Of a stretch of 64,000 nt of DNA, positions 1-64,000 are shown one piece after another. A program made the translations under genes and the position numbers. The number at the start of each line of letters is the position of its first letter. Positions within the stretch are counted from its first letter, which is position 1. Source of the stretch: Planctomycetaceae bacterium (lineage in GTDB: Bacteria > Planctomycetota > Planctomycetia > Pirellulales > Pirellulaceae). The stretch spans positions 124,001-188,000 of the forward strand of contig PBNZ01000019.1 in assembly GCA_002723275.1 (NCBI GenBank), read 5' to 3'. The notes under the pieces are model-generated. The model had not been told where the DNA came from. It did not search any database and saw only the letters and a list, made by a program, of their open reading frames with translations.

Positions 1-48
1 ACTTCCGAACAGCAACAGGAACAACACAACAGGTCGGAATGTTTTCAT
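1..48 (-). CDS. N-terminal fragment of a secreted protein (signal peptide only)
   Basis: The complement of bases 1-48 opens with ATG and reads MKTFRPVVLFLLLFGS before the window ends. A Lys/Arg n-region followed by an uninterrupted hydrophobic run is a typical signal peptide start, so a secreted protein or lipoprotein probably continues to the left. No clear Shine-Dalgarno precedes the ATG, and only 16 codons are visible, so the protein family cannot be named. Confidence 0.45.
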   Translation of the reverse strand, partial: MKTFRPVVLFLLLFGS

Positions 49-459
49 TGCAAAATGAAACCGGGACGATTGATGGTAGTAAGAGTGACCGCAGCAGTAA
101 TGCTTTCCAGCTGAAGTATACTCACCGATACCGAGCAACATCAATTATTTGCACAGCGACTGTCAGGCCGATTCTCGCAGTTCCTTACCGGAAGCATTAA
201 CGCTGCGCATCATGTGTTCGAACATCGTTCGGAACACGGTTTCCAAACGATGGACTTTGTCCCTTCGGATTCGATCTGCACGATCTTGAAAAGAAATTCA
301 TAAGCATTTTTGAGCCAGAAAGCCACGGAGGCAATCCTCGTGGATAGGCAGGAAGAAGGAGCACGTTCATGCGCAGCCGGAACTGTTTGTCTCGCGACTT
401 CTCAAAACGGCATTCATTCAGGCGATGTTGGATTACTGACGGACCTTATTGAACAATCA
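49..459. other. Gene-free stretch
   Basis: This stretch lies between the left-edge secreted-protein start and the stop of the SET-domain gene. Open frames inside it are short, lack recognisable motifs and have no ribosome binding site. It probably contains the promoter of the leftward edge gene; I could not identify -35/-10 boxes with confidence. Confidence 0.5.
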
Positions 460-993
460 TCAATGTGCCCGAGACTTCTTGCCGTTTTGTTTTGAGGATT
501 TGCGTTTTGCGATCTTTTTCATTTTGGATATTTCTTTTTCCGCGACGACCCAACCTCGACAGTTTGGTGAATTACAACGACAGCGTGGAATCCACTCGAG
601 CGCGGGCCATTGATAGTCGTAACAGATTTCTGTACCGGCTTCGAGATTGCAGATTGCCACGAGTCCCATGGTGTATTTCGTAAGGCGAATCAGCTCACTA
701 TTGGGATTGCAGGAATGGTTGGCGAATGCCCCCGGAATACCCGGCTCCAAATACAGCTTCTTGCTGAGCTCCATCACATAGCTCGATGCACCGTACTCAT
801 CTTGCCGCAGCACTTGACCAGATATTTCGATCACCAATTCGCCTGGTAAAAACTGACGATTGGCGAAAAGTCCGAGTCCATGCTTCCCGACTTCGGCAAC
901 GACAACATCGTCGTCGGAGTAAGTTCGATAATCGTAATCCCGATCAATGATGGCTTGCAGGTCCTTTCGACGACTTTTCTCCATTTGGGTCAT
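460..993 (-). CDS. SET-domain protein (putative lysine methyltransferase)
   Basis: This 177-aa protein is a compact SET domain. Visible motifs are GLGLFA (about residues 39-44), the S-adenosylmethionine/knot motif NHSCNPN at residues 92-98, the YDY catalytic-tyrosine region near residues 125-127, and a post-SET-like cluster with C138, C140 and C145 that would bind zinc with the knot cysteine. The family transfers methyl groups from S-adenosylmethionine to protein lysines; the bacterial substrate here is unknown. The C-terminus is very Lys/Arg-rich, which could help bind nucleic acid or acidic partners (inference). It stands alone, divergent from the ABC transporter. The ATG at 993 is chosen; an ATG three codons later is possible. 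Confidence 0.85.
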   Translation of the reverse strand: MTQMEKSRRKDLQAIIDRDYDYRTYSDDDVVVAEVGKHGLGLFANRQFLPGELVIEISGQVLRQDEYGASSYVMELSKKLYLEPGIPGAFANHSCNPNSELIRLTKYTMGLVAICNLEAGTEICYDYQWPALEWIPRCRCNSPNCRGWVVAEKEISKMKKIAKRKSSKQNGKKSRAH

Positions 994-1243
994 AGTCGGG
1001 AGATTCTCCAGAGTTTACAAAGGTTCAAAAGATGCTTTCACAGTCGCAAACGTTGCTTAATCCTCCTAATTCAACGCCCAGACCGTCTCTTGTCAAGAAC
1101 CACTACCGTCGAGAAAAAGCATTCGATGGGAAAAACCACTGAACCCCAACAATCGATGTCGCGGTCAAAGTTGTCCTTGCGTCCCGTGAGCGCACTAAAT
1201 GGCTCACGATCCGATTAGGGATGAGACATCAACCATAAGATTC

Positions 1244-2203
1244 ATGTCCAAACCCGTTATCAGTTGTCGTGATTTGAGAAAAACCTACGTGGGAAAACCA
1301 CCTATTGAGGCGTTAAGAGGTATCGATTTGACAGTGGAGGAAGGGGAGTGTTTTGGGGTTCTCGGTCCGAATGGAGCCGGTAAAACCACAGCGATTGAGA
1401 TTCTCGAGGGATTGTTACCCGCGACATCAGGCGATGTTCAGATTCTGGGAAAGCGCTGGCATGAAGAGGCTGATCAAATCCGTCAGCGGATTGGGATTTC
1501 ACTCCAAGAGACTCAACTTTCGGAAAAACTTACTGTTCGAGAGACGGTCACGTTGTTTCGAAGTTTTTACCGCGAAGGGATGACTCCTGATGAGGCTATT
1601 GCCTGTGTGTCGCTTGAAAAAAAAGCGGATGTTTGGGTGAAAAAATTGTCGGGTGGTCAGAAACAGCGGCTCGCGATTGCGACGGCTTTAGTGGGTGAGC
1701 CCCAAGTTTTGTTTCTCGATGAGCCGACCACAGGACTCGATCCTCAATCACGACGCGATCTCTGGCAGCTCATTATGGACTCGCGGAGTCAGGGGCGATC
1801 GGTATTGTTGACCACACATTACATGGACGAAGCCGAACGACTCTGTGATCGTATTGCCATCATCGATGGGGGAAAGGTGAGGGCCCAGGGATCTCCAGAG
1901 GAACTGATTGCCGGGCTTGGTGGTGAGCATGTAATTCGATTCACTTTAGAGTCACAGTCGAACGATGCTCTGCCAGATCATTTTTGGCGGAGCCTGGAAG
2001 GGGTTCGCGAAGCAAGTTTCAAGGCCGGAGACTATCAGCTTACGGTCGCACAACCTCATCGGGTGATTCCTCACTTACTCCATAGCCTGGATTCAGCAGG
2101 GCAGCGCGCATCCAGCCTGACGACCCGCCAGGCAAGCCTTGAAGACGTTTTTGTGAAGGTTGCTGGTCGTACTCTCGAAGAAGCCGAAGGCGAGGCGACA
2201 TGA
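1244..2203 (+). CDS. ABC transporter ATP-binding protein
   Basis: This 319-aa ABC ATPase energises the exporter formed with the next gene. From the ATG at 1244, Walker A (GPNGAGKT) is at residues 41-48, followed by the signature LSGGQKQRL, Walker B LFLDEP with the TGLDP D-loop, and the switch histidine in TTHYMDEAE. The C-terminal ~90 residues are the accessory region common in ABC-2-type exporters of drugs, lipids or polysaccharides. An in-frame ATG at 1199 would add 15 residues that do not fit the family N-terminus. The stop overlaps the permease start (ATGA), so the two are translationally coupled. Substrate unknown. Confidence 0.93.
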   Translation: MSKPVISCRDLRKTYVGKPPIEALRGIDLTVEEGECFGVLGPNGAGKTTAIEILEGLLPATSGDVQILGKRWHEEADQIRQRIGISLQETQLSEKLTVRETVTLFRSFYREGMTPDEAIACVSLEKKADVWVKKLSGGQKQRLAIATALVGEPQVLFLDEPTTGLDPQSRRDLWQLIMDSRSQGRSVLLTTHYMDEAERLCDRIAIIDGGKVRAQGSPEELIAGLGGEHVIRFTLESQSNDALPDHFWRSLEGVREASFKAGDYQLTVAQPHRVIPHLLHSLDSAGQRASSLTTRQASLEDVFVKVAGRTLEEAEGEAT

Positions 2204-3264
2204 GTGATCGTTTCGCAAAACTGAAATATTCTGCCCTTCGGCAGATGACGATCGCTCGCCTTCGTGAATTTTCGCGCGAACCAGCCGCGATTTTTTGGGT
2301 TTATGTCTTCCCTATCTTGATGATGATTGCTTTGGGAGTTGCCTTTCGCAATCGACCGCTTGAGCAGTTGACCGTTGTTGTCGAGAGTGGCGATCGGGCA
2401 GAGCCGACACTGCAATGGCTCGATGCGGATGAACGATTTCGAGTTTCGATTGCCACTGCCGAGGACGCGCATGAACGTTTACGTACCGGTAAAGCCGATC
2501 TCATTGTGACCCCTGAAGAGTCAGGTTCCAACGACTATCGATATACGTTTGACCCAACACGTCCTGGCAGCCTGTTGGCACGCAACGCGACCGATGATGC
2601 TTTGCAACGCGCCGCTGGACGTGAAGATCTGTTGGTGGTTGCCGATCGTGAGGTCAGTGAACCCGGTGCCCGCTACATTGATTTCTTGGTTCCTGGCTTG
2701 ATTGGTATGGGTATCATGGGAGGTGGATTGTGGGGTGTTGGGTTCGCCATCGTTGATATGCGCATTCGAAAACTGTTGAAACGTTTTCTGGCGACTCCCA
2801 TGAACAGAAGCCACTTTCTGGTTGCGGTAATGATCAGCCGACTGATTTACACCATACCTGAGATTGTGCTGCTGCTTATCTGTGCACGCTTCATTTTCGG
2901 AGTGATCAACCAAGGCAGCTATCTCACCGTTACGGTGTTGATTCTGTTGGGCACGATTGAATTTTCTGGGATTGGACTGTTGGTTGCCAGTCGAGCCAAG
3001 ACGCTGGAGACAATTTCTGGATTACTCAATCTCGTGATGTTGCCGATGTGGATGGCGTCCGGAATCTTTTTCTCCTACGACCGATTCCCGGAATATTTCC
3101 AACCCTTGATTCGAATCCTTCCGCTTACCCCTCTGATTGATGCTTTGCGACAGACCATGCTGGAAGGTCAAACGATTGCCGATTTGGGAAGCCAATTGGT
3201 TGTCATGGCGGTGTGGGCGATCTTGACCTTCTTCATCGGGCTGCGATTTTTCCGTTGGAATTAA
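2200..3264 (+). CDS. ABC-2 type transporter permease
   Basis: This 354-aa membrane protein has one N-terminal transmembrane helix (about residues 30-48), a long extracytoplasmic loop, and a C-terminal block of five helices beginning with the ABC-2 signature region LVPGLIGMGIMGGGLWGVG (residues ~164-182). This one-plus-five layout is usual for exporters of the NodJ/DrrB/linearmycin type. It overlaps the ATPase gene by 4 nt, so together they form a half-transporter pair that likely dimerises. The exported compound cannot be inferred. No accessory membrane-fusion gene is adjacent. Confidence 0.9.
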   Translation: MSDRFAKLKYSALRQMTIARLREFSREPAAIFWVYVFPILMMIALGVAFRNRPLEQLTVVVESGDRAEPTLQWLDADERFRVSIATAEDAHERLRTGKADLIVTPEESGSNDYRYTFDPTRPGSLLARNATDDALQRAAGREDLLVVADREVSEPGARYIDFLVPGLIGMGIMGGGLWGVGFAIVDMRIRKLLKRFLATPMNRSHFLVAVMISRLIYTIPEIVLLLICARFIFGVINQGSYLTVTVLILLGTIEFSGIGLLVASRAKTLETISGLLNLVMLPMWMASGIFFSYDRFPEYFQPLIRILPLTPLIDALRQTMLEGQTIADLGSQLVVMAVWAILTFFIGLRFFRWN

Positions 3265-3612
3265 CTCTGCGTGATATTCTCTGGGAGTTGTTCAGCGGCC
3301 GTTTTTCGCCAGTCTGCATGGATTCCTGCGTGTCGATTCGGTTGTGGAACGATTGCTGGCGAAAAAATCTGATTCAAGCGATAATCGAGGCGGCGGTGGG
3401 GAACCTCGCAAGGTTTTCGTAGGGAGGCCGCTTTCCTGGGAATCTGCGTCGTGTATTCCTGCCAATCAGGCTTTGGTTTTTTAGGTCGAAACAATGAGTC
3501 ATCCGGAAGACGAGTGTTCTTGATTTCAGGGACGCTTCACGAGGATCGATTTTGGTTGACGACTCACTGCACTTGATACCCAACTGATCAAGTTTGTGTC
3601 TTCGGAAAGTCT
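3265..3612. other. Gene-free spacer before the kinase
   Basis: No supported gene lies between the permease and the histidine kinase. One frame stays open from about 3280 to the TAG near 3483 but has no ATG/GTG/TTG near its beginning and no ribosome binding site, so I treat it as chance. The promoter of the kinase operon is presumably here. Confidence 0.4.
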
Positions 3613-5478
3613 ATGAACAAACTTTCATCATTGCGTGAACACTGGAGCACGTGGCAGCAAGTTCTGATTGATTCAGCGCTTGATTCTATTGTCATTATTG
3701 ACGAGGAGGGTCTGATTGTTGACTTCAATCAGTCTGCCGAGGAAGTATTTGGTTACAAGAAACGGGATGTATTGGGTCAACCGATGGTGGATCTGATTGT
3801 TCATCCTGACCTGCGACAAGCCCATCGTGACGGATTTGAACGAATTCGGAAAACGGGTGAAGGTCGGATTCTTGGTAAGCGATTGGAGTTGCCTGCGGTA
3901 CGGGTTGACGGCAGCGAATTTGCTGCAGAGTTGGTGGTCGTTCGAGTCGGATTAGCGCCGGGACCTCTTTTTGTTGGCTACATTCGGGATATATCTGAGC
4001 GAAAGAAAGCAGAGCATGCATTACGGGAAAGCGAGGCTCGCTTTCGAAATCTCGCGGATAATGCGCCGGTCATGATCTGGTTGAGTGACGATCGTAGAGA
4101 CCGCAATTGGTTCAATCAAGTGTGGCTTGATTTCGTTGGCTTTGAATTGTCCGATCAGATCGATAATCAATGGTATGAAGCGGTGCATCCCGATGATCTT
4201 GACCATGTGACTTCGACCCAACGCGAGGCGGTTGAGAAAGGCAGTTCATTCTCTCTCGAGTACCGCATCCGCCATCGCGATGGTGACTATCGGTGGGTTC
4301 TTGACAATGGGAAGCCCGTGTCGACATCCGGAGAATATGCCGGGTCATGTGTCGATATCACAGAGCGGCGACTTGCGGAGGAGAAACTTCGCGTTACGCA
4401 ATTCTCTGTCGACAACAGTCAAACCGTGATTTTGTGGATTGGATCGGATGGCGGATTTGTCTACGTCAACAACGCTGCCTGCGAAGCGTTGGGCTATACC
4501 CGGTCGGAGTTATTGTCGATGCGGATTTTCGATATTACTTCATCATTCACACCTGAGTCATGGCCGGCCGCTGCGGAACGAATTCGCAATCAGAATGATC
4601 GATATTTTGAGTTGTACTGTAAACGCAACGATGGAACGACATTTCCGGTTGAGGTGGTTGCTAACTTTCTTGCCATTCATGGGCAGGAGTTTTACCTGAC
4701 CTATATGCAGGATATTACTCGTCGCAAAAAGGATGAAGAAAAATTGCGGCAGCGACGTGACGAACTCGCTCACGTGATGCGCCTGATCACGATGGGTGAA
4801 ATGGCCTCAAGTCTCGCACACGAACTCAACCAACCCCTTACCGCTGTCGCGAATTACTCATTTGTGATGCAACATATCGCGGCCAATGAAGAACCGGATA
4901 TGCGGCAGATGAGAGGGTATGCGAAATCAATCGGAGAGCAAGCCATTCGAGCTGGGAAGATCGTCGAAGGATTACGGAAGCTCGTTAAAAAACAGTCGCC
5001 AACTCGAACAACCGTGCAGCTTACTGAAACGATTGAGAAAGTCTTAGTTTTGTTGCAACCAGAACTACGGCAAAATCAGATCCTCCTGGAGAATTCCGTT
5101 AATCCTGAGTTGCCGGCTCTCAAGGTCGACGAAGTGCAAATCGAACAAGTGATTGTCAATTTGATTCGGAACGCTATCGATGCGACACGCAATGCCGATC
5201 AGACTGAAAAGAAGATCCGTATTGAGACGTCCGTCAACGATTCTGGTGAAGTGGAAATTTGTATCCAGGATAACGGGTGTGGTATTTCAGCCGATCGATG
5301 GGAAACCGTCTTCGAGGCATTTCATACGTCGAAAGAAGGCGGCATGGGAATGGGACTTCCGATCAGCCGATCGATCGCAGAATCGCATGGCGGCCAATTA
5401 GTCGTCGATGCTAAAGACGGAAGTGGGGTAACGTTTCGACTCACGCTGCCACAAGAACAAGGTGGGGATGGCCTATGA
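3613..5478 (+). CDS. Multi-PAS sensor histidine kinase, FixL-like
   Basis: This 621-aa kinase has three PAS domains (about residues 12-125, 137-255 and 258-375), each ending in a D-I-[ST]-[ER]-R type junction, then a dimerisation/phosphoacceptor helix with H403 in the HELNQPL box and a HATPase domain with NLIRNAID (N box), DNGCGI (G1) and GMGMGLPIS (G2). The HELNQPL type is that of FixL/DctB-like kinases. No transmembrane segment is visible, so it should sense an intracellular signal. The ligand is unknown; I cannot tell from the sequence whether any PAS binds haem. It overlaps the receiver gene by 4 nt, so that protein is its likely partner. Confidence 0.93.
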   Translation: MNKLSSLREHWSTWQQVLIDSALDSIVIIDEEGLIVDFNQSAEEVFGYKKRDVLGQPMVDLIVHPDLRQAHRDGFERIRKTGEGRILGKRLELPAVRVDGSEFAAELVVVRVGLAPGPLFVGYIRDISERKKAEHALRESEARFRNLADNAPVMIWLSDDRRDRNWFNQVWLDFVGFELSDQIDNQWYEAVHPDDLDHVTSTQREAVEKGSSFSLEYRIRHRDGDYRWVLDNGKPVSTSGEYAGSCVDITERRLAEEKLRVTQFSVDNSQTVILWIGSDGGFVYVNNAACEALGYTRSELLSMRIFDITSSFTPESWPAAAERIRNQNDRYFELYCKRNDGTTFPVEVVANFLAIHGQEFYLTYMQDITRRKKDEEKLRQRRDELAHVMRLITMGEMASSLAHELNQPLTAVANYSFVMQHIAANEEPDMRQMRGYAKSIGEQAIRAGKIVEGLRKLVKKQSPTRTTVQLTETIEKVLVLLQPELRQNQILLENSVNPELPALKVDEVQIEQVIVNLIRNAIDATRNADQTEKKIRIETSVNDSGEVEICIQDNGCGISADRWETVFEAFHTSKEGGMGMGLPISRSIAESHGGQLVVDAKDGSGVTFRLTLPQEQGGDGL

Positions 5479-5834
5479 GTGATCCTCTTATCGGAGTGAT
5501 TGAAGACGATGATGCCGTGCGAGGTTCGATTGTATTGCTGTTGGAAAACAACGGTTTTCGAGTTCAAGCGTACGAGTCAGCAGAATTGTTTTTGACGGAT
5601 TCTGAACATACAGTCTTTGAAGGGTTGGTCTTGGACGTAAGGCTGCCCGGTATGAATGGTTTGGATTTATTGGAACAAATCACTGACCGTAGCGTGCCCA
5701 CGATCGTGATTACCGGGCATGAGGATAGGTCGTCGTTTGCCGAGGTGATCTCCGAAGGCAAAGTCCATTTCCTGTCGAAACCGTTTGACCCGATAGATTT
5801 CTTGAAAGTATTGACGAGTGCGATAGCCCAATGA
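5475..5834 (+). CDS. Single-domain response regulator (FixJ-type receiver)
   Basis: This 119-aa protein is one receiver domain. It has the acidic pocket EDDD at residues 10-13, phosphoacceptor D54 in LDVRLPGMNG, T80 in the ITGH segment and K102 in SKPF. The N-terminus resembles FixJ/TodT-type receivers, but the DNA-binding LuxR-type helix-turn-helix of FixJ is absent and the gene ends right after helix 5. It must therefore act on another protein, as CheY-like or phosphorelay regulators do (inference). It is coupled to the kinase by an ATGA overlap and followed by a strong terminator, so the two-gene unit is complete. Confidence 0.92.
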   Translation: MSDPLIGVIEDDDAVRGSIVLLLENNGFRVQAYESAELFLTDSEHTVFEGLVLDVRLPGMNGLDLLEQITDRSVPTIVITGHEDRSSFAEVISEGKVHFLSKPFDPIDFLKVLTSAIAQ

Positions 5835-5922
5835 ACTTTCGGGTGGTTCATTGGTCGTGCTTCGCTTCGCCAACCGGGCTAATCGACATTGGGTCTAATG
5901 ATTCGGGTCTAGCCGGGACAAA

Positions 5923-5953
5923 AAAACGCCGCGCGAGATTCGCGCGGCGTTTT
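5923..5953. terminator. Bidirectional intrinsic terminator
   Basis: AAAACGCCGCGCG, a five-base loop AGATT, and CGCGCGGCGTTTT form a perfect 13-bp hairpin. On the left it is flanked by an A-run, giving a U-tract for leftward transcripts, and on the right by TTTT. It separates the convergent receiver (+) and oxidoreductase (-) genes and can stop transcription from both sides. Confidence 0.9.
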
Positions 5954-5982
5954 GATTTGAAAGCGGTGATTGAACTCAGAGA

Positions 5983-7431
5983 CTAGACCTTGCTGGCCTC
6001 TGGGATTTCGAATCCTGCTCGGTTCGGATCCTTTAGTAAAGCGTTCGCTTCGTCTGCAAATTCGCCCGTGTGGGTTTCAGTGGCAGGATCAAAGGTCAAC
6101 CAAGGTCCGACGATGTATTCGGCGCCGTCTTCCGGAATGCCGACACCATCTCGCATCACCTCGTGGAGACGTCCGAAGTGTTCGTGGGCATCCGCGTTGT
6201 CGCCGAATCGGCCCGCCTTCTGGTTGAAGGGGACTTTTTCGCCCAAGCGATACGAATTGTTCATTAGGTGTCCCAGTACACAACCGTAGTGAGCATCATC
6301 GACATTGCCATTGGCCATCGCTGGATCACCTGCGCGACAGGCCCTGACGAAGCTTCCCCAGTTGCCGCCCGGCGTTACTTTACCCGGTCCCACGGAGACA
6401 GCTTCGCCTTCCGTGCTGCCCTTGGGGTAATACTTTCCGCGGATGATCTTGCCGCCATCCTCGAAGTAGTACTCGTTTTCAACCTGCCGGTTGTAACCGT
6501 TGTAGTTCACGTTGCGAACGTTGAAGAACACCGATTGACCGTTCGGATATTCGGCAAGACCGAACATGGTGTTGGGCGTTTCACCTTGGTCGTCCCATTT
6601 GAATCGACCACCGATCGCCATGGCACGAACCGGATGCGTTTGGTCCTTATCGAGTGCCCAGCGAGCAACATCCAACTGGTGAGTGCCCTGGTTGTTCAGA
6701 TCGCCGTTTCCGGTCTTCCAGAACCAATGCCAGTCGTAGTGCACGTAGTTGCCGTGGTACTCATCGATGACAGCAGGGCCACGCCATAAATCCCAATCGA
6801 GATTGCTGGGGGGAGCTCCGACTGCTTCCATGCCGATACTGCCACGCGGTTTGCAGCAGTAACCGTAGGCGATCTTTAACTTGCCAAACTTTCCATCCTG
6901 AATGGCTTCGTGAAGACCTGCAATACCGGCATCACTGCGGCGCTGACATCCGTGCTGAATAACAACTCCGTAACGCCTCTGAGCTTCGACGGCCACTCGA
7001 CCCTCGGTCACATCGTGGCTCATCGGTTTTTCAACGTAGACATGCTTGCCGTTCTGGGCAGCCCAAATCGTCATCAGCGAGTGCCAATGGTTGGGAGTTG
7101 CGATGGTAATGGCATCCACGTTCTTGTCTTCGATCGCACGTCGTACGTCGGTCGTCGCGATGCACTTGGTGTGTCCCTTGGAGTGGACTCGTTTCAGGGT
7201 ACTGGCCAGCACATCTTGATCGGGATCGATAACGTAGGCGACTTCGACATTCTCTTGGCCCATGAAACCACCAAGATGCGACTTGCCGCGACCTCGCAAA
7301 CCAGCCACTGCAATCCGCAGCCGATCGTTGGCTCCATTAACGTTTCCAGAAGCTTGTGTACCGGTGATCAAAAGCGAAGCACCGACGGCAGAAGTCGTTT
7401 TGAGAAAACGACGGCGAGTGGATTTGGACAT
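5983..7431 (-). CDS. Gfo/Idh/MocA-family oxidoreductase, Tat-exported
   Basis: This ~482-aa protein starts with a twin-arginine leader (S-T-R-R-R-F-L-K near residues 4-11, then a hydrophobic stretch ending before ASGN). It continues with a Rossmann fold (VAGLRGRGKSHLGG) and the family's VEKPMSHDV motif carrying the catalytic/NAD-contacting lysine. Family members oxidise or reduce sugars and cyclitols with NAD(P). Tat export of a prefolded, cofactor-bound enzyme of this family is typical of planctomycetes. The ATG at 7431 has GAGG five bases upstream; a GTG two codons earlier is less likely. It is a single gene, with its end insulated by the terminator at 5923-5953. Substrate unknown. Confidence 0.9.
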   Translation of the reverse strand: MSKSTRRRFLKTTSAVGASLLITGTQASGNVNGANDRLRIAVAGLRGRGKSHLGGFMGQENVEVAYVIDPDQDVLASTLKRVHSKGHTKCIATTDVRRAIEDKNVDAITIATPNHWHSLMTIWAAQNGKHVYVEKPMSHDVTEGRVAVEAQRRYGVVIQHGCQRRSDAGIAGLHEAIQDGKFGKLKIAYGYCCKPRGSIGMEAVGAPPSNLDWDLWRGPAVIDEYHGNYVHYDWHWFWKTGNGDLNNQGTHQLDVARWALDKDQTHPVRAMAIGGRFKWDDQGETPNTMFGLAEYPNGQSVFFNVRNVNYNGYNRQVENEYYFEDGGKIIRGKYYPKGSTEGEAVSVGPGKVTPGGNWGSFVRACRAGDPAMANGNVDDAHYGCVLGHLMNNSYRLGEKVPFNQKAGRFGDNADAHEHFGRLHEVMRDGVGIPEDGAEYIVGPWLTFDPATETHTGEFADEANALLKDPNRAGFEIPEASKV

Positions 7432-7562
7432 GGTCACCTCGTTATCAGGTGTTAAAAAGGCAGATTCTTCGAGACCGTGATTTTAAACAATTTCAGCTTC
7501 GATGCGATGCGAAAACTCGCCGAAGACTGCCATCTCGTGAAAAACCGAGGGATTTCTTCATG

Positions 7563-8459
7563 TTACGAATTCTGAAGTGGTAGCTCATCCCAGGGGATGA
7601 CATCCACACTCACGTGCAATTCGTGACGCCCTCCGCCAACAAAAACGCCCTGGATGGGGCAAACGTCGTCGTAGTCGCGTCCCCAGGCCACGCAGATATG
7701 AGAATCGCTCGACAGGAGATTGTTGGTGGGATCCAGATCGACCCAGCCCAGTTTGCCACAGAACACTGAAAGCCAGGCGTGGGACGCATCGGCTCCGACC
7801 AAGCGAGGTGCTCCAGGGGGAGGAGTGGTGCGCACGTAGCCGCTCACGTAGCGTGCTGCTAATCCGATCGACCGCAAACAGCCGATGGCCAGATGGGCAA
7901 AGTCCTGGCAAACGCCTCGCCGCAGTTGAAACACCTCATCGATCGTGGTGTGAACAGTCGTTGCCTCCTGATCGAATACGAAGTCTTCGTGAATTCGCCG
8001 GTTGAGATCCTGCACGGCATCGGTAATCGGACGCGAATTCGTAAAACTCTGCAGGGTGTATTCGCGCAATTCCTCGCTCAACTGAACGCGTGAAGATGCC
8101 AGGCTGAGTTGAAAGATGCGAAGTCCCTGAGAGCTTAGATCGGACTTGATGTTTGCCCTTACGCTTTCCCAGGGTTCTGAATCCTCGGGCCATAACTCCA
8201 ATGAAGGTTGAACCTCGACTTCGCTGAGTGACGCAACCTTGAGCTTCTGATCAAAGCCATGGATGGAAAAGTAGTCGGTAAGGTTGCCGAAATAGTCGCT
8301 TTGCCGAGTAACTGAATTGGGAACCGGATCGACTTCCAGTTGGAATCGATGGCAAACCTGACGGTTTGTTTTGCGCGGCGTTAAGCGAACGCGATTGTGA
8401 CAGACCGCTACGGTTTCTGGGTATTCGTAGGAAGTGACGTGAGTGATCAGGTAGTGCAT
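7563..8459 (-). CDS. Transglutaminase-like protein (bacterial transglutaminase N-terminal type)
   Basis: This ~298-aa protein has an N-terminal beta domain (MHYLITHVTSYEY...) followed by a transglutaminase-like papain-fold domain. The catalytic Cys lies in RRGVCQDFAH, the His in ASHAW and the Asp in GWVDLDPTNN. Genes of this type sit beside CP-ATP-grasp/alpha-E genes in many bacteria, and that is so here: the upstream gene ends 5 nt before this start. The family is predicted to process or crosslink peptides, but biochemical data are sparse. The ATG at 8459 is preferred over an overlapping TTG at 8468. Confidence 0.9.
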   Translation of the reverse strand: MHYLITHVTSYEYPETVAVCHNRVRLTPRKTNRQVCHRFQLEVDPVPNSVTRQSDYFGNLTDYFSIHGFDQKLKVASLSEVEVQPSLELWPEDSEPWESVRANIKSDLSSQGLRIFQLSLASSRVQLSEELREYTLQSFTNSRPITDAVQDLNRRIHEDFVFDQEATTVHTTIDEVFQLRRGVCQDFAHLAIGCLRSIGLAARYVSGYVRTTPPPGAPRLVGADASHAWLSVFCGKLGWVDLDPTNNLLSSDSHICVAWGRDYDDVCPIQGVFVGGGRHELHVSVDVIPWDELPLQNS

Positions 8460-8464
8460 CGAAT

Positions 8465-10978
8465 TCAAAGGCGATGTTGCGTTGGATCTGTGTGATAAAA
8501 GTACTTCAATGAGATCGCATTGGATAGTTCAGGAAGTGTTGCTTCCAAAATGGTCAGCATTTGCATTAATGAGTCGTCGGCGTGCGGTTGATCGTCTTGC
8601 GCGATATCCGTGATATCCAGTTTGAGTACCTGTTCCAGCAAGCCGCTGGCAAGACTGTATTCCGCTCGAACCTCCTCATCCCGGTCGGTGTTTGGGAGTT
8701 GTTCAACATGAAGCAGGCATTGTTCCAGTTGAAAGGCAAGCGATCGGGGGTTCGATTCGTCCTGAATCAGCAGGTCCAGAACCGCACGTAATTGCACTCG
8801 GGTGAGGTAGCGGGAACGATAGGTCATGATCCCGTCGAAAATCTCTAGCAAGGCTTCTAAAGCATCGTGGCTCGACAGCTTGGCCTGTTCCACCGCGGTA
8901 CGAATAATCGACACCATTTGAATCGAGTATTCGAGTCTTCGTCCCAGATCAAGAAAGTGCCAGGCATGGGTGCGAGTCATGCTTTCAGTGACGTGCCCGC
9001 TAAAGGCGGCAAGTTGAATCAAGAGTGACTCCAATTGATGCAACACATCCAACAGGCTCTTGTCCTTGCCCATAGGCCAAAAGTCGACGTTCATCTGGCG
9101 AATGATGCGCCATGAATCAAGGGACATCAGGTCTCGTACCGTGGAGGCCAGGAATACGACTTCATTCACAATCGATTTCAACGTGCCCGGTTGTTGGTCC
9201 GCAAAAACGGCGTTGGGTAGGGCACGCTCCATATTGGGCAATGGATCTCTGATCTCATTTAGGACGAAACCAGGTTCGATCTGGCCACGTTCCGCGAGTA
9301 CGCGCATCAGCATGGAAAGCTCGGGAATCTGCTCAGGGTCCTTTTCACTCGTAAGTCGCAATGCGACTGCTCGCAACAGCTTTCCGGAGATCTCCGCGCG
9401 CACGGCATGTCGACCCAGCCAAAAGAAATGTTCTGCAGCTCGACTGGGTAGATTGACACCGCCGCGACGAATATCGAGCTCGTCTTCGGCTCCCTTGAGC
9501 AAGGTAACCGGGCGAACTGGACGGTCTGCCAGGACCCAGGTGTCCTTGCTTCGCTCACCCTCAAGTAAGGAAAGTTCCAGGGGATCCAGCGAACGAGAAA
9601 CACGCGTCAGGGCTCCTTGCATGACGGTGTAGTCGTCGTTTTCAGCCAACGCGAAACTTCGCAAAGCGATAAAGGATTGTTCGAAGCGGTTGTTGGACCA
9701 GACTGGCATTGATGAACGTACCACTCTCTCTTGGGCAACGTATCTGCCAGGATTGCGCCGGATGAGATCCGCCAAGTCACGGCTATTCATCTGTGATAAA
9801 TCACGCGTGTGTTCGCGACCAAAACCACGATGTCGGTACGCCGGTTTGATGATCAAGTCGTCGAGGCGATCGAACACCATCTTGCGCGAGCTTTCATCAC
9901 CACACCACCAGGTTGCCACGCCCGGCATTGCCAAGGGCTCACCCAGTAACGCAACACAGATCTGAGGCATGAAGGCCATGAAAATGGGAGACTCAACCAG
10001 GCCTGAACCCAATGAATTGACGATCGATACGTTACCGCTCACACTGGATTGCACCAAGCCGGGGATTCCCAACGATGACGAGGTGACCATTTCCAATGGA
10101 TCACAATCCTCGCTGTTGGGACGTCTCAAAATTACATCGATAGGCGATAGTCCCCCCAGGGTTTTGAGGTGGAGTCGCTCGTCCCGCACCACCAGATCGC
10201 CTGCCTCGGCCAAAGTGTATCCGAGATAACGACTCAAAAAGGCATCTTCAAAATAGTTGTCACTTCCCGCTGCCTGACTCCACACGACGATTCGCGCTGC
10301 AGAACCGCGACCGCTAAGTCGGGCGAGTTGTTTTTGCATCGAGAGAAAAAACGGTGCCAAACGTTCGACCTGACAGGTGTGAATGACCTCGGGCAAAATC
10401 TGTGATGAGGCAATTCGATTTTGCAACGCGAAGCCCATGCCCGATGGCGCTTCTGAGCGATCGTTGATGATCCACCATCCGCCGTCCGGTGATCTTGCGA
10501 GATCGGCGGCGTAGAAATGTAGTTGCCGATCATTCGAATTCTGCGGATTGCAGTAGGGCAATCTGAAACTGGGATGTCCAAAGATAATTTCCGCAGGCAG
10601 GACTCCTTCGCGCATCAGACGCTGCTCGCCGTAGATGTCCCGCAATAGTAAGTCCAAAAGAGTCGCTCGCTGCTTCAACGCAGCCGACACCTGTTGCCAT
10701 TCAGCGGCATCGATCACCAGCGGCAATGCATCCAGCTCCCAAGGGGAACCTTCTGCTTTCCAGGAGACGGGATCGGGGTAGGCGAGGCTGTTTTCCCGGA
10801 GCAGACGTTGAGCCTGAGTCCAGCGGCGACTGAACTCGTCAGAATTCAAATTGGCCGACGATTGGATGTACTTCAACCAATGCGGCCGCGTGATGCCATC
10901 GCCGTCAGTGATTTCGTCATACGACCCAGCGGCGTTGACGTAACCTGGAAAAGGACGGGAATTAGTCGTTGTTTGCAC
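8465..10978 (-). CDS. Fused circularly permuted ATP-grasp / alpha-E protein
   Basis: This 837-aa protein joins two domains that are usually separate genes. The N-terminal ~480 residues are a circularly permuted ATP-grasp (LRDIYGEQRLMREG, then IIKPAYRHRGFGRE and YVAQERVVRSSMP). From about residue 510 an all-helical alpha-E domain begins (AAEHFFWLGRHAVRAE). CP-ATP-grasps are predicted amidoligases that form peptide-like bonds from ATP; the alpha-E role is unknown. Together with the coupled transglutaminase-like gene this is the predicted peptide-synthesis/modification unit known from comparative genomics. The start is GTG at 10978; no ATG or good ribosome binding site was found nearby, so the N-terminus is uncertain. 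Confidence 0.88.
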   Translation of the reverse strand: MQTTTNSRPFPGYVNAAGSYDEITDGDGITRPHWLKYIQSSANLNSDEFSRRWTQAQRLLRENSLAYPDPVSWKAEGSPWELDALPLVIDAAEWQQVSAALKQRATLLDLLLRDIYGEQRLMREGVLPAEIIFGHPSFRLPYCNPQNSNDRQLHFYAADLARSPDGGWWIINDRSEAPSGMGFALQNRIASSQILPEVIHTCQVERLAPFFLSMQKQLARLSGRGSAARIVVWSQAAGSDNYFEDAFLSRYLGYTLAEAGDLVVRDERLHLKTLGGLSPIDVILRRPNSEDCDPLEMVTSSSLGIPGLVQSSVSGNVSIVNSLGSGLVESPIFMAFMPQICVALLGEPLAMPGVATWWCGDESSRKMVFDRLDDLIIKPAYRHRGFGREHTRDLSQMNSRDLADLIRRNPGRYVAQERVVRSSMPVWSNNRFEQSFIALRSFALAENDDYTVMQGALTRVSRSLDPLELSLLEGERSKDTWVLADRPVRPVTLLKGAEDELDIRRGGVNLPSRAAEHFFWLGRHAVRAEISGKLLRAVALRLTSEKDPEQIPELSMLMRVLAERGQIEPGFVLNEIRDPLPNMERALPNAVFADQQPGTLKSIVNEVVFLASTVRDLMSLDSWRIIRQMNVDFWPMGKDKSLLDVLHQLESLLIQLAAFSGHVTESMTRTHAWHFLDLGRRLEYSIQMVSIIRTAVEQAKLSSHDALEALLEIFDGIMTYRSRYLTRVQLRAVLDLLIQDESNPRSLAFQLEQCLLHVEQLPNTDRDEEVRAEYSLASGLLEQVLKLDITDIAQDDQPHADDSLMQMLTILEATLPELSNAISLKYFYHTDPTQHRL

Positions 10979-11338
10979 GGGAAATTCGAAAAAGGTGAGC
11001 GGGGTCGAATTGCCAAGCCGCCGGGTGCAACGGCCATCTCTTATTATCGGTTGCGATCCGCTAGTGACCGCCGGTCATTTTCCTGAGAAAACGCCAGCCT
11101 GTCGATGCCGAGATTCCGGTTCGACATGCTCACTGCCGTGACTTTCCTTACCCAAGGCTGATGTGTGGAAGCAAGGCGATGGGTCTGTTCGAATTTAACG
11201 CTCTTAGCACCTGTAGGGAAGGTGCGAGGCTTATCGTTGGATCTCGAGCGAAAGGCGCTTCGATGGAATTAGCTCCAAATCGGTCGAGAGCTGTATTTTG
11301 TGTTGAGACTGCCATCAGGATTCGGAGGGATCGATCGT
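10979..11338. other. Gene-free stretch upstream of the CP-ATP-grasp operon
   Basis: Small rightward frames in this stretch overlap the end of the amidohydrolase gene in antisense and carry no recognisable motif. The promoter of the leftward CP-ATP-grasp/transglutaminase pair and the 3' region of the amidohydrolase transcript should lie here. I see no clear hairpin terminator. Confidence 0.4.
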
Positions 11339-13033
11339 TCAGGGCGATGGGCGACCGGGGCCATGAACGACCCGACCCGGTGTCGCACCGGTATGTTTGC
11401 CATCCGCCAAAACCTGATCACCGTTCACAAAAACATGAATCATGCCGGTGCTCAACTGATGTGGATCGGCAAAGGTTGCGTGATCCTGGATCGTGGTTGG
11501 ATCAAAGACGACAACATCCGCGTAGTGTCCGACCTTGAGTCGACCGCGTTTCTGAATGCGTAGAGTCTCGGCGGGAAACGAGGTCAAACGTCGTATCGCC
11601 TCCGACAGCGAGAGAATGCCTTCTTCACGAACATATTTCCCGAGCAAGCGGGCGAAGTTTCCGTAGGCACGAGGATGAGGGTTCGCTCGCAGAAACACAC
11701 CCTCCGGAGCTTCCGAAGCTGCGTCCGAACAGAAGCTCATCCAGGGTAATTGAATCTGTTTGCGAACATTCTCTTCGGACATCAAGAAATACACCGTACT
11801 CACGCGACTGCCATCTTCAATGACAAGATCCATAGCAGTTTCTTCCGGCGATTTTCCGCGCAATCGAGCCACCTCCGCTAATGACTTGCCGGTCAAAGAT
11901 CGTAATCGTGGGTTTCTAAATCCGACGAGCAGGACACGTTCGGGAGAACCGGCCAACAAGAGTAGGTTCTCCCATTTGTCGCTTGGCATTTTCATCTCAC
12001 GCAGGATGCGTAATCGGGTACGAGGATTCTGGAGTCTTTGGGCCCACTCACGATAGCCTCCTTCTTGTGCCCAGGGTGGCATGGCGGCATCCAGACCTGT
12101 CGCGGCGGCGGTGTAGGTATACATGTCGGAAGTGATCGATAGTCCCGATTTTCGTGCCTCATCAATTCGCTCGATGGCTGTGTCGAGCTTTGACCAATTC
12201 TCGCGACCAGCCGCTTTCAAATGGTAAATCTCGCATCGAATGCCCGCCTCACGCGAGATGTCGATTGCTTCGTCGATACTTTCCAGCAGCCGATTTCCTT
12301 CGCTGCGAATATGAGTGATGTAGAGTCCGTCGTATTCGGCCGCCACCTTACACAGCTCAACGAGTTCTTGTTGATCCGCATAAAAGGCCGGTGCGTAGAT
12401 TAATGCCGAGGCAACTCCCAGAGCACCGTCCTCCATCGCCTGCCGCACCAGTTGCTTCATTCGATAAAGTTCGTGACGCGTAGGGCGTCGATCTTCTTGG
12501 CCAAGTTCGTGCATGCGAACCGTGGTCGCGCCAACGAAGGAGGCAACATTTGGAGAAACGCCGCGTTTCACCAGATGTTCGAGAAACTCTGCAAGTGTCG
12601 TCCATTCGATTTCATAGCGAATATCGCTTTGCGAAGCTCGCATCTGTTGCTTCAATTGGTGATTCCAGGGTCCGTACGAGACACCCTCACCAAAGACTTC
12701 GAGAGTGACGCCTTGATGAATATCTCCAAGCGACCGCCCATCCTCCATTAAAGAATCCACCGCCCAACTCAACATGTTGATGAATCCAGGCGCAACAGCC
12801 TGACCATCGACGTTGATGATTCGTGCGGCACGATCCTGCTCGAGATCACCGATCGCTGCGATCTGATCTCCTCTTAGCCCAACGTCGGCTATCCGAGGTG
12901 GTCCTCCTGATCCGTCATAGACGGTGCCACCACGCAGAATGACATCAAACTCGTCCGCATTCACACACGACACAACGCCCAGCATGACGCCAAAAATTGT
13001 GAAGGCCCAGCGGCGGAGGATCGGGTTCGACAT
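11339..13033 (-). CDS. N-acyl-D-amino-acid deacylase-type amidohydrolase, exported
   Basis: This 564-aa protein has a signal peptide (hydrophobic to about residue 25, cleavage near VNADE) and an amidohydrolase TIM barrel of the D-aminoacylase/dihydroorotase-like group: VILRGGTVYDGSGGPP, APGFI, YHLKAAG, and a C-terminal small beta domain (VGHYADVVVFDP). Family enzymes cleave N-acyl-D-amino acids or related amides. The first barrel strand reads APGFINMLSWA, so the usual HxH metal pair after PGFID is missing. The D-aminoacylase-type Cys/His centre may suffice, or the substrate may differ. It is a solitary gene, divergent from the PSCyt gene at 13235. Confidence 0.82.
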   Translation of the reverse strand: MSNPILRRWAFTIFGVMLGVVSCVNADEFDVILRGGTVYDGSGGPPRIADVGLRGDQIAAIGDLEQDRAARIINVDGQAVAPGFINMLSWAVDSLMEDGRSLGDIHQGVTLEVFGEGVSYGPWNHQLKQQMRASQSDIRYEIEWTTLAEFLEHLVKRGVSPNVASFVGATTVRMHELGQEDRRPTRHELYRMKQLVRQAMEDGALGVASALIYAPAFYADQQELVELCKVAAEYDGLYITHIRSEGNRLLESIDEAIDISREAGIRCEIYHLKAAGRENWSKLDTAIERIDEARKSGLSITSDMYTYTAAATGLDAAMPPWAQEGGYREWAQRLQNPRTRLRILREMKMPSDKWENLLLLAGSPERVLLVGFRNPRLRSLTGKSLAEVARLRGKSPEETAMDLVIEDGSRVSTVYFLMSEENVRKQIQLPWMSFCSDAASEAPEGVFLRANPHPRAYGNFARLLGKYVREEGILSLSEAIRRLTSFPAETLRIQKRGRLKVGHYADVVVFDPTTIQDHATFADPHQLSTGMIHVFVNGDQVLADGKHTGATPGRVVHGPGRPSP

Positions 13034-13234
13034 CGGGTTGCTCTCGAAGAGAATTCGGACGCGAAAAACAGCTTGCCTCTAAGCTAGCCTCACCCTCGAA
13101 AGGAAGCGAGTGGGAAGGTCTGTTTGAGGCGAAAATTTTTCCTGAACGTCATCCCTCCACAAGAAGCTTGATCCGCACCTGATCTCGGTGTTAACCTATC
13201 AGAACTTGCCCGAAATACTTTGGGTTTCGCGAAG

Positions 13235-15669
13235 ATGCGTAGTTTCCTTACTGGTTCGATTTGCGTTTTCTTATTCGCTTCATTGGCTGTTGCAGAAGTC
13301 GAGTTAGACGCAGAGTTCGAGCAACACGTCCGACCGATCCTGGTGACCAAGTGTCTCAAGTGTCACGGGGAGTCCAAGCAGGAGGCAAATCTGCGTCTTG
13401 ATTCACGAGAGGCGATTCTGGCCGGGGGCGAGAGCGGGCCGGCGATTCATGTGGGAGATGCGGCAGCGAGTCTTTTAGTTCAGGCCATCCGCTATGAAGG
13501 TCTGGAAATGCCTCCTCAGGAACCGTTAACCCAAGAGCAGGTTGCGCGGTTTGAAACATGGATCAAAAACGGTGCGGTTTGGCCGCAGGATCACGGCAAC
13601 CTGCGTCCGGCATCGACGGCGATTACCGAGGCCGATCGACAATGGTGGGCCTATCAACTAGTGGAATCCCCTGCGGTTCCCGTGCTGAATCATGACTCCT
13701 GGTCTCGAAACCCGATCGATCGCTTTGTCCTGAACAAACTTCGGGAACGTGGCATGAGTCCCGCGCCGGTTGCAGAGCCAGAAGTTCTGGTGCGACGCCT
13801 TTACCTGAATCTATTGGGTTTGCCTCCGACCCCAAGTCAATTGGATGAATTCTTTCGAGATGCTTCCCCTGATCGTTGGAATCGCCTGGTCGACAAGCTG
13901 TTATCCAGCCCATCCTACGGAGAACACTGGGGACGTCACTGGCTTGATTTAGTTCGCTTTGCGGAATCTGACGGTTGGAACCAGGATGCCTATCGGCCGA
14001 ATATCTGGCGCTATCGCGATTACGTTGTCGCGTCATTCAACGACGATAAGCCATATCCGGAGTTTGTCCGCGAGCAGCTTGCCGGAGACGAAATAGAATT
14101 TCACGGGCCTGATCAACTGGTGGCAACAGGTTACTTGAGATTGGGAATCTACGAATACAACCAACGGAATGCACGCGGCCATTGGAATGATATTCTCAAT
14201 CAACTTACCGATGTCACTAGTGACGTTTTCCTCGGGATGAGGATGGCGTGTGCACGCTGTCACGATCACAAGTTCGACCCGCTCTTGCAGACCGATTATT
14301 TTCAACTGAGAGCGTTTTTTGAGCCACTTGTTTGGCGCGACGACGACATTTATGCGACTCCTCAAGAACAACGCGAGCATCAGCAAGCGATGGTCCCCTG
14401 GCAGACGGCCACCGAGAAAATACGTCAAGAGATTGACCAACTGACGAAGCCTTATTTTGATCGCAAATGGAAATCAACGATCGACAAGTTTCCGTTGGAT
14501 ATACAGGCCTGTATTCAAAAGCCGTCTGAGGAAAGGACTTCCTGGGAACATCAAATGGTGTACCTGATTGAGCGACAATTTTACGAAGAAGGAGGTGGAC
14601 CGCTCAAGAACCTTAGTGATGAAGACAAGCAGCAATACGAGAAACTACGACGAGAACTCGAAAAGTTTGCACACCTTAAGCCAAAGCCATTGCCGGACTT
14701 GATGACTGCGACTGATTCTCAGGGACCGATTTCTCCGACATCGATTCCTGAGAAACCCGAATTGTTGATCGAGCCAGGCTTTTTAACCGTGGTTGACCTC
14801 GAAGGGCCCACGCAGCTTGAAGTCGCCCCATCGTCCGAGAGTTTTTCGTCTGGACGACGCTTGGCTTTGGCGGAATGGATTACGCGTGACGATAATCCGC
14901 TCACGCCACGTGTAATCGTCAATCGTATTTGGCAGCAACACTTCGGGCAGGGTATCGTTGCCTCAGCAAGCAATTTTGGACGTCTGGGAAGTTTTCCATC
15001 ACACCCGGAATTACTCGACTGGCTCACTGCTGATTTTGTGGATAACGGGTGGAACCTTAAACGGCTTCACCGACTGATTCTGGAATCCAATACGTGGCGA
15101 CAAGCGGCGAGTCATCCTTTGGCAACGAAGTATGAACAAGACGATCCCTCCGAATCATTGTTGTGGCGAGCTCCCGTGCGTCGATTGACTGCGGAGCAGA
15201 TCCGAGATGCCATGTTGTTGGTGACCGGTGAATTGCAACGTGACCTGGGGGTCCGAGCGAAAGTGGCCAGGCAGTTCGTCGCGCGTTATACATCAAGAGT
15301 TTCCGGAATAATCCCGATGATTTTCTGCACGCTTTCGATAAAGCAAACGGACTCAAAAGTGAGTCGCAACGAAATCGCACGACCACGGCCGTACAGTCCT
15401 TGCTGATGGTCAATGGAAGTTTTTCGAGGATGCGGGCTGAAGCCTTCGCTCAGCGCCTGGCAGAAGAGTCGAATCTCGATCCGTACGCTTTGGTCAATCT
15501 TGCTGTACGGTTGGCTTGGGGACGATTGCCCACGAAAGCGGAGCGGAAACTCGCCATCGAATACATTGGGAGCGATGTCCAGGTGGGTTCGAAATCAGAT
15601 GGCCGAGATCGTTGGGTTGATTTTTGTCACGTGTTGCTTAATTCAAGTGAGTTTATCTATGTCGATTGA
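13235..15669 (+). pseudogene. PSCyt1/DUF1549/DUF1553 protein, frameshifted
   Basis: The gene encodes a large exported planctomycete protein: signal peptide, a cytochrome-c-like CLKCHG motif near residue 40, then DUF1549 (WGRHWLDLVRFAESDGW) and DUF1553 (TPRVIVNRIWQQHFG). The frame is broken at the G5 tract 15247-15251. Upstream it reads ...TGELQRDLG and then runs into 52 unrelated codons to a stop at 15406. In the -1 frame the family sequence resumes at once (GPSESGQAVRRALYIKSFRN...) and continues to the TGA at 15667-15669. One added G would restore a ~811-aa protein. This is either a sequencing homopolymer error or a real lesion. ATG 13235 is preferred to TTG 13220. Confidence 0.88.
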
Positions 15670-17180
15670 TCAATCACAACCTCACAAGACTGCCGAAGTT
15701 TGTGAGAATCCAGTTTGTGAGAATCCATTTTCCAAGCATCCGGGGGAACAGTGAATTGACGTCGCGATTGTGCCATCAACGTGGGATTCCGCATGTGCAA
15801 CCGATCTCATCCCGCCGTGATTTTTTGCAGCGGAGTGGTGTCGGCTTTGGTGCCGTTGCGCTGCAATGGCTTTTCAATCAACCGACGACACACGCTGCAC
15901 AGGTCGCAAGTCACGCTCCTCGAGCCAAGAATGTAATTTGGTTGTTTATGGAGGGCGGTCCTAGCCATCTCGGTCTTGTTGATCCCAAGCCCTTGTTAAA
16001 CCAACTTGCCGGTAAGCCATTGCCCGCTAGTTTTAAAGAACCGATCACGGCGATGGGAGAGAAAGGTTCCCCCATTCTGGCCTCGCCGAGAAAATGGAAG
16101 CAACATGGAGAGAGTGGATTGTGGGCATCCGATTGGATGCCTCATATCGCTCAACACATGGACGATATTGCTGTTATCCATTCGTGCTGGACGAATGGCA
16201 TCAATCACTCGGGTGGCGTTTGCCAGATGAATACCTGCATTGATGTTGCAGGGCGACCCTCCCTGGGGGCTTGGGTGAGCTATGGTTTGGGAACGGAAAA
16301 CGAAGACCTGCCTGCCTTTGTGGTTCTATGTGACAATTCGAGACAACCGGTGAACGGTGTTAGAAATTGGTCGGCCGGTTTTATGCCGGCGAGCTATCAA
16401 GGGGTGCGCTTCGGTGGTTCTCAGTCCGAACCGATTGCCAACCTGAAAAGTCCCGACGGGCCGCGGCGACAGAGCGACAAGCTTGATTTGCTGCAGTTCT
16501 TCAATCAACAGCACGCAGATTCTCGACCTCAGCAGTCCGAGTTGGAGGCCAGGATTCGAAGTTATGAGTTAGCGTTTCGAATGCAGTCCGAGGCACCGCA
16601 CGCTGTTGATCTGGCGAGTGAGAGTAAAGAGACCGAACGGCTTTACGGAATGGATCGAGAAGAAACGTCGGCGTTCGGTAAGAATTGTCTGCTCGCACGC
16701 AGACTGGTTGAACGCGGCGTCCGATTCGTGCAGCTCTATCATGGAACCGGGAGCAAGTGGGATTCTCATTCGGCGATTGAGGAGAATCATTCCCGACTCT
16801 GTCGCTCCATGGATCTTCCCGTGGCTGGGTTACTTACGGATCTCAAACAACGTGGCCTACTCGAAGATACACTGGTGGTGTGGGGTGGCGAGTTTGGCCG
16901 AACACCGATGAGTGAGAAGGGCAACGGTCGCGATCATAATCCAACCGGTTTTTCCATTTGGATGGCGGGTGGAGGCGTTCAAGGTGGTCAGACGATCGGG
17001 GCGACCGACGATCTCGGACTCTATGCGGTTGAAGATCGAATGCATGTTCGCGATATCCACGCCTCGATTCTATGGTTGCTTGGTCTGAATAACCTTGAGT
17101 TGACCTATGATCACAAAGGTCGTCCTGAACGACCGACGATCAATGAAGGTGGGTTCAACAAAAAGATTATCGGAGCATGA
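15659..17180 (+). CDS. DUF1501 (sulfatase-like fold) protein, N-terminus uncertain
   Basis: This DUF1501 protein carries an SRRDFLQRSG export leader, FMEGGPSHLGL with the family metal-site region, GGEFGRTP and GRDHNP. DUF1501 proteins are alkaline-phosphatase-fold relatives of unknown function that pair with DUF1549/DUF1553 genes in planctomycetes. The best start is unclear. The natural coupled ATG is at 15659 (inside the upstream gene's stop region) but its frame stops at 15754; it would join the main frame if the G5 tract at 15742-15746 were one base shorter. Without that change translation could begin at GTG 15795 or TTG 15666. The main frame from 15795 to 17180 is certain. Confidence 0.85.
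15698..15727 (+). repeat. 15-bp tandem duplication
   Basis: GTTTGTGAGAATCCA occurs twice in succession, perfectly. In the frame of the ATG at 15659 it duplicates five residues (VCENP VCENP) in the leader region of the DUF1501 gene. It looks like a recent slippage event. Confidence 0.95.
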
Positions 17181-17277
17181 CGTCAGGCGAGCGAAGCTAT
17201 TGCTTGTTGTGATCTGAATGATCCTCTCGGATTTCTGAAGAGTGTGGGAACGCGAAATATCGATGGACGCATGTCCA

Positions 17278-19827
17278 TTATTTCTTCACGAGTCCGATGA
17301 CGCCTCCCGAGATTAACGCGGCCACGTTCGTTAACATGACTGGTAACGTCCATCCACCAGGTGAGGCAATGTATTTCGGCGACCATTCGGGTTCGAACTT
17401 GGCTTTGTAATGCCTGAGGCCTTGAAAATTATAGAAGTGTTCGCCGTGTTCGTAGGTGAGGGCCGCGATTTGGTTCCAGGCAGTGCCATTCTGCTGAGCT
17501 TCAATCCCTGACAAAGGAGCCATTCCTAAACTGAATCCCTCGAAACCTTGTTCTTTTCCCCAAAGCATCAGCTGTGCAAAGAGATAGTCCATGACGCCCG
17601 AAGGAGCATCAGAAACGTATCGCATCAGATCGATGGTCATTTCCTGATGATTTGTTCCTAGCCACATGTTGGCGAAGGCCACAATCTGGCCGTCAGTTTT
17701 GACAGCGGCGATCGGGCAATCTCGCACATAATCTTCCTGAAAGAATCCCAGTGAAAACCCTTTTTCCGCCGCATTCTTTTCGGAGAGCCAAGTGTCTGAG
17801 ATTTCTCGCAAACGTGGCAACAGTGCGTCGACGGCCGGTGGCTCGATAATTTCAAACGTGCAACCTTGCTCGGTTAGCCTCTTGTAACTGCGCCGCAGGT
17901 TGCGTCGGGAATGTCCTTCCAGGGAAAAGTCTTTGAGCGGGACAAGTGCTTCCTCGCCGATCTTAATGACCGACAGTCCCATCTCGATGTACATCGGCAC
18001 GCTGCTCTCATTGACCTGGTAGAAGACCGGCCACCAACCACCCTCGTCGCACATGTCACGAAAACGCCAGGCGAGCTCACGTCCCACTTGTTCATCGCCG
18101 ACCGGATCTCCCATCGCGACCCAACTTTGGCCTTCTACTCCGTACATGATGAAGGTCGAATTCTGGTCGTCAAAGAGAAACCGCTTATCGCCGAGTCGCG
18201 CGAGATTACTGTCGGCTCTGGGTGACTGCGCAATAATCGGAGTGGCCGTCTTGATATCTTCGGAAGTCCCAATTGAAGGGATCTCCGACTTGCTACGCAG
18301 AAGTCGAATGACGCAGAAGAAAAACAAGATGATGGTGACACCGAACAGGGCTCGCAGGGACCGCGGCGCGTTCTTGTCGAAGGCAAATTCCCACCAGAGT
18401 TCGTTTTGGTAGTTCACCTGTTTGTAGGACATCATCATCAGCCAATAGGCGGATGCCAGGACCACCGCAACGGCCAATAGCCAACGAGCTGAAAAGCGGT
18501 CGGTGAGCAATGCACCACGACGGTAAAATTCCTTGCGGGCGGGTAGCATGATGAGAAACATTAGCGATAAAAGAATCGCTTCCTCGTAGTCAAAACCCTT
18601 CAGCAAGGAGAGGATGATACCGCCGCCCAACAGGGTCAGTGTGAGGTAATACGCCGTTTCGATGCGTCGCTGAAGTCCACGGGCCAGGATCAATAACAAC
18701 ATCCCAATGACACTGCCCGCGAAATGCGAGATCTCGATGATGGGCAGCGGCAGAAATTTTCGTAACGTCGCTAGTCGTACATCGATGGAGGGCGTGGCCC
18801 CCGATAACAAGAGAATGACACCTGCGAGAAAAACCGTAATGGTCAACATTTTCGGAGCCAGGATGGCGGACAATCGTCCGAGTGCATGAGCGGTATTCCC
18901 CGCTTTGCCTCGATTCGACATGAATTCCGTGACGGCTAGTCCGATGAGTCCCAAGGCCAGAGGCAGTAGGAAATAGATCACGCGAAACGCCAGCAAAGAA
19001 CCGACCAACGCTTGTGGCTCTTTGGGATTGAGCAACACAATCAGCACCAACTCAAGCACTCCCAGCCCTCCAGGGACATGAGAAATCATTGCGGCCACGC
19101 TTGCCAACAGGTAGATGGCGACAAAATGCCAATAGGAGGTTTCGATCGAGGGAGGCAAAAGCACGTACAAGATGGTGGAGGTCACCAGCATGTCGATGGA
19201 TGCCAGCGTTATTTGCTGCAGCGCCAGCTTTGGTTTCGGTAAACTGAACTCCCAGTGTCGAATATTGACTGGACGCTTCCGCGCAAAGCAAAGAGTCAGG
19301 TAGGTGCCAAATAACACCAACAGGATGTAGCCGAGTGGGCGAGCTGTTTGGACAGGCAGATTCAGACGCGATGGGATAGGAAGTGGCTCGATCAAAAAGA
19401 GTGATCCACCCACAAAAAAAATGCCTAGCCAAAGCGTCAAGCTCAGAAAAGCGACGAGCTTGAAAATCTCAATCGTGGAAAATCCCCACGTGCTGTAGAG
19501 CCGGTACCTAACGGTTGATCCGCCCAACAGCGAGCCGAAGCTGTTCCCAATGCTGAAACCTAACAAAGAGACCAGACTGATTCGCCCGATTGAGAGTTTG
19601 CGATCGAGATATTGAACCCCCATCCAGTCGTAACCAATCAATACCGTATAACCCAGCGCCGTCAGACCGATCGCAATGAACAGGTTCAAGGTTGGAATCC
19701 GAGACAAGCTGTCTACGAAATCCTTGAGGTGATAATGACGTAGTTCTGAATGGAGCAGCCACAAGGCGACTGCGAATACGGTGAAGATGACGATCGGGCC
19801 GCCGATAGCCCGGATAATAGATTTCAT
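17278..19827 (-). CDS. mprF: MprF-like phosphatidylglycerol lysyltransferase/flippase
   Basis: This ~849-aa membrane enzyme has an N-terminal polytopic region (about 13-14 hydrophobic segments to residue ~530) matching the MprF flippase domain, with the conserved HVPGGLGVLE segment, and a C-terminal GNAT-like DUF2156 aminoacyl-phospholipid synthase domain (LRRSYKRL, WMGTNH-type region, GFEGFSLGMAPLSG). MprF transfers an amino acid from aminoacyl-tRNA to phosphatidylglycerol and flips the product, lowering the negative surface charge. It is coupled to the upstream rhomboid-like gene. The frame opens with TTG at 19845 overlapping that gene's stop; the first ATG is at 19827. The aminoacyl specificity cannot be read from sequence. 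Confidence 0.88.
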   Translation of the reverse strand: MKSIIRAIGGPIVIFTVFAVALWLLHSELRHYHLKDFVDSLSRIPTLNLFIAIGLTALGYTVLIGYDWMGVQYLDRKLSIGRISLVSLLGFSIGNSFGSLLGGSTVRYRLYSTWGFSTIEIFKLVAFLSLTLWLGIFFVGGSLFLIEPLPIPSRLNLPVQTARPLGYILLVLFGTYLTLCFARKRPVNIRHWEFSLPKPKLALQQITLASIDMLVTSTILYVLLPPSIETSYWHFVAIYLLASVAAMISHVPGGLGVLELVLIVLLNPKEPQALVGSLLAFRVIYFLLPLALGLIGLAVTEFMSNRGKAGNTAHALGRLSAILAPKMLTITVFLAGVILLLSGATPSIDVRLATLRKFLPLPIIEISHFAGSVIGMLLLILARGLQRRIETAYYLTLTLLGGGIILSLLKGFDYEEAILLSLMFLIMLPARKEFYRRGALLTDRFSARWLLAVAVVLASAYWLMMMSYKQVNYQNELWWEFAFDKNAPRSLRALFGVTIILFFFCVIRLLRSKSEIPSIGTSEDIKTATPIIAQSPRADSNLARLGDKRFLFDDQNSTFIMYGVEGQSWVAMGDPVGDEQVGRELAWRFRDMCDEGGWWPVFYQVNESSVPMYIEMGLSVIKIGEEALVPLKDFSLEGHSRRNLRRSYKRLTEQGCTFEIIEPPAVDALLPRLREISDTWLSEKNAAEKGFSLGFFQEDYVRDCPIAAVKTDGQIVAFANMWLGTNHQEMTIDLMRYVSDAPSGVMDYLFAQLMLWGKEQGFEGFSLGMAPLSGIEAQQNGTAWNQIAALTYEHGEHFYNFQGLRHYKAKFEPEWSPKYIASPGGWTLPVMLTNVAALISGGVIGLVKK

Positions 19828-19841
19828 GGAATTCACGTATG

Positions 19842-20501
19842 TCAAGGATCCGGGCTAGATCGAATCTGGCGTGGGGCAAAGACTGAGATGATGCAGCCTA
19901 ATGGGAATGCGACCGCGTGAGCAAGATCAGCGGAATACGTTCGTCCCTGTTCGGGGATGGTCATGACAGACCAAACCAGTCTTGATAAGAGGATCACCAT
20001 GACGATAGGGATCACAAATCGAAGAGGTTTTGGGCTGCTTCGCATCAGCACCAGTCCCAGACATCCGTAATAACCGGCTGAAGGGCCGACGTCCACCGCG
20101 TGATACAGTATTTCGGCCGATGGAAGCCAAGTCCACGAAGATTTCATCGCCATCGAGGTTGCCAAGGCCATCAATGAAAGAGTCGCGACATGCACACCGA
20201 GGAACGTCACGATAGCGCGAAAGGTGCCTTCAAGCCACTCAGCGGCTCCCACGCAAATCGCTGCCATGAAGAGGGAAATATAGAATCGACTTTGGCCGGG
20301 AGTCAGTACCGGTGACGAAAACAATCGTTGCAAATCGCCTTTCATCAAATATGTAGGAGACGATCCCCAGCTTTCGTACCACTCTTCCCCGAGAGGTTCG
20401 ATGTAGGTGCGCGTGCTGATGGCGCCAAGAATAAGTATGGCAACAACGCTGATCGTCCAAGGGAGACGAGCTGCCAGTTTCAGCGGCGGACGCTCATGCA
20501 T
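19842..20501 (-). CDS. Rhomboid-like membrane protein
   Basis: This 219-aa protein has about six hydrophobic segments. A GPSAG motif with S141 and a later AHAVAFPLG segment with H195 match the GxS and H positions of the rhomboid catalytic dyad, although the TM2 HxxxN motif is not evident. It could be an active intramembrane serine protease or a rhomboid-fold pseudoenzyme. Its stop overlaps the beginning of the mprF-like frame, so the two proteins are made together and may act on the same membrane process (inference). The start is ATG at 20501. Confidence 0.7.
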   Translation of the reverse strand: MHERPPLKLAARLPWTISVVAILILGAISTRTYIEPLGEEWYESWGSSPTYLMKGDLQRLFSSPVLTPGQSRFYISLFMAAICVGAAEWLEGTFRAIVTFLGVHVATLSLMALATSMAMKSSWTWLPSAEILYHAVDVGPSAGYYGCLGLVLMRSSPKPLRFVIPIVMVILLSRLVWSVMTIPEQGRTYSADLAHAVAFPLGCIISVFAPRQIRSSPDP

Positions 20502-20676
20502 ATTTTGGAATCTTCGTTACGAGAGGAGTTGCAGTGATGGAACGGCAGGGATCCTTCCTCCATCAATCATCTCGACCAACCCTGTGCTTGTCTATTCTTC
20601 GACGTCGAAGCCTGTCATCGATACACGAAACCGGGAAGAATCCTGGCAGATAGAGAGGGTAGGCCTGCTGACGACG

Positions 20677-21594
20677 CTAAGGATGATCGTGCCCATGCCC
20701 ATGATCGTGCCCGTGCCCATGATCATGCCCGTGCCCATGATTTGTCGTTCCGTGATGATGTGAGGAGTGGGAGTGGACATGGGCGGGTTCGAGAAAGCCG
20801 ATCATGTATGACAGCACAACTCCTACCAAGAGAGCTGCTGTCAACTTTAAGCGATCATGAGAATGAAACTCGAGTTCGGGTAACAGATCTCCCATGGAAA
20901 TGCACAAAAAGATTCCCGCGGCAAAGGCCAGCGAACAACCGATAATGAGATCTTGTTCAGCAGATCCGCGAACGCCAAAGTAAAACAACGACGCTCCGAT
21001 CGGACACATGACGGCATAGGCGAGGTTGACGAGTTGTTGTGAGCGTAGCGTCCATCCGCTGCCTGTCATCAGAGTTGTGATGGAAAGTGAATCCAATGGC
21101 TTGTGTAAAAGAACCCCCAGGAAAATTGCGAAACCAAACAAAACCATGTTCGGGGTATGATCATAATCATTGAGCACCGCGGCCGCTAACGCTGCCCCAT
21201 CGAGCAATGTATGAAGGGAAAGCCCAACGAAAACTCCAATCCATCGATGGGTACCACCCTTGCCTTGATCATGATGACAATGGTGATCACCCTCCTCATG
21301 CCCCTCGGTATCAACGGGACCATGCTGATGAAAATGGAAGATGCGAATCAGAAAAAACGTCGTCAGCAGACCTCCCATCATCCACCAAAGTGCACGATCC
21401 AGTGAAACCTGCTCATTCACCGCGTGGGGCAAGAGATGGAAGATGCCAATACCCAGCATCAGACCGCCCACGCAGCTCATCATCATTTGCAGGCGCGTGT
21501 GGGTCAGGCGCATCAACGACGGTAGAAAACCCCCGAAGAGTGATGAGGCGACAATCAGCAGACAGTAGATCGTTAAGATGACAACTGGGGACAT
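20677..21594 (-). CDS. ZIP-family metal transporter with His-rich tail
   Basis: This 305-aa ZIP transporter has eight predicted transmembrane helices. The metal-site motif HTLLDG lies in the fourth helix and HKPLDS in the fifth, both with the expected histidines, and GDLLPE in a later helix. A His-rich cytoplasmic loop (EEGDHHCHHD) lies between helices 3 and 4. The C-terminus carries an extra tail of repeated GHGHDH units. ZIP proteins import zinc, iron or manganese; the His stretches may store or sense metal. It is a single gene; no adjacent Fur/Zur box was found by eye. Confidence 0.92.
   Translation of the reverse strand: MSPVVILTIYCLLIVASSLFGGFLPSLMRLTHTRLQMMMSCVGGLMLGIGIFHLLPHAVNEQVSLDRALWWMMGGLLTTFFLIRIFHFHQHGPVDTEGHEEGDHHCHHDQGKGGTHRWIGVFVGLSLHTLLDGAALAAAVLNDYDHTPNMVLFGFAIFLGVLLHKPLDSLSITTLMTGSGWTLRSQQLVNLAYAVMCPIGASLFYFGVRGSAEQDLIIGCSLAFAAGIFLCISMGDLLPELEFHSHDRLKLTAALLVGVVLSYMIGFLEPAHVHSHSSHHHGTTNHGHGHDHGHGHDHGHGHDHP
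20685..20738 (-). repeat. Three 18-bp tandem repeats encoding the His tail
   Basis: Three near-identical 18-bp units (plus-strand form GATCRTGCCCRTGCCCAT) encode the HGHGHD-type repeats at the C-terminus of the ZIP transporter. Differences are confined to a few transitions. Such in-frame repeats can expand or contract by slippage. Confidence 0.92.
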
Positions 21595-21977
21595 GGATCT
21601 CCAATCTGATGCACCGAAGCTAGGTCGTCAAGCGGTGAGGGAAAACTTCTAATGCTGGGAATGAAATCCCGTGACAAAGTTACCAAAAACTACTGTCTGT
21701 ATGTGTCTGATCAGTCAAATGCCAATGAGTGCTTCGGCGATTTTAAATTCAGTGAGTCAGGCGATTGTCGATTTCACTGCGAATTCATCTCTGCATTCGC
21801 TGGTGATCGACCTTTTGTTTTGTTCGCAATGATCGCTACAACTGGATCTTTTCTGCGAAACCGTTAATCGGCATTGTGTTGCGTCCGCGAATTACTCATG
21901 AGGACTTTGGTTTGAAATGGGATCGGCCGATAACAGATTCAACGGAGCTGTCCGTTATGACTTAAAGGAGCTTGTGG
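21595..21977. other. Gene-free stretch between ZIP and small membrane protein
   Basis: This is upstream sequence of the leftward ZIP gene. A 71-codon rightward frame (21652-21867) has an ATG but no ribosome binding site and no protein-like pattern, so it is not called. Confidence 0.4.
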
Positions 21978-22169
21978 GTGTTTGCTTGTATCTGCGGCGG
22001 AGCTATCGAAGCAGGACTCTTAGCCTGCCTGGTGAGCAGTCTCTCTTGCGCCGGCACGGCCTTCTATAATCGTAAGCGTCAAGCGATCTATCTTCGATCG
22101 GAGCGAGAGTCTCACGATTGCGGCGATGAATGTCGGGACTCAGAAGAATGTTCGGACGAGCGGCCTTAG
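21978..22169 (+). CDS. Small membrane protein, unknown
   Basis: This is a possible 63-aa protein. AAGGAG at 21965-21970 lies seven bases before a GTG at 21978. The product starts MFACICGGAIEAGLL, has one hydrophobic helix to about residue 30 with four cysteines, then a basic turn (NRKRQ) and a charged, Cys-containing tail (CGDECRDSEECSDERP). The pattern of helix, positive-inside turn and hydrophilic tail is that of a real single-pass protein. I do not recognise a family. It stands about 200 nt upstream of mtfA on the same strand. Confidence 0.55.
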   Translation: MFACICGGAIEAGLLACLVSSLSCAGTAFYNRKRQAIYLRSERESHDCGDECRDSEECSDERP

Positions 22170-22370
22170 GGGAATCCAGCCTGTATTGCTCGTGCGTTTC
22201 GAAATCTCTCGAAAACCCAGTCGTTGTCAGATGTGCCCCAAGCAGTCTTAACCTTCCACATTCGGATCAGCATTTTGCTGAAATGATTCGTTCTTGGTGG
22301 CAGCTGCGAGAGTTGGCTGTTCCGATGCGAAGCTATAATGGTGCGATGACTTTGTAGTGAGGAATCACCC

Positions 22371-23147
22371 ATGTTTTCCTTCTGGCCGAAGCAACGCCGA
22401 CGTTCACACTTGTTGGAGCAGCCATTTCCCGACAGCTGGGAACCGATTGTCCAACAGAACGTTTATCACTTTCACCGATTGACGGACGAACAGCGCGATA
22501 AGGTTCGCCGAGATCTGCGCGTCTATGTTGCCGAGAAGAATTGGGAAGGTTGCGGTGGTCTCGAAATCAATGACGAGATCAGGGTTACCATCGCAGCTCA
22601 AATGGCGATTCTTGTGTTGGGTTTCAAAGAGCAGTATTTCGACGCTGTGCTTTCCATCTTGGTCTACCCGGATGCCTACATGGCGAAGGGGCAACATCTG
22701 ATAGAGGGCGGATTGGTTGTTGAGGGACCGTCGGCGCGGGAAGGGGAGGCTTGGTATCGCGGTCCGGTCATTCTTTCGTGGGCAGACGTGTTGGAAAGCG
22801 GGACAGGTGCCAACCGGGGACATAACCTCGTGTTTCATGAATTCGCTCATCAGCTCGATATGCTGAATGGGCGCGTTGCGGATGGCTTGCCACCTCTTGA
22901 TTCATCGGATGATATGGCGCGCTGGGAAGCCTTGGCGACAGCCACCTATAATCAGTTGCGGCAAGCGTGTAGTGAAGGTTACCGAATGGTGTTTGATTGC
23001 TACGGCGCGACTAACATGGCAGAGTTTTTTGCGGTAGCAACAGAAACGTTTTTCGAAAAGCCCCGTGAGTTTCAGAAACACTACCCAGAACTCTATGGGT
23101 TGTTCACTCGCTATTATCGACAGGATCCCTTGTCCTGGGATTCGTAA
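22371..23147 (+). CDS. mtfA: MtfA-like M90 zinc metallopeptidase
   Basis: This 258-aa cytosolic protein of the MtfA (M90) family carries the HEFAH zinc-binding motif at residues 156-160, within FHEFAHQLDMLNG. It also has the family segments VYVAEKNWEG near residue 51 and the conserved C-terminal AEFFAVATETFFEKP, which supplies the third ligand glutamate. In E. coli MtfA binds the regulator Mlc and is an aminopeptidase; the role in planctomycetes is unknown. It is a monocistronic gene that converges on the PPC gene with only 11 nt between the stops. Confidence 0.93.
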   Translation: MFSFWPKQRRRSHLLEQPFPDSWEPIVQQNVYHFHRLTDEQRDKVRRDLRVYVAEKNWEGCGGLEINDEIRVTIAAQMAILVLGFKEQYFDAVLSILVYPDAYMAKGQHLIEGGLVVEGPSAREGEAWYRGPVILSWADVLESGTGANRGHNLVFHEFAHQLDMLNGRVADGLPPLDSSDDMARWEALATATYNQLRQACSEGYRMVFDCYGATNMAEFFAVATETFFEKPREFQKHYPELYGLFTRYYRQDPLSWDS

Positions 23148-23158
23148 CGCATTCGCTG

Positions 23159-24829
23159 CTATTCAGCGTCGTTCCCCGGCTCTTTTTCCGGGTCTTTCTC
23201 CGGTGGAGTCACCGTGAGCCAGATTTCATGTTGCCGTTCGCTGGCGAGCGATAACGGTATCGCAACGTAGCTTCGCTGCTTGTTGTCATTGGCGACCAGG
23301 CGAATCGGTCCGCTGTAAGGAGCTGCATCTTCGCTGGCAGTGAGATTCAACTTCACCTCTTTCGCGGAATCTTTGTCGGCTTCTGAAGTCGCTTCATCGA
23401 CCTGGATACCCGCCGGCAGGCCATCCGCCATCAGGCGAATCACATCCTGGTGATTATGCTGCCGTGTGATTTGTACAGGAATTTCGACGGATGCTCCGGC
23501 TTTCACAATAACTTGATGTTCGCTGGTCGTCGTCTTAAAACTGGGCGTCGTCGGTGTGAGAGTGAGTCGATAAACAAAGTCATCGCCGCCGTTGCCGTGT
23601 AAATCCTCGACACAAACGCGGACGATGCCGTCGTCGGTTGCCGTAAAGTCAACCTCGACATCTCGCGTTGAATTCGTGTCGTCGACACGTTTTAACGATT
23701 TGCCTTGTGGGTCCTCAATTTCCAGAACTCCATCCAAGGGGAATCCTAATTCCCGACTTTCTAGCCGAGCGATCATCGATTCCTTGGACCGCAATTGAAT
23801 CTCGTAACAATCTCGATTGCCCGCTGTTTCAATTCTTCCGGTAATCGTTACCGGTAAATCGACCGGGATTGTTTCATCGTGCGCTTCCGGTTCAACCACA
23901 ACAGGCCGTGGTACAACTGGGATCCGAAGCGGTTGGGATGTATCCGAGATCGCAAACACCGTTTCGGATGAGCCTGATCGCGGCAGGATCACATGCTCGC
24001 GATCCGATTCCGTCAGATTCCAACCGAACAGCTTCAAGCGAGTTTCCCCTTCTGACTGAACGGCCAGGGGAAGCGAATAGTTGAGCGTCGGCCCGGTAGT
24101 CACGAAGAGACGATAAATATACGAGTCCGAGCCCGCGAAACGAATTGTACTGTTGGGAGTTGCCGGGAAACCGAACAGTCGCACGTGCCATCGACCCGTT
24201 TTGGGCACTCGGAAAGTGATTCTGGGGTCAAGAGATTGTTGATCGTCATTGTGGGCGACCACAAATCCATCCGGCGAAACTAACTGCATGACGATATCGA
24301 CATCCGATCCGAGCGGATCACGGGCGTCGACGTCAGCGACAAGATAGTCGCCCGCTTCTGCCTGGATCGAGAACATATCGACGTCGCCACTTTTCGCCAA
24401 GCGACCGTTAAAGACAATCGATTTGTTCTTGGTTGCCTCATAAGGATCACGTTGGGAATCCGACAGAGAATTGTTCGGCTCTTGTTCGATCGTTTCTTTG
24501 GCATTGCCGACAATGAAGGGACGTAAAGCAGAGGCACCGGATGCATTGAAGACGCGAACCCAGTAGATTCCCAGTTCAGCATCTGCCGAGACTTGCGACA
24601 ACAAACGGCGCGAATCTCCTGCTTCCGACAACGGACTGAATTCGACACCCGGTCGACTGACCCAAACGCTTACCGGCCACTCCGGAAACTCTCCGGTGAA
24701 TTCCACTTCGAGGGTCGAGTCTCTTTGGGCTCCTGAAGGGAACAGGCGATCTAGCCTGACCTCGGCATCGCTGGGACGTACCGCCAGGGCCAGGACAACC
24801 AGCACGATAATGGGAAACTCGAATCTCAC
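23159..24829 (-). CDS. PPC-domain surface/secreted protein
   Basis: This 556-aa protein has a signal peptide (hydrophobic to about residue 17, cleavage near SDAEV) and two bacterial pre-peptidase C-terminal (PPC) beta domains: around residues 115-220 (PNNSLSD..., SGDVDMFSIQAEAGDYL) and 320-410 (AGNRDCYEIQL). It ends in a Pro/Glu-rich tail. PPC domains are non-catalytic modules of exported proteins. It is the last gene of a three-gene unit after DUF1549/DUF1553 and DUF1501, separated by 10 nt, an arrangement common in planctomycetes. The start is a GTG, supported by the signal peptide. Function unknown. Confidence 0.85.
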   Translation of the reverse strand: MRFEFPIIVLVVLALAVRPSDAEVRLDRLFPSGAQRDSTLEVEFTGEFPEWPVSVWVSRPGVEFSPLSEAGDSRRLLSQVSADAELGIYWVRVFNASGASALRPFIVGNAKETIEQEPNNSLSDSQRDPYEATKNKSIVFNGRLAKSGDVDMFSIQAEAGDYLVADVDARDPLGSDVDIVMQLVSPDGFVVAHNDDQQSLDPRITFRVPKTGRWHVRLFGFPATPNSTIRFAGSDSYIYRLFVTTGPTLNYSLPLAVQSEGETRLKLFGWNLTESDREHVILPRSGSSETVFAISDTSQPLRIPVVPRPVVVEPEAHDETIPVDLPVTITGRIETAGNRDCYEIQLRSKESMIARLESRELGFPLDGVLEIEDPQGKSLKRVDDTNSTRDVEVDFTATDDGIVRVCVEDLHGNGGDDFVYRLTLTPTTPSFKTTTSEHQVIVKAGASVEIPVQITRQHNHQDVIRLMADGLPAGIQVDEATSEADKDSAKEVKLNLTASEDAAPYSGPIRLVANDNKQRSYVAIPLSLASERQHEIWLTVTPPEKDPEKEPGNDAE

Positions 24830-24839
24830 AGTGACATCA

Positions 24840-26186
24840 TCATCCCATCAATTCCGCAATCGGTTTCGGATCACTGACCAAGTGGACGGGCCGACCATTC
24901 GGGGCGTGGTAAATCTGGTCAGGATCGATTCCCAATTTGCGGTAGACCGTCGAAACAAAGTTCTCAGGGGAGAGGATGCGTTCACATGCGGCGTATCCAT
25001 TTCGATCCGTCGCACCGATGATCTGTCCTCCGGGCGTTCCACAACCCGCAAAGAGAATCGACATCGCGTTTGCCCAGTGGTCTCGTCCAGGAGTGTCACT
25101 GCCTGCCAACGTCGAAATCTTCGGCGTACGTCCAAATTCACCCAGCATGATGACCATTGTGCTGTCCAGCAGGCCTCGATCTTCAAGGTCCGTTAGCAAC
25201 GTTGCCAGAGCATTGTCGATTTCGGGAAGCGTCTTTCGCATTCTTGGAAAGATATCGCTGTGGTGATCCCAGCCACCATCATTGATGGTGACAAACGGGA
25301 CGCCGGCTTCGACGAGTCTTCTTGCCAAAAGGACTCGTTGGCCAAACTCATTTCTGCCGTATGCCTCGCGCATCTTGTCGTCTTCTCGGTGGATGTCGAA
25401 GGCGGCCTGCGCTGCCGAGCTGGTAACCAGATCGTATCCCTGTTGATAGACCTGATCGAGAGCGACTGCCGGATCCGCGGCAGCTCGATCGGTCACGCGA
25501 ACAAAACGATCGACGATACTGCGAAGGTCACGACGTTCATGGAAACGTTCATCGGTGAGTCCTTGTGGAAGAGCAACATCGCGCAAACGGAATTTGTCTG
25601 CGTTCGGGCTTCCGCCGACAACGAAGGGGGCATAGTTCGCGCCCAGGAAGTTGGGACCACCGGATCGCGTCATCGAGGGCATCGTGAAATACGAAGGCAT
25701 GCCCTCTTTGATACCACGTTCGTAAGCCGCGACGGAGCCCATACTCGGGTGGAAACTAACAAACGCACCGCAGCCCACCGGAATTCTCGGCGGAGCTCCG
25801 GTCATCATATAGTGGTTTCCGGCTCCATGATTGCCCTGGTTATGTCTGACCGATCGAATCACGGCCAGTTTATTCATCATGCTCGCCAGCCGCGGCAGGT
25901 GCTCACCGAATCGAATTCCGGGGAGCGTTGTGCCAACGGTTCCCAACTCACCACGAATCTCTTCCGGAGCTTCGGGTTTTGGATCGAACGTTTCGAAGTG
26001 GGAGGGACCCCCGTCCAGCCAGATTAGGATACAGCGCGTATCCTTCGGGCTGCCGGTCGCCTTCGCGGCTTGTGCTCTTAATCCCATCAGATTCAAGAGG
26101 CCACCACCACCCAGTGCACCAACACCAAGTTGCAGACAGTCTCTGCGGGAAATGCCTTCGCAATTTCTATTTCTCTTCATAACCAT
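24840..26186 (-). CDS. DUF1501 protein
   Basis: This ~448-aa DUF1501 protein has a SRRDCLQLG export leader. Family hallmarks are WLDGGPSHFETFDPKP, the HNQGNHGAGNHYMMTG segment, LGEFGRTP and GRDHW. The fold is that of the alkaline phosphatase/sulfatase superfamily, but the activity is unknown. It starts 4 nt after the DUF1549/DUF1553 stop and ends 10 nt before the PPC gene, so the three are one transcript. Upstream in-frame codons back to 26384 lie inside the previous gene and are not used. Confidence 0.92.
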   Translation of the reverse strand: MVMKRNRNCEGISRRDCLQLGVGALGGGGLLNLMGLRAQAAKATGSPKDTRCILIWLDGGPSHFETFDPKPEAPEEIRGELGTVGTTLPGIRFGEHLPRLASMMNKLAVIRSVRHNQGNHGAGNHYMMTGAPPRIPVGCGAFVSFHPSMGSVAAYERGIKEGMPSYFTMPSMTRSGGPNFLGANYAPFVVGGSPNADKFRLRDVALPQGLTDERFHERRDLRSIVDRFVRVTDRAAADPAVALDQVYQQGYDLVTSSAAQAAFDIHREDDKMREAYGRNEFGQRVLLARRLVEAGVPFVTINDGGWDHHSDIFPRMRKTLPEIDNALATLLTDLEDRGLLDSTMVIMLGEFGRTPKISTLAGSDTPGRDHWANAMSILFAGCGTPGGQIIGATDRNGYAACERILSPENFVSTVYRKLGIDPDQIYHAPNGRPVHLVSDPKPIAELMG

Positions 26187-26190
26187 TGTC

Positions 26191-28419
26191 CTAATTTTGT
26201 AAAAGGAACTCTGGCGAGTTGAGCAAAGACCAAAGTAAGTCTTCGGTCGCTTTTTGGCGCTCCTCGGCATTCTCGCCGAAAAGAGGTTTCGCCGTCTGTA
26301 TTTCTTCTTCGCTCGGAAAGCGTGAAAATGTTGACAGGTATAATTCGTTGAGGATTTCAGTCGTCGATCGATCACTGCTAGCAAGCTGCAGAGCCCGACC
26401 GTTTTTGTGAATCACTTTGTCATGCAGGTGTTGTGCGTTCATCATGTGCAACGCTTGGACCACCGTCGAGTCACCAATTCGTTCACAGGGTGGATCCTGA
26501 TTTGCATCGGGTCGCCCAAAGGCGTCGAGAAACTGGGATGACAAACGGAAGGTCCAGGCTTCTGCCGCGCGCGAACCTGGCGGTACGCCTAAAGCGCTGT
26601 CGCCCAGAAATGCTTCGGGGACACCCGTGGCATCGCAGACCGCGTCTAGCAAAACTTCGGCTGGCATCTGTCGTCGATAATGTCGTGAATAATTGCGGCG
26701 GTCCGCGGTGTTGGTCTCATTGGGTACTGACGACAACTGGTAAACGTAGGACCGGGTGATCGTGCGGATGAATTCCTTTTGATCGAATCGTACCCGACGG
26801 AACTCTTGGGCTAATGCGTCCAGTAATTCTTCGTTACTCGCTGGATTGGTCGACCGTAGGTCGTCGACTGGGTCGACGAGCCCGCGTCCCATCAACTCGG
26901 CCCAGATGCGATTTGCACCCGCTCGGGCAAAGTAAGGGTTGTCATTGGAAACGAGCCACTCGGCGAACTGAGTTCGGCGACTGCCGTCCATGTCCTGAGT
27001 CTTTTCCGATTTGACGAGAGTACGCGGAGCGACGACTTGACGAGTTAACGGGTGATGAACCTCACCACTCGATCGGTCAAAGACAATTTCCTCGCCTCCA
27101 GAAATTGGAGGTGAAATGCCAGTGCCCTTGCGCCCGACTTGAGCAAAGTAGGCAGCCAGTCCATAAAAGTCATCTTGTCCCCAGACTTCGAACGGATGGT
27201 GGTGGCACTTGGCACACTCCAGCCGCACACCAAGGAAAAGCTGGCTAATTGCGGTCGTAATCTCTTCGGGTTGACGACGATCTCGGAAAAAGGTTGCCGC
27301 CCCATTCCGCCAGGTGCTTCCCTGAGCTGTTACCAGCTGCTGAACCCAAACGTCGTAACTCAAGTTCTCACGAAATACCTTGCGTAACCAGGCATCAAGA
27401 TTCAAGGTTGCCTTAATGCCAACTCGGTAGGGATTGGGACGCAGCAGATCGGCCCATTTACTGGCCCAGTGATCCGCATACTCCGGACGTTCGAGAACGG
27501 TATCGACGAGTTCAAGTCGTTTGTCGGGATTTTCGTCTGCGACAAATTCTCGCACCTCATCAGGGGTCGGCAGGCGGCCGATGAGATCCAGATGGACACG
27601 TCGTTGAAAAGTGGCGTCGTCGATGGCATCGCTCGGACGCAAATTGAGCTCTTGTAAGCGTTGCCAAACGATATCGTCGATAAAGTTCCAGCGGGGTAGT
27701 CTGTCGTAGACTCGATCGTTGATTTCGCCTTCGCGAGTGATGGCCGTATTCCATGTGGCGATGTGCCCCATGTACCGAGCCATAATACTCGCCTCGCCTG
27801 CAAGTTCGCCGGCCGTCATCATTCCAGAGTCATCGACGGCCACAATCGCAGGTTCGTTGGATTGGTAGGCAGTTACTCCCGTGACGTCTCGCGTTGAACC
27901 ATCGGAATAGGTTGCTTCGACGATCAGCGGCAGTTGTTCGTTGCGATCCAGAACGCGTTGCGGCGGCCCCACGGAAATGGAGACCAGTGTGGGATCTTCA
28001 TCACTTTGCCGCGGCATTCCTTGTTGGATCCAACGGTGAATGACCTGGTAACGTTCACTTTCAGACTGAAGCTTTGCGCCTCCACCATGCGGAACCGCGC
28101 CGACTGCTTTTGCCAGCAACAAGCTTTGTTCCGGCGCCGCTGGGTTCAAACGTCGGCCACGTCCTTGATGAACAATCGCTTCGTAATCAAAGTCGGCGTC
28201 GAAACCCAATAAGGAAAGTTGGAATCCGTTTTGTCCGCGTTGCTTGCCGTGGCACGCTCCCGCATTGCAACCAGCGGCAGTCAAGACCGGCATCACATCC
28301 AATTCGAACGAAAGACGTTGATTGGTTTCGGCCTGAGTGATAGCGGCGTTCAGTAAGCCGATCGCACAGACAAAGGTCGCCGAAATTTGTGTACGTAAAC
28401 GCATCGTTGGAACACTCAT
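26191..28419 (-). CDS. DUF1549/DUF1553 protein with Ig-like (BIG2) domain
   Basis: This ~742-aa exported protein has a signal peptide (ATG at 28419, cleavage near ITQAE). It continues with a PSCyt-like N-terminal region with the CNAGACHGK Cys/His motif, a bacterial Ig-like domain (about residues 150-240; ATYSDGSTRDVTGV, AGEASIMARYMG), then DUF1549 (DHWASKWADLLRPNPYRVG) and DUF1553 (ARAGANRIWAELMGRGLVDP). Unlike the copy at 13.2 kb, the DUF1553 region is intact to the C-terminus. The CxxxxCH motif suggests haem or metal binding; function otherwise unknown. It heads the three-gene operon with DUF1501 and PPC. Confidence 0.92.
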   Translation of the reverse strand: MSVPTMRLRTQISATFVCAIGLLNAAITQAETNQRLSFELDVMPVLTAAGCNAGACHGKQRGQNGFQLSLLGFDADFDYEAIVHQGRGRRLNPAAPEQSLLLAKAVGAVPHGGGAKLQSESERYQVIHRWIQQGMPRQSDEDPTLVSISVGPPQRVLDRNEQLPLIVEATYSDGSTRDVTGVTAYQSNEPAIVAVDDSGMMTAGELAGEASIMARYMGHIATWNTAITREGEINDRVYDRLPRWNFIDDIVWQRLQELNLRPSDAIDDATFQRRVHLDLIGRLPTPDEVREFVADENPDKRLELVDTVLERPEYADHWASKWADLLRPNPYRVGIKATLNLDAWLRKVFRENLSYDVWVQQLVTAQGSTWRNGAATFFRDRRQPEEITTAISQLFLGVRLECAKCHHHPFEVWGQDDFYGLAAYFAQVGRKGTGISPPISGGEEIVFDRSSGEVHHPLTRQVVAPRTLVKSEKTQDMDGSRRTQFAEWLVSNDNPYFARAGANRIWAELMGRGLVDPVDDLRSTNPASNEELLDALAQEFRRVRFDQKEFIRTITRSYVYQLSSVPNETNTADRRNYSRHYRRQMPAEVLLDAVCDATGVPEAFLGDSALGVPPGSRAAEAWTFRLSSQFLDAFGRPDANQDPPCERIGDSTVVQALHMMNAQHLHDKVIHKNGRALQLASSDRSTTEILNELYLSTFSRFPSEEEIQTAKPLFGENAEERQKATEDLLWSLLNSPEFLLQN

Positions 28420-28520
28420 AGTGGGGCTCAGGTACAACCGAGTCTCATAGCTATGGGGTCGATAGTATACCCAATTTCTCCGCACTTCCCCAACTGGGAA
28501 CTCGGCGAATATTCCGGGTT

Positions 28521-29786
28521 TTAGCGTCCGTTTAGGGAATCTTTACCGTCGGTGAGCCACTCTAGATTCAAACGAGCCACGGCGAGAGAGCCGGTGTTGT
28601 AGATGACCCCGTCCGTGCTGCCTCGTTCATAAAAACAGAGAATCGTACCGTCTTGCGTAACGGCAAGATCCGAGTAACCGCTGAAACCAGCCTCGATTGT
28701 CTTCGTAACGGGCCACGTTTCCGACTCGTCATAACTCAATTTGATTGAGACATTCTTGCGAATACGCGACTTGCCCGGGATCGCTTTTTGTCCGATCCGC
28801 GCTTCCAGAGTATCGGGGTTGGAGAAGAGCAGACGATTGCGATCGCTGCTGGGTTTTTTCGAAAGCCGAATCATGCTCGCCATGCAGATTGGTTCGAGCA
28901 ACTGAGGGTGGAACTTGGGTTTTGTCCAACGTGTCGCGCCGTCGGGACTTCTTGTCAAAAGTCGTCGGTCGGCTTTCGATTCGCTGCGCATATTGAATAA
29001 CACGCTGCCGTCCACCAACTGAACAGCCACCGTTTCGTTGGGGATATTGAACTCGTCGGTATCGGGGCCGGCGATATCACCTCGCTCCCATGTTTTCCCA
29101 TGATCGTCGCTATAGATCACCGACGTTACGGAGGGCCGGTGCGCGTGCCCGCCGGTTCCAGTAGAAATCCAAACTGGGACAATGAGCCGGCCGTTGTCTA
29201 GTTGAATGCCATGGCCGGGACCTGTCGCCAGTACCTTGAAATCGTAGTCGGTTTTAAAGCGAGCGAAGGTATCTGTGATTTCAACGGGGGGCGTAAAGGT
29301 GAGGCCGTCATCATCGCTGCGCATGTAAAAGCAACGCATGTATTCCAGACAGAACAAAAAGTGGATGCTGCCTGTCTTGTGGTCGACGATCGCCACCGGG
29401 TTGTTGTAGGTAACCTCGTCGTTTGTGGCTAATCCTTGTGCCAAGGCGGCAGGGTTCTTCTGTTTAGGGCCGTCAACGTGTGCGATTTTTTGTCGTGGCG
29501 ACCAGGTGCGACCCCCATCGGTACTGCGACGCAACATGATATCGATGGTGGCCCAGTCACTTCGCTGACGTTTGCGCGCTTCGCAGTAGGCCAACACCGT
29601 ATTTTTGGTTGTGACCACGATTCCCGGAATCCGATAGAGTTTGTAACCGTCCGTGTCGGCCTTAAATAATTCAACCTTCTCGAATAACGGCTCGGCGGCA
29701 CGAGTGCTGGTTCCCACGCAGGTTAGAACGAGGGCGATCACAAGGAAGTTTAAGGCGGTTGTTGGCAAGCAGTGAGCAGTCTTCAT
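28521..29786 (-). CDS. Sialidase-family exo-glycosidase, secreted
   Basis: This ~421-aa protein starts at ATG 29786 with a signal peptide (cleavage near TRAAE). It is a six-bladed sialidase propeller: the YRIPG motif bears the arginine-triad Arg, followed by Asp boxes STDGGRTW and SDDHGKTW and a late SYDESETW. Sialidases remove terminal sialic acids, but many planctomycete members lack a proven substrate. It lies 46 nt after the PQQ-propeller gene on the same strand and is probably co-transcribed with it. Confidence 0.9.
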   Translation of the reverse strand: MKTAHCLPTTALNFLVIALVLTCVGTSTRAAEPLFEKVELFKADTDGYKLYRIPGIVVTTKNTVLAYCEARKRQRSDWATIDIMLRRSTDGGRTWSPRQKIAHVDGPKQKNPAALAQGLATNDEVTYNNPVAIVDHKTGSIHFLFCLEYMRCFYMRSDDDGLTFTPPVEITDTFARFKTDYDFKVLATGPGHGIQLDNGRLIVPVWISTGTGGHAHRPSVTSVIYSDDHGKTWERGDIAGPDTDEFNIPNETVAVQLVDGSVLFNMRSESKADRRLLTRSPDGATRWTKPKFHPQLLEPICMASMIRLSKKPSSDRNRLLFSNPDTLEARIGQKAIPGKSRIRKNVSIKLSYDESETWPVTKTIEAGFSGYSDLAVTQDGTILCFYERGSTDGVIYNTGSLAVARLNLEWLTDGKDSLNGR

Positions 29787-29831
29787 TTTGGTTGGATCTC
29801 CGACCATTCAAGTCAACACTGGTAACGCGTA

Positions 29832-31115
29832 TCAGGGCTGCACGCAGAAAAGGTTTTCTTCACCTCGAATCAGAAGCCGATTCCCAAACGGCACCATCGA
29901 TGCGATCACGGATTCTTGCATGTCAATTTCCGCCAACAGTTTGAAGCCGTTAGAGATATCCGCAACAAAGATCGTGCCGTCCTCCCGTGGTGCATAGAGT
30001 TTGTCGCCCGCAATTAAAGGCGATGCATAGAACGATGCGCGATTCTTTGGAAAGGTATCGCTCCATTGCGTTTCACCACTCTGTGGATCAATGCATTCAA
30101 CTTCGCCGCGATCTCGTACCAAATACACGCGCCCACGATGTTCGACGGGGGTGGGTACGAAGGTTCCAATGTCATCACGTATCCAAACGTGATTTGTCTC
30201 AGTCACGTCGCCACTGCCCTCCAGCTTAATGCCGTGCAGGCGAGGAATGCCCCGGTCGTTTCGGCCAGTGGCGATCACAGCGATCTGCATGGAAATTACG
30301 GGTGTGGCAATTGCAGGCCAGAGTGCATTGGCGTCCGGGTTAAAGCCACCGCATGACCATGTAACCTTGCCATCGGATGCGTTGTGCACGGTCACGTGTT
30401 CGGCTCCCCAGACCAATAAGGCTTCTCGTCCCTCATGCTCGATGACCAACGGGGTCGTGTAGCCATGATCGCCTTCGGTTGGAGTCGTAAAATTGCGGGC
30501 CACCTTCCATTTCATGTCGCCACTCTGCTTGTCGAACGCCGCCAGCCACGATTCGCCATTGTGCATGCGAGTCATCACGACATTGTCTTTCGTTAACACA
30601 GGAGATGTTCCGTGATCCCAGAACAAGGTGTCCGGCCCGTATTGCTCAACCAGATTCGTTTTCCAGCGAATCGTTCCATCCAGGTTTAACGCTGCTAAGG
30701 TTCCGCTCTTGAAGTACACAAAGATGCCATCGCCATCCGTGACCGGCGAAGCGTTACTTCCCGACCCATTGCGATGTTTTCCTCGGCTTTCGTCTCCGAA
30801 GGTTGTTCGCCAGAGTTCGGTTCCCTTGGAGTCAAAGGCAAGCACAGCATCCTTGCCTTCTACGGGAGCCGTCAGATAAATGTGATCGTTCCAAATAATG
30901 GGCGTTGAACAACCCTTGCCGGGTAACGGAGCAGTCCAGGAAACTTCTTCGACACTCCAGTTAGTGGGGAATTCGCCAGCTGGAATACTGCCGTTATCCT
31001 GAGGGCCCCGCCAACTGGGCCAGTTCGCGTTCTCAACCGCTTTTAAGGAATTGACCGCGATCAAACCAGATATGGCAATTGGAAGAACAAGCAAGAGTCG
31101 GCTTTGGAATGACAT
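29832..31115 (-). CDS. PQQ-binding-like beta-propeller protein
   Basis: This 427-aa exported protein begins with a hydrophobic leader (LLLVLPIAISGLIAV) and then repeats of the quinoprotein beta-propeller type, e.g. WPSWRGPQDNGS, KGTELWRTTFG, DGTIRWKTNL, GKVTWSCGG and GETQWSDTFP. The members common in planctomycetes usually lack the PQQ-contacting residues of true dehydrogenases and are thought to be scaffolds or sensors; I cannot show PQQ binding here. The gene is directly upstream of the sialidase. Confidence 0.88.
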   Translation of the reverse strand: MSFQSRLLLVLPIAISGLIAVNSLKAVENANWPSWRGPQDNGSIPAGEFPTNWSVEEVSWTAPLPGKGCSTPIIWNDHIYLTAPVEGKDAVLAFDSKGTELWRTTFGDESRGKHRNGSGSNASPVTDGDGIFVYFKSGTLAALNLDGTIRWKTNLVEQYGPDTLFWDHGTSPVLTKDNVVMTRMHNGESWLAAFDKQSGDMKWKVARNFTTPTEGDHGYTTPLVIEHEGREALLVWGAEHVTVHNASDGKVTWSCGGFNPDANALWPAIATPVISMQIAVIATGRNDRGIPRLHGIKLEGSGDVTETNHVWIRDDIGTFVPTPVEHRGRVYLVRDRGEVECIDPQSGETQWSDTFPKNRASFYASPLIAGDKLYAPREDGTIFVADISNGFKLLAEIDMQESVIASMVPFGNRLLIRGEENLFCVQP

Positions 31116-31235
31116 GAATCAAGGCTCTCCGAGTGGAAACGAAATACGCGTAGTTTCCGGCAAGCCTACGAGAAGCCAGTCGACTCGTCAAGAATTTCAA
31201 AACCAACTCTTGATCCTCGTCGAGAAGCAATCGCC

Positions 31236-32366
31236 TTATTCAGGTTGGGAGAGAAACTTGCGCCAGGCTGGGTATTCGGTCGTGAGCAGTCGTCCCGCAT
31301 AATTGCCGAGCCAAGAGTAGCCGTTGCGACGTTCATGGGAGATTTCGGCCAGGTTCTTGCGGGGAACCCCGTCGCGACTGCAGAAAATAGGTTGATCCGT
31401 TTCAAGATCATAAAATCGAGCCCATACCGGTGGCGCTGACTCATCGAGCACGACGACGCGATCTCGACCACCCGGCAGGCCAGGGTTTTCGATGCGTTTG
31501 AGGCGAATGCCTTCCAATTTTGCCGACTCAAACCACTCGACCGCAGTGGTGATCGCGTCAATGACCTCCGGATCAGGATCCTTGATGGTCATCAGGTACC
31601 GAATGATACCGACCGATTCGTAACCACTCACCGATGGTAACTCGTACGTTCTCGCGCGTCTTGGGGCAAAGGTGACTTCATCATGTTGCGCACACCAGGC
31701 CTTTTTCTTGTCACCGACCGTGATTTGGCAACGAAGGATACATTGGATACCGAGCTTTACTGCACGCTCACATCTCAATCGTCGCGATTCGTCGACAAAT
31801 TTAAAATCACTCTTTCGTTGTGCAATATCCGTTAGCAACGAGAGAACGCCGATCATCGCGTCATCGTTAAAGGTAATGTGTCGTCCGTAGTCTCGTGTTT
31901 CCCCCGGTCGTTGCGGCCAGCCTCCGTTCTCATATTGAGCATCCAGCGTGAAGTCGAGACCTCGTAGAAAGGCAGGCACCAGTCGGTCATCATCCGTCGT
32001 TGGAATGGATCGCGCCAGTATTCTCAACTCTTCGTGCGTCGCACTATTGTCGAACGTCGCATCTCCAGCAGGCCGTTGAGCCGACACTCGCTGCCGAAGT
32101 TCGTCGGTCATGGGTTGACGACGATCATAGTTTTTCGGCCATCCACCGCTCGAACGCTGGAACAGAAGTACGTTTTCGATTGTGTTTTTCGGACCGGTAT
32201 CCGCATAGGCGATCTGTCCGCCGAGCGTCGTCATCATCCACGTTAGGAAAAGCGACGACATCGCAACTCTCAAAAGCATGAGCGATCTTGCCAGACGATT
32301 GCGAGCAACGGTGAGTCGCAAGCTCTGCCGGTTTGTGCGGAATGAGTGTTGTTGAGACGTGTGCAT
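31236..32366 (-). CDS. Pectate lyase, PL10 (PelA) family
   Basis: This ~376-aa secreted protein of the polysaccharide lyase 10 (PelA) type has FQRSSGGWPKNYD, AFDNSATHEELR, QYENGGWPQRPG and the C-terminal RRNGYSWLGNYA block. The family cleaves polygalacturonate by beta-elimination. The frame is open to a TTG at 32483, but the ATG at 32366, with AGG about nine bases upstream and a signal peptide ending near IAYAD, is the better start. It is divergent from the sulfatase. With the sulfatase and sialidase next door, it fits degradation of sulfated algal polysaccharides. Confidence 0.88.
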   Translation of the reverse strand: MHTSQQHSFRTNRQSLRLTVARNRLARSLMLLRVAMSSLFLTWMMTTLGGQIAYADTGPKNTIENVLLFQRSSGGWPKNYDRRQPMTDELRQRVSAQRPAGDATFDNSATHEELRILARSIPTTDDDRLVPAFLRGLDFTLDAQYENGGWPQRPGETRDYGRHITFNDDAMIGVLSLLTDIAQRKSDFKFVDESRRLRCERAVKLGIQCILRCQITVGDKKKAWCAQHDEVTFAPRRARTYELPSVSGYESVGIIRYLMTIKDPDPEVIDAITTAVEWFESAKLEGIRLKRIENPGLPGGRDRVVVLDESAPPVWARFYDLETDQPIFCSRDGVPRKNLAEISHERRNGYSWLGNYAGRLLTTEYPAWRKFLSQPE

Positions 32367-32604
32367 CTTGAAACCTGTATCACGATGAGTTTGATAGGCG
32401 TTACCCGTCATTGTGACCGTATTGGTGTGTCTTTGCAAAATCACAAAATAAAAACTTCGATTGTCCTGCATCACGTTTTTCAAACTTGATCCTTCTGCGG
32501 CTGACGGTCCGCAAGCGAAAACTTGTGCGTCAGTTCGACCGACTTATAATGATCGATTCTGCGGTATCCGCATCAATCCCTCATGAGAATAATGAGACAC
32601 AAGT

Positions 32605-34047
32605 ATGTATCGAATCGGAATGGCTGTCGTTTTGGGATCGCTTCTATGGCCGGCGATGTCAGTTGCTGAAGAACGACCCAATATTGTTGTGATTCTTTGT
32701 GATGATCTTGGTTATGGTGATTTGCAATGCTATGGGCATCCGCACATTAAGACTCCTAACCTGGATCGCCTCGCTGCCGAAGGGATTCGGTTTACCGATT
32801 GTTACTCAGCTGCCCCTGTTTGTTCGCCATCTCGCGTTGGACTTTTGACGGGGCGAAGTCCGAATCGAGCGGGCGTTTACGATTGGATTCCGCCTGCTCG
32901 TCAGCAGGCCAGACCGGACGCGCGCGAACAGGTGCACATGCGCCAGCAGGAGATCGCTTTTCCTCAACTGCTTCAAAGAGCCGGCTATCGTACTTGCCTG
33001 GCGGGTAAATGGCACTGCAACAGTCAGTTCAATCGTCCAAAACAACCTCAGCCCGGTGACTTCGGTTTTGATCATTGGCTTGCGACTCAGAACAACGCGG
33101 CGCCTTCCCATCGCAATCCGAGGAATTATGTGCGCAATGGAGAACCGGTCGGCGAGATGGAGGGATACAGCTGTCAGTTAGCTGTCGATGAGGCTGTGAA
33201 ATGGCTCGAGGATTCTTCCAAGGATGATGCGCCATTCTTCATTTTCCTGCCTTTCCACGAACCGCATGAGCCCGTGGCATCGCCGCCTGAACTGGTTGCG
33301 AATTACGAGACGGTGGCTCGGACTGAAAACGAAGCTGAGTATTTTGCCAACGTCGAGAATGTGGATCGTGCGGTGGGTTCCCTGGTTGCCGCTCTAGATC
33401 GTTTGGGAAAACGCGACAATACGTTGATCATCTTTACCTCAGACAATGGCCCTGAAACACTGAATCGATATCGAGGTTCTCATCGCTCGTATGGACAGCC
33501 TGGACCCTTGCGCGGGATGAAGCTGCATACCCATGAAGCCGGGTTTCGAGTTGTTGGTATTCTGAACTGGCCGGGAGAGGTCGAGGGAAAAGGAACGGTA
33601 TCGGTGCCCCTGTCATCGCTCGACTTCTTTCCAACCTTCTGCCAATTGGCCAACGCCGATATCCCCGAAAGCCTGAATTTGGATGGTCAAAGTTTTCTTC
33701 CGATTCTTTATGAGGGCAAGCTAGAACGCGAAAAGCCCCTGGTCTGGGCTTACTACAACGCCATCAATCAAGCTCGTGTCGCGATGCGTTCCGGTCGTTG
33801 GAAGGTATTGGCAAAACTTGAAGACGTTCCCAAATACGAGAATGTCACCCCGCAAAGGTTGCCTCGTGTCCGTGATGCAAAGCTCGTTGATTTTGAAATC
33901 TATGATTTAGAACGCGATCCGGCCGAGACTAAAAATCTCGTAGGTGATAACTCGGCAATTACGGAGCAACTCTGCCGAACTCTCGAACAAGCCTATCGAG
34001 AGCTCATTCAAGATTCTCATGTCTGGGTCCCGGCGGATAAGCAATAA
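32605..34047 (+). CDS. Sulfatase (arylsulfatase type), secreted
   Basis: This 480-aa protein starts with a signal peptide cleaved near residue 21-22 (SVAEE). The type I sulfatase signature is complete: metal site DDLGYGD (residues 33-39), formylglycine site C73-S-P-S-R with TGRSPN after it, GKWHC, and TSDNGPE. The enzyme hydrolyses sulfate esters, presumably on polysaccharides, after oxidation of C73 by a formylglycine-generating enzyme encoded elsewhere. It has its own promoter region shared with the divergent pectate lyase and ends at a bidirectional terminator. Confidence 0.95.
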   Translation: MYRIGMAVVLGSLLWPAMSVAEERPNIVVILCDDLGYGDLQCYGHPHIKTPNLDRLAAEGIRFTDCYSAAPVCSPSRVGLLTGRSPNRAGVYDWIPPARQQARPDAREQVHMRQQEIAFPQLLQRAGYRTCLAGKWHCNSQFNRPKQPQPGDFGFDHWLATQNNAAPSHRNPRNYVRNGEPVGEMEGYSCQLAVDEAVKWLEDSSKDDAPFFIFLPFHEPHEPVASPPELVANYETVARTENEAEYFANVENVDRAVGSLVAALDRLGKRDNTLIIFTSDNGPETLNRYRGSHRSYGQPGPLRGMKLHTHEAGFRVVGILNWPGEVEGKGTVSVPLSSLDFFPTFCQLANADIPESLNLDGQSFLPILYEGKLEREKPLVWAYYNAINQARVAMRSGRWKVLAKLEDVPKYENVTPQRLPRVRDAKLVDFEIYDLERDPAETKNLVGDNSAITEQLCRTLEQAYRELIQDSHVWVPADKQ

Positions 34048-34056
34048 CGTGAATAC

Positions 34057-34093
34057 AAAAAAAGGTCCGACTCGAATGAGCCGGACCTTTTCT
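34057..34093. terminator. Bidirectional intrinsic terminator
   Basis: AGGTCCG (34063-34069) pairs with CGGACCT (34082-34088), with an inner CTC/GAG pairing around a GAAT loop. Seven As precede it and TTTT follows, so it can terminate both the sulfatase (+) and the small secreted protein gene (-). Confidence 0.88.
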
Positions 34094-34109
34094 CTCTTGG
34101 ATACCTGTC

Positions 34110-34535
34110 TTAGCGGTAGATTCTGCGAATGTAAGTTCGGTAACCGTGATATCGGAGACGCTGAGCTGCTCGTGATGCGGCGCTGCGACAGCTGTATTCG
34201 CCGTGGACGGTCCAACCGTAGCGGCATGTATACTTCAATACCAGATAACGGTTACACGAATATGACCGTGGTGGAGGACAATACATTCCGCCGCCCCAAT
34301 GCGGAGCAGGGTAGTAGTAGCCAGGTGGGTAGTGCGGCATCCCGTGGCTGTGGTGTCCACCCCAGTGTTTCAGGCTCGAGCCACCCAAGCTTGCAGTGAG
34401 ATGGGTATTGGCTATGCCATTCAAATTTCCCGTTTGAAAATAGATTTGAGGACCGTTTGCGAAGCTGGCACTCGATACGACGAGCAAAGTTGTGATGGAC
34501 AGAGCGATCGTGAGCATGTGATGTTTGGCTTTCAT
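34110..34535 (-). CDS. Small secreted Tyr/His/Gly-rich protein, unknown
   Basis: This 141-aa protein has a clear signal peptide (MKAKHHMLTIALSITTLL..., cleavage near SFANG). Its centre is rich in His, Gly, Pro and Tyr (HWGGHHSHGMPHYPPG). The C-terminal ~65 residues contain four cysteines and a basic Arg/Tyr end (RAAQRLRYHGYRTYIRRIYR) that may form a small disulfide-stabilised domain. A good ribosome binding site (AAGGAG, 8 nt spacing) supports the ATG at 34535. I know no family; similar short proteins occur in planctomycetes as hypotheticals. Confidence 0.8.
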   Translation of the reverse strand: MKAKHHMLTIALSITTLLVVSSASFANGPQIYFQTGNLNGIANTHLTASLGGSSLKHWGGHHSHGMPHYPPGYYYPAPHWGGGMYCPPPRSYSCNRYLVLKYTCRYGWTVHGEYSCRSAASRAAQRLRYHGYRTYIRRIYR

Positions 34536-34885
34536 GGCGGGAACTCCTTCAATGACAGCGAATTGTGAGTCAGATTCATTCAGGGGTCGTCTAACCAGCC
34601 ATGCGGATAGGAGCCGACCGAGGGGACATCTTTTTTGGGAAGTGGGGTAAATCCCCCGAAAAAAGAAAATCTTTTAACGACTGACTGCCATCGGAGTTGG
34701 TTGGGCCAAGGATTCCAGACGTTGTTTCTCGTGATGGAAAGAACGACAATAGTTTCACGAGGGAACTGCTGAGTAATGCGATGCGAAATACAAAGCCCGG
34801 GAAGATCGTCACGTTTGTATGATCCGACTAGGAAAGAGTTAGGAACTCAAGCGACGCATACCATGACGACCAAAGGAGGTTCGGA
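34536..34885. other. Gene-free stretch upstream of two divergent genes
   Basis: This holds the promoters of the leftward small secreted protein and the rightward BtpA-like gene. No convincing hairpin or repeat was seen. Confidence 0.4.
34872..34880 (+). promoter_or_regulatory. Strong Shine-Dalgarno deciding a TTG start
   Basis: AAAGGAGGT is a full match to the anti-Shine-Dalgarno sequence and ends five bases before TTG 34886. It fixes the unusual start codon of the BtpA-like gene. Confidence 0.85.
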
Positions 34886-35668
34886 TTGAACCAGGCGAAT
34901 AAGACGATCGTGGGGATGGTGCACCTTTCCGCCTTGCCCGGCAGTCCGAGACATCAAATGTCGTTGGAAAAGATCGAGGCGGCGGCATTAAAAGATGCTG
35001 AGGCACTCGTCGAGAATGGAATTCGGCAGCTGATGGTGGAGAATTTTGGAGATGTTCCCTTTTGGAAAGACGCTGTGCCTCCGACAGTGATCGCATCGAT
35101 GACACGTATTGCCAGTCGAATTCGTGATTATTTTTCTAGGATTCCGTTAGGGATCAACGTGCTGCGCAACGATGGAATGGCTGCGCTTGCGGTGGCTCAC
35201 GCCGTCGAGGCACAATTCATTCGAGTCAATGTGCTTTGCGGCGCTCGTGTCACGGATCAGGGGATTATTCAGGGAATCGCAGCGAAGTTGTTGCGGTCGA
35301 GGCGCGAGTTGGGCGCTGAGTCGATTCAGGTTTGGGCAGACGTCAACGTTAAACATTCCGGACCGTTGACGGATCAAACCGTCGAAGAACAAGTTGCTGA
35401 TACGGTTCATCGCGGGTTGGCGGACGCGTTAATTGCTTCTGGCACGGGGACAGGTCAGCCCACCGATCTTGCGGAAGTGCAGCGCTTTCGCCGTACTTCA
35501 GGGGAGACTCCAATCTTTGTTGGGAGCGGTGTGACCCTCGATAATATCCAGCAGCTTCTCGAGATCGCCGATGGCGTTATTGTGGGAACCGCCCTGAAAC
35601 ACCGTGCAGATCCTCTGCGACCGATTGACCCCGCTGCCGTACGTCGACTGATAGCGAGCCTTTCGTGA
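34886..35668 (+). CDS. BtpA/SgcQ-family TIM-barrel protein
   Basis: This 260-aa protein matches the BtpA family over its full length: VGMVHLSALPGSPRH at the start, QLMVENFGDVPF, GINVLRNDG, WADVNVKHS and the phosphate-binding GSGVTLDN near the end. BtpA is needed for photosystem I stability in cyanobacteria, but the family is widespread in non-phototrophs and is thought to be an enzyme of sugar or nucleoside metabolism. Translation starts at TTG: AAAGGAGGT at 34872-34880 lies five bases upstream and there is no ATG nearby. It converges with the enolase-superfamily gene. Confidence 0.9.
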   Translation: MNQANKTIVGMVHLSALPGSPRHQMSLEKIEAAALKDAEALVENGIRQLMVENFGDVPFWKDAVPPTVIASMTRIASRIRDYFSRIPLGINVLRNDGMAALAVAHAVEAQFIRVNVLCGARVTDQGIIQGIAAKLLRSRRELGAESIQVWADVNVKHSGPLTDQTVEEQVADTVHRGLADALIASGTGTGQPTDLAEVQRFRRTSGETPIFVGSGVTLDNIQQLLEIADGVIVGTALKHRADPLRPIDPAAVRRLIASLS

Positions 35669-35712
35669 ATCGCTGTCAGCCGTAGCACCGTATCAGAGGT
35701 AGACGGGTCGGA

Positions 35713-36819
35713 TTACGAGGAAACTTCAAAGACAGGATCGCCCAGGACTTCCCGATAGGGATTGATGCCAAGGCCGGGAGCTTCGCTCGCTGACATTCGC
35801 CCGTGTTGTCTTTGGGGAGCTCCCTCCGCCGTGCTCACGGTGACATAGCTATTGAAGTCTGTCGAGGTAAAGAGAAGTTCCGTCGGTGTGCTGTGAGCAA
35901 GATGCGAGATCGCCGCCGTGGTGACATCGCCTCCCCAGCTGTCTTCGATTGTCATGCCAATTCCGAGTGACGCGCAGAGGTCGCGAGCCTGTTTCGCTCG
36001 TGTGAGCCCGCCGAATTTACTGATCTTGATATTGACGACGTCCATTGCCAGATCGGCATTGCCGCGGAGAATCATATTCATACTGTCGATCACTTCGTCG
36101 AAGACGAAAGGATGGTTGCATCGACGTTGGACCGCTAAACACTCTTCATAGCTGAAACAGGGCTGTTCAATGTAGACGTCGATATCTTGAACGGCTCTCA
36201 CGACTCGCATTGCCTCGTGCATTAGCCATCCCGTGTTGGCATCGGCGACGAGCTTGTCACCCGGTTCAAGTTTGGCGGAGACGGCTCGAATGCGTTCGAT
36301 GTCGATGTCCGGATCTCCACCGACCTTCAGCTGAAAACGCCGATATCCTTCCTCGCGATACTGTTGGACGCGATCCGCCATGGCGTCCGGCGCTTCTTGA
36401 GAAATGGCTCGATAAAGAACAAAGTCGTCTTCGTATCGTCCGCCGAGCAAGGAGCAAACGGGTTGTCCGCTGGCTTGTCCAAGAATGTCCCAGCAGGCAA
36501 TGTCGACCGGTGATTTAACGGATGGGTGTCCTTTCAGGATCGCGTCCATGTTCCGATTCAATTGCTCAAGGTGCAGCGGATTCAATCCAAGAAGATGAGG
36601 AGCTAATTCCTGCAAGCCGGCACGGCAACCGCCGGCGTAGGCTGGTAGATAGGCCGGACCCAACGGGCACACTTCGCCCCATCCGGTGAGACCGGTGTTC
36701 GTTTCTACGCAGACCAAGGTGCTATCGAAAACGTCGACGGACTTGCCCCCCGACCACTTGTAGCTGCCCTCGTGTAGAGGCAGGTCGACCTGATACACCG
36801 AAATGCGCTCGATCTTCAC
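35713..36819 (-). CDS. Enolase-superfamily (MR/MLE) enzyme, cis-hydroxyproline dehydratase-like
   Basis: This 368-aa mandelate racemase/muconate lactonising enzyme family protein has the QLKVG lysine motif, metal ligands in VADANTGW, YIEQPC and FDEVID, and the second lysine in NIKISKFGG. The N-terminus (VDLPLHEGSYKWSGG) and the IEDSWGGDVTTAAISHLA segment resemble the subgroup of cis-3-hydroxy-L-proline dehydratases and hydroxyproline-betaine epimerases, so I expect a proline-derived substrate (inference). The GTG start has AAGGA seven bases upstream. It lies 109 nt downstream of an Xaa-Pro-type peptidase gene on the same strand. Confidence 0.85.
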   Translation of the reverse strand: MKIERISVYQVDLPLHEGSYKWSGGKSVDVFDSTLVCVETNTGLTGWGEVCPLGPAYLPAYAGGCRAGLQELAPHLLGLNPLHLEQLNRNMDAILKGHPSVKSPVDIACWDILGQASGQPVCSLLGGRYEDDFVLYRAISQEAPDAMADRVQQYREEGYRRFQLKVGGDPDIDIERIRAVSAKLEPGDKLVADANTGWLMHEAMRVVRAVQDIDVYIEQPCFSYEECLAVQRRCNHPFVFDEVIDSMNMILRGNADLAMDVVNIKISKFGGLTRAKQARDLCASLGIGMTIEDSWGGDVTTAAISHLAHSTPTELLFTSTDFNSYVTVSTAEGAPQRQHGRMSASEAPGLGINPYREVLGDPVFEVSS

Positions 36820-36928
36820 ATCGAAATCCTTATGCTGCGCTCCGCACGAGCGAAGGCCGTGGTTAGAGGAGTAAATGTTGTTGATCTGAAGCGGTCAACT
36901 TAGGGCAATGGATCAGGACTGACAAGGG

Positions 36929-38089
36929 TTAAGACCAATCGAGTCCTTCTTGAAGCCGATTGAAATTCTCACAGCCATCTGCGGTTACTGCGACCATGTC
37001 CTCAACACGAACACCACCGAGATCTCTGCGATAAAGCCCTGGCTCAATGGTGAGAACATCACCCACGACCAGAGGTGGTCCTTTGCGGTCAAGTAAAGGA
37101 GGCTCGTGAACGTCGAGTCCGATGCCGTGTCCTGTGCCGTGTGTCATGGCGCAGTAAGAAAGCGGATCATCTTCGCTGGGCAGGCCCATTTGAAAACCGT
37201 GCGATTCCATTGCATCTCGTGTTGCCTGGTGAACCTGTTCGCCGGTAACGCCCGCTTTCGTTGCCGAGATGGCAGCAGCTTTCGCGGCGATGACTGCGGC
37301 GAGCATCTGCGTGGCTTCGTCGGGTATAGCTCCATGCACTACTGTTCGTGTGCAGTCGCCGTTGTAAAGAGTGCTGCGGTTCTGGGGAAAGATATCAACG
37401 ATCACTGGCTCTTCCGTGCGTAAGACACCGTGTCCCAGGTTATGACAATCCGCTGCTATTGGTCCTCCCGCAATGATGGCTGGCACATTGGCATAACCTC
37501 GATCCAGTAACCAATGATCGACCGCTGCGCGCACCCGTTCCGCCGTGAGTGGTTCACCATCATGAACTAGGGTGCCATCGCCTTTTGCTGTCGATCCCGC
37601 GATCATTCGACACGCCATCTCCATAGCACCTTCGGTGGTTGCCTGGGCTTCGCGCAACCACTCGAGTTCTTGTTCGTCCTTGGCGCGGCGATCCAAGACG
37701 CCGAGCTCGTCATCCAGTTCAACGGTGATGCCGGCCCGTTGTGCGAAATCGGCATAAATCAAAGGTAGCGAGCGATCCGCGGTGACACGCTGAACGCCAT
37801 GTCGTCGTAAACATTCTGCAGCGGCTTGGGCGGTTGCTGTTTCTCGATCTCCCGAAAGACCTCCCTCAGGAGTGTAATCGGCTGGACAGCCCACCTGGTC
37901 GACTCGAGCGTTTGCTCGCGCTCGCTCCATCTCGATATCTCGCAAGATTAAAATCGAGTTCGCCGATTGGTTTTCTTCCATCAGTTGAATAAATGCCGTT
38001 GGATCTCCGACTGAAAACCGCAATCGGTGAAATAGAGCGGCGTTGCTGGCGGGGATTCCAGCCATCAAGATTGCTTGATTCGAGGCCAT
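36929..38089 (-). CDS. M24-family Xaa-Pro-type aminopeptidase/prolidase
   Basis: This 386-aa protein has an N-terminal creatinase-like domain and a C-terminal pita-bread metallopeptidase domain. The metal ligands can be placed: D in VDIFPQN, D in YNGDCTRT, H in MTHGTGHGIGLDVHE, E in LTIEPGLY and E in VRVEDM. M24B enzymes remove residues before proline or cleave Xaa-Pro dipeptides. There is no signal peptide, so it is cytosolic. It is upstream of the hydroxyproline-dehydratase-like gene, which suggests breakdown of proline/hydroxyproline peptides. Confidence 0.92.
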   Translation of the reverse strand: MASNQAILMAGIPASNAALFHRLRFSVGDPTAFIQLMEENQSANSILILRDIEMERARANARVDQVGCPADYTPEGGLSGDRETATAQAAAECLRRHGVQRVTADRSLPLIYADFAQRAGITVELDDELGVLDRRAKDEQELEWLREAQATTEGAMEMACRMIAGSTAKGDGTLVHDGEPLTAERVRAAVDHWLLDRGYANVPAIIAGGPIAADCHNLGHGVLRTEEPVIVDIFPQNRSTLYNGDCTRTVVHGAIPDEATQMLAAVIAAKAAAISATKAGVTGEQVHQATRDAMESHGFQMGLPSEDDPLSYCAMTHGTGHGIGLDVHEPPLLDRKGPPLVVGDVLTIEPGLYRRDLGGVRVEDMVAVTADGCENFNRLQEGLDWS

Positions 38090-38363
38090 CGACTTTCTCT
38101 ACCTTCCTGACAAAAAATTCGCGTCGATTACGTGAACATTGATCGCTGCCAAGTGTTCATCTGCGCCAGCATTCACATGAGGTGTTCAGATTACCAAACA
38201 AATGCTCGACGCCAACTCCCCCCCAAAGTTGGTGTGTGTAATTCCTGGGGAACTTATTTGCGATTGCGATTCACGTGGATTATCCTATTGCCCGGTAACG
38301 TGAACAAACGGAAGAGGCGTTCCGCGATAAACCACCTTCAGATTGATCTTGAAAGGAACGTTA

Positions 38364-39575
38364 ATGATGAAGCTCGTAGATTGGCTAAAGACAATTTCTC
38401 TTGTAGCGGCCCTCTTGGCTGTTGTGAATACTCCTGCCTCGGCTGACCTCTATGGACATTGGCCTCTTGATGATGGCGAAGGAGATGTGGCTCGAAACCT
38501 CGGCCCCGGAGACGATGGGGATATCTTTGATGGCGATTTTCTCGGCCTTGGTGATGATGGGAGTGTGTGGGTCGAAGATGATGACCGCGGCATGGTTGCG
38601 GGCTTCGCTGGAGCCTTTGTCGAAGCCGGTGAATTGCCGATGATGGATTTGGAAAATAATTTTTCCTGGGCCTTCTGGGCGAAACAACCGGAAGAACAAG
38701 CCAGTCCCTCGAACGACATTATTATCGGCAGTCGATTCGGTTTTGGTGGCGGTGATACGGCACCTCGGGAATTCATCAAATTCACGCCGAATCGTTTTGA
38801 ATACCACATGAACGCTGGATTTGACAACGATTTGCAGTATGACTTGTGCGAGTGCCCCGAAAGACACATTCCGAGTGATGACGAATGGTACCACCATGCG
38901 GTCGTCAAGAACGGTAGTGAACTGGCATATTACCGCGATGGTGAGCTATGGAATGAGCATGAGCTCCTCGACCCGATGTACAGTGACGAACCTTTGCCCT
39001 TTAACCTTGCTGGACAAAACGGCCAGGAAACCTGGACGGGTTATCTGAGTGACGTTCGACTCTATGATCACGCTCTCACGGAAGCTGAAGTTGCAGACAT
39101 CGTCAGCGGTGGCGGTGGCGGTGGACTTCCTGGCGACTTCAATAATGATGGTGTCTTGGACGCAGCCGACATTGATCTACTGACCGTGGAAGCGAACGCT
39201 GGAACGAACAACGCGAGTTTTGATCTCAATAACGACGCTTTGGTCGACGGAGCGGATCGAGAAGTTTGGGTCAATGATTTGCGTCGGACTTGGTTTGGTG
39301 ATTCCAATCTGGATGGCATTTTCAACAGTAGCGATTTTGTCAGCGTATTCACCGCTGGTGAATACGAAGATGCTGCAGCCGGAAACTCGACTTGGGGTAC
39401 CGGTGATTGGAATGGCGACCTCGAATTCAACAGTAGTGACTTTGTCACGGCCTTTGTAAGTGGTGGTTTTGAACAAGGCGAACGACCCGCAGCAGCTCAG
39501 GCAGTTCCAGAACCCGGTTCGGTAATGCTCGTTTTGATGGGCGTGATCGCTCTGTTCGCGGCTCGCCGCCGTTAA
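38364..39575 (+). CDS. LamG / dockerin-like / PEP-CTERM surface protein
   Basis: This 403-aa exported protein has a signal peptide (cleavage near PASAD), an N-terminal concanavalin/LamG-type domain (YGHWPLDDGEGD... to about residue 245), a Gly run, dockerin-like calcium-binding repeats, and a C-terminal PEP-CTERM sorting signal (VPEPGS, a hydrophobic helix, then AARRR). The dockerin-like part has DFNNDGVLDAADID, DLNNDALVDGADR, DSNLDGIFNSSDF and DWNGDLEFNSSDF, i.e. two pairs of EF-hand-like loops. PEP-CTERM proteins are processed by an exosortase and placed on the cell surface or in matrix. AAAGGAA about six bases upstream supports ATG 38364. Confidence 0.9.
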   Translation: MMKLVDWLKTISLVAALLAVVNTPASADLYGHWPLDDGEGDVARNLGPGDDGDIFDGDFLGLGDDGSVWVEDDDRGMVAGFAGAFVEAGELPMMDLENNFSWAFWAKQPEEQASPSNDIIIGSRFGFGGGDTAPREFIKFTPNRFEYHMNAGFDNDLQYDLCECPERHIPSDDEWYHHAVVKNGSELAYYRDGELWNEHELLDPMYSDEPLPFNLAGQNGQETWTGYLSDVRLYDHALTEAEVADIVSGGGGGGLPGDFNNDGVLDAADIDLLTVEANAGTNNASFDLNNDALVDGADREVWVNDLRRTWFGDSNLDGIFNSSDFVSVFTAGEYEDAAAGNSTWGTGDWNGDLEFNSSDFVTAFVSGGFEQGERPAAAQAVPEPGSVMLVLMGVIALFAARRR

Positions 39576-39584
39576 ACTCAAACG

Positions 39585-39646
39585 CCCGTTTATGAGACGG
39601 GTCTTACCAATCTTTTGCATGGCGCCGGAATTGAACGGCGCCATGC
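39585..39646. terminator. Hairpin pair between convergent genes
   Basis: A perfect 11-bp stem GCATGGCGCCG / CGGCGCCATGC (39617-39646, 8-nt loop) sits between the convergent PEP-CTERM (+) and Hsp70 (-) genes. A smaller CCCGT/ACGGG stem precedes it (39585-39601). T-tracts are weak, so the termination role is inferred from position. Confidence 0.6.
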
Positions 39647-39670
39647 GTCTTAATGCGACAAGATTTGTTG

Positions 39671-42508
39671 CTAACGAATCTGCAGGCCCCGCGGTAGTGA
39701 CTCTCCAAAGGCACGTTGTTGCTCAGCCGAATCGAGATCACCGCCGGTGGTTACCAGCTCTAGGATGTGCTGTGGGCAGTCGTGGGCTTTGAGCCAATCG
39801 ACGACCGTCTCTCGGGTCGAATCACCAATGTCTCGGTAGCGATCACCGGTGCGCCGCGAAAGTTGCATTACGGTAAAGCTGTAGGTCGGGTCGTCATCCG
39901 CGGCTGCGATGAGTGCATCGATCCAGGGTGAAATCGATTCCGCTGAGATGACCGTGTTCAGAGGACCATAAATGGGTACTCGACTCCCCAGCCGACCTAG
40001 CGCCCACGCAATGGCAGGACGAACTGATTCCAATTTACGTTTGCCCAGCAGATCGGTAAGCATTTGGCCTAGCTTCAATTTGACGTTCGGAGAAAGCAAC
40101 TCCAAAGAAGCGAGCAGTCGCCACAATTCCGCAAATTCAGGAATTGTGAAATGAGCTTCGCCTTTTACACCTGCAGCTGTCATGCGGCGATGTAATGCTT
40201 TGACTGATGCTAGCAACGGTTCGGCCAGAGCTCGCTGTTGTCCTGCCGGAAGTCCTCCGGCAATCCGTCGCCATAGAATCCATGATTCCGTGCGACAGAC
40301 GGCCGACTTATGGGCCAGCTTGCCCTGGACCAGTCGCCAGCTTTCGGTGACCCGCCAGTCATCGACCGGCATTCCATAGCCCGGTCGCAGGGAAAAGCCA
40401 AGCAGGTTCAACCAGCGTGCCTCATGTTGCTGGCTCTTGCGACGCCCCGATTCTAATTCGACCAGCTTTTCCCAAATACGTCGCAAGAGGGACATCGGCC
40501 ACTCGTTCCGGTCCATGCCGGATACCTGCACAAGTGATTTGACGAGGTCACTTGGTTTGCGAGTCGCGTCGTCGGCGAACGTCTTTGTCAGAAGTTCTTC
40601 GCAAGGTGCCCAGAGAGTTTCATCCAGAACGCCTTCATGTTCCCCGAACGATTGACCGGCAGTGTGATCCGTTTGAGTTGCGGCGCGAACGTCAAATTGC
40701 AGTCGCCAACGACGATCGCCTTCGGTCTGTTGTAGCGACAATTCGATCGTGCCGATTTCGCTCAGTTGAGCGTGCAGTCGCACCGGCACTGTGCCGCGTT
40801 GGTTACGTCGTTGAGTTCGCAATGCGGTGCGCAGGGGGGGAAGGGTCCGCATTTGTTCCGGATTGATCTCAACGATGTTTCCCGGCATATCGGTGAGACG
40901 CGTGCTGGAGACATGCAGGGGAAACTCCACCGGTTCCGAAATCCGCAAGTCGAATTCCATCTCGGGTAATTCGATCGCGTCGCCCGGTTGGGCCGATCCC
41001 GGAACCACGCAGACCGCAGCTTCGTCTTGATGATGGGAAGCACCGACGTAGTAGCTGCGCGCAAGACCGGCTGCGATCCGGACGCCCTCGCCGCGCCTGA
41101 CCATCCCGTAGTAAGCAGCTCCTCGTGCCACGGCCATGTCGAGCCGATCGTTTTCTAGCAGAGTGGGTGCCCACCCATCCTGATCTCCAAACCAGGCCGT
41201 GACCGTATCCAACAACCGTTGTTGAATCAACGGTGATGCGAACAACCCACCATTAAGCAAGATCAGATCGGGTCGCGCGGGGTCATAAGGAAAATCGTCA
41301 GGATCGTGGATGTCGGCATGTCGATGAGCTCGTAGAAAGGCACTCAAGTACCGCGTGATTGCCGAATCCGGTGTGTAAGGTAACCCAAATTCTTGAAAAC
41401 CAGATCGACGCTGTTCAGGTTCGTCGTTGAGTTCAATTCGAGGGAAGAACCCATCGATCAAGACTTGCTCTACTTCGCTGCGCGTCACTTCGACCCTCAA
41501 GCTTCCACCGATGAGTCGACTGCCTGCGCCAGGAAGATTGATGGTCATCTGTTCCGGCGGATCGGATCCCAACAGAGTCTCTTTAGCTTGACGGCAACTA
41601 CGGACGAGCACGTCCCATTGGCGAGGTTGTAATTTCACATCCTGGCTGAGCTTGGTCTCCAGATGTGTCGCAAGAGCCAGGTCCAGGTTGTCGCCGCCCA
41701 GAATCAGGTGATCACCGACGGCGATACGATGAAAGACCACATCCTGGTTCTGTTGCTCGTCCTGATCCTCCGCTCGGCGAACCCGAATCAGAGTGAAATC
41801 AGACGTTCCCCCGCCAATGTCGCAAACGAGAATCTTCTGTCCGGCTTGAACTAGAGATTCCCAATGGTCCTGATGTCGATTGACCCATGCATAAAAGGCT
41901 GCTTGAGGTTCTTCGATTAAGACCACGCGTGGTAGGTCGGCCTGGGCTGCCGCCTTCACGGTCAATTCTCGGGCCACCTCGTCAAAGGATGCCGGTAATG
42001 TGAGGACGATGTCTTGTTCGGCAAGTGGGTAATCCGGCCAACGATGGTCCCATGATTCCTTGATTTGTCGCAAGTATCGAGCACTGACCTCGATTGGGGA
42101 AAGTCGATCAACGTCGTCCGCGCCGTGCCAGGGCAAGATTTCTGCGGTGCGGTCCACTCCGGCATGACAGAGCCAAGACTTTGCTGAGGCGATCAACCTT
42201 CCTGGTGCTAACGCACCCTCGTCTCGAGCCATCATTCCGACGACATGATCTGCTGCTTTCGCTTGCCACGGTAACGCCAGTGCTTTTTCGTGTCCGTCGA
42301 CTCGAGTTGGCTGAAAATGAAACGACGGTAACGTGTCCCGGGCTTCAACTTGCCCTGGAGCCGTCAATTGCACAACTGGAAAAGAGTTTACGATTCGGTC
42401 CGTAGATTCTGTGTCGACGTAGCAGACCGCAGAATTCGTAGTGCCCAGGTCAATGCCGACGATATAGCGACTAGGGGCTTCATCAATAGGTAAGTTCGCC
42501 AGATTCAT
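39671..42508 (-). CDS. Large Hsp70-family protein (DUF3731-type C-terminus)
   Basis: This 945-aa Hsp70-like ATPase has the phosphate-1 motif GIDLGTTNSAV at residues ~18-28, the connect region VLIEEPQAAFYAW, phosphate-2 CDIGGGTSDFTL and the adenosine motif LNGGLFASPLI. It is much longer than DnaK (~640 aa). The C-terminal ~350 residues are not a canonical substrate-binding lid but an alpha-helical region like DUF3731 found in a planctomycete/proteobacterial Hsp70 subgroup. No dnaJ or grpE is adjacent, so it is probably not the housekeeping DnaK. Clients are unknown. Confidence 0.92.
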   Translation of the reverse strand: MNLANLPIDEAPSRYIVGIDLGTTNSAVCYVDTESTDRIVNSFPVVQLTAPGQVEARDTLPSFHFQPTRVDGHEKALALPWQAKAADHVVGMMARDEGALAPGRLIASAKSWLCHAGVDRTAEILPWHGADDVDRLSPIEVSARYLRQIKESWDHRWPDYPLAEQDIVLTLPASFDEVARELTVKAAAQADLPRVVLIEEPQAAFYAWVNRHQDHWESLVQAGQKILVCDIGGGTSDFTLIRVRRAEDQDEQQNQDVVFHRIAVGDHLILGGDNLDLALATHLETKLSQDVKLQPRQWDVLVRSCRQAKETLLGSDPPEQMTINLPGAGSRLIGGSLRVEVTRSEVEQVLIDGFFPRIELNDEPEQRRSGFQEFGLPYTPDSAITRYLSAFLRAHRHADIHDPDDFPYDPARPDLILLNGGLFASPLIQQRLLDTVTAWFGDQDGWAPTLLENDRLDMAVARGAAYYGMVRRGEGVRIAAGLARSYYVGASHHQDEAAVCVVPGSAQPGDAIELPEMEFDLRISEPVEFPLHVSSTRLTDMPGNIVEINPEQMRTLPPLRTALRTQRRNQRGTVPVRLHAQLSEIGTIELSLQQTEGDRRWRLQFDVRAATQTDHTAGQSFGEHEGVLDETLWAPCEELLTKTFADDATRKPSDLVKSLVQVSGMDRNEWPMSLLRRIWEKLVELESGRRKSQQHEARWLNLLGFSLRPGYGMPVDDWRVTESWRLVQGKLAHKSAVCRTESWILWRRIAGGLPAGQQRALAEPLLASVKALHRRMTAAGVKGEAHFTIPEFAELWRLLASLELLSPNVKLKLGQMLTDLLGKRKLESVRPAIAWALGRLGSRVPIYGPLNTVISAESISPWIDALIAAADDDPTYSFTVMQLSRRTGDRYRDIGDSTRETVVDWLKAHDCPQHILELVTTGGDLDSAEQQRAFGESLPRGLQIR

Positions 42509-42558
42509 CCATACGCTTTACCCGATTTTGCGATGGACGGCAATGGTGGCGTGGCACA

Positions 42559-43449
42559 CTAGTCGAACCAGGCATATCGCAAGATGCAGAAGAGTGCCTC
42601 GAAGCCATCCTTCATCCCGATCTTTTTGCCGGCGTCCCAATCTCGTGCGTTGTAGCGGATCGGCAGCTCATACACCGAATAACCGCGGCGAGCGATCTTG
42701 GCGGTTACCTCGGGCTCAAACCCAAATCGATTTTGCCGCATTGGCAAGTCGCTAATGACCTGACGTCGAAAAGCCTTGTAACAGGTTTCCATGTCCGTCA
42801 GACGTAAGCCGGTTGTGAGATTCGAGAAACGTGTGAGTAAACGATTGCCAAAGCGGTGAATGAATGATGATCCACGGTGCCGGTTTTCGAGAAACCGTGA
42901 GCCATAAACGACATCGCAGATGCCGTCCAGAATCGGTTCGAGCAATTTTGGAATGTCGCGGGGGTCATATTCCAGGTCGGCGTCTTGCACCAAAACGATG
43001 TCGCCTGACGCACAATTGAATCCGGTTCTGACGGCGGCTCCCTTGCCCGCATTCTGTTCCTTAAGAACGATGCGCAATTCGGGAACCTCTTTGAGTTTCT
43101 CGAGGATCTCGCGAGTCCCATCTGTGCTGCCATCGTCCACCACGATGACCTCTTTCGGGATCTCGATCGCAAGCAGCCGAGCAATCATCTGGCCGATCGT
43201 TGCCTGCTCGTTGTAAACGGGCATCACAATCGACAATTGAAAGTTGTTCGGATAGTTGTGACGCGCTGCCGGTGCCTCATAGTCGTCAAGCCGATTTAAT
43301 TCTTGGGCAAGATGATTCAGCTTGTCGAGTAATCTGTTGGTTCTTTCAATCGTTTCCAAACCATTTTCGGTCTCAACGGAAACGGTTGAGCCAACAGCGA
43401 CAGATGTGTCGGAATCAAAAAAATGCTCGATGGCCAGGTTCTGATTCAT
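42559..43449 (-). CDS. Glycosyltransferase family 2, DPM1-like
   Basis: This 296-aa protein has a ~70-residue polar N-terminal extension and then a GT2 catalytic domain: LSIVMPVYNEQATI, VVDDGSTDGTRE, NAGKGAAVRTGF and the metal-binding QDADLEYDP. It resembles polyprenyl-phosphate mannose/glucose synthases (DPM1/DpgS type), which load sugar on a lipid carrier. No C-terminal transmembrane pair is present, so it may be peripheral. It is 21 nt downstream of a polytopic protein that could use the lipid-linked sugar. Confidence 0.9.
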   Translation of the reverse strand: MNQNLAIEHFFDSDTSVAVGSTVSVETENGLETIERTNRLLDKLNHLAQELNRLDDYEAPAARHNYPNNFQLSIVMPVYNEQATIGQMIARLLAIEIPKEVIVVDDGSTDGTREILEKLKEVPELRIVLKEQNAGKGAAVRTGFNCASGDIVLVQDADLEYDPRDIPKLLEPILDGICDVVYGSRFLENRHRGSSFIHRFGNRLLTRFSNLTTGLRLTDMETCYKAFRRQVISDLPMRQNRFGFEPEVTAKIARRGYSVYELPIRYNARDWDAGKKIGMKDGFEALFCILRYAWFD

Positions 43450-43470
43450 GGATTCTCAATTACTTCCTTG

Positions 43471-45228
43471 TCAGGGAGCGAGGACCAAATCGCCGCTGAG
43501 CCGCATTCGCGGCGCTGCGGGCCAAGGTACGGTCCCATGTTGTTTCGTCAATCCAATGACGCGTCGAGATTTAGGAATATATCGAGGGCTTGCCTCTCGA
43601 TCAAATTCCTGGGCTCGTCCCCACAGCTCAGCCAGCTCGTCCTGATACAGCAAAACCCAATCGGATTTCGCAGTTCGTATGACGTTTGCGGCATGCTGTT
43701 GCCTTCTATTTAACAACACAAGGTCCGGTTGATGCGACATCAGTATTCTTTTTGGATCGGTCGGGGGTGAGTCTGGACTTCGATATCGCTGGGCTGGGCC
43801 GCCATTTCCAACAAAAAAGTCAAAGTGGAGATCTACAATCTCCTGCGGATAGCAGGTGCGAAAACGACCGTCAAATGCGACCTCGACGCCAGAATCCCCT
43901 GGCTTTCGAGCTCCCATGACGCCAAGTGCGTATTGGGCCCATCTGCCGGATACGACCAGTTTGCCAGCCAGCCCCTGATCCGCCATATATTGAACAGCTG
44001 AGACCGGGTAGGCGTCTCGACGAACCTCTAAGCTTCCCAGGCGTCGTCCCGCCTGGCCGGCAAAAATCGCTGCCAAAACAAGCAGCAGCAGGCAGGCGAC
44101 GGCAGAAGTGGCCGACGAAATCTTCAAATCATCGGGAATACAAATTGAAACTCTCAGTCGTTGCCAAATGGATTCCAGGTGAACAGGTAGCCAAAATCCG
44201 CACAATAGTGCGACGAAAGGCATATGTCGCTGATGGCTCAAGGCTTGAGTCAGGACCAAGCCAATCACGATCAGTTGAGTGAAGTCACGTGGTTGACGAC
44301 TGAAGACAAATCCAATCCCTAAGAAACCGAATAAGAGCCATGTCTTTAACGCGTCTGCCGTGAATAAGTCCGGCGGATGCCATTCTTGGATCTCTGGTCG
44401 AGGAACTCCGAGTGAATCGACAAGCCAGGTATGCAACTGCATCCCATGAGGATTCACAAACGTTGCCCCGATACCGACACCCATCAGACAGATTAGATGA
44501 ACGATAATTCTGCCACGCCCTTCTTTTCCGATGGCGAATATCTCGACCGCACGGCAGCTCAGGATCGCGATAAAGACGGCCAGGCCGGCCAGGAATCCGC
44601 CGTGGGTGTTGGCCCAGATACAAAGCAGGGGAGGGCAAAGCCAGAGACCGTAGAGTCGCTGAGTTGAAAGTTGGCGATCAGTGCTTGCCGGGAAATCAGG
44701 CCATGGCAGGTTCCAACGTCCTGACCAACCCGCAAAACACCAATCCGTGAGTGTGATTAACAAGGCAAAAAAGGTGAACGTCAGTACGTGGGGTCGCAGA
44801 CCCCAGTAGTATGAGAGATTGATCGCGACAATCACGCAAACGGATCCCAGGATGATCGAGTGCACCTTCTGCTGGAGACCGTGTCTGATCATGAGCAGGA
44901 GCACACCGCATCCGAGCACAGCTTTCAAGACCAGGAGGCTTTCCACGCCCAAATGGTTGACGCCCATTGCGAAAATGATTTCGCTGAGATGTTCATGGTT
45001 GATCCACGGGTGTCCCTGAGCTGTGAAGGTGTAGGTCGCCGTTTCCGCGACGCCGTGCTCCAACGTGTCTTGTCCATAAGTGACATGACCCCAAAAATCC
45101 GAATCGACGGTATTTGGGCTCAGCGGGATCGCGCACCACAGGACGATCGTCGCGAGAAAGGCGAACCGAAGAAAGGAGCTCTTTTCGGAGCTCTTTTCGT
45201 TGAATGACAGATTCTGAGACGAAACCAT
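43471..45228 (-). CDS. Polytopic membrane protein, possible GT-C-like transferase
   Basis: This 585-aa protein has about 11-12 hydrophobic segments from residue 20 to ~390 and a soluble C-terminal domain. The first external loop contains VDSDFWGHVTYG and GHPWINHEHLSE, with acidic and His residues as in the first loop of GT-C glycosyltransferases, and the C-terminal part has AFDGRFRTCYPQE. I recognise a family seen in planctomycetes and related phyla but not a proven function. Pairing with a DPM1-like GT2 suggests polyprenyl-phosphate-sugar transfer outside the membrane (inference). A 12-bp duplication near the start adds a second EKSS. Confidence 0.7.
   Translation of the reverse strand: MVSSQNLSFNEKSSEKSSFLRFAFLATIVLWCAIPLSPNTVDSDFWGHVTYGQDTLEHGVAETATYTFTAQGHPWINHEHLSEIIFAMGVNHLGVESLLVLKAVLGCGVLLLMIRHGLQQKVHSIILGSVCVIVAINLSYYWGLRPHVLTFTFFALLITLTDWCFAGWSGRWNLPWPDFPASTDRQLSTQRLYGLWLCPPLLCIWANTHGGFLAGLAVFIAILSCRAVEIFAIGKEGRGRIIVHLICLMGVGIGATFVNPHGMQLHTWLVDSLGVPRPEIQEWHPPDLFTADALKTWLLFGFLGIGFVFSRQPRDFTQLIVIGLVLTQALSHQRHMPFVALLCGFWLPVHLESIWQRLRVSICIPDDLKISSATSAVACLLLLVLAAIFAGQAGRRLGSLEVRRDAYPVSAVQYMADQGLAGKLVVSGRWAQYALGVMGARKPGDSGVEVAFDGRFRTCYPQEIVDLHFDFFVGNGGPAQRYRSPDSPPTDPKRILMSHQPDLVLLNRRQQHAANVIRTAKSDWVLLYQDELAELWGRAQEFDREASPRYIPKSRRVIGLTKQHGTVPWPAAPRMRLSGDLVLAP
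45175..45198 (-). repeat. 12-bp tandem duplication in coding start
   Basis: GGAGCTCTTTTC occurs twice in tandem without mismatch. In the leftward membrane protein gene it encodes a doubled EKSS motif (residues ~11-18), in the cytosolic N-terminus where length change should be harmless. Confidence 0.95.
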
Positions 45229-45517
45229 GGATTACCGTGAGACACCGTGTGGAATTGGCTTGAAGTCACCTCTGAAATATAGGTCATGGGCAATCTGGCT
45301 CTGGGGTGTAGATCCGATGGGGCATCGACGGTCGATCGGAACGTACGGTGGCGACGACGGGGATTCCGGATGCCGACATGCCTCCGCCGCGCCAGAACTG
45401 ACGAGTTTGCAGGATTTGACGGCTGCTGGATTTCCTCCACGGCAACAAGTCGATCTAATAGAGTGCAGAGACGGTAAACGACCCCCCCTTTGAGTTTTCC
45501 ATGGATCTGAGGATTTC

Positions 45518-46504
45518 ATGCACAAAAAAATATCGAGCGACCAGGATCAGGAGAATCTCGTCGACATCGACGGCGTCCGTTTGCACCTGAGTCACCCGAA
45601 CGAAACGATTGGTGAATGGATCGGCCAGGACGAGATTTTGAATCAGCTGTTAGCCTGTTGGCTGGTGGTGGATGACGTTGATCTTCCGCTTTCTCCCAGG
45701 TTGGTTGGGCCCCCCGGAATTGGGAAGACGGCGTTGGGGATGGCGGGTTCAAGGATGCGCGAGCAGCAGCTCTACATTTACCAATGTACCGCTGACACGC
45801 GTCCTGAAGATCTGCTTGTGACTCCGGTGCTGGCTGAAAATGGCAAGATCGCTTACCACGCTTCACCACTGGTAACCGCGATGTTGAGAGGCGGCATTTG
45901 TCTTTTGGACGAAGGCAATCGGATGAACGAAAAGTCTTGGGCGAGCCTCGCTCCGCTGCTGGACCATCGCCGCTACGTTGAGTCGATCGTGGCGGGCATT
46001 TCGATCCCCGCTCATCCTGACTTTCGTTGTGCGGTTACGATGAACCAGGATGAGTCGACGTATGAAATCCCCGACTACATTCTTAGCCGTCTGCAGCCAA
46101 CTCTCGAGTTGGGATATCCCGACAAGCAGGATGAGATGGCGATTCTGCAGTATCATTTGCCCTTTGCCGAACCGGAAATGTTGGCGATGACCGTTGAATT
46201 CTTGCAGCGGTCCCATGAATTGAAGCTGGATTTTTCCACGCGTGATGGAATCAATCTTTTACGCTATGCCATGAAACGGCTCCAACAGATTCAGGATCAT
46301 CCGATCAACAAGGACGAGTTATGGCGCGAGGCACTTCATCGTTGTCTTGGTGAAGATGCCTTGGACTTGGATTCGCTGGCGGATCGACAGCAACGTACGC
46401 TGGGAGGTGATTCGATGCCGTTGGGGCTGGGGGACTTCTTCTTTACGCAAGAAGATCCGCTCAATCCGGATCGAGACGATGACGACGAAGATGAAGAACT
46501 TTAG
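45518..46504 (+). CDS. MoxR-like AAA+ ATPase
   Basis: This 328-aa AAA+ protein of the MoxR/dynein-related (AAA_5) group has Walker A GPPGIGKT near residues 67-74, Walker [10 protein letters not shown], sensor-1 region AVTMNQ, and an arginine-finger region [14 protein letters not shown]. It ends in an acidic tail ([11 protein letters not shown]). MoxR proteins work as chaperone-like ATPases with partner proteins, often vWA-domain ones. No vWA gene is here; instead the next gene, 66 nt downstream, encodes a large unknown protein that is the probable partner. Confidence 0.88.
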
Positions 46505-46570
46505 ACAAGCGAAGTTTTGGATCGGCCAATCAGGTCGACTCGTTGCGAAACTTTAAGAGTAGACGGTGCG

Positions 46571-48448
46571 ATGTCAGAGGTATTGCGAATCGGATCCCGA
46601 ATCACCGCGTTGCCGGTGATTCATGGAAGCGCTGACTGTGCGTTGGAAGTGCGGCGAGTCATGCTTGACCAGCATTTCGACTGCGTTGCCGTACCGCTGC
46701 CGCCATCGTTTCGAAATGACGTTCTCGCCGCGTTGGATTGGTTGCCGACCCCGACGCTCATCACACAACGAGAAGCCGAAGCTTACGGACGTGAGTGGTC
46801 ACCCGAGGATGATCTTTACGATGACTCTGGCGACTCGGCGTCACTCAGCTACGTACCCATCGATCCTTGCCAGCCGGTGATTGCGGCATTGAGGATTGCT
46901 CAAGGCGAGCGATTGCCTTGCGAGTTTATCGACCTCGAAACCGCTCGGTTCGAACCGGTCTCGGCAACCCTGCCGGATGCTTACGCCTTGAAGAAGGTGA
47001 ATCTTGAACGGTTTGCGGCGGCCATGTTGCCCAGCATTCCACCGCCAGATCATGGGCAACCTCGTGCTCGTATCGAATGGATGGCTCATCGTTTGAGGGA
47101 ACTCGAGCAGCAGTATCAATCGATTCTCTTCATTTGTTCTGTTCTGGATTGGCCGTGGATTCGTGGGGCTTATTGTGATCAAGTCGAACCAGCAGTCGAA
47201 GAAGATCTGGTCGAGGAAACGGAATCGTACGCGATTGATCCCAATACGTTGATCTTTACGTTTGGTGAGTTGCCATTCATCACTGCCTTGCACGAACGGG
47301 CTCGCGCAGAGCTTGAAGATGACGAAAACCTGTCGATCGACGGTATCAAGGAATTGTTGCTTACCGCTCGCGAAGCCTACTTGGAGGATTTCCATGGGCG
47401 AGCACGAAAGATCACACCGCATCTTCTTGCTGTCTGTCTGCGATATGTTCGAAATCTTACTCTGCTGGAACGAAGGTTGACCCCCGATCTTTATTCCATC
47501 GTGATTGCAGCCAAGCAGATCTGTGGCGATGGATTTGCCTTGCACGTTGCCGAAACGGCTCGAAACTATCCCTATCTACAGTCAACAGGGTTGGACGAAG
47601 CTGGGATGGGCATTGATCAAATACGTTTGCCCGACGGTGACGTTTATTCTGCCAAGAGTCGATTACCGGGGCCGCCCATGACTTGGCGATCTTGCGAGCT
47701 TCGTCGGCGTCCTGACAAGACGGAACGAGAGCGGTGGGCCATGAAGTGGAATCCGATGTCCCAATGTAGCTGGCCGCCGGAAGACGATCTGATTGAGAAT
47801 TTTCGCGCGCACGTCTGTGATCGGGCGAAACAGATCATGGGAGCCGACCTTGTGCGGACGGAAAAGTTCACCACCAGTATCAAGGACGGAATTGATATCC
47901 GAGATACGCTACGAAACTGGCACACACAGGAAATCTATGTAAAAGTTTTGCCGCCCTCCCGGGGCAAGCTTGATGCTGTCGTCATGCTGTTCGATTGCCC
48001 CGCCGATCCAAGAGATTATCCCTGGCGGACCACCTGGTTTGCTGAGCATCAGAACGAATCGACTTTGGCATTCTTCGGGACCGATTTTTCTGAGGAACTC
48101 GTGGGGCCGGGAATTGGATTGGCGAACTATGGCGGCGCTATGTTTCTCTTTCCTCCGGTGTCCATTCCAGATATTTGGATTGATCCGCGACTCGACTTTA
48201 CCGAAACACTGGAAGAGCGATTGCTGGCGGCCGCCTGTTTGCACAGCAGTAGTCCCACCGTCGCGCTGTTATCCGCGTATCCGCCGGGTGCTGCCTGGCG
48301 ACGGTTAGCCAAAAGATTCTCCAAAAAATGGATCCACGTTCCGCTGGCGCAGTTCAGCGATGCGACGGTTCAGCAGTTGCGGATGGTGCACGTGTTGAAT
48401 GGCCACCAGATTCGCAGCTATGCATCGCACTTTATACGGAAGGCGTGA
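46571..48448 (+). CDS. Unknown 625-residue-class protein paired with MoxR ATPase
   Basis: I cannot assign a family to this ~625-aa cytosolic protein. The N-terminus has a pattern faintly like TraB/ChaN/DUF5682 proteins: VIHGSADCALEVRRVM, then CVAVPLPPS (where that clan reads 'D...VEGP'), a GERLPCEFIDLE strand, a helix ARIEWMAHRLRELEQ, and a strand QSILFICSVLDWPWI. The C-terminal ~200 residues have beta-strand/Trp-rich stretches (YPWRTTWFAEHQNES) and a final segment around HSSSPTVALLSAYPPGA. DUF5682 genes are known neighbours of MoxR ATPases, which makes the resemblance worth testing. ATG 46571 is chosen because upstream in-frame codons look non-coding. Confidence 0.75.
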   Translation: MSEVLRIGSRITALPVIHGSADCALEVRRVMLDQHFDCVAVPLPPSFRNDVLAALDWLPTPTLITQREAEAYGREWSPEDDLYDDSGDSASLSYVPIDPCQPVIAALRIAQGERLPCEFIDLETARFEPVSATLPDAYALKKVNLERFAAAMLPSIPPPDHGQPRARIEWMAHRLRELEQQYQSILFICSVLDWPWIRGAYCDQVEPAVEEDLVEETESYAIDPNTLIFTFGELPFITALHERARAELEDDENLSIDGIKELLLTAREAYLEDFHGRARKITPHLLAVCLRYVRNLTLLERRLTPDLYSIVIAAKQICGDGFALHVAETARNYPYLQSTGLDEAGMGIDQIRLPDGDVYSAKSRLPGPPMTWRSCELRRRPDKTERERWAMKWNPMSQCSWPPEDDLIENFRAHVCDRAKQIMGADLVRTEKFTTSIKDGIDIRDTLRNWHTQEIYVKVLPPSRGKLDAVVMLFDCPADPRDYPWRTTWFAEHQNESTLAFFGTDFSEELVGPGIGLANYGGAMFLFPPVSIPDIWIDPRLDFTETLEERLLAAACLHSSSPTVALLSAYPPGAAWRRLAKRFSKKWIHVPLAQFSDATVQQLRMVHVLNGHQIRSYASHFIRKA

Positions 48449-48495
48449 CAGACATTATCGACAAAAACCGGAAGCACGCTGCGATCAGCAGTGAG

Positions 48496-49320
48496 TTAGC
48501 TGTCGGTCGAAGGCGCCAGTGCCAGTTCCTTGAGGGCATCAAGGCTTGCCAACACATCATCACAAGAGATCTGTTGCCAATCGTCCGTTTTTTGCCGAAG
48601 GATGGCGAGTTTGAACGCCTCAAATGCCTCCGAGAGATCGGACGGGAGCTCGGCCAGATTCTCAAAGGGACGCACATAGGGTGCGCTTCCCAATTCGTCC
48701 TCAGCGTAGATCGACGCGCCCGTCTCCCGATCGGTTGACTCATCACCATCGACGTTATCTTCGTCGCCGAAGTCTGGACCCGCCGGACTTCGAGCTTCAG
48801 CGATGTGGTCTGAATCAGAGACGACAAGACGCTCTTGTGAGCTGGCAGTCTCGGAGGATTCGGCTTCAAAATCCTCGTCAGGCTCTTGGGCCACAATTTC
48901 CGAGTTCTGAGGTTCGTCTTCGGCGACCGCGCCATGAGATTCCCAGCGTTGACGTCGCATGTGGGATACTGACCACTTGCTTTGGCTCGCTCCCTCAAGC
49001 CACATTTCAGCGTCGTCCCAGTCGATGGCGGCTTGGAAATGGCTCCAGAAGAGTCCTTCGTAATCCTGGTAGTTGGAACCAAATCGTTCGTAGACGCGAC
49101 GGAGACGACCCACGTGTTGTCCGCTCACGCCATCGACCAATTCGCTCCATGTCTGGTCCGAGTATTCGGTTGCAGAAGCACCGGACTCGATGGCTGCTTC
49201 ACGCCACTCGTGAATGATCCGACCTTTTTCCCAATTCGTGGTACTGATCAGACGATTCCAGCGACCGACAAACGGTTGGGTGGTGGTATCGATTGAAACA
49301 GCTTCTTGCTCGCGATCCAT
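48496..49320 (-). CDS. Unknown acidic protein with helical N-terminal domain
   Basis: This 274-aa protein converges on the MoxR partner gene with a 47-nt gap. Residues ~12-115 form a Trp-rich helical domain (VGRWNRLISTTNWEKGR, VSGQHVGRLRRVYERFG, WSVSHMRRQRW) that resembles the helical DNA-binding parts of DUF3102/ParB-like proteins, but I cannot assign it. Residues ~120-215 are strongly acidic and low-complexity (EPDEDFEAESSE). The C-terminal ~60 residues are again helical. It has no signal peptide, so is cytosolic. A DNA-binding or adaptor role is a guess only. Confidence 0.7.
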   Translation of the reverse strand: MDREQEAVSIDTTTQPFVGRWNRLISTTNWEKGRIIHEWREAAIESGASATEYSDQTWSELVDGVSGQHVGRLRRVYERFGSNYQDYEGLFWSHFQAAIDWDDAEMWLEGASQSKWSVSHMRRQRWESHGAVAEDEPQNSEIVAQEPDEDFEAESSETASSQERLVVSDSDHIAEARSPAGPDFGDEDNVDGDESTDRETGASIYAEDELGSAPYVRPFENLAELPSDLSEAFEAFKLAILRQKTDDWQQISCDDVLASLDALKELALAPSTDS

Positions 49321-49649
49321 AGCGCAGGCTCCTGACAACATCGAATCCTGAAGACGTCCCCGATGCTAACGGAGCAACAAGAGTTCGTGAAGATGCACCG
49401 CCTCTTAACGGCGACCAGGATCATTCGAGCCGTATTTTTTCGAGATATTTCGTTTCTCAACGTGTTGCGTTCTCTGTGAAGAGCCTGGCAAGACGTTGGG
49501 GAAAACTTGTCGAAGAAAAAAAGGGATCCACTCTGGGACGCAACTTGGGTCTTGTGGCCCGGTTTCGGTGGTATCTGGCGGTTTTGGTAAGTCGCGAATA
49601 CTATACGGATTGTAGGGGCGGATGGCACAAGACCATCCCGCATCTGGCA
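49321..49649. other. Gene-free stretch
   Basis: This is the upstream region of the acidic protein gene and the 3' flank of the CDGSH gene. The open frames here are short antisense or motif-less ones. No hairpin with a T-run was found. Confidence 0.4.
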
Positions 49650-49859
49650 CTAGCCCGCTCGTTCTGCGGATTCGAAGCCACACGCTTTGTGGGCTCCGTT
49701 ACAAAACGCACGATTCGCGGAATGTCCATAACGACACAGGGCGATCGCCAGCTTGTTGGGATCGATGGGAAACTCGTTGCCTTCCCCGTTCACGAGGGTC
49801 ACTTTTTCCTCGACCAGAAATGGTCCATTGTCGCGCACTGAGATTTTCACGTCTGACAT
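49650..49859 (-). CDS. CDGSH-type iron-sulfur protein, variant motif
   Basis: This 69-aa protein has the layout of single-domain bacterial CDGSH proteins: short beta lead (VKISVRDNGPFLVEE), then LCRYGHSANRAFCNGAHKACGF-type motif near the C-terminus (given here in parts: LCRYGHS, FCNGAH, KACGF). The family binds a 2Fe-2S cluster with three cysteines and one histidine in C-x-C...C-D-G-x-H. Here the second Cys is Tyr, Pro is Ala, and Asp of CDG is Asn, with an extra Cys three residues after the His. The cluster may be absent or differently held. ATG 49859 is chosen over a preceding GTG. Confidence 0.8.
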   Translation of the reverse strand: MSDVKISVRDNGPFLVEEKVTLVNGEGNEFPIDPNKLAIALCRYGHSANRAFCNGAHKACGFESAERAG

Positions 49860-50032
49860 CACCTGGCACCTTGGTGTTTTCGAAGGTTTTCGATAACGAA
49901 TTGGCTGGGATGATGCCTTGAATTCATCGTGCGAGTTGGGTTTGAGTAGCCCCGATCGGACGACCGGGATCTCGAAAGACGGTTACCCGCATCGCGAAAG
50001 ACTGATTACAATCCGGGACTGACGAGGTGATC

Positions 50033-50215
50033 ATGCAAGAAGAAGCCAGTTATATCTGTCCCGCCTGTGGGGAGGAAATTGTCGTTCCCATCGACCTGTC
50101 GGCAGGGCATTCCCAGGTTTACGTAGAAGACTGTCCCGTCTGTTGTCGTCCAAATGTGTTGCACGTTGAAGCCGATGACGATGGCAGAGTTCAGATTTGG
50201 GGTGAGGCCGAATAG
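50033..50215 (+). CDS. CPXCG-motif cysteine-rich small protein
   Basis: This 60-aa protein has an N-terminal CPACGEE knuckle and a second CPVCCRP knuckle, the pattern of the CPXCG family of small zinc-ribbon-like proteins. The rest is acidic (VEADDDGRV). The function of the family is unknown. GAGG at 50024-50027 precedes ATG 50033 by five bases. The rhomboid gene begins 9 nt after its stop, so the two are likely one transcript. Confidence 0.85.
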   Translation: MQEEASYICPACGEEIVVPIDLSAGHSQVYVEDCPVCCRPNVLHVEADDDGRVQIWGEAE

Positions 50216-50224
50216 GGGAGACAT

Positions 50225-50881
50225 ATGCGGCAGCCAAAGTCGGAACGCAGGGGAGCAATCCAACAAGGGCGCGGAGCTGTTCATACCGTTCGGCAAGAGA
50301 TTCGAGGAGTGTTGATTTTCCTCGGTCTCATCTGGGCGGTCTTTCTCCTTTCCCTATTATTGCCTTCGCTCAACAAATGGGGCCTAGTTCCCCGGCATCT
50401 CGTGGGGCTAACTGGCATCTTTACGATGACGTTTCTGCATGAGAATTGGCAACATTTAGCCAACAATACGTTGCCCTTGTTGATTCTGCTGACTCTCCTT
50501 GCCGGTTCCCATGTATCGACTTGGCGAATTGTCATGATGATCATTTTGGTCGGTGGCTGCTTGCTTTGGTTGTTCGGGATGCGGGGAAACCACATCGGTG
50601 CCAGCTTGCTCATTTTTGGACTCATCACTTTTTTGATCGCATCAGGAATCTTTTTCGAAAAACGACCAATGTCCATCGCGATTGCCGTGCTCGTGGCATT
50701 CCTTTACGGCCTGACCCTCTTGCAAGGCGTCGTTCCCCGATTCTCAAATCCTGAGCATGTATCGTGGGACGGCCATCTGTGTGGTGCCGTGGCCGGAGTG
50801 CTGGTCGCTTATCTGTTGGAACGTGACAATCAGCGTCGGATCGCTCGTGAAAGAATCCTGCAACGTTCGGGGGATGGATAA
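50225..50881 (+). CDS. Rhomboid-family intramembrane serine protease
   Basis: This 218-aa protein has six transmembrane segments. The catalytic dyad can be placed: S127 in HIGASLLIFG and H184 in WDGHLCGAVAG. The TM2 histidine/asparagine motif HLANNT (residues 77-82) forms the oxyanion region. These are the hallmarks of active rhomboid proteases, which cleave membrane-anchored substrates. A polar N-terminus of about 25 residues is cytosolic. GGGGAG just before ATG 50225 is a good ribosome binding site. It is in a run with CPXCG, YjbQ and DUF4186 genes. Confidence 0.92.
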   Translation: MRQPKSERRGAIQQGRGAVHTVRQEIRGVLIFLGLIWAVFLLSLLLPSLNKWGLVPRHLVGLTGIFTMTFLHENWQHLANNTLPLLILLTLLAGSHVSTWRIVMMIILVGGCLLWLFGMRGNHIGASLLIFGLITFLIASGIFFEKRPMSIAIAVLVAFLYGLTLLQGVVPRFSNPEHVSWDGHLCGAVAGVLVAYLLERDNQRRIARERILQRSGDG

Positions 50882-50933
50882 TCTTGCGGTTGGCCATTCA
50901 GTGTCTGGAGAGTGTTGAAAGAAGGAGGAAGCC

Positions 50934-51368
50934 ATGAAATCGTTGACGAAAGAATTGTGGGTTGAGATACCAGAGCGAAGGGCAATCGTGTCCATTCACG
51001 ACGAAGTCGATAGTCTCGTGGCTGAAAGTGGTGTCCAGGAAGGATTGGTGTTGGTCAATGCAATGCACATTACCGCCAGTGTGTTTATTAACGATAATGA
51101 GTCTGGCCTGCATGCTGACTATGAACGATGGTTAGAAGAATTGGTCCCGTTTGATTCGGGTAGCGATCCTACGACAGGCGGTTACCTTCACAACCGGACG
51201 GGAGAAGACAACGCCGACGCTCACCATAAACGCCAGATCATGGGACGTGAGGTGGTGGTTGCGATTACGGACGGACAGCTCCATCTCGGACCTTGGGAGC
51301 ACATCTTCTATTACGAATTCGATGGTCGTCGTCGGAAGCGGATCCTGGTCAAGGTGATTGGTGAATGA
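50934..51368 (+). CDS. YjbQ-family protein
   Basis: This 144-aa protein matches YjbQ/UPF0047 along its length: [14 protein letters not shown], the [18 protein letters not shown] block with conserved His, and [14 protein letters not shown]. coli YjbQ has weak thiamine phosphate synthase activity, but the true role is unclear. AAGGAGGA upstream fixes ATG 50934. Its stop overlaps the DUF4186 start (ATGA), so they are co-translated. Confidence 0.92.
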
Positions 51369-51787
51369 ACTCGGATACCAGTCGTCATTCTTGCGTGCGA
51401 ATTCTGCCTGATCACGAGGCGCTGCAACGAAGTGCCTTTCGCCAACGTTTTCATTTGCACGAAAGTGACCGTCGATATCTAGCTGAAAAAACTGTCGAGG
51501 CGATTATGCTGCATGCCGAGCAATTGATTCGACAGCGATTGGCTCCAGTAAACCCCGCGAACGATGGGAAACAGACTCCCATGCGTGGACACCCGGTTTT
51601 CATCGCTCAACATGCCACCGCAACGTGTTGTCGTGGCTGCTTGCAGAAATGGTATGGGGTGCCACAGGATCGCGAGATCGCCGATCCCGAGATACAGGAT
51701 ATTCTCGCCGTGATTCGCCGTTGGCTTGAAGGGGAGGCTCGTGAAGAACTGGAGTCGCCACCGCTACAAGGCAGGTTGTTCGACTAG
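51365..51787 (+). CDS. DUF4186 family protein
   Basis: This 140-aa protein is a close fit to DUF4186: [29 protein letters not shown] and the almost invariant [16 protein letters not shown] with three Cys and one His that could bind metal. The function is unknown. It is coupled to YjbQ by a 4-nt overlap. The stop TAG shares the palindrome CTAG (51784-51787) with the stop of the opposing DUF1501 gene, so the convergent genes overlap end to end. Confidence 0.92.
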
Positions 51788-53190
51788 GTCAATTCAGAGA
51801 TCGGTTCGCCACGATCCAGCAGATATTGAGGGCGTCCAGTCGGATCCATCACGGTTGTTGTGCGAGCGTCGATGCCCAGATGTTGGTAAAGCGTCGCCAA
51901 CACATCCTGATAATGCACCGGGCGAGATGTGACCTCGGCGGCCCAAGCATCGGTGGCTCCAATCACTTGGCCGTGACGAAGTCCGCCGCCAGCCATCATC
52001 CCCATGGCGACTCTGGGCCAATGATCACGACCTGCGTTACCGTTGATCTTCGGTGTGCGACCGAATTCCCCCCAGGCCACGATCAATACGTCATCCAACA
52101 TGTTTTGTTCTCGCAGATCGTCAATGAGTGCATTGAGACCATGATCAAAAACGGGGAGCAAGTGCCGCAATCGTTTGAAGTTGCCACTGTGCGTATCGAA
52201 ATCGCTGAGCGATACACTCACACAGCGAACTCCCGCCTGGATTAGATGTCGCGCGATTAACAACTTCAGCATCGAACGCTCGTCTTCGCTCGTCGAGCTT
52301 CGATTCACACCTGTCGATTCGGCAATGAATTTTTCGACAACTTTGGGGTCCTCGTTTTCCAGATTCAATGCCTTCGCCAAATCACCCGAAGTCAGAATGC
52401 CTGCTGCTTGCTGATGAAAACGATCCATGGCGTTCATCATGCCTGATTGATCGACCTGACGTCGCACTCGATCCAGTTGATGAAGCAAGGAATCGCGATC
52501 CTGCAAACGGCTCGCATTGATGCTCGCATGTAATTTCAATGCAGTGGTGTGGCCTGCTCCCAATGCTGCCAGTTCACCCTTCATGGCTTCTTCAAGCGGA
52601 CGGGAGAACATTTGTGAGATGTCTGGTCGAAAGGGTTGATAGGCAGGGCCCAAAAAGCCAGGCCGAGCGCTGTTCCGGACCAAAGGTCGTCCCTGCATCA
52701 TGTCCACAAACGCCGGTAAGCTCGTCTCGCCGTCCGTTAAATGGTTGATGATACAACCCATGGCAGGACGACCACCAATCGACTCAAGATCCTTCGCCCC
52801 AAATCCGGATTGGCATTGAAATGCGTCATGACGACTTTCTGCACCGACGAGCGAGCGAAGAAAGGTGAGTTCCTGGGCTGCCTTGGCGGTGCGTGGCATC
52901 AACTCGTTCACACGAAAGCCAGGAATCGATGTGGCCATCGAATCGAACTCGCCACGAACCTCACGGGGTGCCTGTGGCTTCATGTCGATCATGTCCATTT
53001 GCGGAGGGCCTCCGTCCAAATGGATGTTGATGATCGCGCGATGGGATCCCCTGATTCCCGCTGCTGCCTCAGCACGAAAAAGATCTGCCATGCTCAGGCC
53101 GCCAAAACCAAGCGCGCCTGCCAAAAGAAAAGATCTTCTCGGAATGCCGTCGCAATGGGTTTGCCGAGCTGGGCCATCAAATTGCAACAT
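51784..53190 (-). CDS. DUF1501 protein, solitary
   Basis: This 468-aa protein is the third DUF1501 of the window. It has a PRRSFLLAGALGFGG export leader near residue 17, NIHLDGGPPQMDMIDMKP, AWGEFGRTPKIN and GRDHWP. Unlike the other two, no DUF1549/DUF1553 gene is adjacent, so its partner, if any, is elsewhere. The start is ATG 53190. It ends in a CTAG shared with DUF4186. Confidence 0.92.
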   Translation of the reverse strand: MLQFDGPARQTHCDGIPRRSFLLAGALGFGGLSMADLFRAEAAAGIRGSHRAIINIHLDGGPPQMDMIDMKPQAPREVRGEFDSMATSIPGFRVNELMPRTAKAAQELTFLRSLVGAESRHDAFQCQSGFGAKDLESIGGRPAMGCIINHLTDGETSLPAFVDMMQGRPLVRNSARPGFLGPAYQPFRPDISQMFSRPLEEAMKGELAALGAGHTTALKLHASINASRLQDRDSLLHQLDRVRRQVDQSGMMNAMDRFHQQAAGILTSGDLAKALNLENEDPKVVEKFIAESTGVNRSSTSEDERSMLKLLIARHLIQAGVRCVSVSLSDFDTHSGNFKRLRHLLPVFDHGLNALIDDLREQNMLDDVLIVAWGEFGRTPKINGNAGRDHWPRVAMGMMAGGGLRHGQVIGATDAWAAEVTSRPVHYQDVLATLYQHLGIDARTTTVMDPTGRPQYLLDRGEPISELT

Positions 53191-53957
53191 CGGAAAGACC
53201 TCGCGGTAGGTCCACGGAAACGGGTAGGAACCGACGGTTTAACGTGATTTTGAACTCGCTCCAACATATTTGGATGCTTGTTTCGCCGGCAATTCGCCGC
53301 CGTCATGCTGTCTTCAAGCCACCGTATTCACTCTCCAATAACTGCAAAGCCACTCATTTTCAGCGAAATAGCTCCTGTCTATTCGATAACCTCATCCCCG
53401 TTCTACCGATCCCTTTCTTCCGATGGTCGACACTCCGTTGAGACAAAAGTCTTATTCCCTCTCTGTTTGAACCATCACATCGTTCGCCGATTCAGCAGAC
53501 ACGGAAGAAAAGGTTTGGACCCGATAAAGATGCTCACCAAAACTCATGTGACTGGAACCCAAGCGAACGACTTCAATGGGCTCAAAAAATGGTTGTCGCA
53601 ATCGAGGGCCTGCCCTGCGGTCCGCCGACCCGTCGTCGGACTTCAAGGATCGCCATGGACTGAATCGGCAGCCTGCATCGCTTCGTCAAAAGCCCATGTG
53701 GCGTGAAACCGCCATTGCAAACACTTTCGTCGGTCGAAGAAATTAGAAATCTTGCGAGACACCACGCAATTGGTTGCGGATACCCGGTCAAAAGACGGGG
53801 ATCTGTTTGCCTAGGCTTTCATTTCACGAGTGGTGGATGATACGTTGGCGAATTTTTTCAAGGATCTTCGCTGTTTTCGAAGATTCAATGCCGCTTTCGA
53901 TTCGTCTCTTCGTCTATTCCTTAAGAGCGAGACCGCTGACTTAAGGAGCGTATTGGG
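53191..53957. other. Gene-free stretch of about 770 bases
   Basis: Open frames here (e.g. 53278-53706) have no ribosome binding site, no hydrophobic or domain pattern and look random. The stretch should hold the promoters of the leftward DUF1501 gene and of the small gene at 53958. No repeat, tRNA or strong hairpin was seen. Confidence 0.45.
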
Positions 53958-54137
53958 ATGTCACTTCAAGTAACGCCAACGTACACCAGTTTGGTGGAGA
54001 AGCTACAACGCATACATTTTCAACTGCAACTTGCTGAAGCGCGTGTGCGGGATGAGAATCCAACGATTGCCGACCTCCTCTCAGATCTTGCTGAGGAAAC
54101 CGAGGGGTCGCTCGAAAAGCTCCATAACTTAACTTGA
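53958..54137 (+). CDS. Small helical protein (59 aa), unknown
   Basis: The ATG at 53958 has AAGGAG nine bases upstream. The 59-aa product begins MSLQVTPTYTSLVEKL and is almost all amphipathic helix, with alternating Leu/Ile and charged residues (LQLAEARVRDENPTIADLLSDL, shown here in the segments LQLAEARVRD and IADLLSDLAEE). Such small two-helix proteins are often adaptors or regulators. I do not recognise a family. It converges with the lipoprotein gene, 55 nt apart. Confidence 0.65.
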   Translation: MSLQVTPTYTSLVEKLQRIHFQLQLAEARVRDENPTIADLLSDLAEETEGSLEKLHNLT

Positions 54138-54192
54138 TCGCGGGGCGATTCTGTCCGGCGATATTCTGATGAAGTTATGTTGGCTGGTGGCG

Positions 54193-55422
54193 TTAACGAT
54201 AGGGGCGCCAACCGGACTGACTCTGCCGCGCGGATTCGGATGGCGTTCGGGTTCTGCGTGCACCCGTCCGCTTTTCAGGTCGTGAAGCTTGCCACGGTTG
54301 ATGCGCGACACGTGCTTTGTTGGAATCGGGTGAGAGCTGAGTTGATGGTGCTCTTGGAGGAGACGGTACCTGACTCAGACTCGATTCGCGACGTTGTGAC
54401 CGTTCTGGCAGCAGCCGGGTTCCGAAGGGTGCGGAAGACTTGCCATTGACGATTACGTCACGTGGCACTCCGGTGTCGACACGAACATTACGACTGGCAT
54501 TCAGGTTACGTCCATCGGTCGCTCGGTAAGATGCGATGACTTTGAGCGAGGTTTGGTTGGGTGGTTGTGCTGGCCAAGGTAGTGTCAGGTGGATGCCGCG
54601 ACCGAGTAGCGTTTTCTTCATATGGCCAACTGTCTCGATGGCGTTGAACTCCCAACGTGCCACGCGACCCTCTGGACCCGATCGCCGTGGATCCTCGACG
54701 GTAATCGTCAAATCGCCAGGCAAGGGGAGGTATTGGCCCGCCATGTTTTGGGGTTCGATGACGAGCAGCAATCCGTCGTCTCCCGGTTTACCGTCGAAAT
54801 TGTAGCCGCCAGACAAGCGACTATTCAGCACGATGCGTTCGACGCGGATATCCTGAGAGCGAACTTCTCCGGTTTCTCCCCGCGTAAATTCTTCGAGTTC
54901 AAAGTCAACGTCCTCCGAAGGAGTTGTTGCATCATCGCTGGGAGCCGGTTGACTGGGGAGAATTTCAGAGTCGTCAGGAACTTGAAAACCTTCCGTCGAT
55001 TCCGTGCTTTCTGCTGGGGTATTTGAGGGCAGCTCTTCGAGACTCTCTTCGGTCGCGTTTCCGGTATCAATATTCGGTTCTTCCTCATTGGTCCCGAGAT
55101 CAATTTCGGGAATGACGAGGTCGGATTCGTCATACAGATCGGAGCCTCTTGAAGGTTGACTATCGGCCGGTGTCGGTCGATTCTGACTCGTTCCGTTTTT
55201 GGTGGCTTCTACTAACTCTTTTTTCAAAGATTCGTTATAGCGTTGAGCCGAGTCTAGCTTGGCTTGCGCATGGGCGAGTTCTCGGTCCATCGTGTAGATT
55301 TGGTCTTCCATCCAGCGGAGCTCGCTTTCGAGCAGTTCAATGGAAGAATCGGTCCCGCGACAGCCAGAGGCGACGAGGAATAAGGCGATGGCAATCAGTG
55401 CGTGCCGTACGTACACATCCAT
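54193..55422 (-). CDS. Putative lipoprotein with coiled coil and acidic linker
   Basis: This ~409-aa protein has a lipoprotein signal peptide: hydrophobic ALIAIALFLVASGC, with the lipobox Cys near residue 21. A predicted coiled coil follows (about residues 28-75; ELLESELRWMEDQIYTMDRE and on), then a long acidic Ser/Pro/Glu linker, a beta-rich domain (VERIVLNSRLSGGYN to NVRVDTG), and a Ser/Pro/Arg-rich C-terminus. It may bridge the outer layer to another cell-envelope part. Family not recognised. It lies downstream of the clpP genes on the same strand, 140 nt away. Confidence 0.8.
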   Translation of the reverse strand: MDVYVRHALIAIALFLVASGCRGTDSSIELLESELRWMEDQIYTMDRELAHAQAKLDSAQRYNESLKKELVEATKNGTSQNRPTPADSQPSRGSDLYDESDLVIPEIDLGTNEEEPNIDTGNATEESLEELPSNTPAESTESTEGFQVPDDSEILPSQPAPSDDATTPSEDVDFELEEFTRGETGEVRSQDIRVERIVLNSRLSGGYNFDGKPGDDGLLLVIEPQNMAGQYLPLPGDLTITVEDPRRSGPEGRVARWEFNAIETVGHMKKTLLGRGIHLTLPWPAQPPNQTSLKVIASYRATDGRNLNASRNVRVDTGVPRDVIVNGKSSAPFGTRLLPERSQRRESSLSQVPSPPRAPSTQLSPDSNKARVAHQPWQASRPEKRTGARRTRTPSESARQSQSGWRPYR

Positions 55423-55562
55423 GTTTGCACGGATCCAGAAAGCTGGCGTTTGGAAAAGTATGATGCAAGTCAACGAGGCTCGTCGAATCCTTGACAGGCC
55501 TCGGTCGGTGAGCAGCTGGCAATGCTATCGGTGGTTTGAAAACCAACCGACGCAGCGTCCAC

Positions 55563-56159
55563 CTATTTCTTTTGACCTTCAATACTCTCGATCACCTGAT
55601 CGATCAAGCTGTATTCTTTGGCTTCCATCGCCGTCATGAAGCGGTCGCGATCCGTATCGGCCTCGATTTTATCGATCGGTTGGCCGGTATGTTTGATGAG
55701 GATCTCGTTCAACCGTTGTTTGACGTTTTTGAATTCTTTGGCGTGAATCATGATTTCTTCAGCCGTTCCCTGCATGCCTGCCAGGGGTTGGTGGATCATG
55801 ATTCGAGCGTTTGGTAAGGCGTACCGTTTGCCAGCAGCGCCAGCAGCCAGGAGGACGGCACCCATCGAAGCTGCCTGGCCAATGCAATAGGTGGCAACAT
55901 CACAGGTCACGAATTGCATCGTGTCGTAAATCGCCAATCCCGCACTGACACTCCCACCGGGAGAGTTGACGTAGAGGTGGATATCCGCCTTAGGATCTTC
56001 CGATTGCAGGAACAACAGTTGAGCGACGAGCGAATTAGCAACGTCATCGTTGACCTGAGAACCGAGAAAGATGATTCGGTCTTTGAGGAGTCGACTGTAG
56101 ATGTCGAAGACTCGTTCTTCACGACCGCTTTTTTCGACTACGTAGGGAATCAATGGCAT
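55563..56159 (-). CDS. clpP: ATP-dependent Clp protease proteolytic subunit (second copy)
   Basis: This 198-aa ClpP is complete, with the catalytic triad S98 (GQAASMG), H123 (MIHQP) and D172 (TDRD), spaced exactly as in E. coli ClpP. It forms the proteolytic chamber used with ClpX or ClpA, neither of which is in this window. It lies 79 nt downstream of another clpP, the two copies differing in sequence, and the paired genes may make a mixed ClpP1P2 complex as in some other bacteria (inference). Confidence 0.95.
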
Positions 56160-56238
56160 CGCGCCGTAACTCCATCAGGAATTCAATGATTTAGTTTGCC
56201 GTTTGGTTCAGGAGAGCAATCCGTGTACCTGCTGTCGA

Positions 56239-56850
56239 CTAATCTTCGTCTTCTTCATCGCCGACTGGCTTCGTGAGGATGTCGTCCACGACGCCGTATT
56301 CTTTAGCCTCTGTCGCACTCATGTAATAGTCACGATCAGTATCGGTGGCGACCCTATCGACGGATTGGCCCGTGTGGGATGCCAGGATTCCGTTGAGCAT
56401 ATCTCGAGTCTTGAGGATTTCGTTCGCCTGGATCTCAATGTCGCTCACTTGTCCGCCAACACCGCCATAGGGTTGGTGGATCATTACCTTCGCATGGGGG
56501 AGAGCGAATCGCTTGCCCTGTGTTCCGCCGGCGAGTAGCACGGCACCACCACTGGCGGCCAAGCCGACGCAGTAAGTGGAAACGGGACATGTCAGGATCT
56601 GCATCGTGTCGTAAATCGCGAGGGTTGCCGAAACACTGCCGCCGGGCGAATTGATGTAGAAGTGAATGTCTTTGCGTCGGTTTTCACTTTGCAAATACAA
56701 CAGCTTCATGACCAATTCGTTGGCGTTGCCGTCGTAGATTTCTCCCTGAAGGAAAACAATTCGGTTTTCCAGCAGCAGATCACCTAGCGTCATTTGACGC
56801 TGGCGTTGATAGTCTCGGTAGTTTGCCTGTAGGGGCGCGACTTGATTCAT
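56239..56850 (-). CDS. clpP: ATP-dependent Clp protease proteolytic subunit (first copy)
   Basis: This ~203-aa ClpP, counted from ATG 56850, has triad residues S100 (GLAASGG), H125 (MIHQP) and D174 (TDRD). The Ser environment ASGG differs from the canonical ASMG of the second copy. The acidic C-terminus ends DEEDED. A GTG at 56865 is an alternative start. It lies about 180 nt downstream of the trigger factor gene on the same strand, matching the tig-clpP linkage of many bacteria. Confidence 0.95.
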
Positions 56851-57027
56851 AATCTTCGCTTTCACCTAAGGGGTTGGCGCATTACGAACTCATCAGTCGT
56901 TCGTATGCCGCGTCAAGAATCCCATGTCCGTTGGTCAAGCCGGTCGAGTTATGAACTACGAAGACGACGCTTCTACGGGCCTGGAAACCATAAGTTGCCG
57001 TTTGACCCGTGTCAAAAGCCGATCGTT

Positions 57028-58512
57028 CTAGGTACGTTCCACCGGTTGTTGTAGTGCCTGAGCATCCCCTCCGTGTTTTGCTTCAGGGATTTCCGATTCG
57101 GATCGACCACACAATGGAAGAGCGACCGCTTCGGTTTCGTTAATCTCTGGATTGTAAGGTACGTCCTTGAAGTCCGCCTGCTTCGTGATTAACTCGATGA
57201 CCTTCCGCTCAATAATCTGATTTCGCAAAGCATCCATCAATCCTTGCTTCTCGATGCGAGCTCGGACTCGACGTACGGGCTCGTTGCTTTGCATCGCGAT
57301 CATCTGAACTTCTGTATCGAAGTCCGCTGGATCAGCATCGACCTCTTCACTCTCAGCAATTCTTTCAAGAATGAAGTGTTCGTGAAGTGCCTTTTTCGTG
57401 GAATCAAGACTGTTTTGACGCAGTTCGTTCTCGTAGGCGTTGATGTCTTCTTCGCTGAAGCCGTTGCGGCGTAGCTCCAACACGGCCCGGTCAAGCTCTC
57501 GCTTGCTCTGGCGTTTGAGCAACTCGGGAGGCAAATCCCAATCGGCGGTTTCCGTCAACAAGGCGGTAATCTGTTGACGAGTCCGTTGTTGCTGCTGGTA
57601 ATTTTGGCGTCGCTCCAAAACTTCCTTCAGTGAATCACGAAGATCGCCTTCGTTGGCAACGCCCAACTCGCCCAGCAGATCGTCATTGATTTCCGGAAGC
57701 TCAAGCTTCTTGACTTCCAAGACTTCGAACTCAACGTCGACTGTCTTGCCCTGCAGGTCTTCAACCTCAGCATCGTGACTGATCGTCGCCTGAGCGGTTT
57801 TTTTATCGCCGGCCTTCGCGCCCTTCATGAGCTTGTCGAAACCCTCGATGCGAGCATCCTGGAAACTCAACACAGGACGCACTCGCAAGGTCTGCTCCGA
57901 AGACGCCGAGACCTCTTCACCCTCGTGTGTCGCCTTGATATTAACGACGACAAAGTCATTTGCGCCGGCAGCGTCGTCACTGGGTACGATCTGGCCCTGA
58001 CGACTCAATAATGATTCAAGCTCGCGATCGACGTCGTCCTTCTCAATCTCTCGCGTGAAACGATCAAGCTTCAGACCCTTCCAGGTCGGCATCTCAAACT
58101 CAGGCCGAACTTCCAAATCAAACTCAAACGTCATGGGTCCCTCTTCGGGAACCTCGATCGCGTCAAAGTTGAAGTCGGGTTCGCTGATCGCCGAAAAGTC
58201 TTGCTCGTCCGTTACTTGGGACATGCTGTCCATCAATAACGAACCTTTGACCTGGTCGCCAATCTGCTCACGGAATCGTTGCTCGACCAGTTTTCGCGGA
58301 GCTCGACCCGAACGGAAGCCCGGGACACTCGCCGTGGGCATCAGTTCCGAGTAGGCCTCGTTGAGATACCGGTCGACGTCCTCGCGAGAGATCGTCACCG
58401 TCACGTGCCGCTGACACGCGTTGGGCTCACTGACCTTGATATCAAGAGAAAGTCTTTGCTTTTCTTCTTCGGCTTCGTTTTCAACGTCGAAGTCGGTTTC
58501 CGGCGAACTCAT
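57028..58512 (-). CDS. tig: Trigger factor, ribosome-bound chaperone
   Basis: This 494-aa protein has the ribosome-docking motif GFRSGRAPRK near residues 65-74, a central region in the position of the PPIase domain (AGANDFVVVNIKA to FEVLEVKKLELPE) and the long helical C-terminal arms. It is longer than E. coli Tig (432 aa) because of an N-terminal lead and an extra C-terminal tail after the last arm. The FKBP-like active site is weakly conserved by eye, so peptidyl-prolyl isomerase activity is uncertain. It is first in the tig-clpP-clpP cluster, with tRNA-Gly just upstream. Confidence 0.93.
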   Translation of the reverse strand: MSSPETDFDVENEAEEEKQRLSLDIKVSEPNACQRHVTVTISREDVDRYLNEAYSELMPTASVPGFRSGRAPRKLVEQRFREQIGDQVKGSLLMDSMSQVTDEQDFSAISEPDFNFDAIEVPEEGPMTFEFDLEVRPEFEMPTWKGLKLDRFTREIEKDDVDRELESLLSRQGQIVPSDDAAGANDFVVVNIKATHEGEEVSASSEQTLRVRPVLSFQDARIEGFDKLMKGAKAGDKKTAQATISHDAEVEDLQGKTVDVEFEVLEVKKLELPEINDDLLGELGVANEGDLRDSLKEVLERRQNYQQQQRTRQQITALLTETADWDLPPELLKRQSKRELDRAVLELRRNGFSEEDINAYENELRQNSLDSTKKALHEHFILERIAESEEVDADPADFDTEVQMIAMQSNEPVRRVRARIEKQGLMDALRNQIIERKVIELITKQADFKDVPYNPEINETEAVALPLCGRSESEIPEAKHGGDAQALQQPVERT

Positions 58513-58605
58513 GCGACGACCCGTGTGATTCAGAGTTTGTGGGAACGGGAAAGATGGGCGTTACGAGCCTTCTCGGCCAATTTAGCCGGAATGAGGGCTT
58601 AAAAG

Positions 58606-58678
58606 AGCGGGTGATGGGATTCGAACCCACGACAACAACGTTGGCAACGTTGTGCTCTGCCAGCTGAGCTACACCCGC
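58606..58678 (-). tRNA. tRNA-Gly (GCC)
   Basis: The complement folds as a full tRNA of 73 nt with discriminator base. Acceptor GCGGGTG pairs with CACCCGC, the D arm contains GTAGCTCAGCTGGCAGAGC, the anticodon stem CAACG/CGTTG closes loop TTGCCAA with anticodon GCC, and the T arm contains the GGTTCGAATCC core. CCA is not encoded. It lies about 90 nt upstream of tig on the same strand and has its own promoter. Confidence 0.97.
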
Positions 58679-58691
58679 AAACAATTCTGTA

Positions 58692-58720
58692 ATAATAAGA
58701 AGACCAATCGAGTCTTCCAA
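58692..58720 (-). promoter_or_regulatory. Promoter of tRNA-Gly
   Basis: On the minus strand TTGGAA (58715-58720) and TATTAT (58692-58697) are separated by exactly 17 bases and match 4/6 and 5/6 of the sigma-70 consensus. Transcription would start about 7 nt before the tRNA. The spacer contains a 6-bp inverted repeat, GAAGAC/GTCTTC. Confidence 0.75.
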
Positions 58721-59550
58721 CCGAATTTCGAATTATATTTTTGCTCATTCGTTGTTCAAGGGCAATTACCACTACGGAAAAAAGTTATCCGTGACTGGCT
58801 GGCCTCTCCCGCGGCCACTTTTGCAACGGTCATCGCCGATATTTTGTGCGGATCCCGCCCCAGCCAAGCCAGATGATGTGGTCGATCTGCACCCTTGCGG
58901 GAATCCGAGATCTCGCGGATTCCGCTCCGACATCGATTCCGTTTGGGCAATGAATCTCCAGTTTTGGGTAACTCTCGCCCGAGATACTCGAGGTTTACGA
59001 CGACCGTGATTTGGCCCTGCAGCCACTAAAATTGACGGGGTCCCCGCATTTTTCGGGTCAACGGATTGGCTCTCCAGCCATTTTCTCCGTGCGACCCAGG
59101 CCGCAGCGGATTTCCACCCCAGGCCCCCAAACATCGCTTGCCACTGCCGCCCATCCGCGACGCAACGACGGTTTTGAAAATCGCGAACGGCGGCTACCAC
59201 GGATTTGCGACAAAAGCGATGTCAATTGATTGAGCCTGTACGGAATATGGCGACCACGATTGGGGGGCCAATAATTGCGTTGCATTTTTGGGATTCATGC
59301 CTGGGTTCATGGGCAGTCTGAGGGGCCTGGGTTGAATGCGTATCCAGGGTTGAGGTTGTTGCCGCGAAGGTAAGGGAAAATGCTTTACCCGTGCATCGGA
59401 ACATCTTTCGCAGCAGCCCGCTGAGACCGTTGCGGTCGGCGTGGCAACCCGATAGATTTGGGCGCAAATCAATGAAGCGATCCGATTCGATTGTTGCTCA
59501 TCCTGTGGGCAACGGTCAGTTCCTCTAAAACCCACAAGGGTTGGTCGTAG
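58721..59550. other. Gene-free stretch of about 830 bases
   Basis: Between the tRNA promoter and the FHA gene no convincing gene is present. Leftward frames of 75-142 codons in this stretch lack motifs and ribosome binding sites. I looked for SRP, RNase P, tmRNA and 6S signatures and found none. An unrecognised RNA gene cannot be excluded. Confidence 0.45.
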
Positions 59551-60039
59551 ATGAAGAGTATCCAACTCGTTGTCGTCGGTGGTGACCTCGAAACCAATGA
59601 GGTGCAGCTTGAGTTACCGGCAACCATTGGTCGTGGTAAGAATGCGTCTCTAAGTCTCACGCATCCGCTGGTCAGTCGCCAGCACTGTGAGATTGTGGAA
59701 CGTAACGGACGCATATGGGTCCGAGATTTGGATTCACTCAATGGGACCTTCATCGGCAGTGAACGAATCACCGAAGCCGTGTTAAAACCGGGCGACCTGA
59801 TTACGGTTGGCACCGTGACATTCCGAGCCAGATACCAAGAGTCTTCTCTCGATTTGGCGGCTGAACCCGACGAATCTGATCAGCCCGCATCTTCCGATGA
59901 TTCCGCAGAGACGATCAAGGCGACGGATTGCATGAGCCGCCCGACGGATAACACCCTGAGGGTCGATCGAGGCGAGGATTTATCGGTTCCTTCGGCTCAC
60001 AGAGGCGACACTGCCCAGTCTGCGAAGTACGATAACTGA
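59551..60039 (+). CDS. FHA-domain protein
   Basis: This 162-aa protein is an N-terminal forkhead-associated domain (residues ~5-92) with the phosphothreonine-binding signature GRGKNASLSL, SRQHCEI and LNGTFIG, and then a disordered acidic Ser/Asp-rich tail to the end. FHA domains bind phosphothreonine peptides, usually products of Ser/Thr kinases. No kinase is in the window. The next gene (DUF255 lipoprotein) begins about 106 nt downstream on the same strand. Confidence 0.92.
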   Translation: MKSIQLVVVGGDLETNEVQLELPATIGRGKNASLSLTHPLVSRQHCEIVERNGRIWVRDLDSLNGTFIGSERITEAVLKPGDLITVGTVTFRARYQESSLDLAAEPDESDQPASSDDSAETIKATDCMSRPTDNTLRVDRGEDLSVPSAHRGDTAQSAKYDN

Positions 60040-60107
60040 GACTTAGTGGAGTCTTGCTGACTTGGCAGGCCGCCTCGGGCCATGGAAAATACCGTTGGCG
60101 CAATCTG

Positions 60108-60131
60108 TTTATTGTCTCATTTATTGTCTCA
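60108..60131 (+). repeat. 12-bp tandem repeat in 5' region
   Basis: TTTATTGTCTCA occurs twice in tandem, ending 14 bases before the ATG at 60146 of the DUF255 lipoprotein gene. It lies where the ribosome binding region should be and no Shine-Dalgarno is obvious. Confidence 0.9.
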
Positions 60132-60145
60132 TCGAGAGCATCAAG

Positions 60146-62371
60146 ATGCCCATTTTTATGACGCGACGACTTCTGGTTGGCTTTCTCCTGATCGGTATGA
60201 TTTCGATCGGCGGATGTTCTGACAGCAATTCTGGTGGCCAAAACGAGCCAGCGTCTGATGCAACCTCGTCGGATCAGACTCCGGGCGACAACGGTTCAGA
60301 GCCAGCGAATTCACAAGATGCAGGCGCGTCGACCGACGAGCCGTCGACCGATGGGGACTCGACGGATGGGCATTCCACCGACGCCAGCCCGGCTAACTCT
60401 GATTCTCATGCGACGCAGAACACCAACCGGCTAGTGGATGAAACAAGCCCTTATCTGCGAATGCACGCCCATAATCCAGTCGATTGGTATCCCTGGGGCG
60501 AGGAAGCGCTGCAAAAGGCGAAAGATGAAAACAAGGTCATTTTCTTGTCGGTTGGTTACAGCAGTTGTCATTGGTGTCACGTAATGGAACGTGAGTCGTT
60601 TATGGATCCGGAGATTGCCAAGTTCTTGAACGATAACTTTGTCTGTATCAAGGTGGACCGGGAAGAACGGCCTGACGTCGATTCGATTTATATGACCGCG
60701 GTTCAATTATTGACGCAGCGTGGCGGATGGCCGATGTCTGTCTTTATGACACCGGATGCCAAGCCCTTCTTTGGCGGAACCTACTTTCCGCCACGTGATG
60801 GAGATCGCCCTGGGGCTGTTGGATTTCTATCGGTTCTTGATAGCGTGCATGAAATCTGGCAGACCAAGCAAGATGATGTGACGAGCAGTGCCGAACAGAT
60901 CACAAAAGCGATTCAGCTTGAGATGCAGGGCCAACCGGCCATTACTCCCATAACGCTTTCGGCGGATTCGAGTGGGCAACTCATTGAAGCGCTTTCCGAG
61001 CAATACGACGCGCAGTACGGTGGCTTTGGTTATGATCCAACCGATCCGGCACGTCCGAAGTTTCCGGAACCCTCCAACCTCATTTTCCTTGCTGAACAGT
61101 CGGGGGCTGATGGCAATAGCAATGCTCAGGCGATGCTTGACCAAACGCTGCAACGAATGGCGATGGGTGGGATCTGGGATCACCTGGGTGGTGGTTTTCA
61201 CCGTTACAGTGTCGACCGATTCTGGGAGATTCCCCACTTCGAAAAAATGCTCTACGACAACGGACAATTGTTGTCCGCTTACAGCCGGGCCTATGATCTG
61301 ACTCAAAACGAGGAATACAAATGGGTCGTTGACGAGACGGTCGACCATTTGATCCGTGACATGCGGGATCCGGGTGGTGCTTTTTACGCGGCCATGGATG
61401 CCGATACCGATAACATCGAAGGCAAATATTACCGTTGGACTCGTGAAGAGTTGCAAGAACTGCTCGGGGACGATTTTGAATTCTTTGCCAGCGTCTACGA
61501 TGCCGACGGAGAACCGAACTTTGAAGAAGAATTCTATGTGCTCCAGTTTGCTCGCCCAATGAAGGAACTTGCTGCCGATCATGAACTTTCGGTCACTGAT
61601 TTGCGAGAACGGCTCAAGCCGCTTCGGGAAAAGTTGTTGAAGGCTCGTGGTGAGCGCACGCGACCGCTGACGGATAGCAAATTGCTTACCAGCTGGAATG
61701 GTCTGGCGATTCGAGGTTTGGCCGACGCAGGTCGGTTATGCCAGAACCCGGCGTATACCGAAGCCGCCGAGCAGGCAGCCAATTTTTTACTGGAGAACTT
61801 GCGCGGCGAAAACGGACAGCTGTTGCGAACTTACAGTCAGGGACAGGCGACTCTGAATGCCTACCTCGACGATTACGCCTTTCTGATCGACGGCCTCATC
61901 GGCCTCTATCAGGCGACGGGAAATGAAGACTGGTTGGTAAAGGCTAACGAGCTGATGGAAATTCAGATCGACCTCTTCTGGGATGAAACGCATGGCAGCT
62001 TCTTCTACACGGCCAAGGACCATGAGAAGTTGATCGTTCGCTCCAAGCAGATGATTGACAGTGCTCGACCGTCTGGTAACTCAGTGTCGGCTGCCAATTT
62101 GCTTTTCCTGGCAGAGCAGCTCGACAAACCCGAATATCTGGCCAAGGCTCGCCAGACCGCTGAAAACACAGCGAGGTTGATGTCGAGAATCCCAGTGATC
62201 GCACCGCGGATGTCCATCGTGATCGAAGAACTCGCAGCAAACAGCCCGTTCCAAGGTCAGGATTCGACCGACGGAAACGAGGGAGTTTCAGACGGAGGAT
62301 CGGGTGATAGCGACGAGAGCACAACTAACCCGTCAGCGACGGAACCGTCGGAGCAAGAGGCCGATTCTTAA
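60146..62371 (+). CDS. DUF255 thioredoxin-fold/glycosidase-like lipoprotein (YyaL type)
   Basis: This ~741-aa protein is of the YyaL/SPATA20 (DUF255) family. A lipoprotein signal ([11 protein letters not shown]) and an Asp/Ser/Thr-rich linker of ~75 residues precede the domain. The thioredoxin-like part begins [17 protein letters not shown] and has C141-H-W-C144 in [12 protein letters not shown]; it is followed by [12 protein letters not shown]. The rest is an (alpha/alpha)6 barrel like N-acylglucosamine 2-epimerases ([27 protein letters not shown]). The usual family protein is ~680 aa and cytosolic; the lipid anchor here suggests an exported redox role. The function is not established. Start is ATG 60146; upstream in-frame codons lie in the repeat region. 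Confidence 0.9.
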
Positions 62372-62579
62372 TCTTGCTGACTGGCACCGGAAGAGCCTTC
62401 TTTATTTAGGGCGACGTCGTATTATTCCATAGGGTTGCGTTTGTCATCCAAATTGGCTTTGACGAAAGTCGCCGGATGGGAAATCATACGCACAGCGTAG
62501 GTAGACGCCGTCATTAGTGTCGGTGACGCTTCGCGTGTAAGCTGCTTTCGCCATTTCCTCTTCATGGCCTGGATGTTGT

Positions 62580-63815
62580 ATGAAGATTGCTGTTGTTAAA
62601 GAGACCTTCCCGGGCGAACGTCGAGTCGCTTTGATTCCCAGCGCTATCGCACCGCTGTTGAAGGCCGGTTGTGAAGTCCTCGTTCAATCGGAAGCCGGCC
62701 AATCAGCGGGATTTCTCGATGCCGATTACGAGCAAGCCGGAGCTCAGATTATTGCTGATCGAACAGCGGCATTCGCTGCCGACGTGGTTGTCGCAGTCCG
62801 TTTCGCAGGCGCTGATCCGGATTCTCTTGAGCATGATCTTCCTCGGTTGCGAGAAGGTCAGATCTTGATCGGGTCGGTGGATCCGCTGGGGTATCCGGAG
62901 TCGGTTGCCAAAGTGTCGGAGACGGGCGCTGCACTGTTTGGTCTCGAACTCATTCCTCGCATCACTCGTGCACAGAGCATGGATGTTTTGTCCTCGATGG
63001 CCACCATCGCGGGTTATCGTGCGGTGTTGTTGGGTGCCTTGGAACTTCCAAAAATGTTTCCGCTGATGATGACTGCTGCGGGAACCTTGTCGCCGGCGCG
63101 GGTCTTTGTGATCGGTGCTGGTGTTGCCGGCTTGCAGGCCATCGCAACGGCGCGACGACTAGGTGCGGTGGTACAGGCCTACGATGTTCGTCCTGCCGTT
63201 CGCGAACAATGCGAAAGTCTCGGTGCTAAGTTTGTCGAGTTGCCGTTAGAGACCGGTGACTCGGAAGGAAAGGGCGGATATGCCAAGGCCATGGATGAGT
63301 CGTTTTATCAGAGACAACGTCAGTTGATGGCCGAAGTTGTCGCAGAGAACGATGTCGTGGTGACCACTGCTGCAATTCCTGGCAAAAAATCTCCGCTGTT
63401 GATCACCGAGGATGCAGTGAAGGGCATGCAGCCAGGATCGGTGATCGTTGATTTGGCGGCTGAACGGGGTGGTAATTGCGAATTGTCTCAACCAGATCAA
63501 CGTGTCGATGTTCACGGGGTTACGATTCTGGGGCCGACAAATCTGCCTGCTGAGGTTCCCAATCATGCCAGCCAAATGTATGCCAAGAACGTCATTACGT
63601 TTTTGAATCATCTACTCAAAGACGGTGAAATACAGCTTGATCTGAGCGACGAGATCACCCGTGATACGTTGCTCACCCATGACCGTCAGGTGGTGCAATC
63701 GCGATTGCGTGAAATACTCGATTTACCACCGTTGGAAAACAATGAACCGACTGAGGAAAGCGCGGAAGAGCCTGCGTCGGAGAGCGGTTCGGCAAAGAAC
63801 GAGGAGAGCAATTGA
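62580..63815 (+). CDS. pntA: NAD(P) transhydrogenase subunit alpha, NAD-binding part
   Basis: This 411-aa protein is the domain-I polypeptide of a proton-translocating transhydrogenase (PntAA type). Recognised segments are KETFPGERRVALIP at the N-terminus, the Rossmann segment VFVIGAGVAGLQAIATARRLGA in pieces (GAGVAGLQA) and DLAAERGGNCE. The enzyme passes hydride from NADH to NADP+ driven by the proton gradient. There is a short acidic C-terminal tail. The next gene starts in the stop codon (TGATG), as in the split pntAA-pntAB-pntB operon. Confidence 0.95.
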   Translation: MKIAVVKETFPGERRVALIPSAIAPLLKAGCEVLVQSEAGQSAGFLDADYEQAGAQIIADRTAAFAADVVVAVRFAGADPDSLEHDLPRLREGQILIGSVDPLGYPESVAKVSETGAALFGLELIPRITRAQSMDVLSSMATIAGYRAVLLGALELPKMFPLMMTAAGTLSPARVFVIGAGVAGLQAIATARRLGAVVQAYDVRPAVREQCESLGAKFVELPLETGDSEGKGGYAKAMDESFYQRQRQLMAEVVAENDVVVTTAAIPGKKSPLLITEDAVKGMQPGSVIVDLAAERGGNCELSQPDQRVDVHGVTILGPTNLPAEVPNHASQMYAKNVITFLNHLLKDGEIQLDLSDEITRDTLLTHDRQVVQSRLREILDLPPLENNEPTEESAEEPASESGSAKNEESN

Positions 63816-64000
63816 TGCGTTCCATGATTGACTCCTGGCGTGGAGCTTCTGTGTCGCGGTGCATCATCGTACTGCTCGCGGTTCTCGTACTCGCCGTCAT
63901 GGCCTTCGGTGGCAGTTTGAAGGGATCCATGGCGACTGAAGGTCCGTCCGATTACAGCCAAATTGCCGCTGAAGTTGAGGCGTCTGCGGATGCTCCTTTG
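63815..64000 (+). CDS. Start of a second pnt gene or other downstream gene (partial)
   Basis: The ATG at 63815 overlaps the pntA stop. Sixty-two codons are visible: a polar start, one hydrophobic segment (about residues 17-32) and then a hydrophilic stretch (GSLKGSMATEGPSDYSQ). By position this should be pntAB, the small transmembrane subunit, but that usually begins straight with its helices; here a signal-anchor-like leader and polar region come first. It could be an N-terminal extension of pntAB. The gene runs out of the window. Confidence 0.75.
   Translation, partial: MRSMIDSWRGASVSRCIIVLLAVLVLAVMAFGGSLKGSMATEGPSDYSQIAAEVEASADAPL

Follow-up and report, generated by a model that had tools for sequence, protein, structure and literature searches.

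Which kind of machine, if any, is encoded where the gene for a MoxR-type ATPase is followed by one for a large protein outside the catalogued families? This question is posed by two genes of the window, that is, the whole stretch of 64,000 nucleotides from a Planctomycetaceae bacterium that was analysed (Table 1). MoxR ATPases are widespread and are generally thought to use vWA cofactors on few known clients (PMC3893208). Our analysis makes it probable that both genes represent one functional unit, in which a MoxR-type ATPase and a dedicated, vWA-independent cofactor act on a client. The AAA+ ATPase would form a ring and, in contact with the cofactor, would use ATP to remodel or mature this client, in a mode of action similar to that of RavA-ViaA or CbbQ/NorQ, but with a cofactor that has no recognisable vWA domain and would be composed of an N-terminal TIKI/DUF5682-type domain, an AAA+ lid-like helical bundle and a new C-terminal domain.

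The gene pair and its ATPase

The initial annotation had described two co-directional genes 66 nt apart, and both open reading frames were found accordingly, each opening with ATG and ending with its stop codon at the limits given in Table 1, the partner gene lying downstream of the ATPase gene across a gap at 46505-46570. An alternative TTG start at 46517 would yield a partner of 643 aa; ATG 46571 is preferred because relatives align from there. Of 40 genomes searched, 18, among them that of the window, contain partner matches of 51-100% identity, which extend over about the full length in 17, the match in G010 beginning at residue 6. Similarly, the ATPase of the window shares 51-91% identity with 20 others. 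Both proteins are thus conserved across relatives and do not represent chance open reading frames.

Table 1. Features of the gene pair, in window coordinates
Feature	Position	Strand	Basis or remark
MoxR-type AAA+ ATPase, acidic C-terminal tail	45518..46504	+	328 aa; Pfam AAA_5
Walker A GPPGIGKT, residues 64-71	45707..45730	+	G64, P66, G67, G69, K70, T71 invariant in 21/21
Walker B region CLLDEGNRM, residues 128-136	45899..45925	+	L130, D131, E132, N134, R135, M136 invariant in 21/21
Partner protein, no catalogued family	46571..48448	+	625 aa; 37-member alignment
Predicted N-terminal TIKI/ChaN-like alpha/beta domain, about residues 1-215	46571..47215	+	relative of DUF5682 N-terminus; hhalign, VIA-align
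P42, site of Glu (VELP) in canonical clade	46694..46696	+	alignment
I168, acidic site after R167 in canonical clade	47072..47074	+	alignment
D193, site of GxxH His in canonical clade	47147..47149	+	alignment
Helical bundle, AAA+ lid-like, residues 256-333	47336..47569	+	VIA-align
C-terminal domain, residues 336-625	47576..48445	+	AlphaFold2 alone, pLDDT 77
Conserved flexible loop (EKFTTS-KDG-D-R-T), residues 431-465	47861..47965	+	conservation, pLDDT

The description of the first protein as a MoxR-like AAA+ ATPase with an acidic tail likewise holds. Its C-terminal residues are acidic, Pfam AAA_5 is matched with 68.6 bits (cut-off 22, E 7.2e-19), and the Walker A, Walker B and sensor 1 motifs of a MoxR-type AAA+ protein are present, with motif residues that are invariant throughout the 21-member alignment on which conservation was scored. 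The nearest named models or solved structures are Midasin (E 1.4e-22) and the CGN subfamily of CbbQ (1.6e-8), NorQ (3.8e-8) and GvpN, the GvpN model being matched at E 6.9e-7 with 29 bits, far below its cut-off of 266.8. The known partners of CGN ATPases are vWA proteins, which the protein encoded by the second gene does not resemble.

Domains of the partner protein

Searches of Pfam, NCBIfam, PADLOC and PHROGs at E up to 1 left the partner unmatched, and sequence searches of solved structures gave no convincing relative (best E 1.1 for the window protein and 0.029 for the profile); an unrelated enzyme family to which it could be assigned was sought in these family models and solved structures and was not found. 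The gathering score of DUF5682 (PF18934), 26 bits, is not reached: the window protein is unmatched at E up to 5, two of the 37 family members match with a best E of 0.1, and the partner of Neochlamydia sp. S13 scores 13.2 bits. In the literature searched, which lay mostly outside subscription journals, we found no published account of the partner family and no publication under the name DUF5682 or on 'plasmid pS13'; the pair very probably represents an undescribed module.

The initial annotation had pointed to faint TraB/ChaN/DUF5682 features in the partner's N-terminus, quoting VIHGSADCAL and CVAVPLPPS, which are indeed present. Profile comparison identifies the N-terminal approximately 320 residues as remote relatives of DUF5682/YehM: the whole-family profile aligns with DUF5682 over partner residues 27-322 with an hhalign score of 75 (E 3.4e-8), compared to 13.2-20.0 for eight controls. 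Taken singly, the canonical clade reaches 72.9 and the window clade 37.8 (E 0.0016, probability 16), and an hmmsearch with A1 against 10 DUF5682 ORFs returned one at 5.9e-8, two at 0.003-0.004 and the rest at 0.03 or weaker. Structural modeling further suggests that residues 1-206 adopt the parallel beta-sheet core fold of the TIKI superfamily (ChaN, Bcr135/Ere, HopBA1, PMT, RRSP). By VIA-align, the predicted structure matches 8b6h_DQ (Z 11.7, rmsd 5.0, 176 residues aligned), ChaN 2g5g (8.9, 4.0, 140), EreC (7.5, 3.7, 147), HopBA1 (7.1, 3.5, 136) and PMT (6.5, 3.9, 136), the last two being tied with unrelated phosphatases, since those reach Z 6.5. Foldseek alone returned nothing for this domain at E <= 0.001.

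The suspected likeness has thus turned out to reflect homology at the level of the whole-family profile; most of the putative active site, however, is lost from the window protein itself. When the DUF5682 N-terminal motifs E, R-E-x-x-M and G-x-x-H were compared across 16 canonical rows, 21 window-clade rows and Neochlamydia, position 42 was E in all canonical rows and Neochlamydia and P or A in all window-clade rows; position 168 was E or D in the former (16 of 16 and Neochlamydia) and non-acidic in the latter (21 of 21); and position 193 was H in 15 of the 16 canonical rows and Neochlamydia, and D or E throughout the window clade. Among 66 close relatives of A3, six have H at position 193. 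The sites of H18, P42, I168 and D193 would correspond to the published 2His/2Glu residues, and only H18 of this set is kept in the window protein. A precedent exists within the superfamily, as PMT is a TIKI member without the 2His/2Glu motif (PMC6254334). The TIKI-type domain of deep-branching planctomycetotes and Neochlamydia, which has the putative catalytic residues, may be a hydrolase. In the window clade, where most of these residues are lost, the same domain may serve as a scaffold or client-binding module, and the conserved function might reside in the C-terminal domain. The partner further differs from other TIKI proteins in being fused to two additional modules and inherited together with an ATPase.

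For the first of these modules, the helical bundle, VIA-align gives a likeness to the I subunit of magnesium chelatase, in its helical C-terminal part (Z 6.4 and 6.1 at rmsd 2.6 and 2.4 over 70 and 67 aligned residues), to be read with the caveat that helical bundles often match by chance. The DUF5682 counterpart of the bundle matches the C-terminal part of YehL-type ATPases (E 5e-5, score 32.6, controls at most 12.6); that of the partner matches the C-terminal part of its own ATPase weakly (16.7, with shuffled controls of a related comparison reaching 13.5).

The C-terminal domain is the most conserved part of the protein and went unmentioned in the initial annotation: 31 of the 48 invariant columns of the 37-member alignment fall within these 290 residues, and E404, D405, E409, D439, T446, E492, E496, H607 and R615 are identical in 38 of 38 sequences. 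The same holds for F433, S436, D439, G440 and T446 of the loop, although pLDDT drops below 50 at 431-446 and 458-461. Fold searches gave no significant match. The match lists contain mostly RNase H-like folds, all weak; such a fold was considered for the domain and is not claimed, the best VIA-align match being 5e2c (Z 5.1, rmsd 3.8, 97 aligned) and the best Foldseek E 0.053. Compared with DUF5682, residues 336-625 score 23.0 (E 0.066) over 16 columns, the reversed control scoring 18.2.

By eye, a vWA domain had been suggested for this region, without support from profiles. The partner might then be a fused and eroded YehM-YehP, its C-terminal domain a vWA with an erased metal site, and the pair an ordinary MoxR-vWA machine. 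DUF5682 and vWA do occur in one frame in two of 10 DUF5682-positive relatives (1246 and 1264 aa), and the loop pattern D-x-[RK]-x-T-[LI]-R, together with the hydrophobic strand behind it that terminates in D/E, visually resembles the stretch preceding the vWA of YehP. We nevertheless regard such a descent as unlikely: the profile scores 14.7 against nine YehP-type vWAs, with controls at 13.3-17.4, and 16.0 against 38 vWAs, a value that 30 of 100 shuffles equal or exceed; none of 37 partner sequences matches any vWA model at E up to 5; and the weak fold matches, as stated above, point mostly elsewhere.

Co-inheritance and gene neighbourhood

In a phylum sample of 294 genomes, with an ATPase orthologue threshold of E <= 1e-40, the partner was detected in 45 and the ATPase in 47, and all 45 partner genomes have both. 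Only two of the 249 partner-less genomes have the ATPase, namely G190, a single contig with 99% completeness, and G045, with 66%. The one-sided Fisher test for co-occurrence gives 4e-51, a value that ignores shared ancestry. The ATPase gene lies beside that of the partner in 30 of 55 loci, always upstream, on the same strand and within 1.4 kb; in an overlapping locus set this applies to 36 of 80. At the remaining 25 of the 55 loci it is absent from the flank and present elsewhere in every one of the 25 genomes. Parsimony requires six linkage changes, four of which are forced by well-supported branches. A conserved tie between the two genes, in line with the initial annotation, is borne out both by the orthologue in 45 of 45 partner genomes and by its retention in 25 of 25 genomes where linkage is lost.

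Since both genes track lineage and the co-occurrence test ignores phylogeny, they might be two independent conserved genes that merely follow the same planctomycetote lineages. This is very improbable, as both are patchy (45 and 47 of 294), are jointly missing, within the window's family, from all nine partner-less genomes that were examined and likewise from G205, which belongs to the window's order, have a fixed order and strand wherever they are adjacent, and recur as the same pair in another phylum, on a plasmid of Neochlamydia sp. S13, where they are 5 nt apart. In 11 genomes previously without the partner, a search with its profile, run without a positive control of its own, again detected none.

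Across the 55 loci of the partner and 26 at which the ATPase stands apart from it, the survey of third genes yielded nothing recurrent. Besides the pair, the commonest ORF cluster (81 loci, 60% coverage) is an antisense ORF overlapping the ATPase, at nine loci; the next is one family at eight loci in no fixed place. When clustered more loosely, ORFs from 10 of the 55 loci fell into one mixed cluster. The ORF caller was crude and at several loci took an antisense ORF over the ATPase. The initial annotation had noted that no vWA gene is present here, and for strong CoxE/YehP-type vWA proteins this extends to the entire genome, in which the best match reaches 30 bits, compared to 124-181 bits in DUF5682-bearing relatives. 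A strong YehP-type vWA is present in 10 of 10 DUF5682-positive relatives and in none of 14 that are partner-positive and DUF5682-negative (none above 34 bits), six of the latter having weak matches of 26-33 bits over the CoxE-vWA Pfam cut-off. Among the partner genomes of the phylum sample, eight of 45 have a strong YehP-type vWA and 37 have no strong one. As the survey covered the CoxE/YehP type only, a vWA protein encoded elsewhere in the genome might still contribute.

These data also bear on the suggestion that the locus is a conflict or defence module, in which the ATPase would restrain and deploy a TIKI-like hydrolytic effector. MoxR ATPases are among the components of conflict systems that have been proposed (PMC7159879), TIKI-fold proteins include toxins and effectors (PMC6254334), and one copy of the pair resides on the Neochlamydia plasmid, the single match in the plasmid collection. 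However, the putative active site is largely gone from the window clade, the genes have repeatedly been separated and yet both kept, no recurring third gene or effector was found, the phage collection contained no match, neither protein was matched in PADLOC, and in the partner tree genomes of one lineage mostly group together. We thus consider a conflict function improbable.

Relation to known systems

With RavA-ViaA and other MoxR-vWA pairs, the window pair would share the two-protein architecture of an ATPase and a dedicated cofactor (PMC3893208), the window's cofactor differing in that no vWA domain is detectable. The MoxR-vWA ternary conflict systems, reported from planctomycetes among others (PMC7159879), also contain a MoxR-type ATPase, but their vWA, third component and effector are all absent at the window pair; the available main text of that report contains neither 'DUF5682' nor 'yeh'. 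The closest parallel in gene order is YehL-YehM(DUF5682)-YehP-YehQ of E. coli K-12 (NC_000913), where a MoxR-type ATPase likewise precedes a protein whose N-terminal domain is the same. There, YehP (vWA) and YehQ (SWIM) follow, which have no counterpart at the window pair; the C-terminal halves of YehM and the partner are not recognisably related, and YehL-type ATPases are distant, as, in a small ORF set, the window-family profile recovers two of nine at E <= 1e-3, the better of them at 7.6e-5. In the text available, a study on copper in E. coli (PMC12409786) mentions yehM twice.

Among MoxR-type AAA+ proteins, a vWA partner is usual but not universal. The probable unit of ATPase and vWA-independent cofactor, present in two phyla and set apart by the type of its cofactor, would widen the picture of MoxR ATPases. 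More tentatively, and with considerable doubt, it might be speculated that planctomycetotes and at least one chlamydia possess a class of such machines whose cofactor is a TIKI-fold enzyme, turned pseudoenzyme in one large clade, with a detached AAA+ lid-like module, by which it could attach to the ATPase ring, and, at its end, a new domain harboring a strictly conserved acidic/His site. Such a class would demonstrate that a cofactor lacking vWA can serve MoxR motors. DUF5682/YehM proteins would also become connected to a fold in which enzymes are known, and a natural experiment would be available in a partner that occurs both with and without its putative active site. For planctomycetotes, the tractable question is what the pair acts on; heme-copper oxidase (PF00115) is uninformative as a guess at the client because it is present in 40 of 40 relatives.

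Distribution and linkage of the two genes

The initial annotation had singled out a MoxR-type AAA+ ATPase gene and the gene of an unplaced partner as a candidate undescribed module, and both genes were confirmed in position, strand and spacing (see table). The pair is a genuine, conserved two-gene unit that, judging by the literature searched, has not been described. For the partner, the models of Pfam, NCBIfam, PADLOC and PHROGs were all without a match at E values up to 1.

Coordinates of the gene pair and of two other genes in the window
Feature	Position	Strand	Observation
AAA+ ATPase gene	45518-46504	+	Pfam AAA_5 match, 7.2e-19
Partner gene, 625 aa	46571-48448	+	66 nt from the ATPase gene
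Gene of a 281-aa protein	48496-49341	-	Weak match to PADLOC candidate-defence PDC-S02 (E 1.2e-5, 22.7 bits)
Gene of a 945-aa protein	39671-42508	-	N-terminal start HSP70/DnaK ATPase-like (GIDLGTTNSAV), then a long extra C-terminal part

The 281-aa gene downstream, on the opposite strand to the pair, was seen again at only one further locus of 55, in the same genus, and is thus unconnected with the pair. The motif in the 945-aa protein is what we take to be the HSP70/DnaK signature; a relative of this protein occurs near the partner at one other locus (L077).

The partner was identified in 18 of 40 genomes from a sample of relatives (the window's genome counted), in 45 of 294 genomes sampled across the phylum, and, when one genome for each GTDB species was scanned, in at least 573 confirmed stretches; the titles of the 80 stretches kept are planctomycete or, in three cases, merely 'bacterium'. 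Among the 40 genomes examined, matches of the ATPase orthologue reached at least 138 bits, with the lowest scores coming from fragments of a single gene that straddles two contigs; in 10 of 11 partner-less genomes the best ATPase match was at most 43 bits. Judged by score, the orthologue is thus clearly distinguishable from its numerous paralogues. At a cut-off of E <= 1e-40 it was present in 47 of the 294 phylum-sample genomes, including all 45 with the partner. The ATPase occurs without the partner in two of them, genome G190 (complete) and G045 (66% complete). In G190, where the ATPase orthologue (contig C1, 213905-214864, stretch L124) shows 71% identity, a profile search for the partner came up empty; this complete genome offers a natural way to test if the ATPase does other work too.

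At 30 of the 55 loci, the partner has the ATPase gene upstream on the same strand, mostly at 20-420 nt and twice at about 1.3 kb. In the other 25 the ATPase gene is outside the fetched flank, and in all of these it is located elsewhere in the genome; in G019 the distance is about 15 kb. A second, overlapping set of 80 comprised 36 linked cases, 35 without an ATPase within at least 3 kb upstream and 9 with too short a flank. On the partner tree, linkage changed six times by parsimony, four of these changes being forced by well-supported branches. The fact that genomes keep both genes once these have come apart argues for a functional link. No third gene recurred around the separated ATPases when a simple ORF caller was used. 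The sole match of the partner in the plasmid collection resides on pS13 of Neochlamydia sp. S13, which belongs to a second phylum; it covers 98% of the protein at 28% identity, and an 'AAA family ATPase' ends 5 nt upstream of this partner copy. By sequence, that ATPase is plainly the same sort of protein as the ATPase of the window. The phage collection yielded no match to the partner.

The N-terminal region of the partner

A profile of 37 partner sequences matched ten DUF5682 (PF18934, YehM family) proteins from relatives over residues 27-322 with a score of 75 (E 3.4e-8, single comparison), eight controls (another family, reversed, shuffled columns) scoring 13.2-20.0. Homology to DUF5682 is supported mainly by the deep-branching members, which alone scored 72.9 versus 37.8 for the window's clade alone (E 0.0016, probability 16). 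A plain profile search recovered one of the ten DUF5682 proteins at 5.9e-8, two at 0.003-0.004 and the other seven at 0.03 or weaker. For the AlphaFold2 model of the partner (pLDDT 85), Foldseek returned nothing at E <= 0.001. With VIA-align, residues 1-206 of this model gave Z 11.7 for the Tetrahymena complex IV subunit 8b6h_DQ, 8.9 for ChaN, 7.5 for EreC, 7.1 for HopBA1, 6.9 for Bcr135 and 6.5 for PMT, unrelated phosphatases appearing from Z 6.5 onward. ChaN, HopBA1, Bcr135 and PMT, all matched by the predicted fold, are named among the TIKI superfamily relatives of RRSP in PMC6254334. Profile and predicted fold bear out the earlier hunch of DUF5682/ChaN features for half of the partner, the N-terminal ~320 residues. 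The best structural match being a mitochondrial protein, the model suggests recruitment of a TIKI/ChaN-like protein into complex IV by ciliates.

Of the putative active-site residues in the 16 deep-branching partners, E42, G190 and an acidic residue at position 168 are present in all, H193 and H18 in 15 each; these columns are of the same kind as the invariant columns of DUF5682, and the residues are likewise present in the Neochlamydia partner. The 21 members of the window's clade lie on the other side of one fully supported branch of the partner tree. All of them have P or A at position 42 and D or E at 193, and none has an acidic residue at 168 or G at 190, whereas H18 is retained in 19; among 66 close relatives, E42 occurs in none and H193 in six. 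Since positions 42, 168, 190 and 193 are changed there and kept elsewhere, in the window's clade the N-terminal domain appears to be a pseudoenzyme, while outside this clade the predicted fold points to a putative enzyme.

The helical bundle and the C-terminal domain

In the model, residues 256-333 are similar to the lid, the helical C-terminal portion of the magnesium-chelatase I subunit (VIA-align Z 6.4 and 6.1). The counterpart of this bundle in DUF5682, residues 288-380 of L243, matched the C-terminal ends of YehL-type ATPases encoded beside DUF5682 (L250-L259) with an hhalign score of 32.6 and E 5e-5, the controls reaching no more than 12.6, and this helical stretch is possibly a detached AAA+ lid. 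For the partner's bundle the scores were only 19.6 (with DUF5682), 16.7 (with its own ATPase) and 10.5 (with YehL-type ATPases), and its reading as an AAA+ lid-like module is a lead, not a result.

Residues 336-625 contain 31 of the 48 invariant columns of the 37-member alignment. With the Neochlamydia sequence added, E404, D405, E409, F433, S436, D439, G440, T446, T488, W489, E492, E496, S497, G512, P513, G521, G522, H607, L609 and R615 remain identical. Fold searches with this domain predicted alone (pLDDT 77) gave no significant match. A hidden vWA domain in this region was unsupported in comparisons with 9 and 38 YehP-type sequences.

Comparison with the Yeh proteins and proposed working

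In E. coli K-12 the gene order is ATPase, DUF5682, vWA, SWIM (YehL-YehM-YehP-YehQ). DUF5682 was found in 10 of the 40 relatives, and a strong CoxE-type vWA (124-181 bits) in exactly those 10. Fourteen of the 18 partner genomes are without DUF5682, and their CoxE-vWA matches reach no more than 34 bits; the weak matches above the Pfam cut-off in six of them were taken for general vWA proteins. In the phylum sample, 8 of the 45 partner genomes carry a strong CoxE-type vWA. The window's pair is thus independent of a YehP-type vWA. The window's ATPase also appears to belong to another branch than the YehL-type ATPases: among solved structures it comes closest to Midasin, CbbQ and NorQ, and its profile finds two of nine ATPases beside DUF5682 at E <= 1e-3.

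The pair is probably best explained as a MoxR ATPase-cofactor unit, and would thus represent a new variant on this theme; confidence in this is slightly lowered by the weak vWA matches in six relatives and the strong ones in eight partner genomes. The proposed mode of action is modeled on known MoxR-cofactor pairs (PMC3893208): by analogy, the ATPase would act through the partner to bring about conformational work on a client. The strongest candidates for contacting the ring or the client are the partner's conserved flexible loop and its C-terminal domain. The link to conflict systems raised in the initial annotation is unsupported, and a housekeeping maturation role fits better, because the genes are repeatedly unlinked and effectors are absent.

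Two further observations concern DUF5682 itself. On contig C1 of G006, DUF5682 and a strong CoxE-type vWA are located at 6633626 and 4817095, 1.8 Mb apart, and these genes are therefore likewise separable with both kept. At L255 and L256 (from G022 and G009), DUF5682 and a CoxE-type vWA are encoded in a single reading frame (1246 and 1264 aa), a naturally occurring fusion of YehM and YehP.
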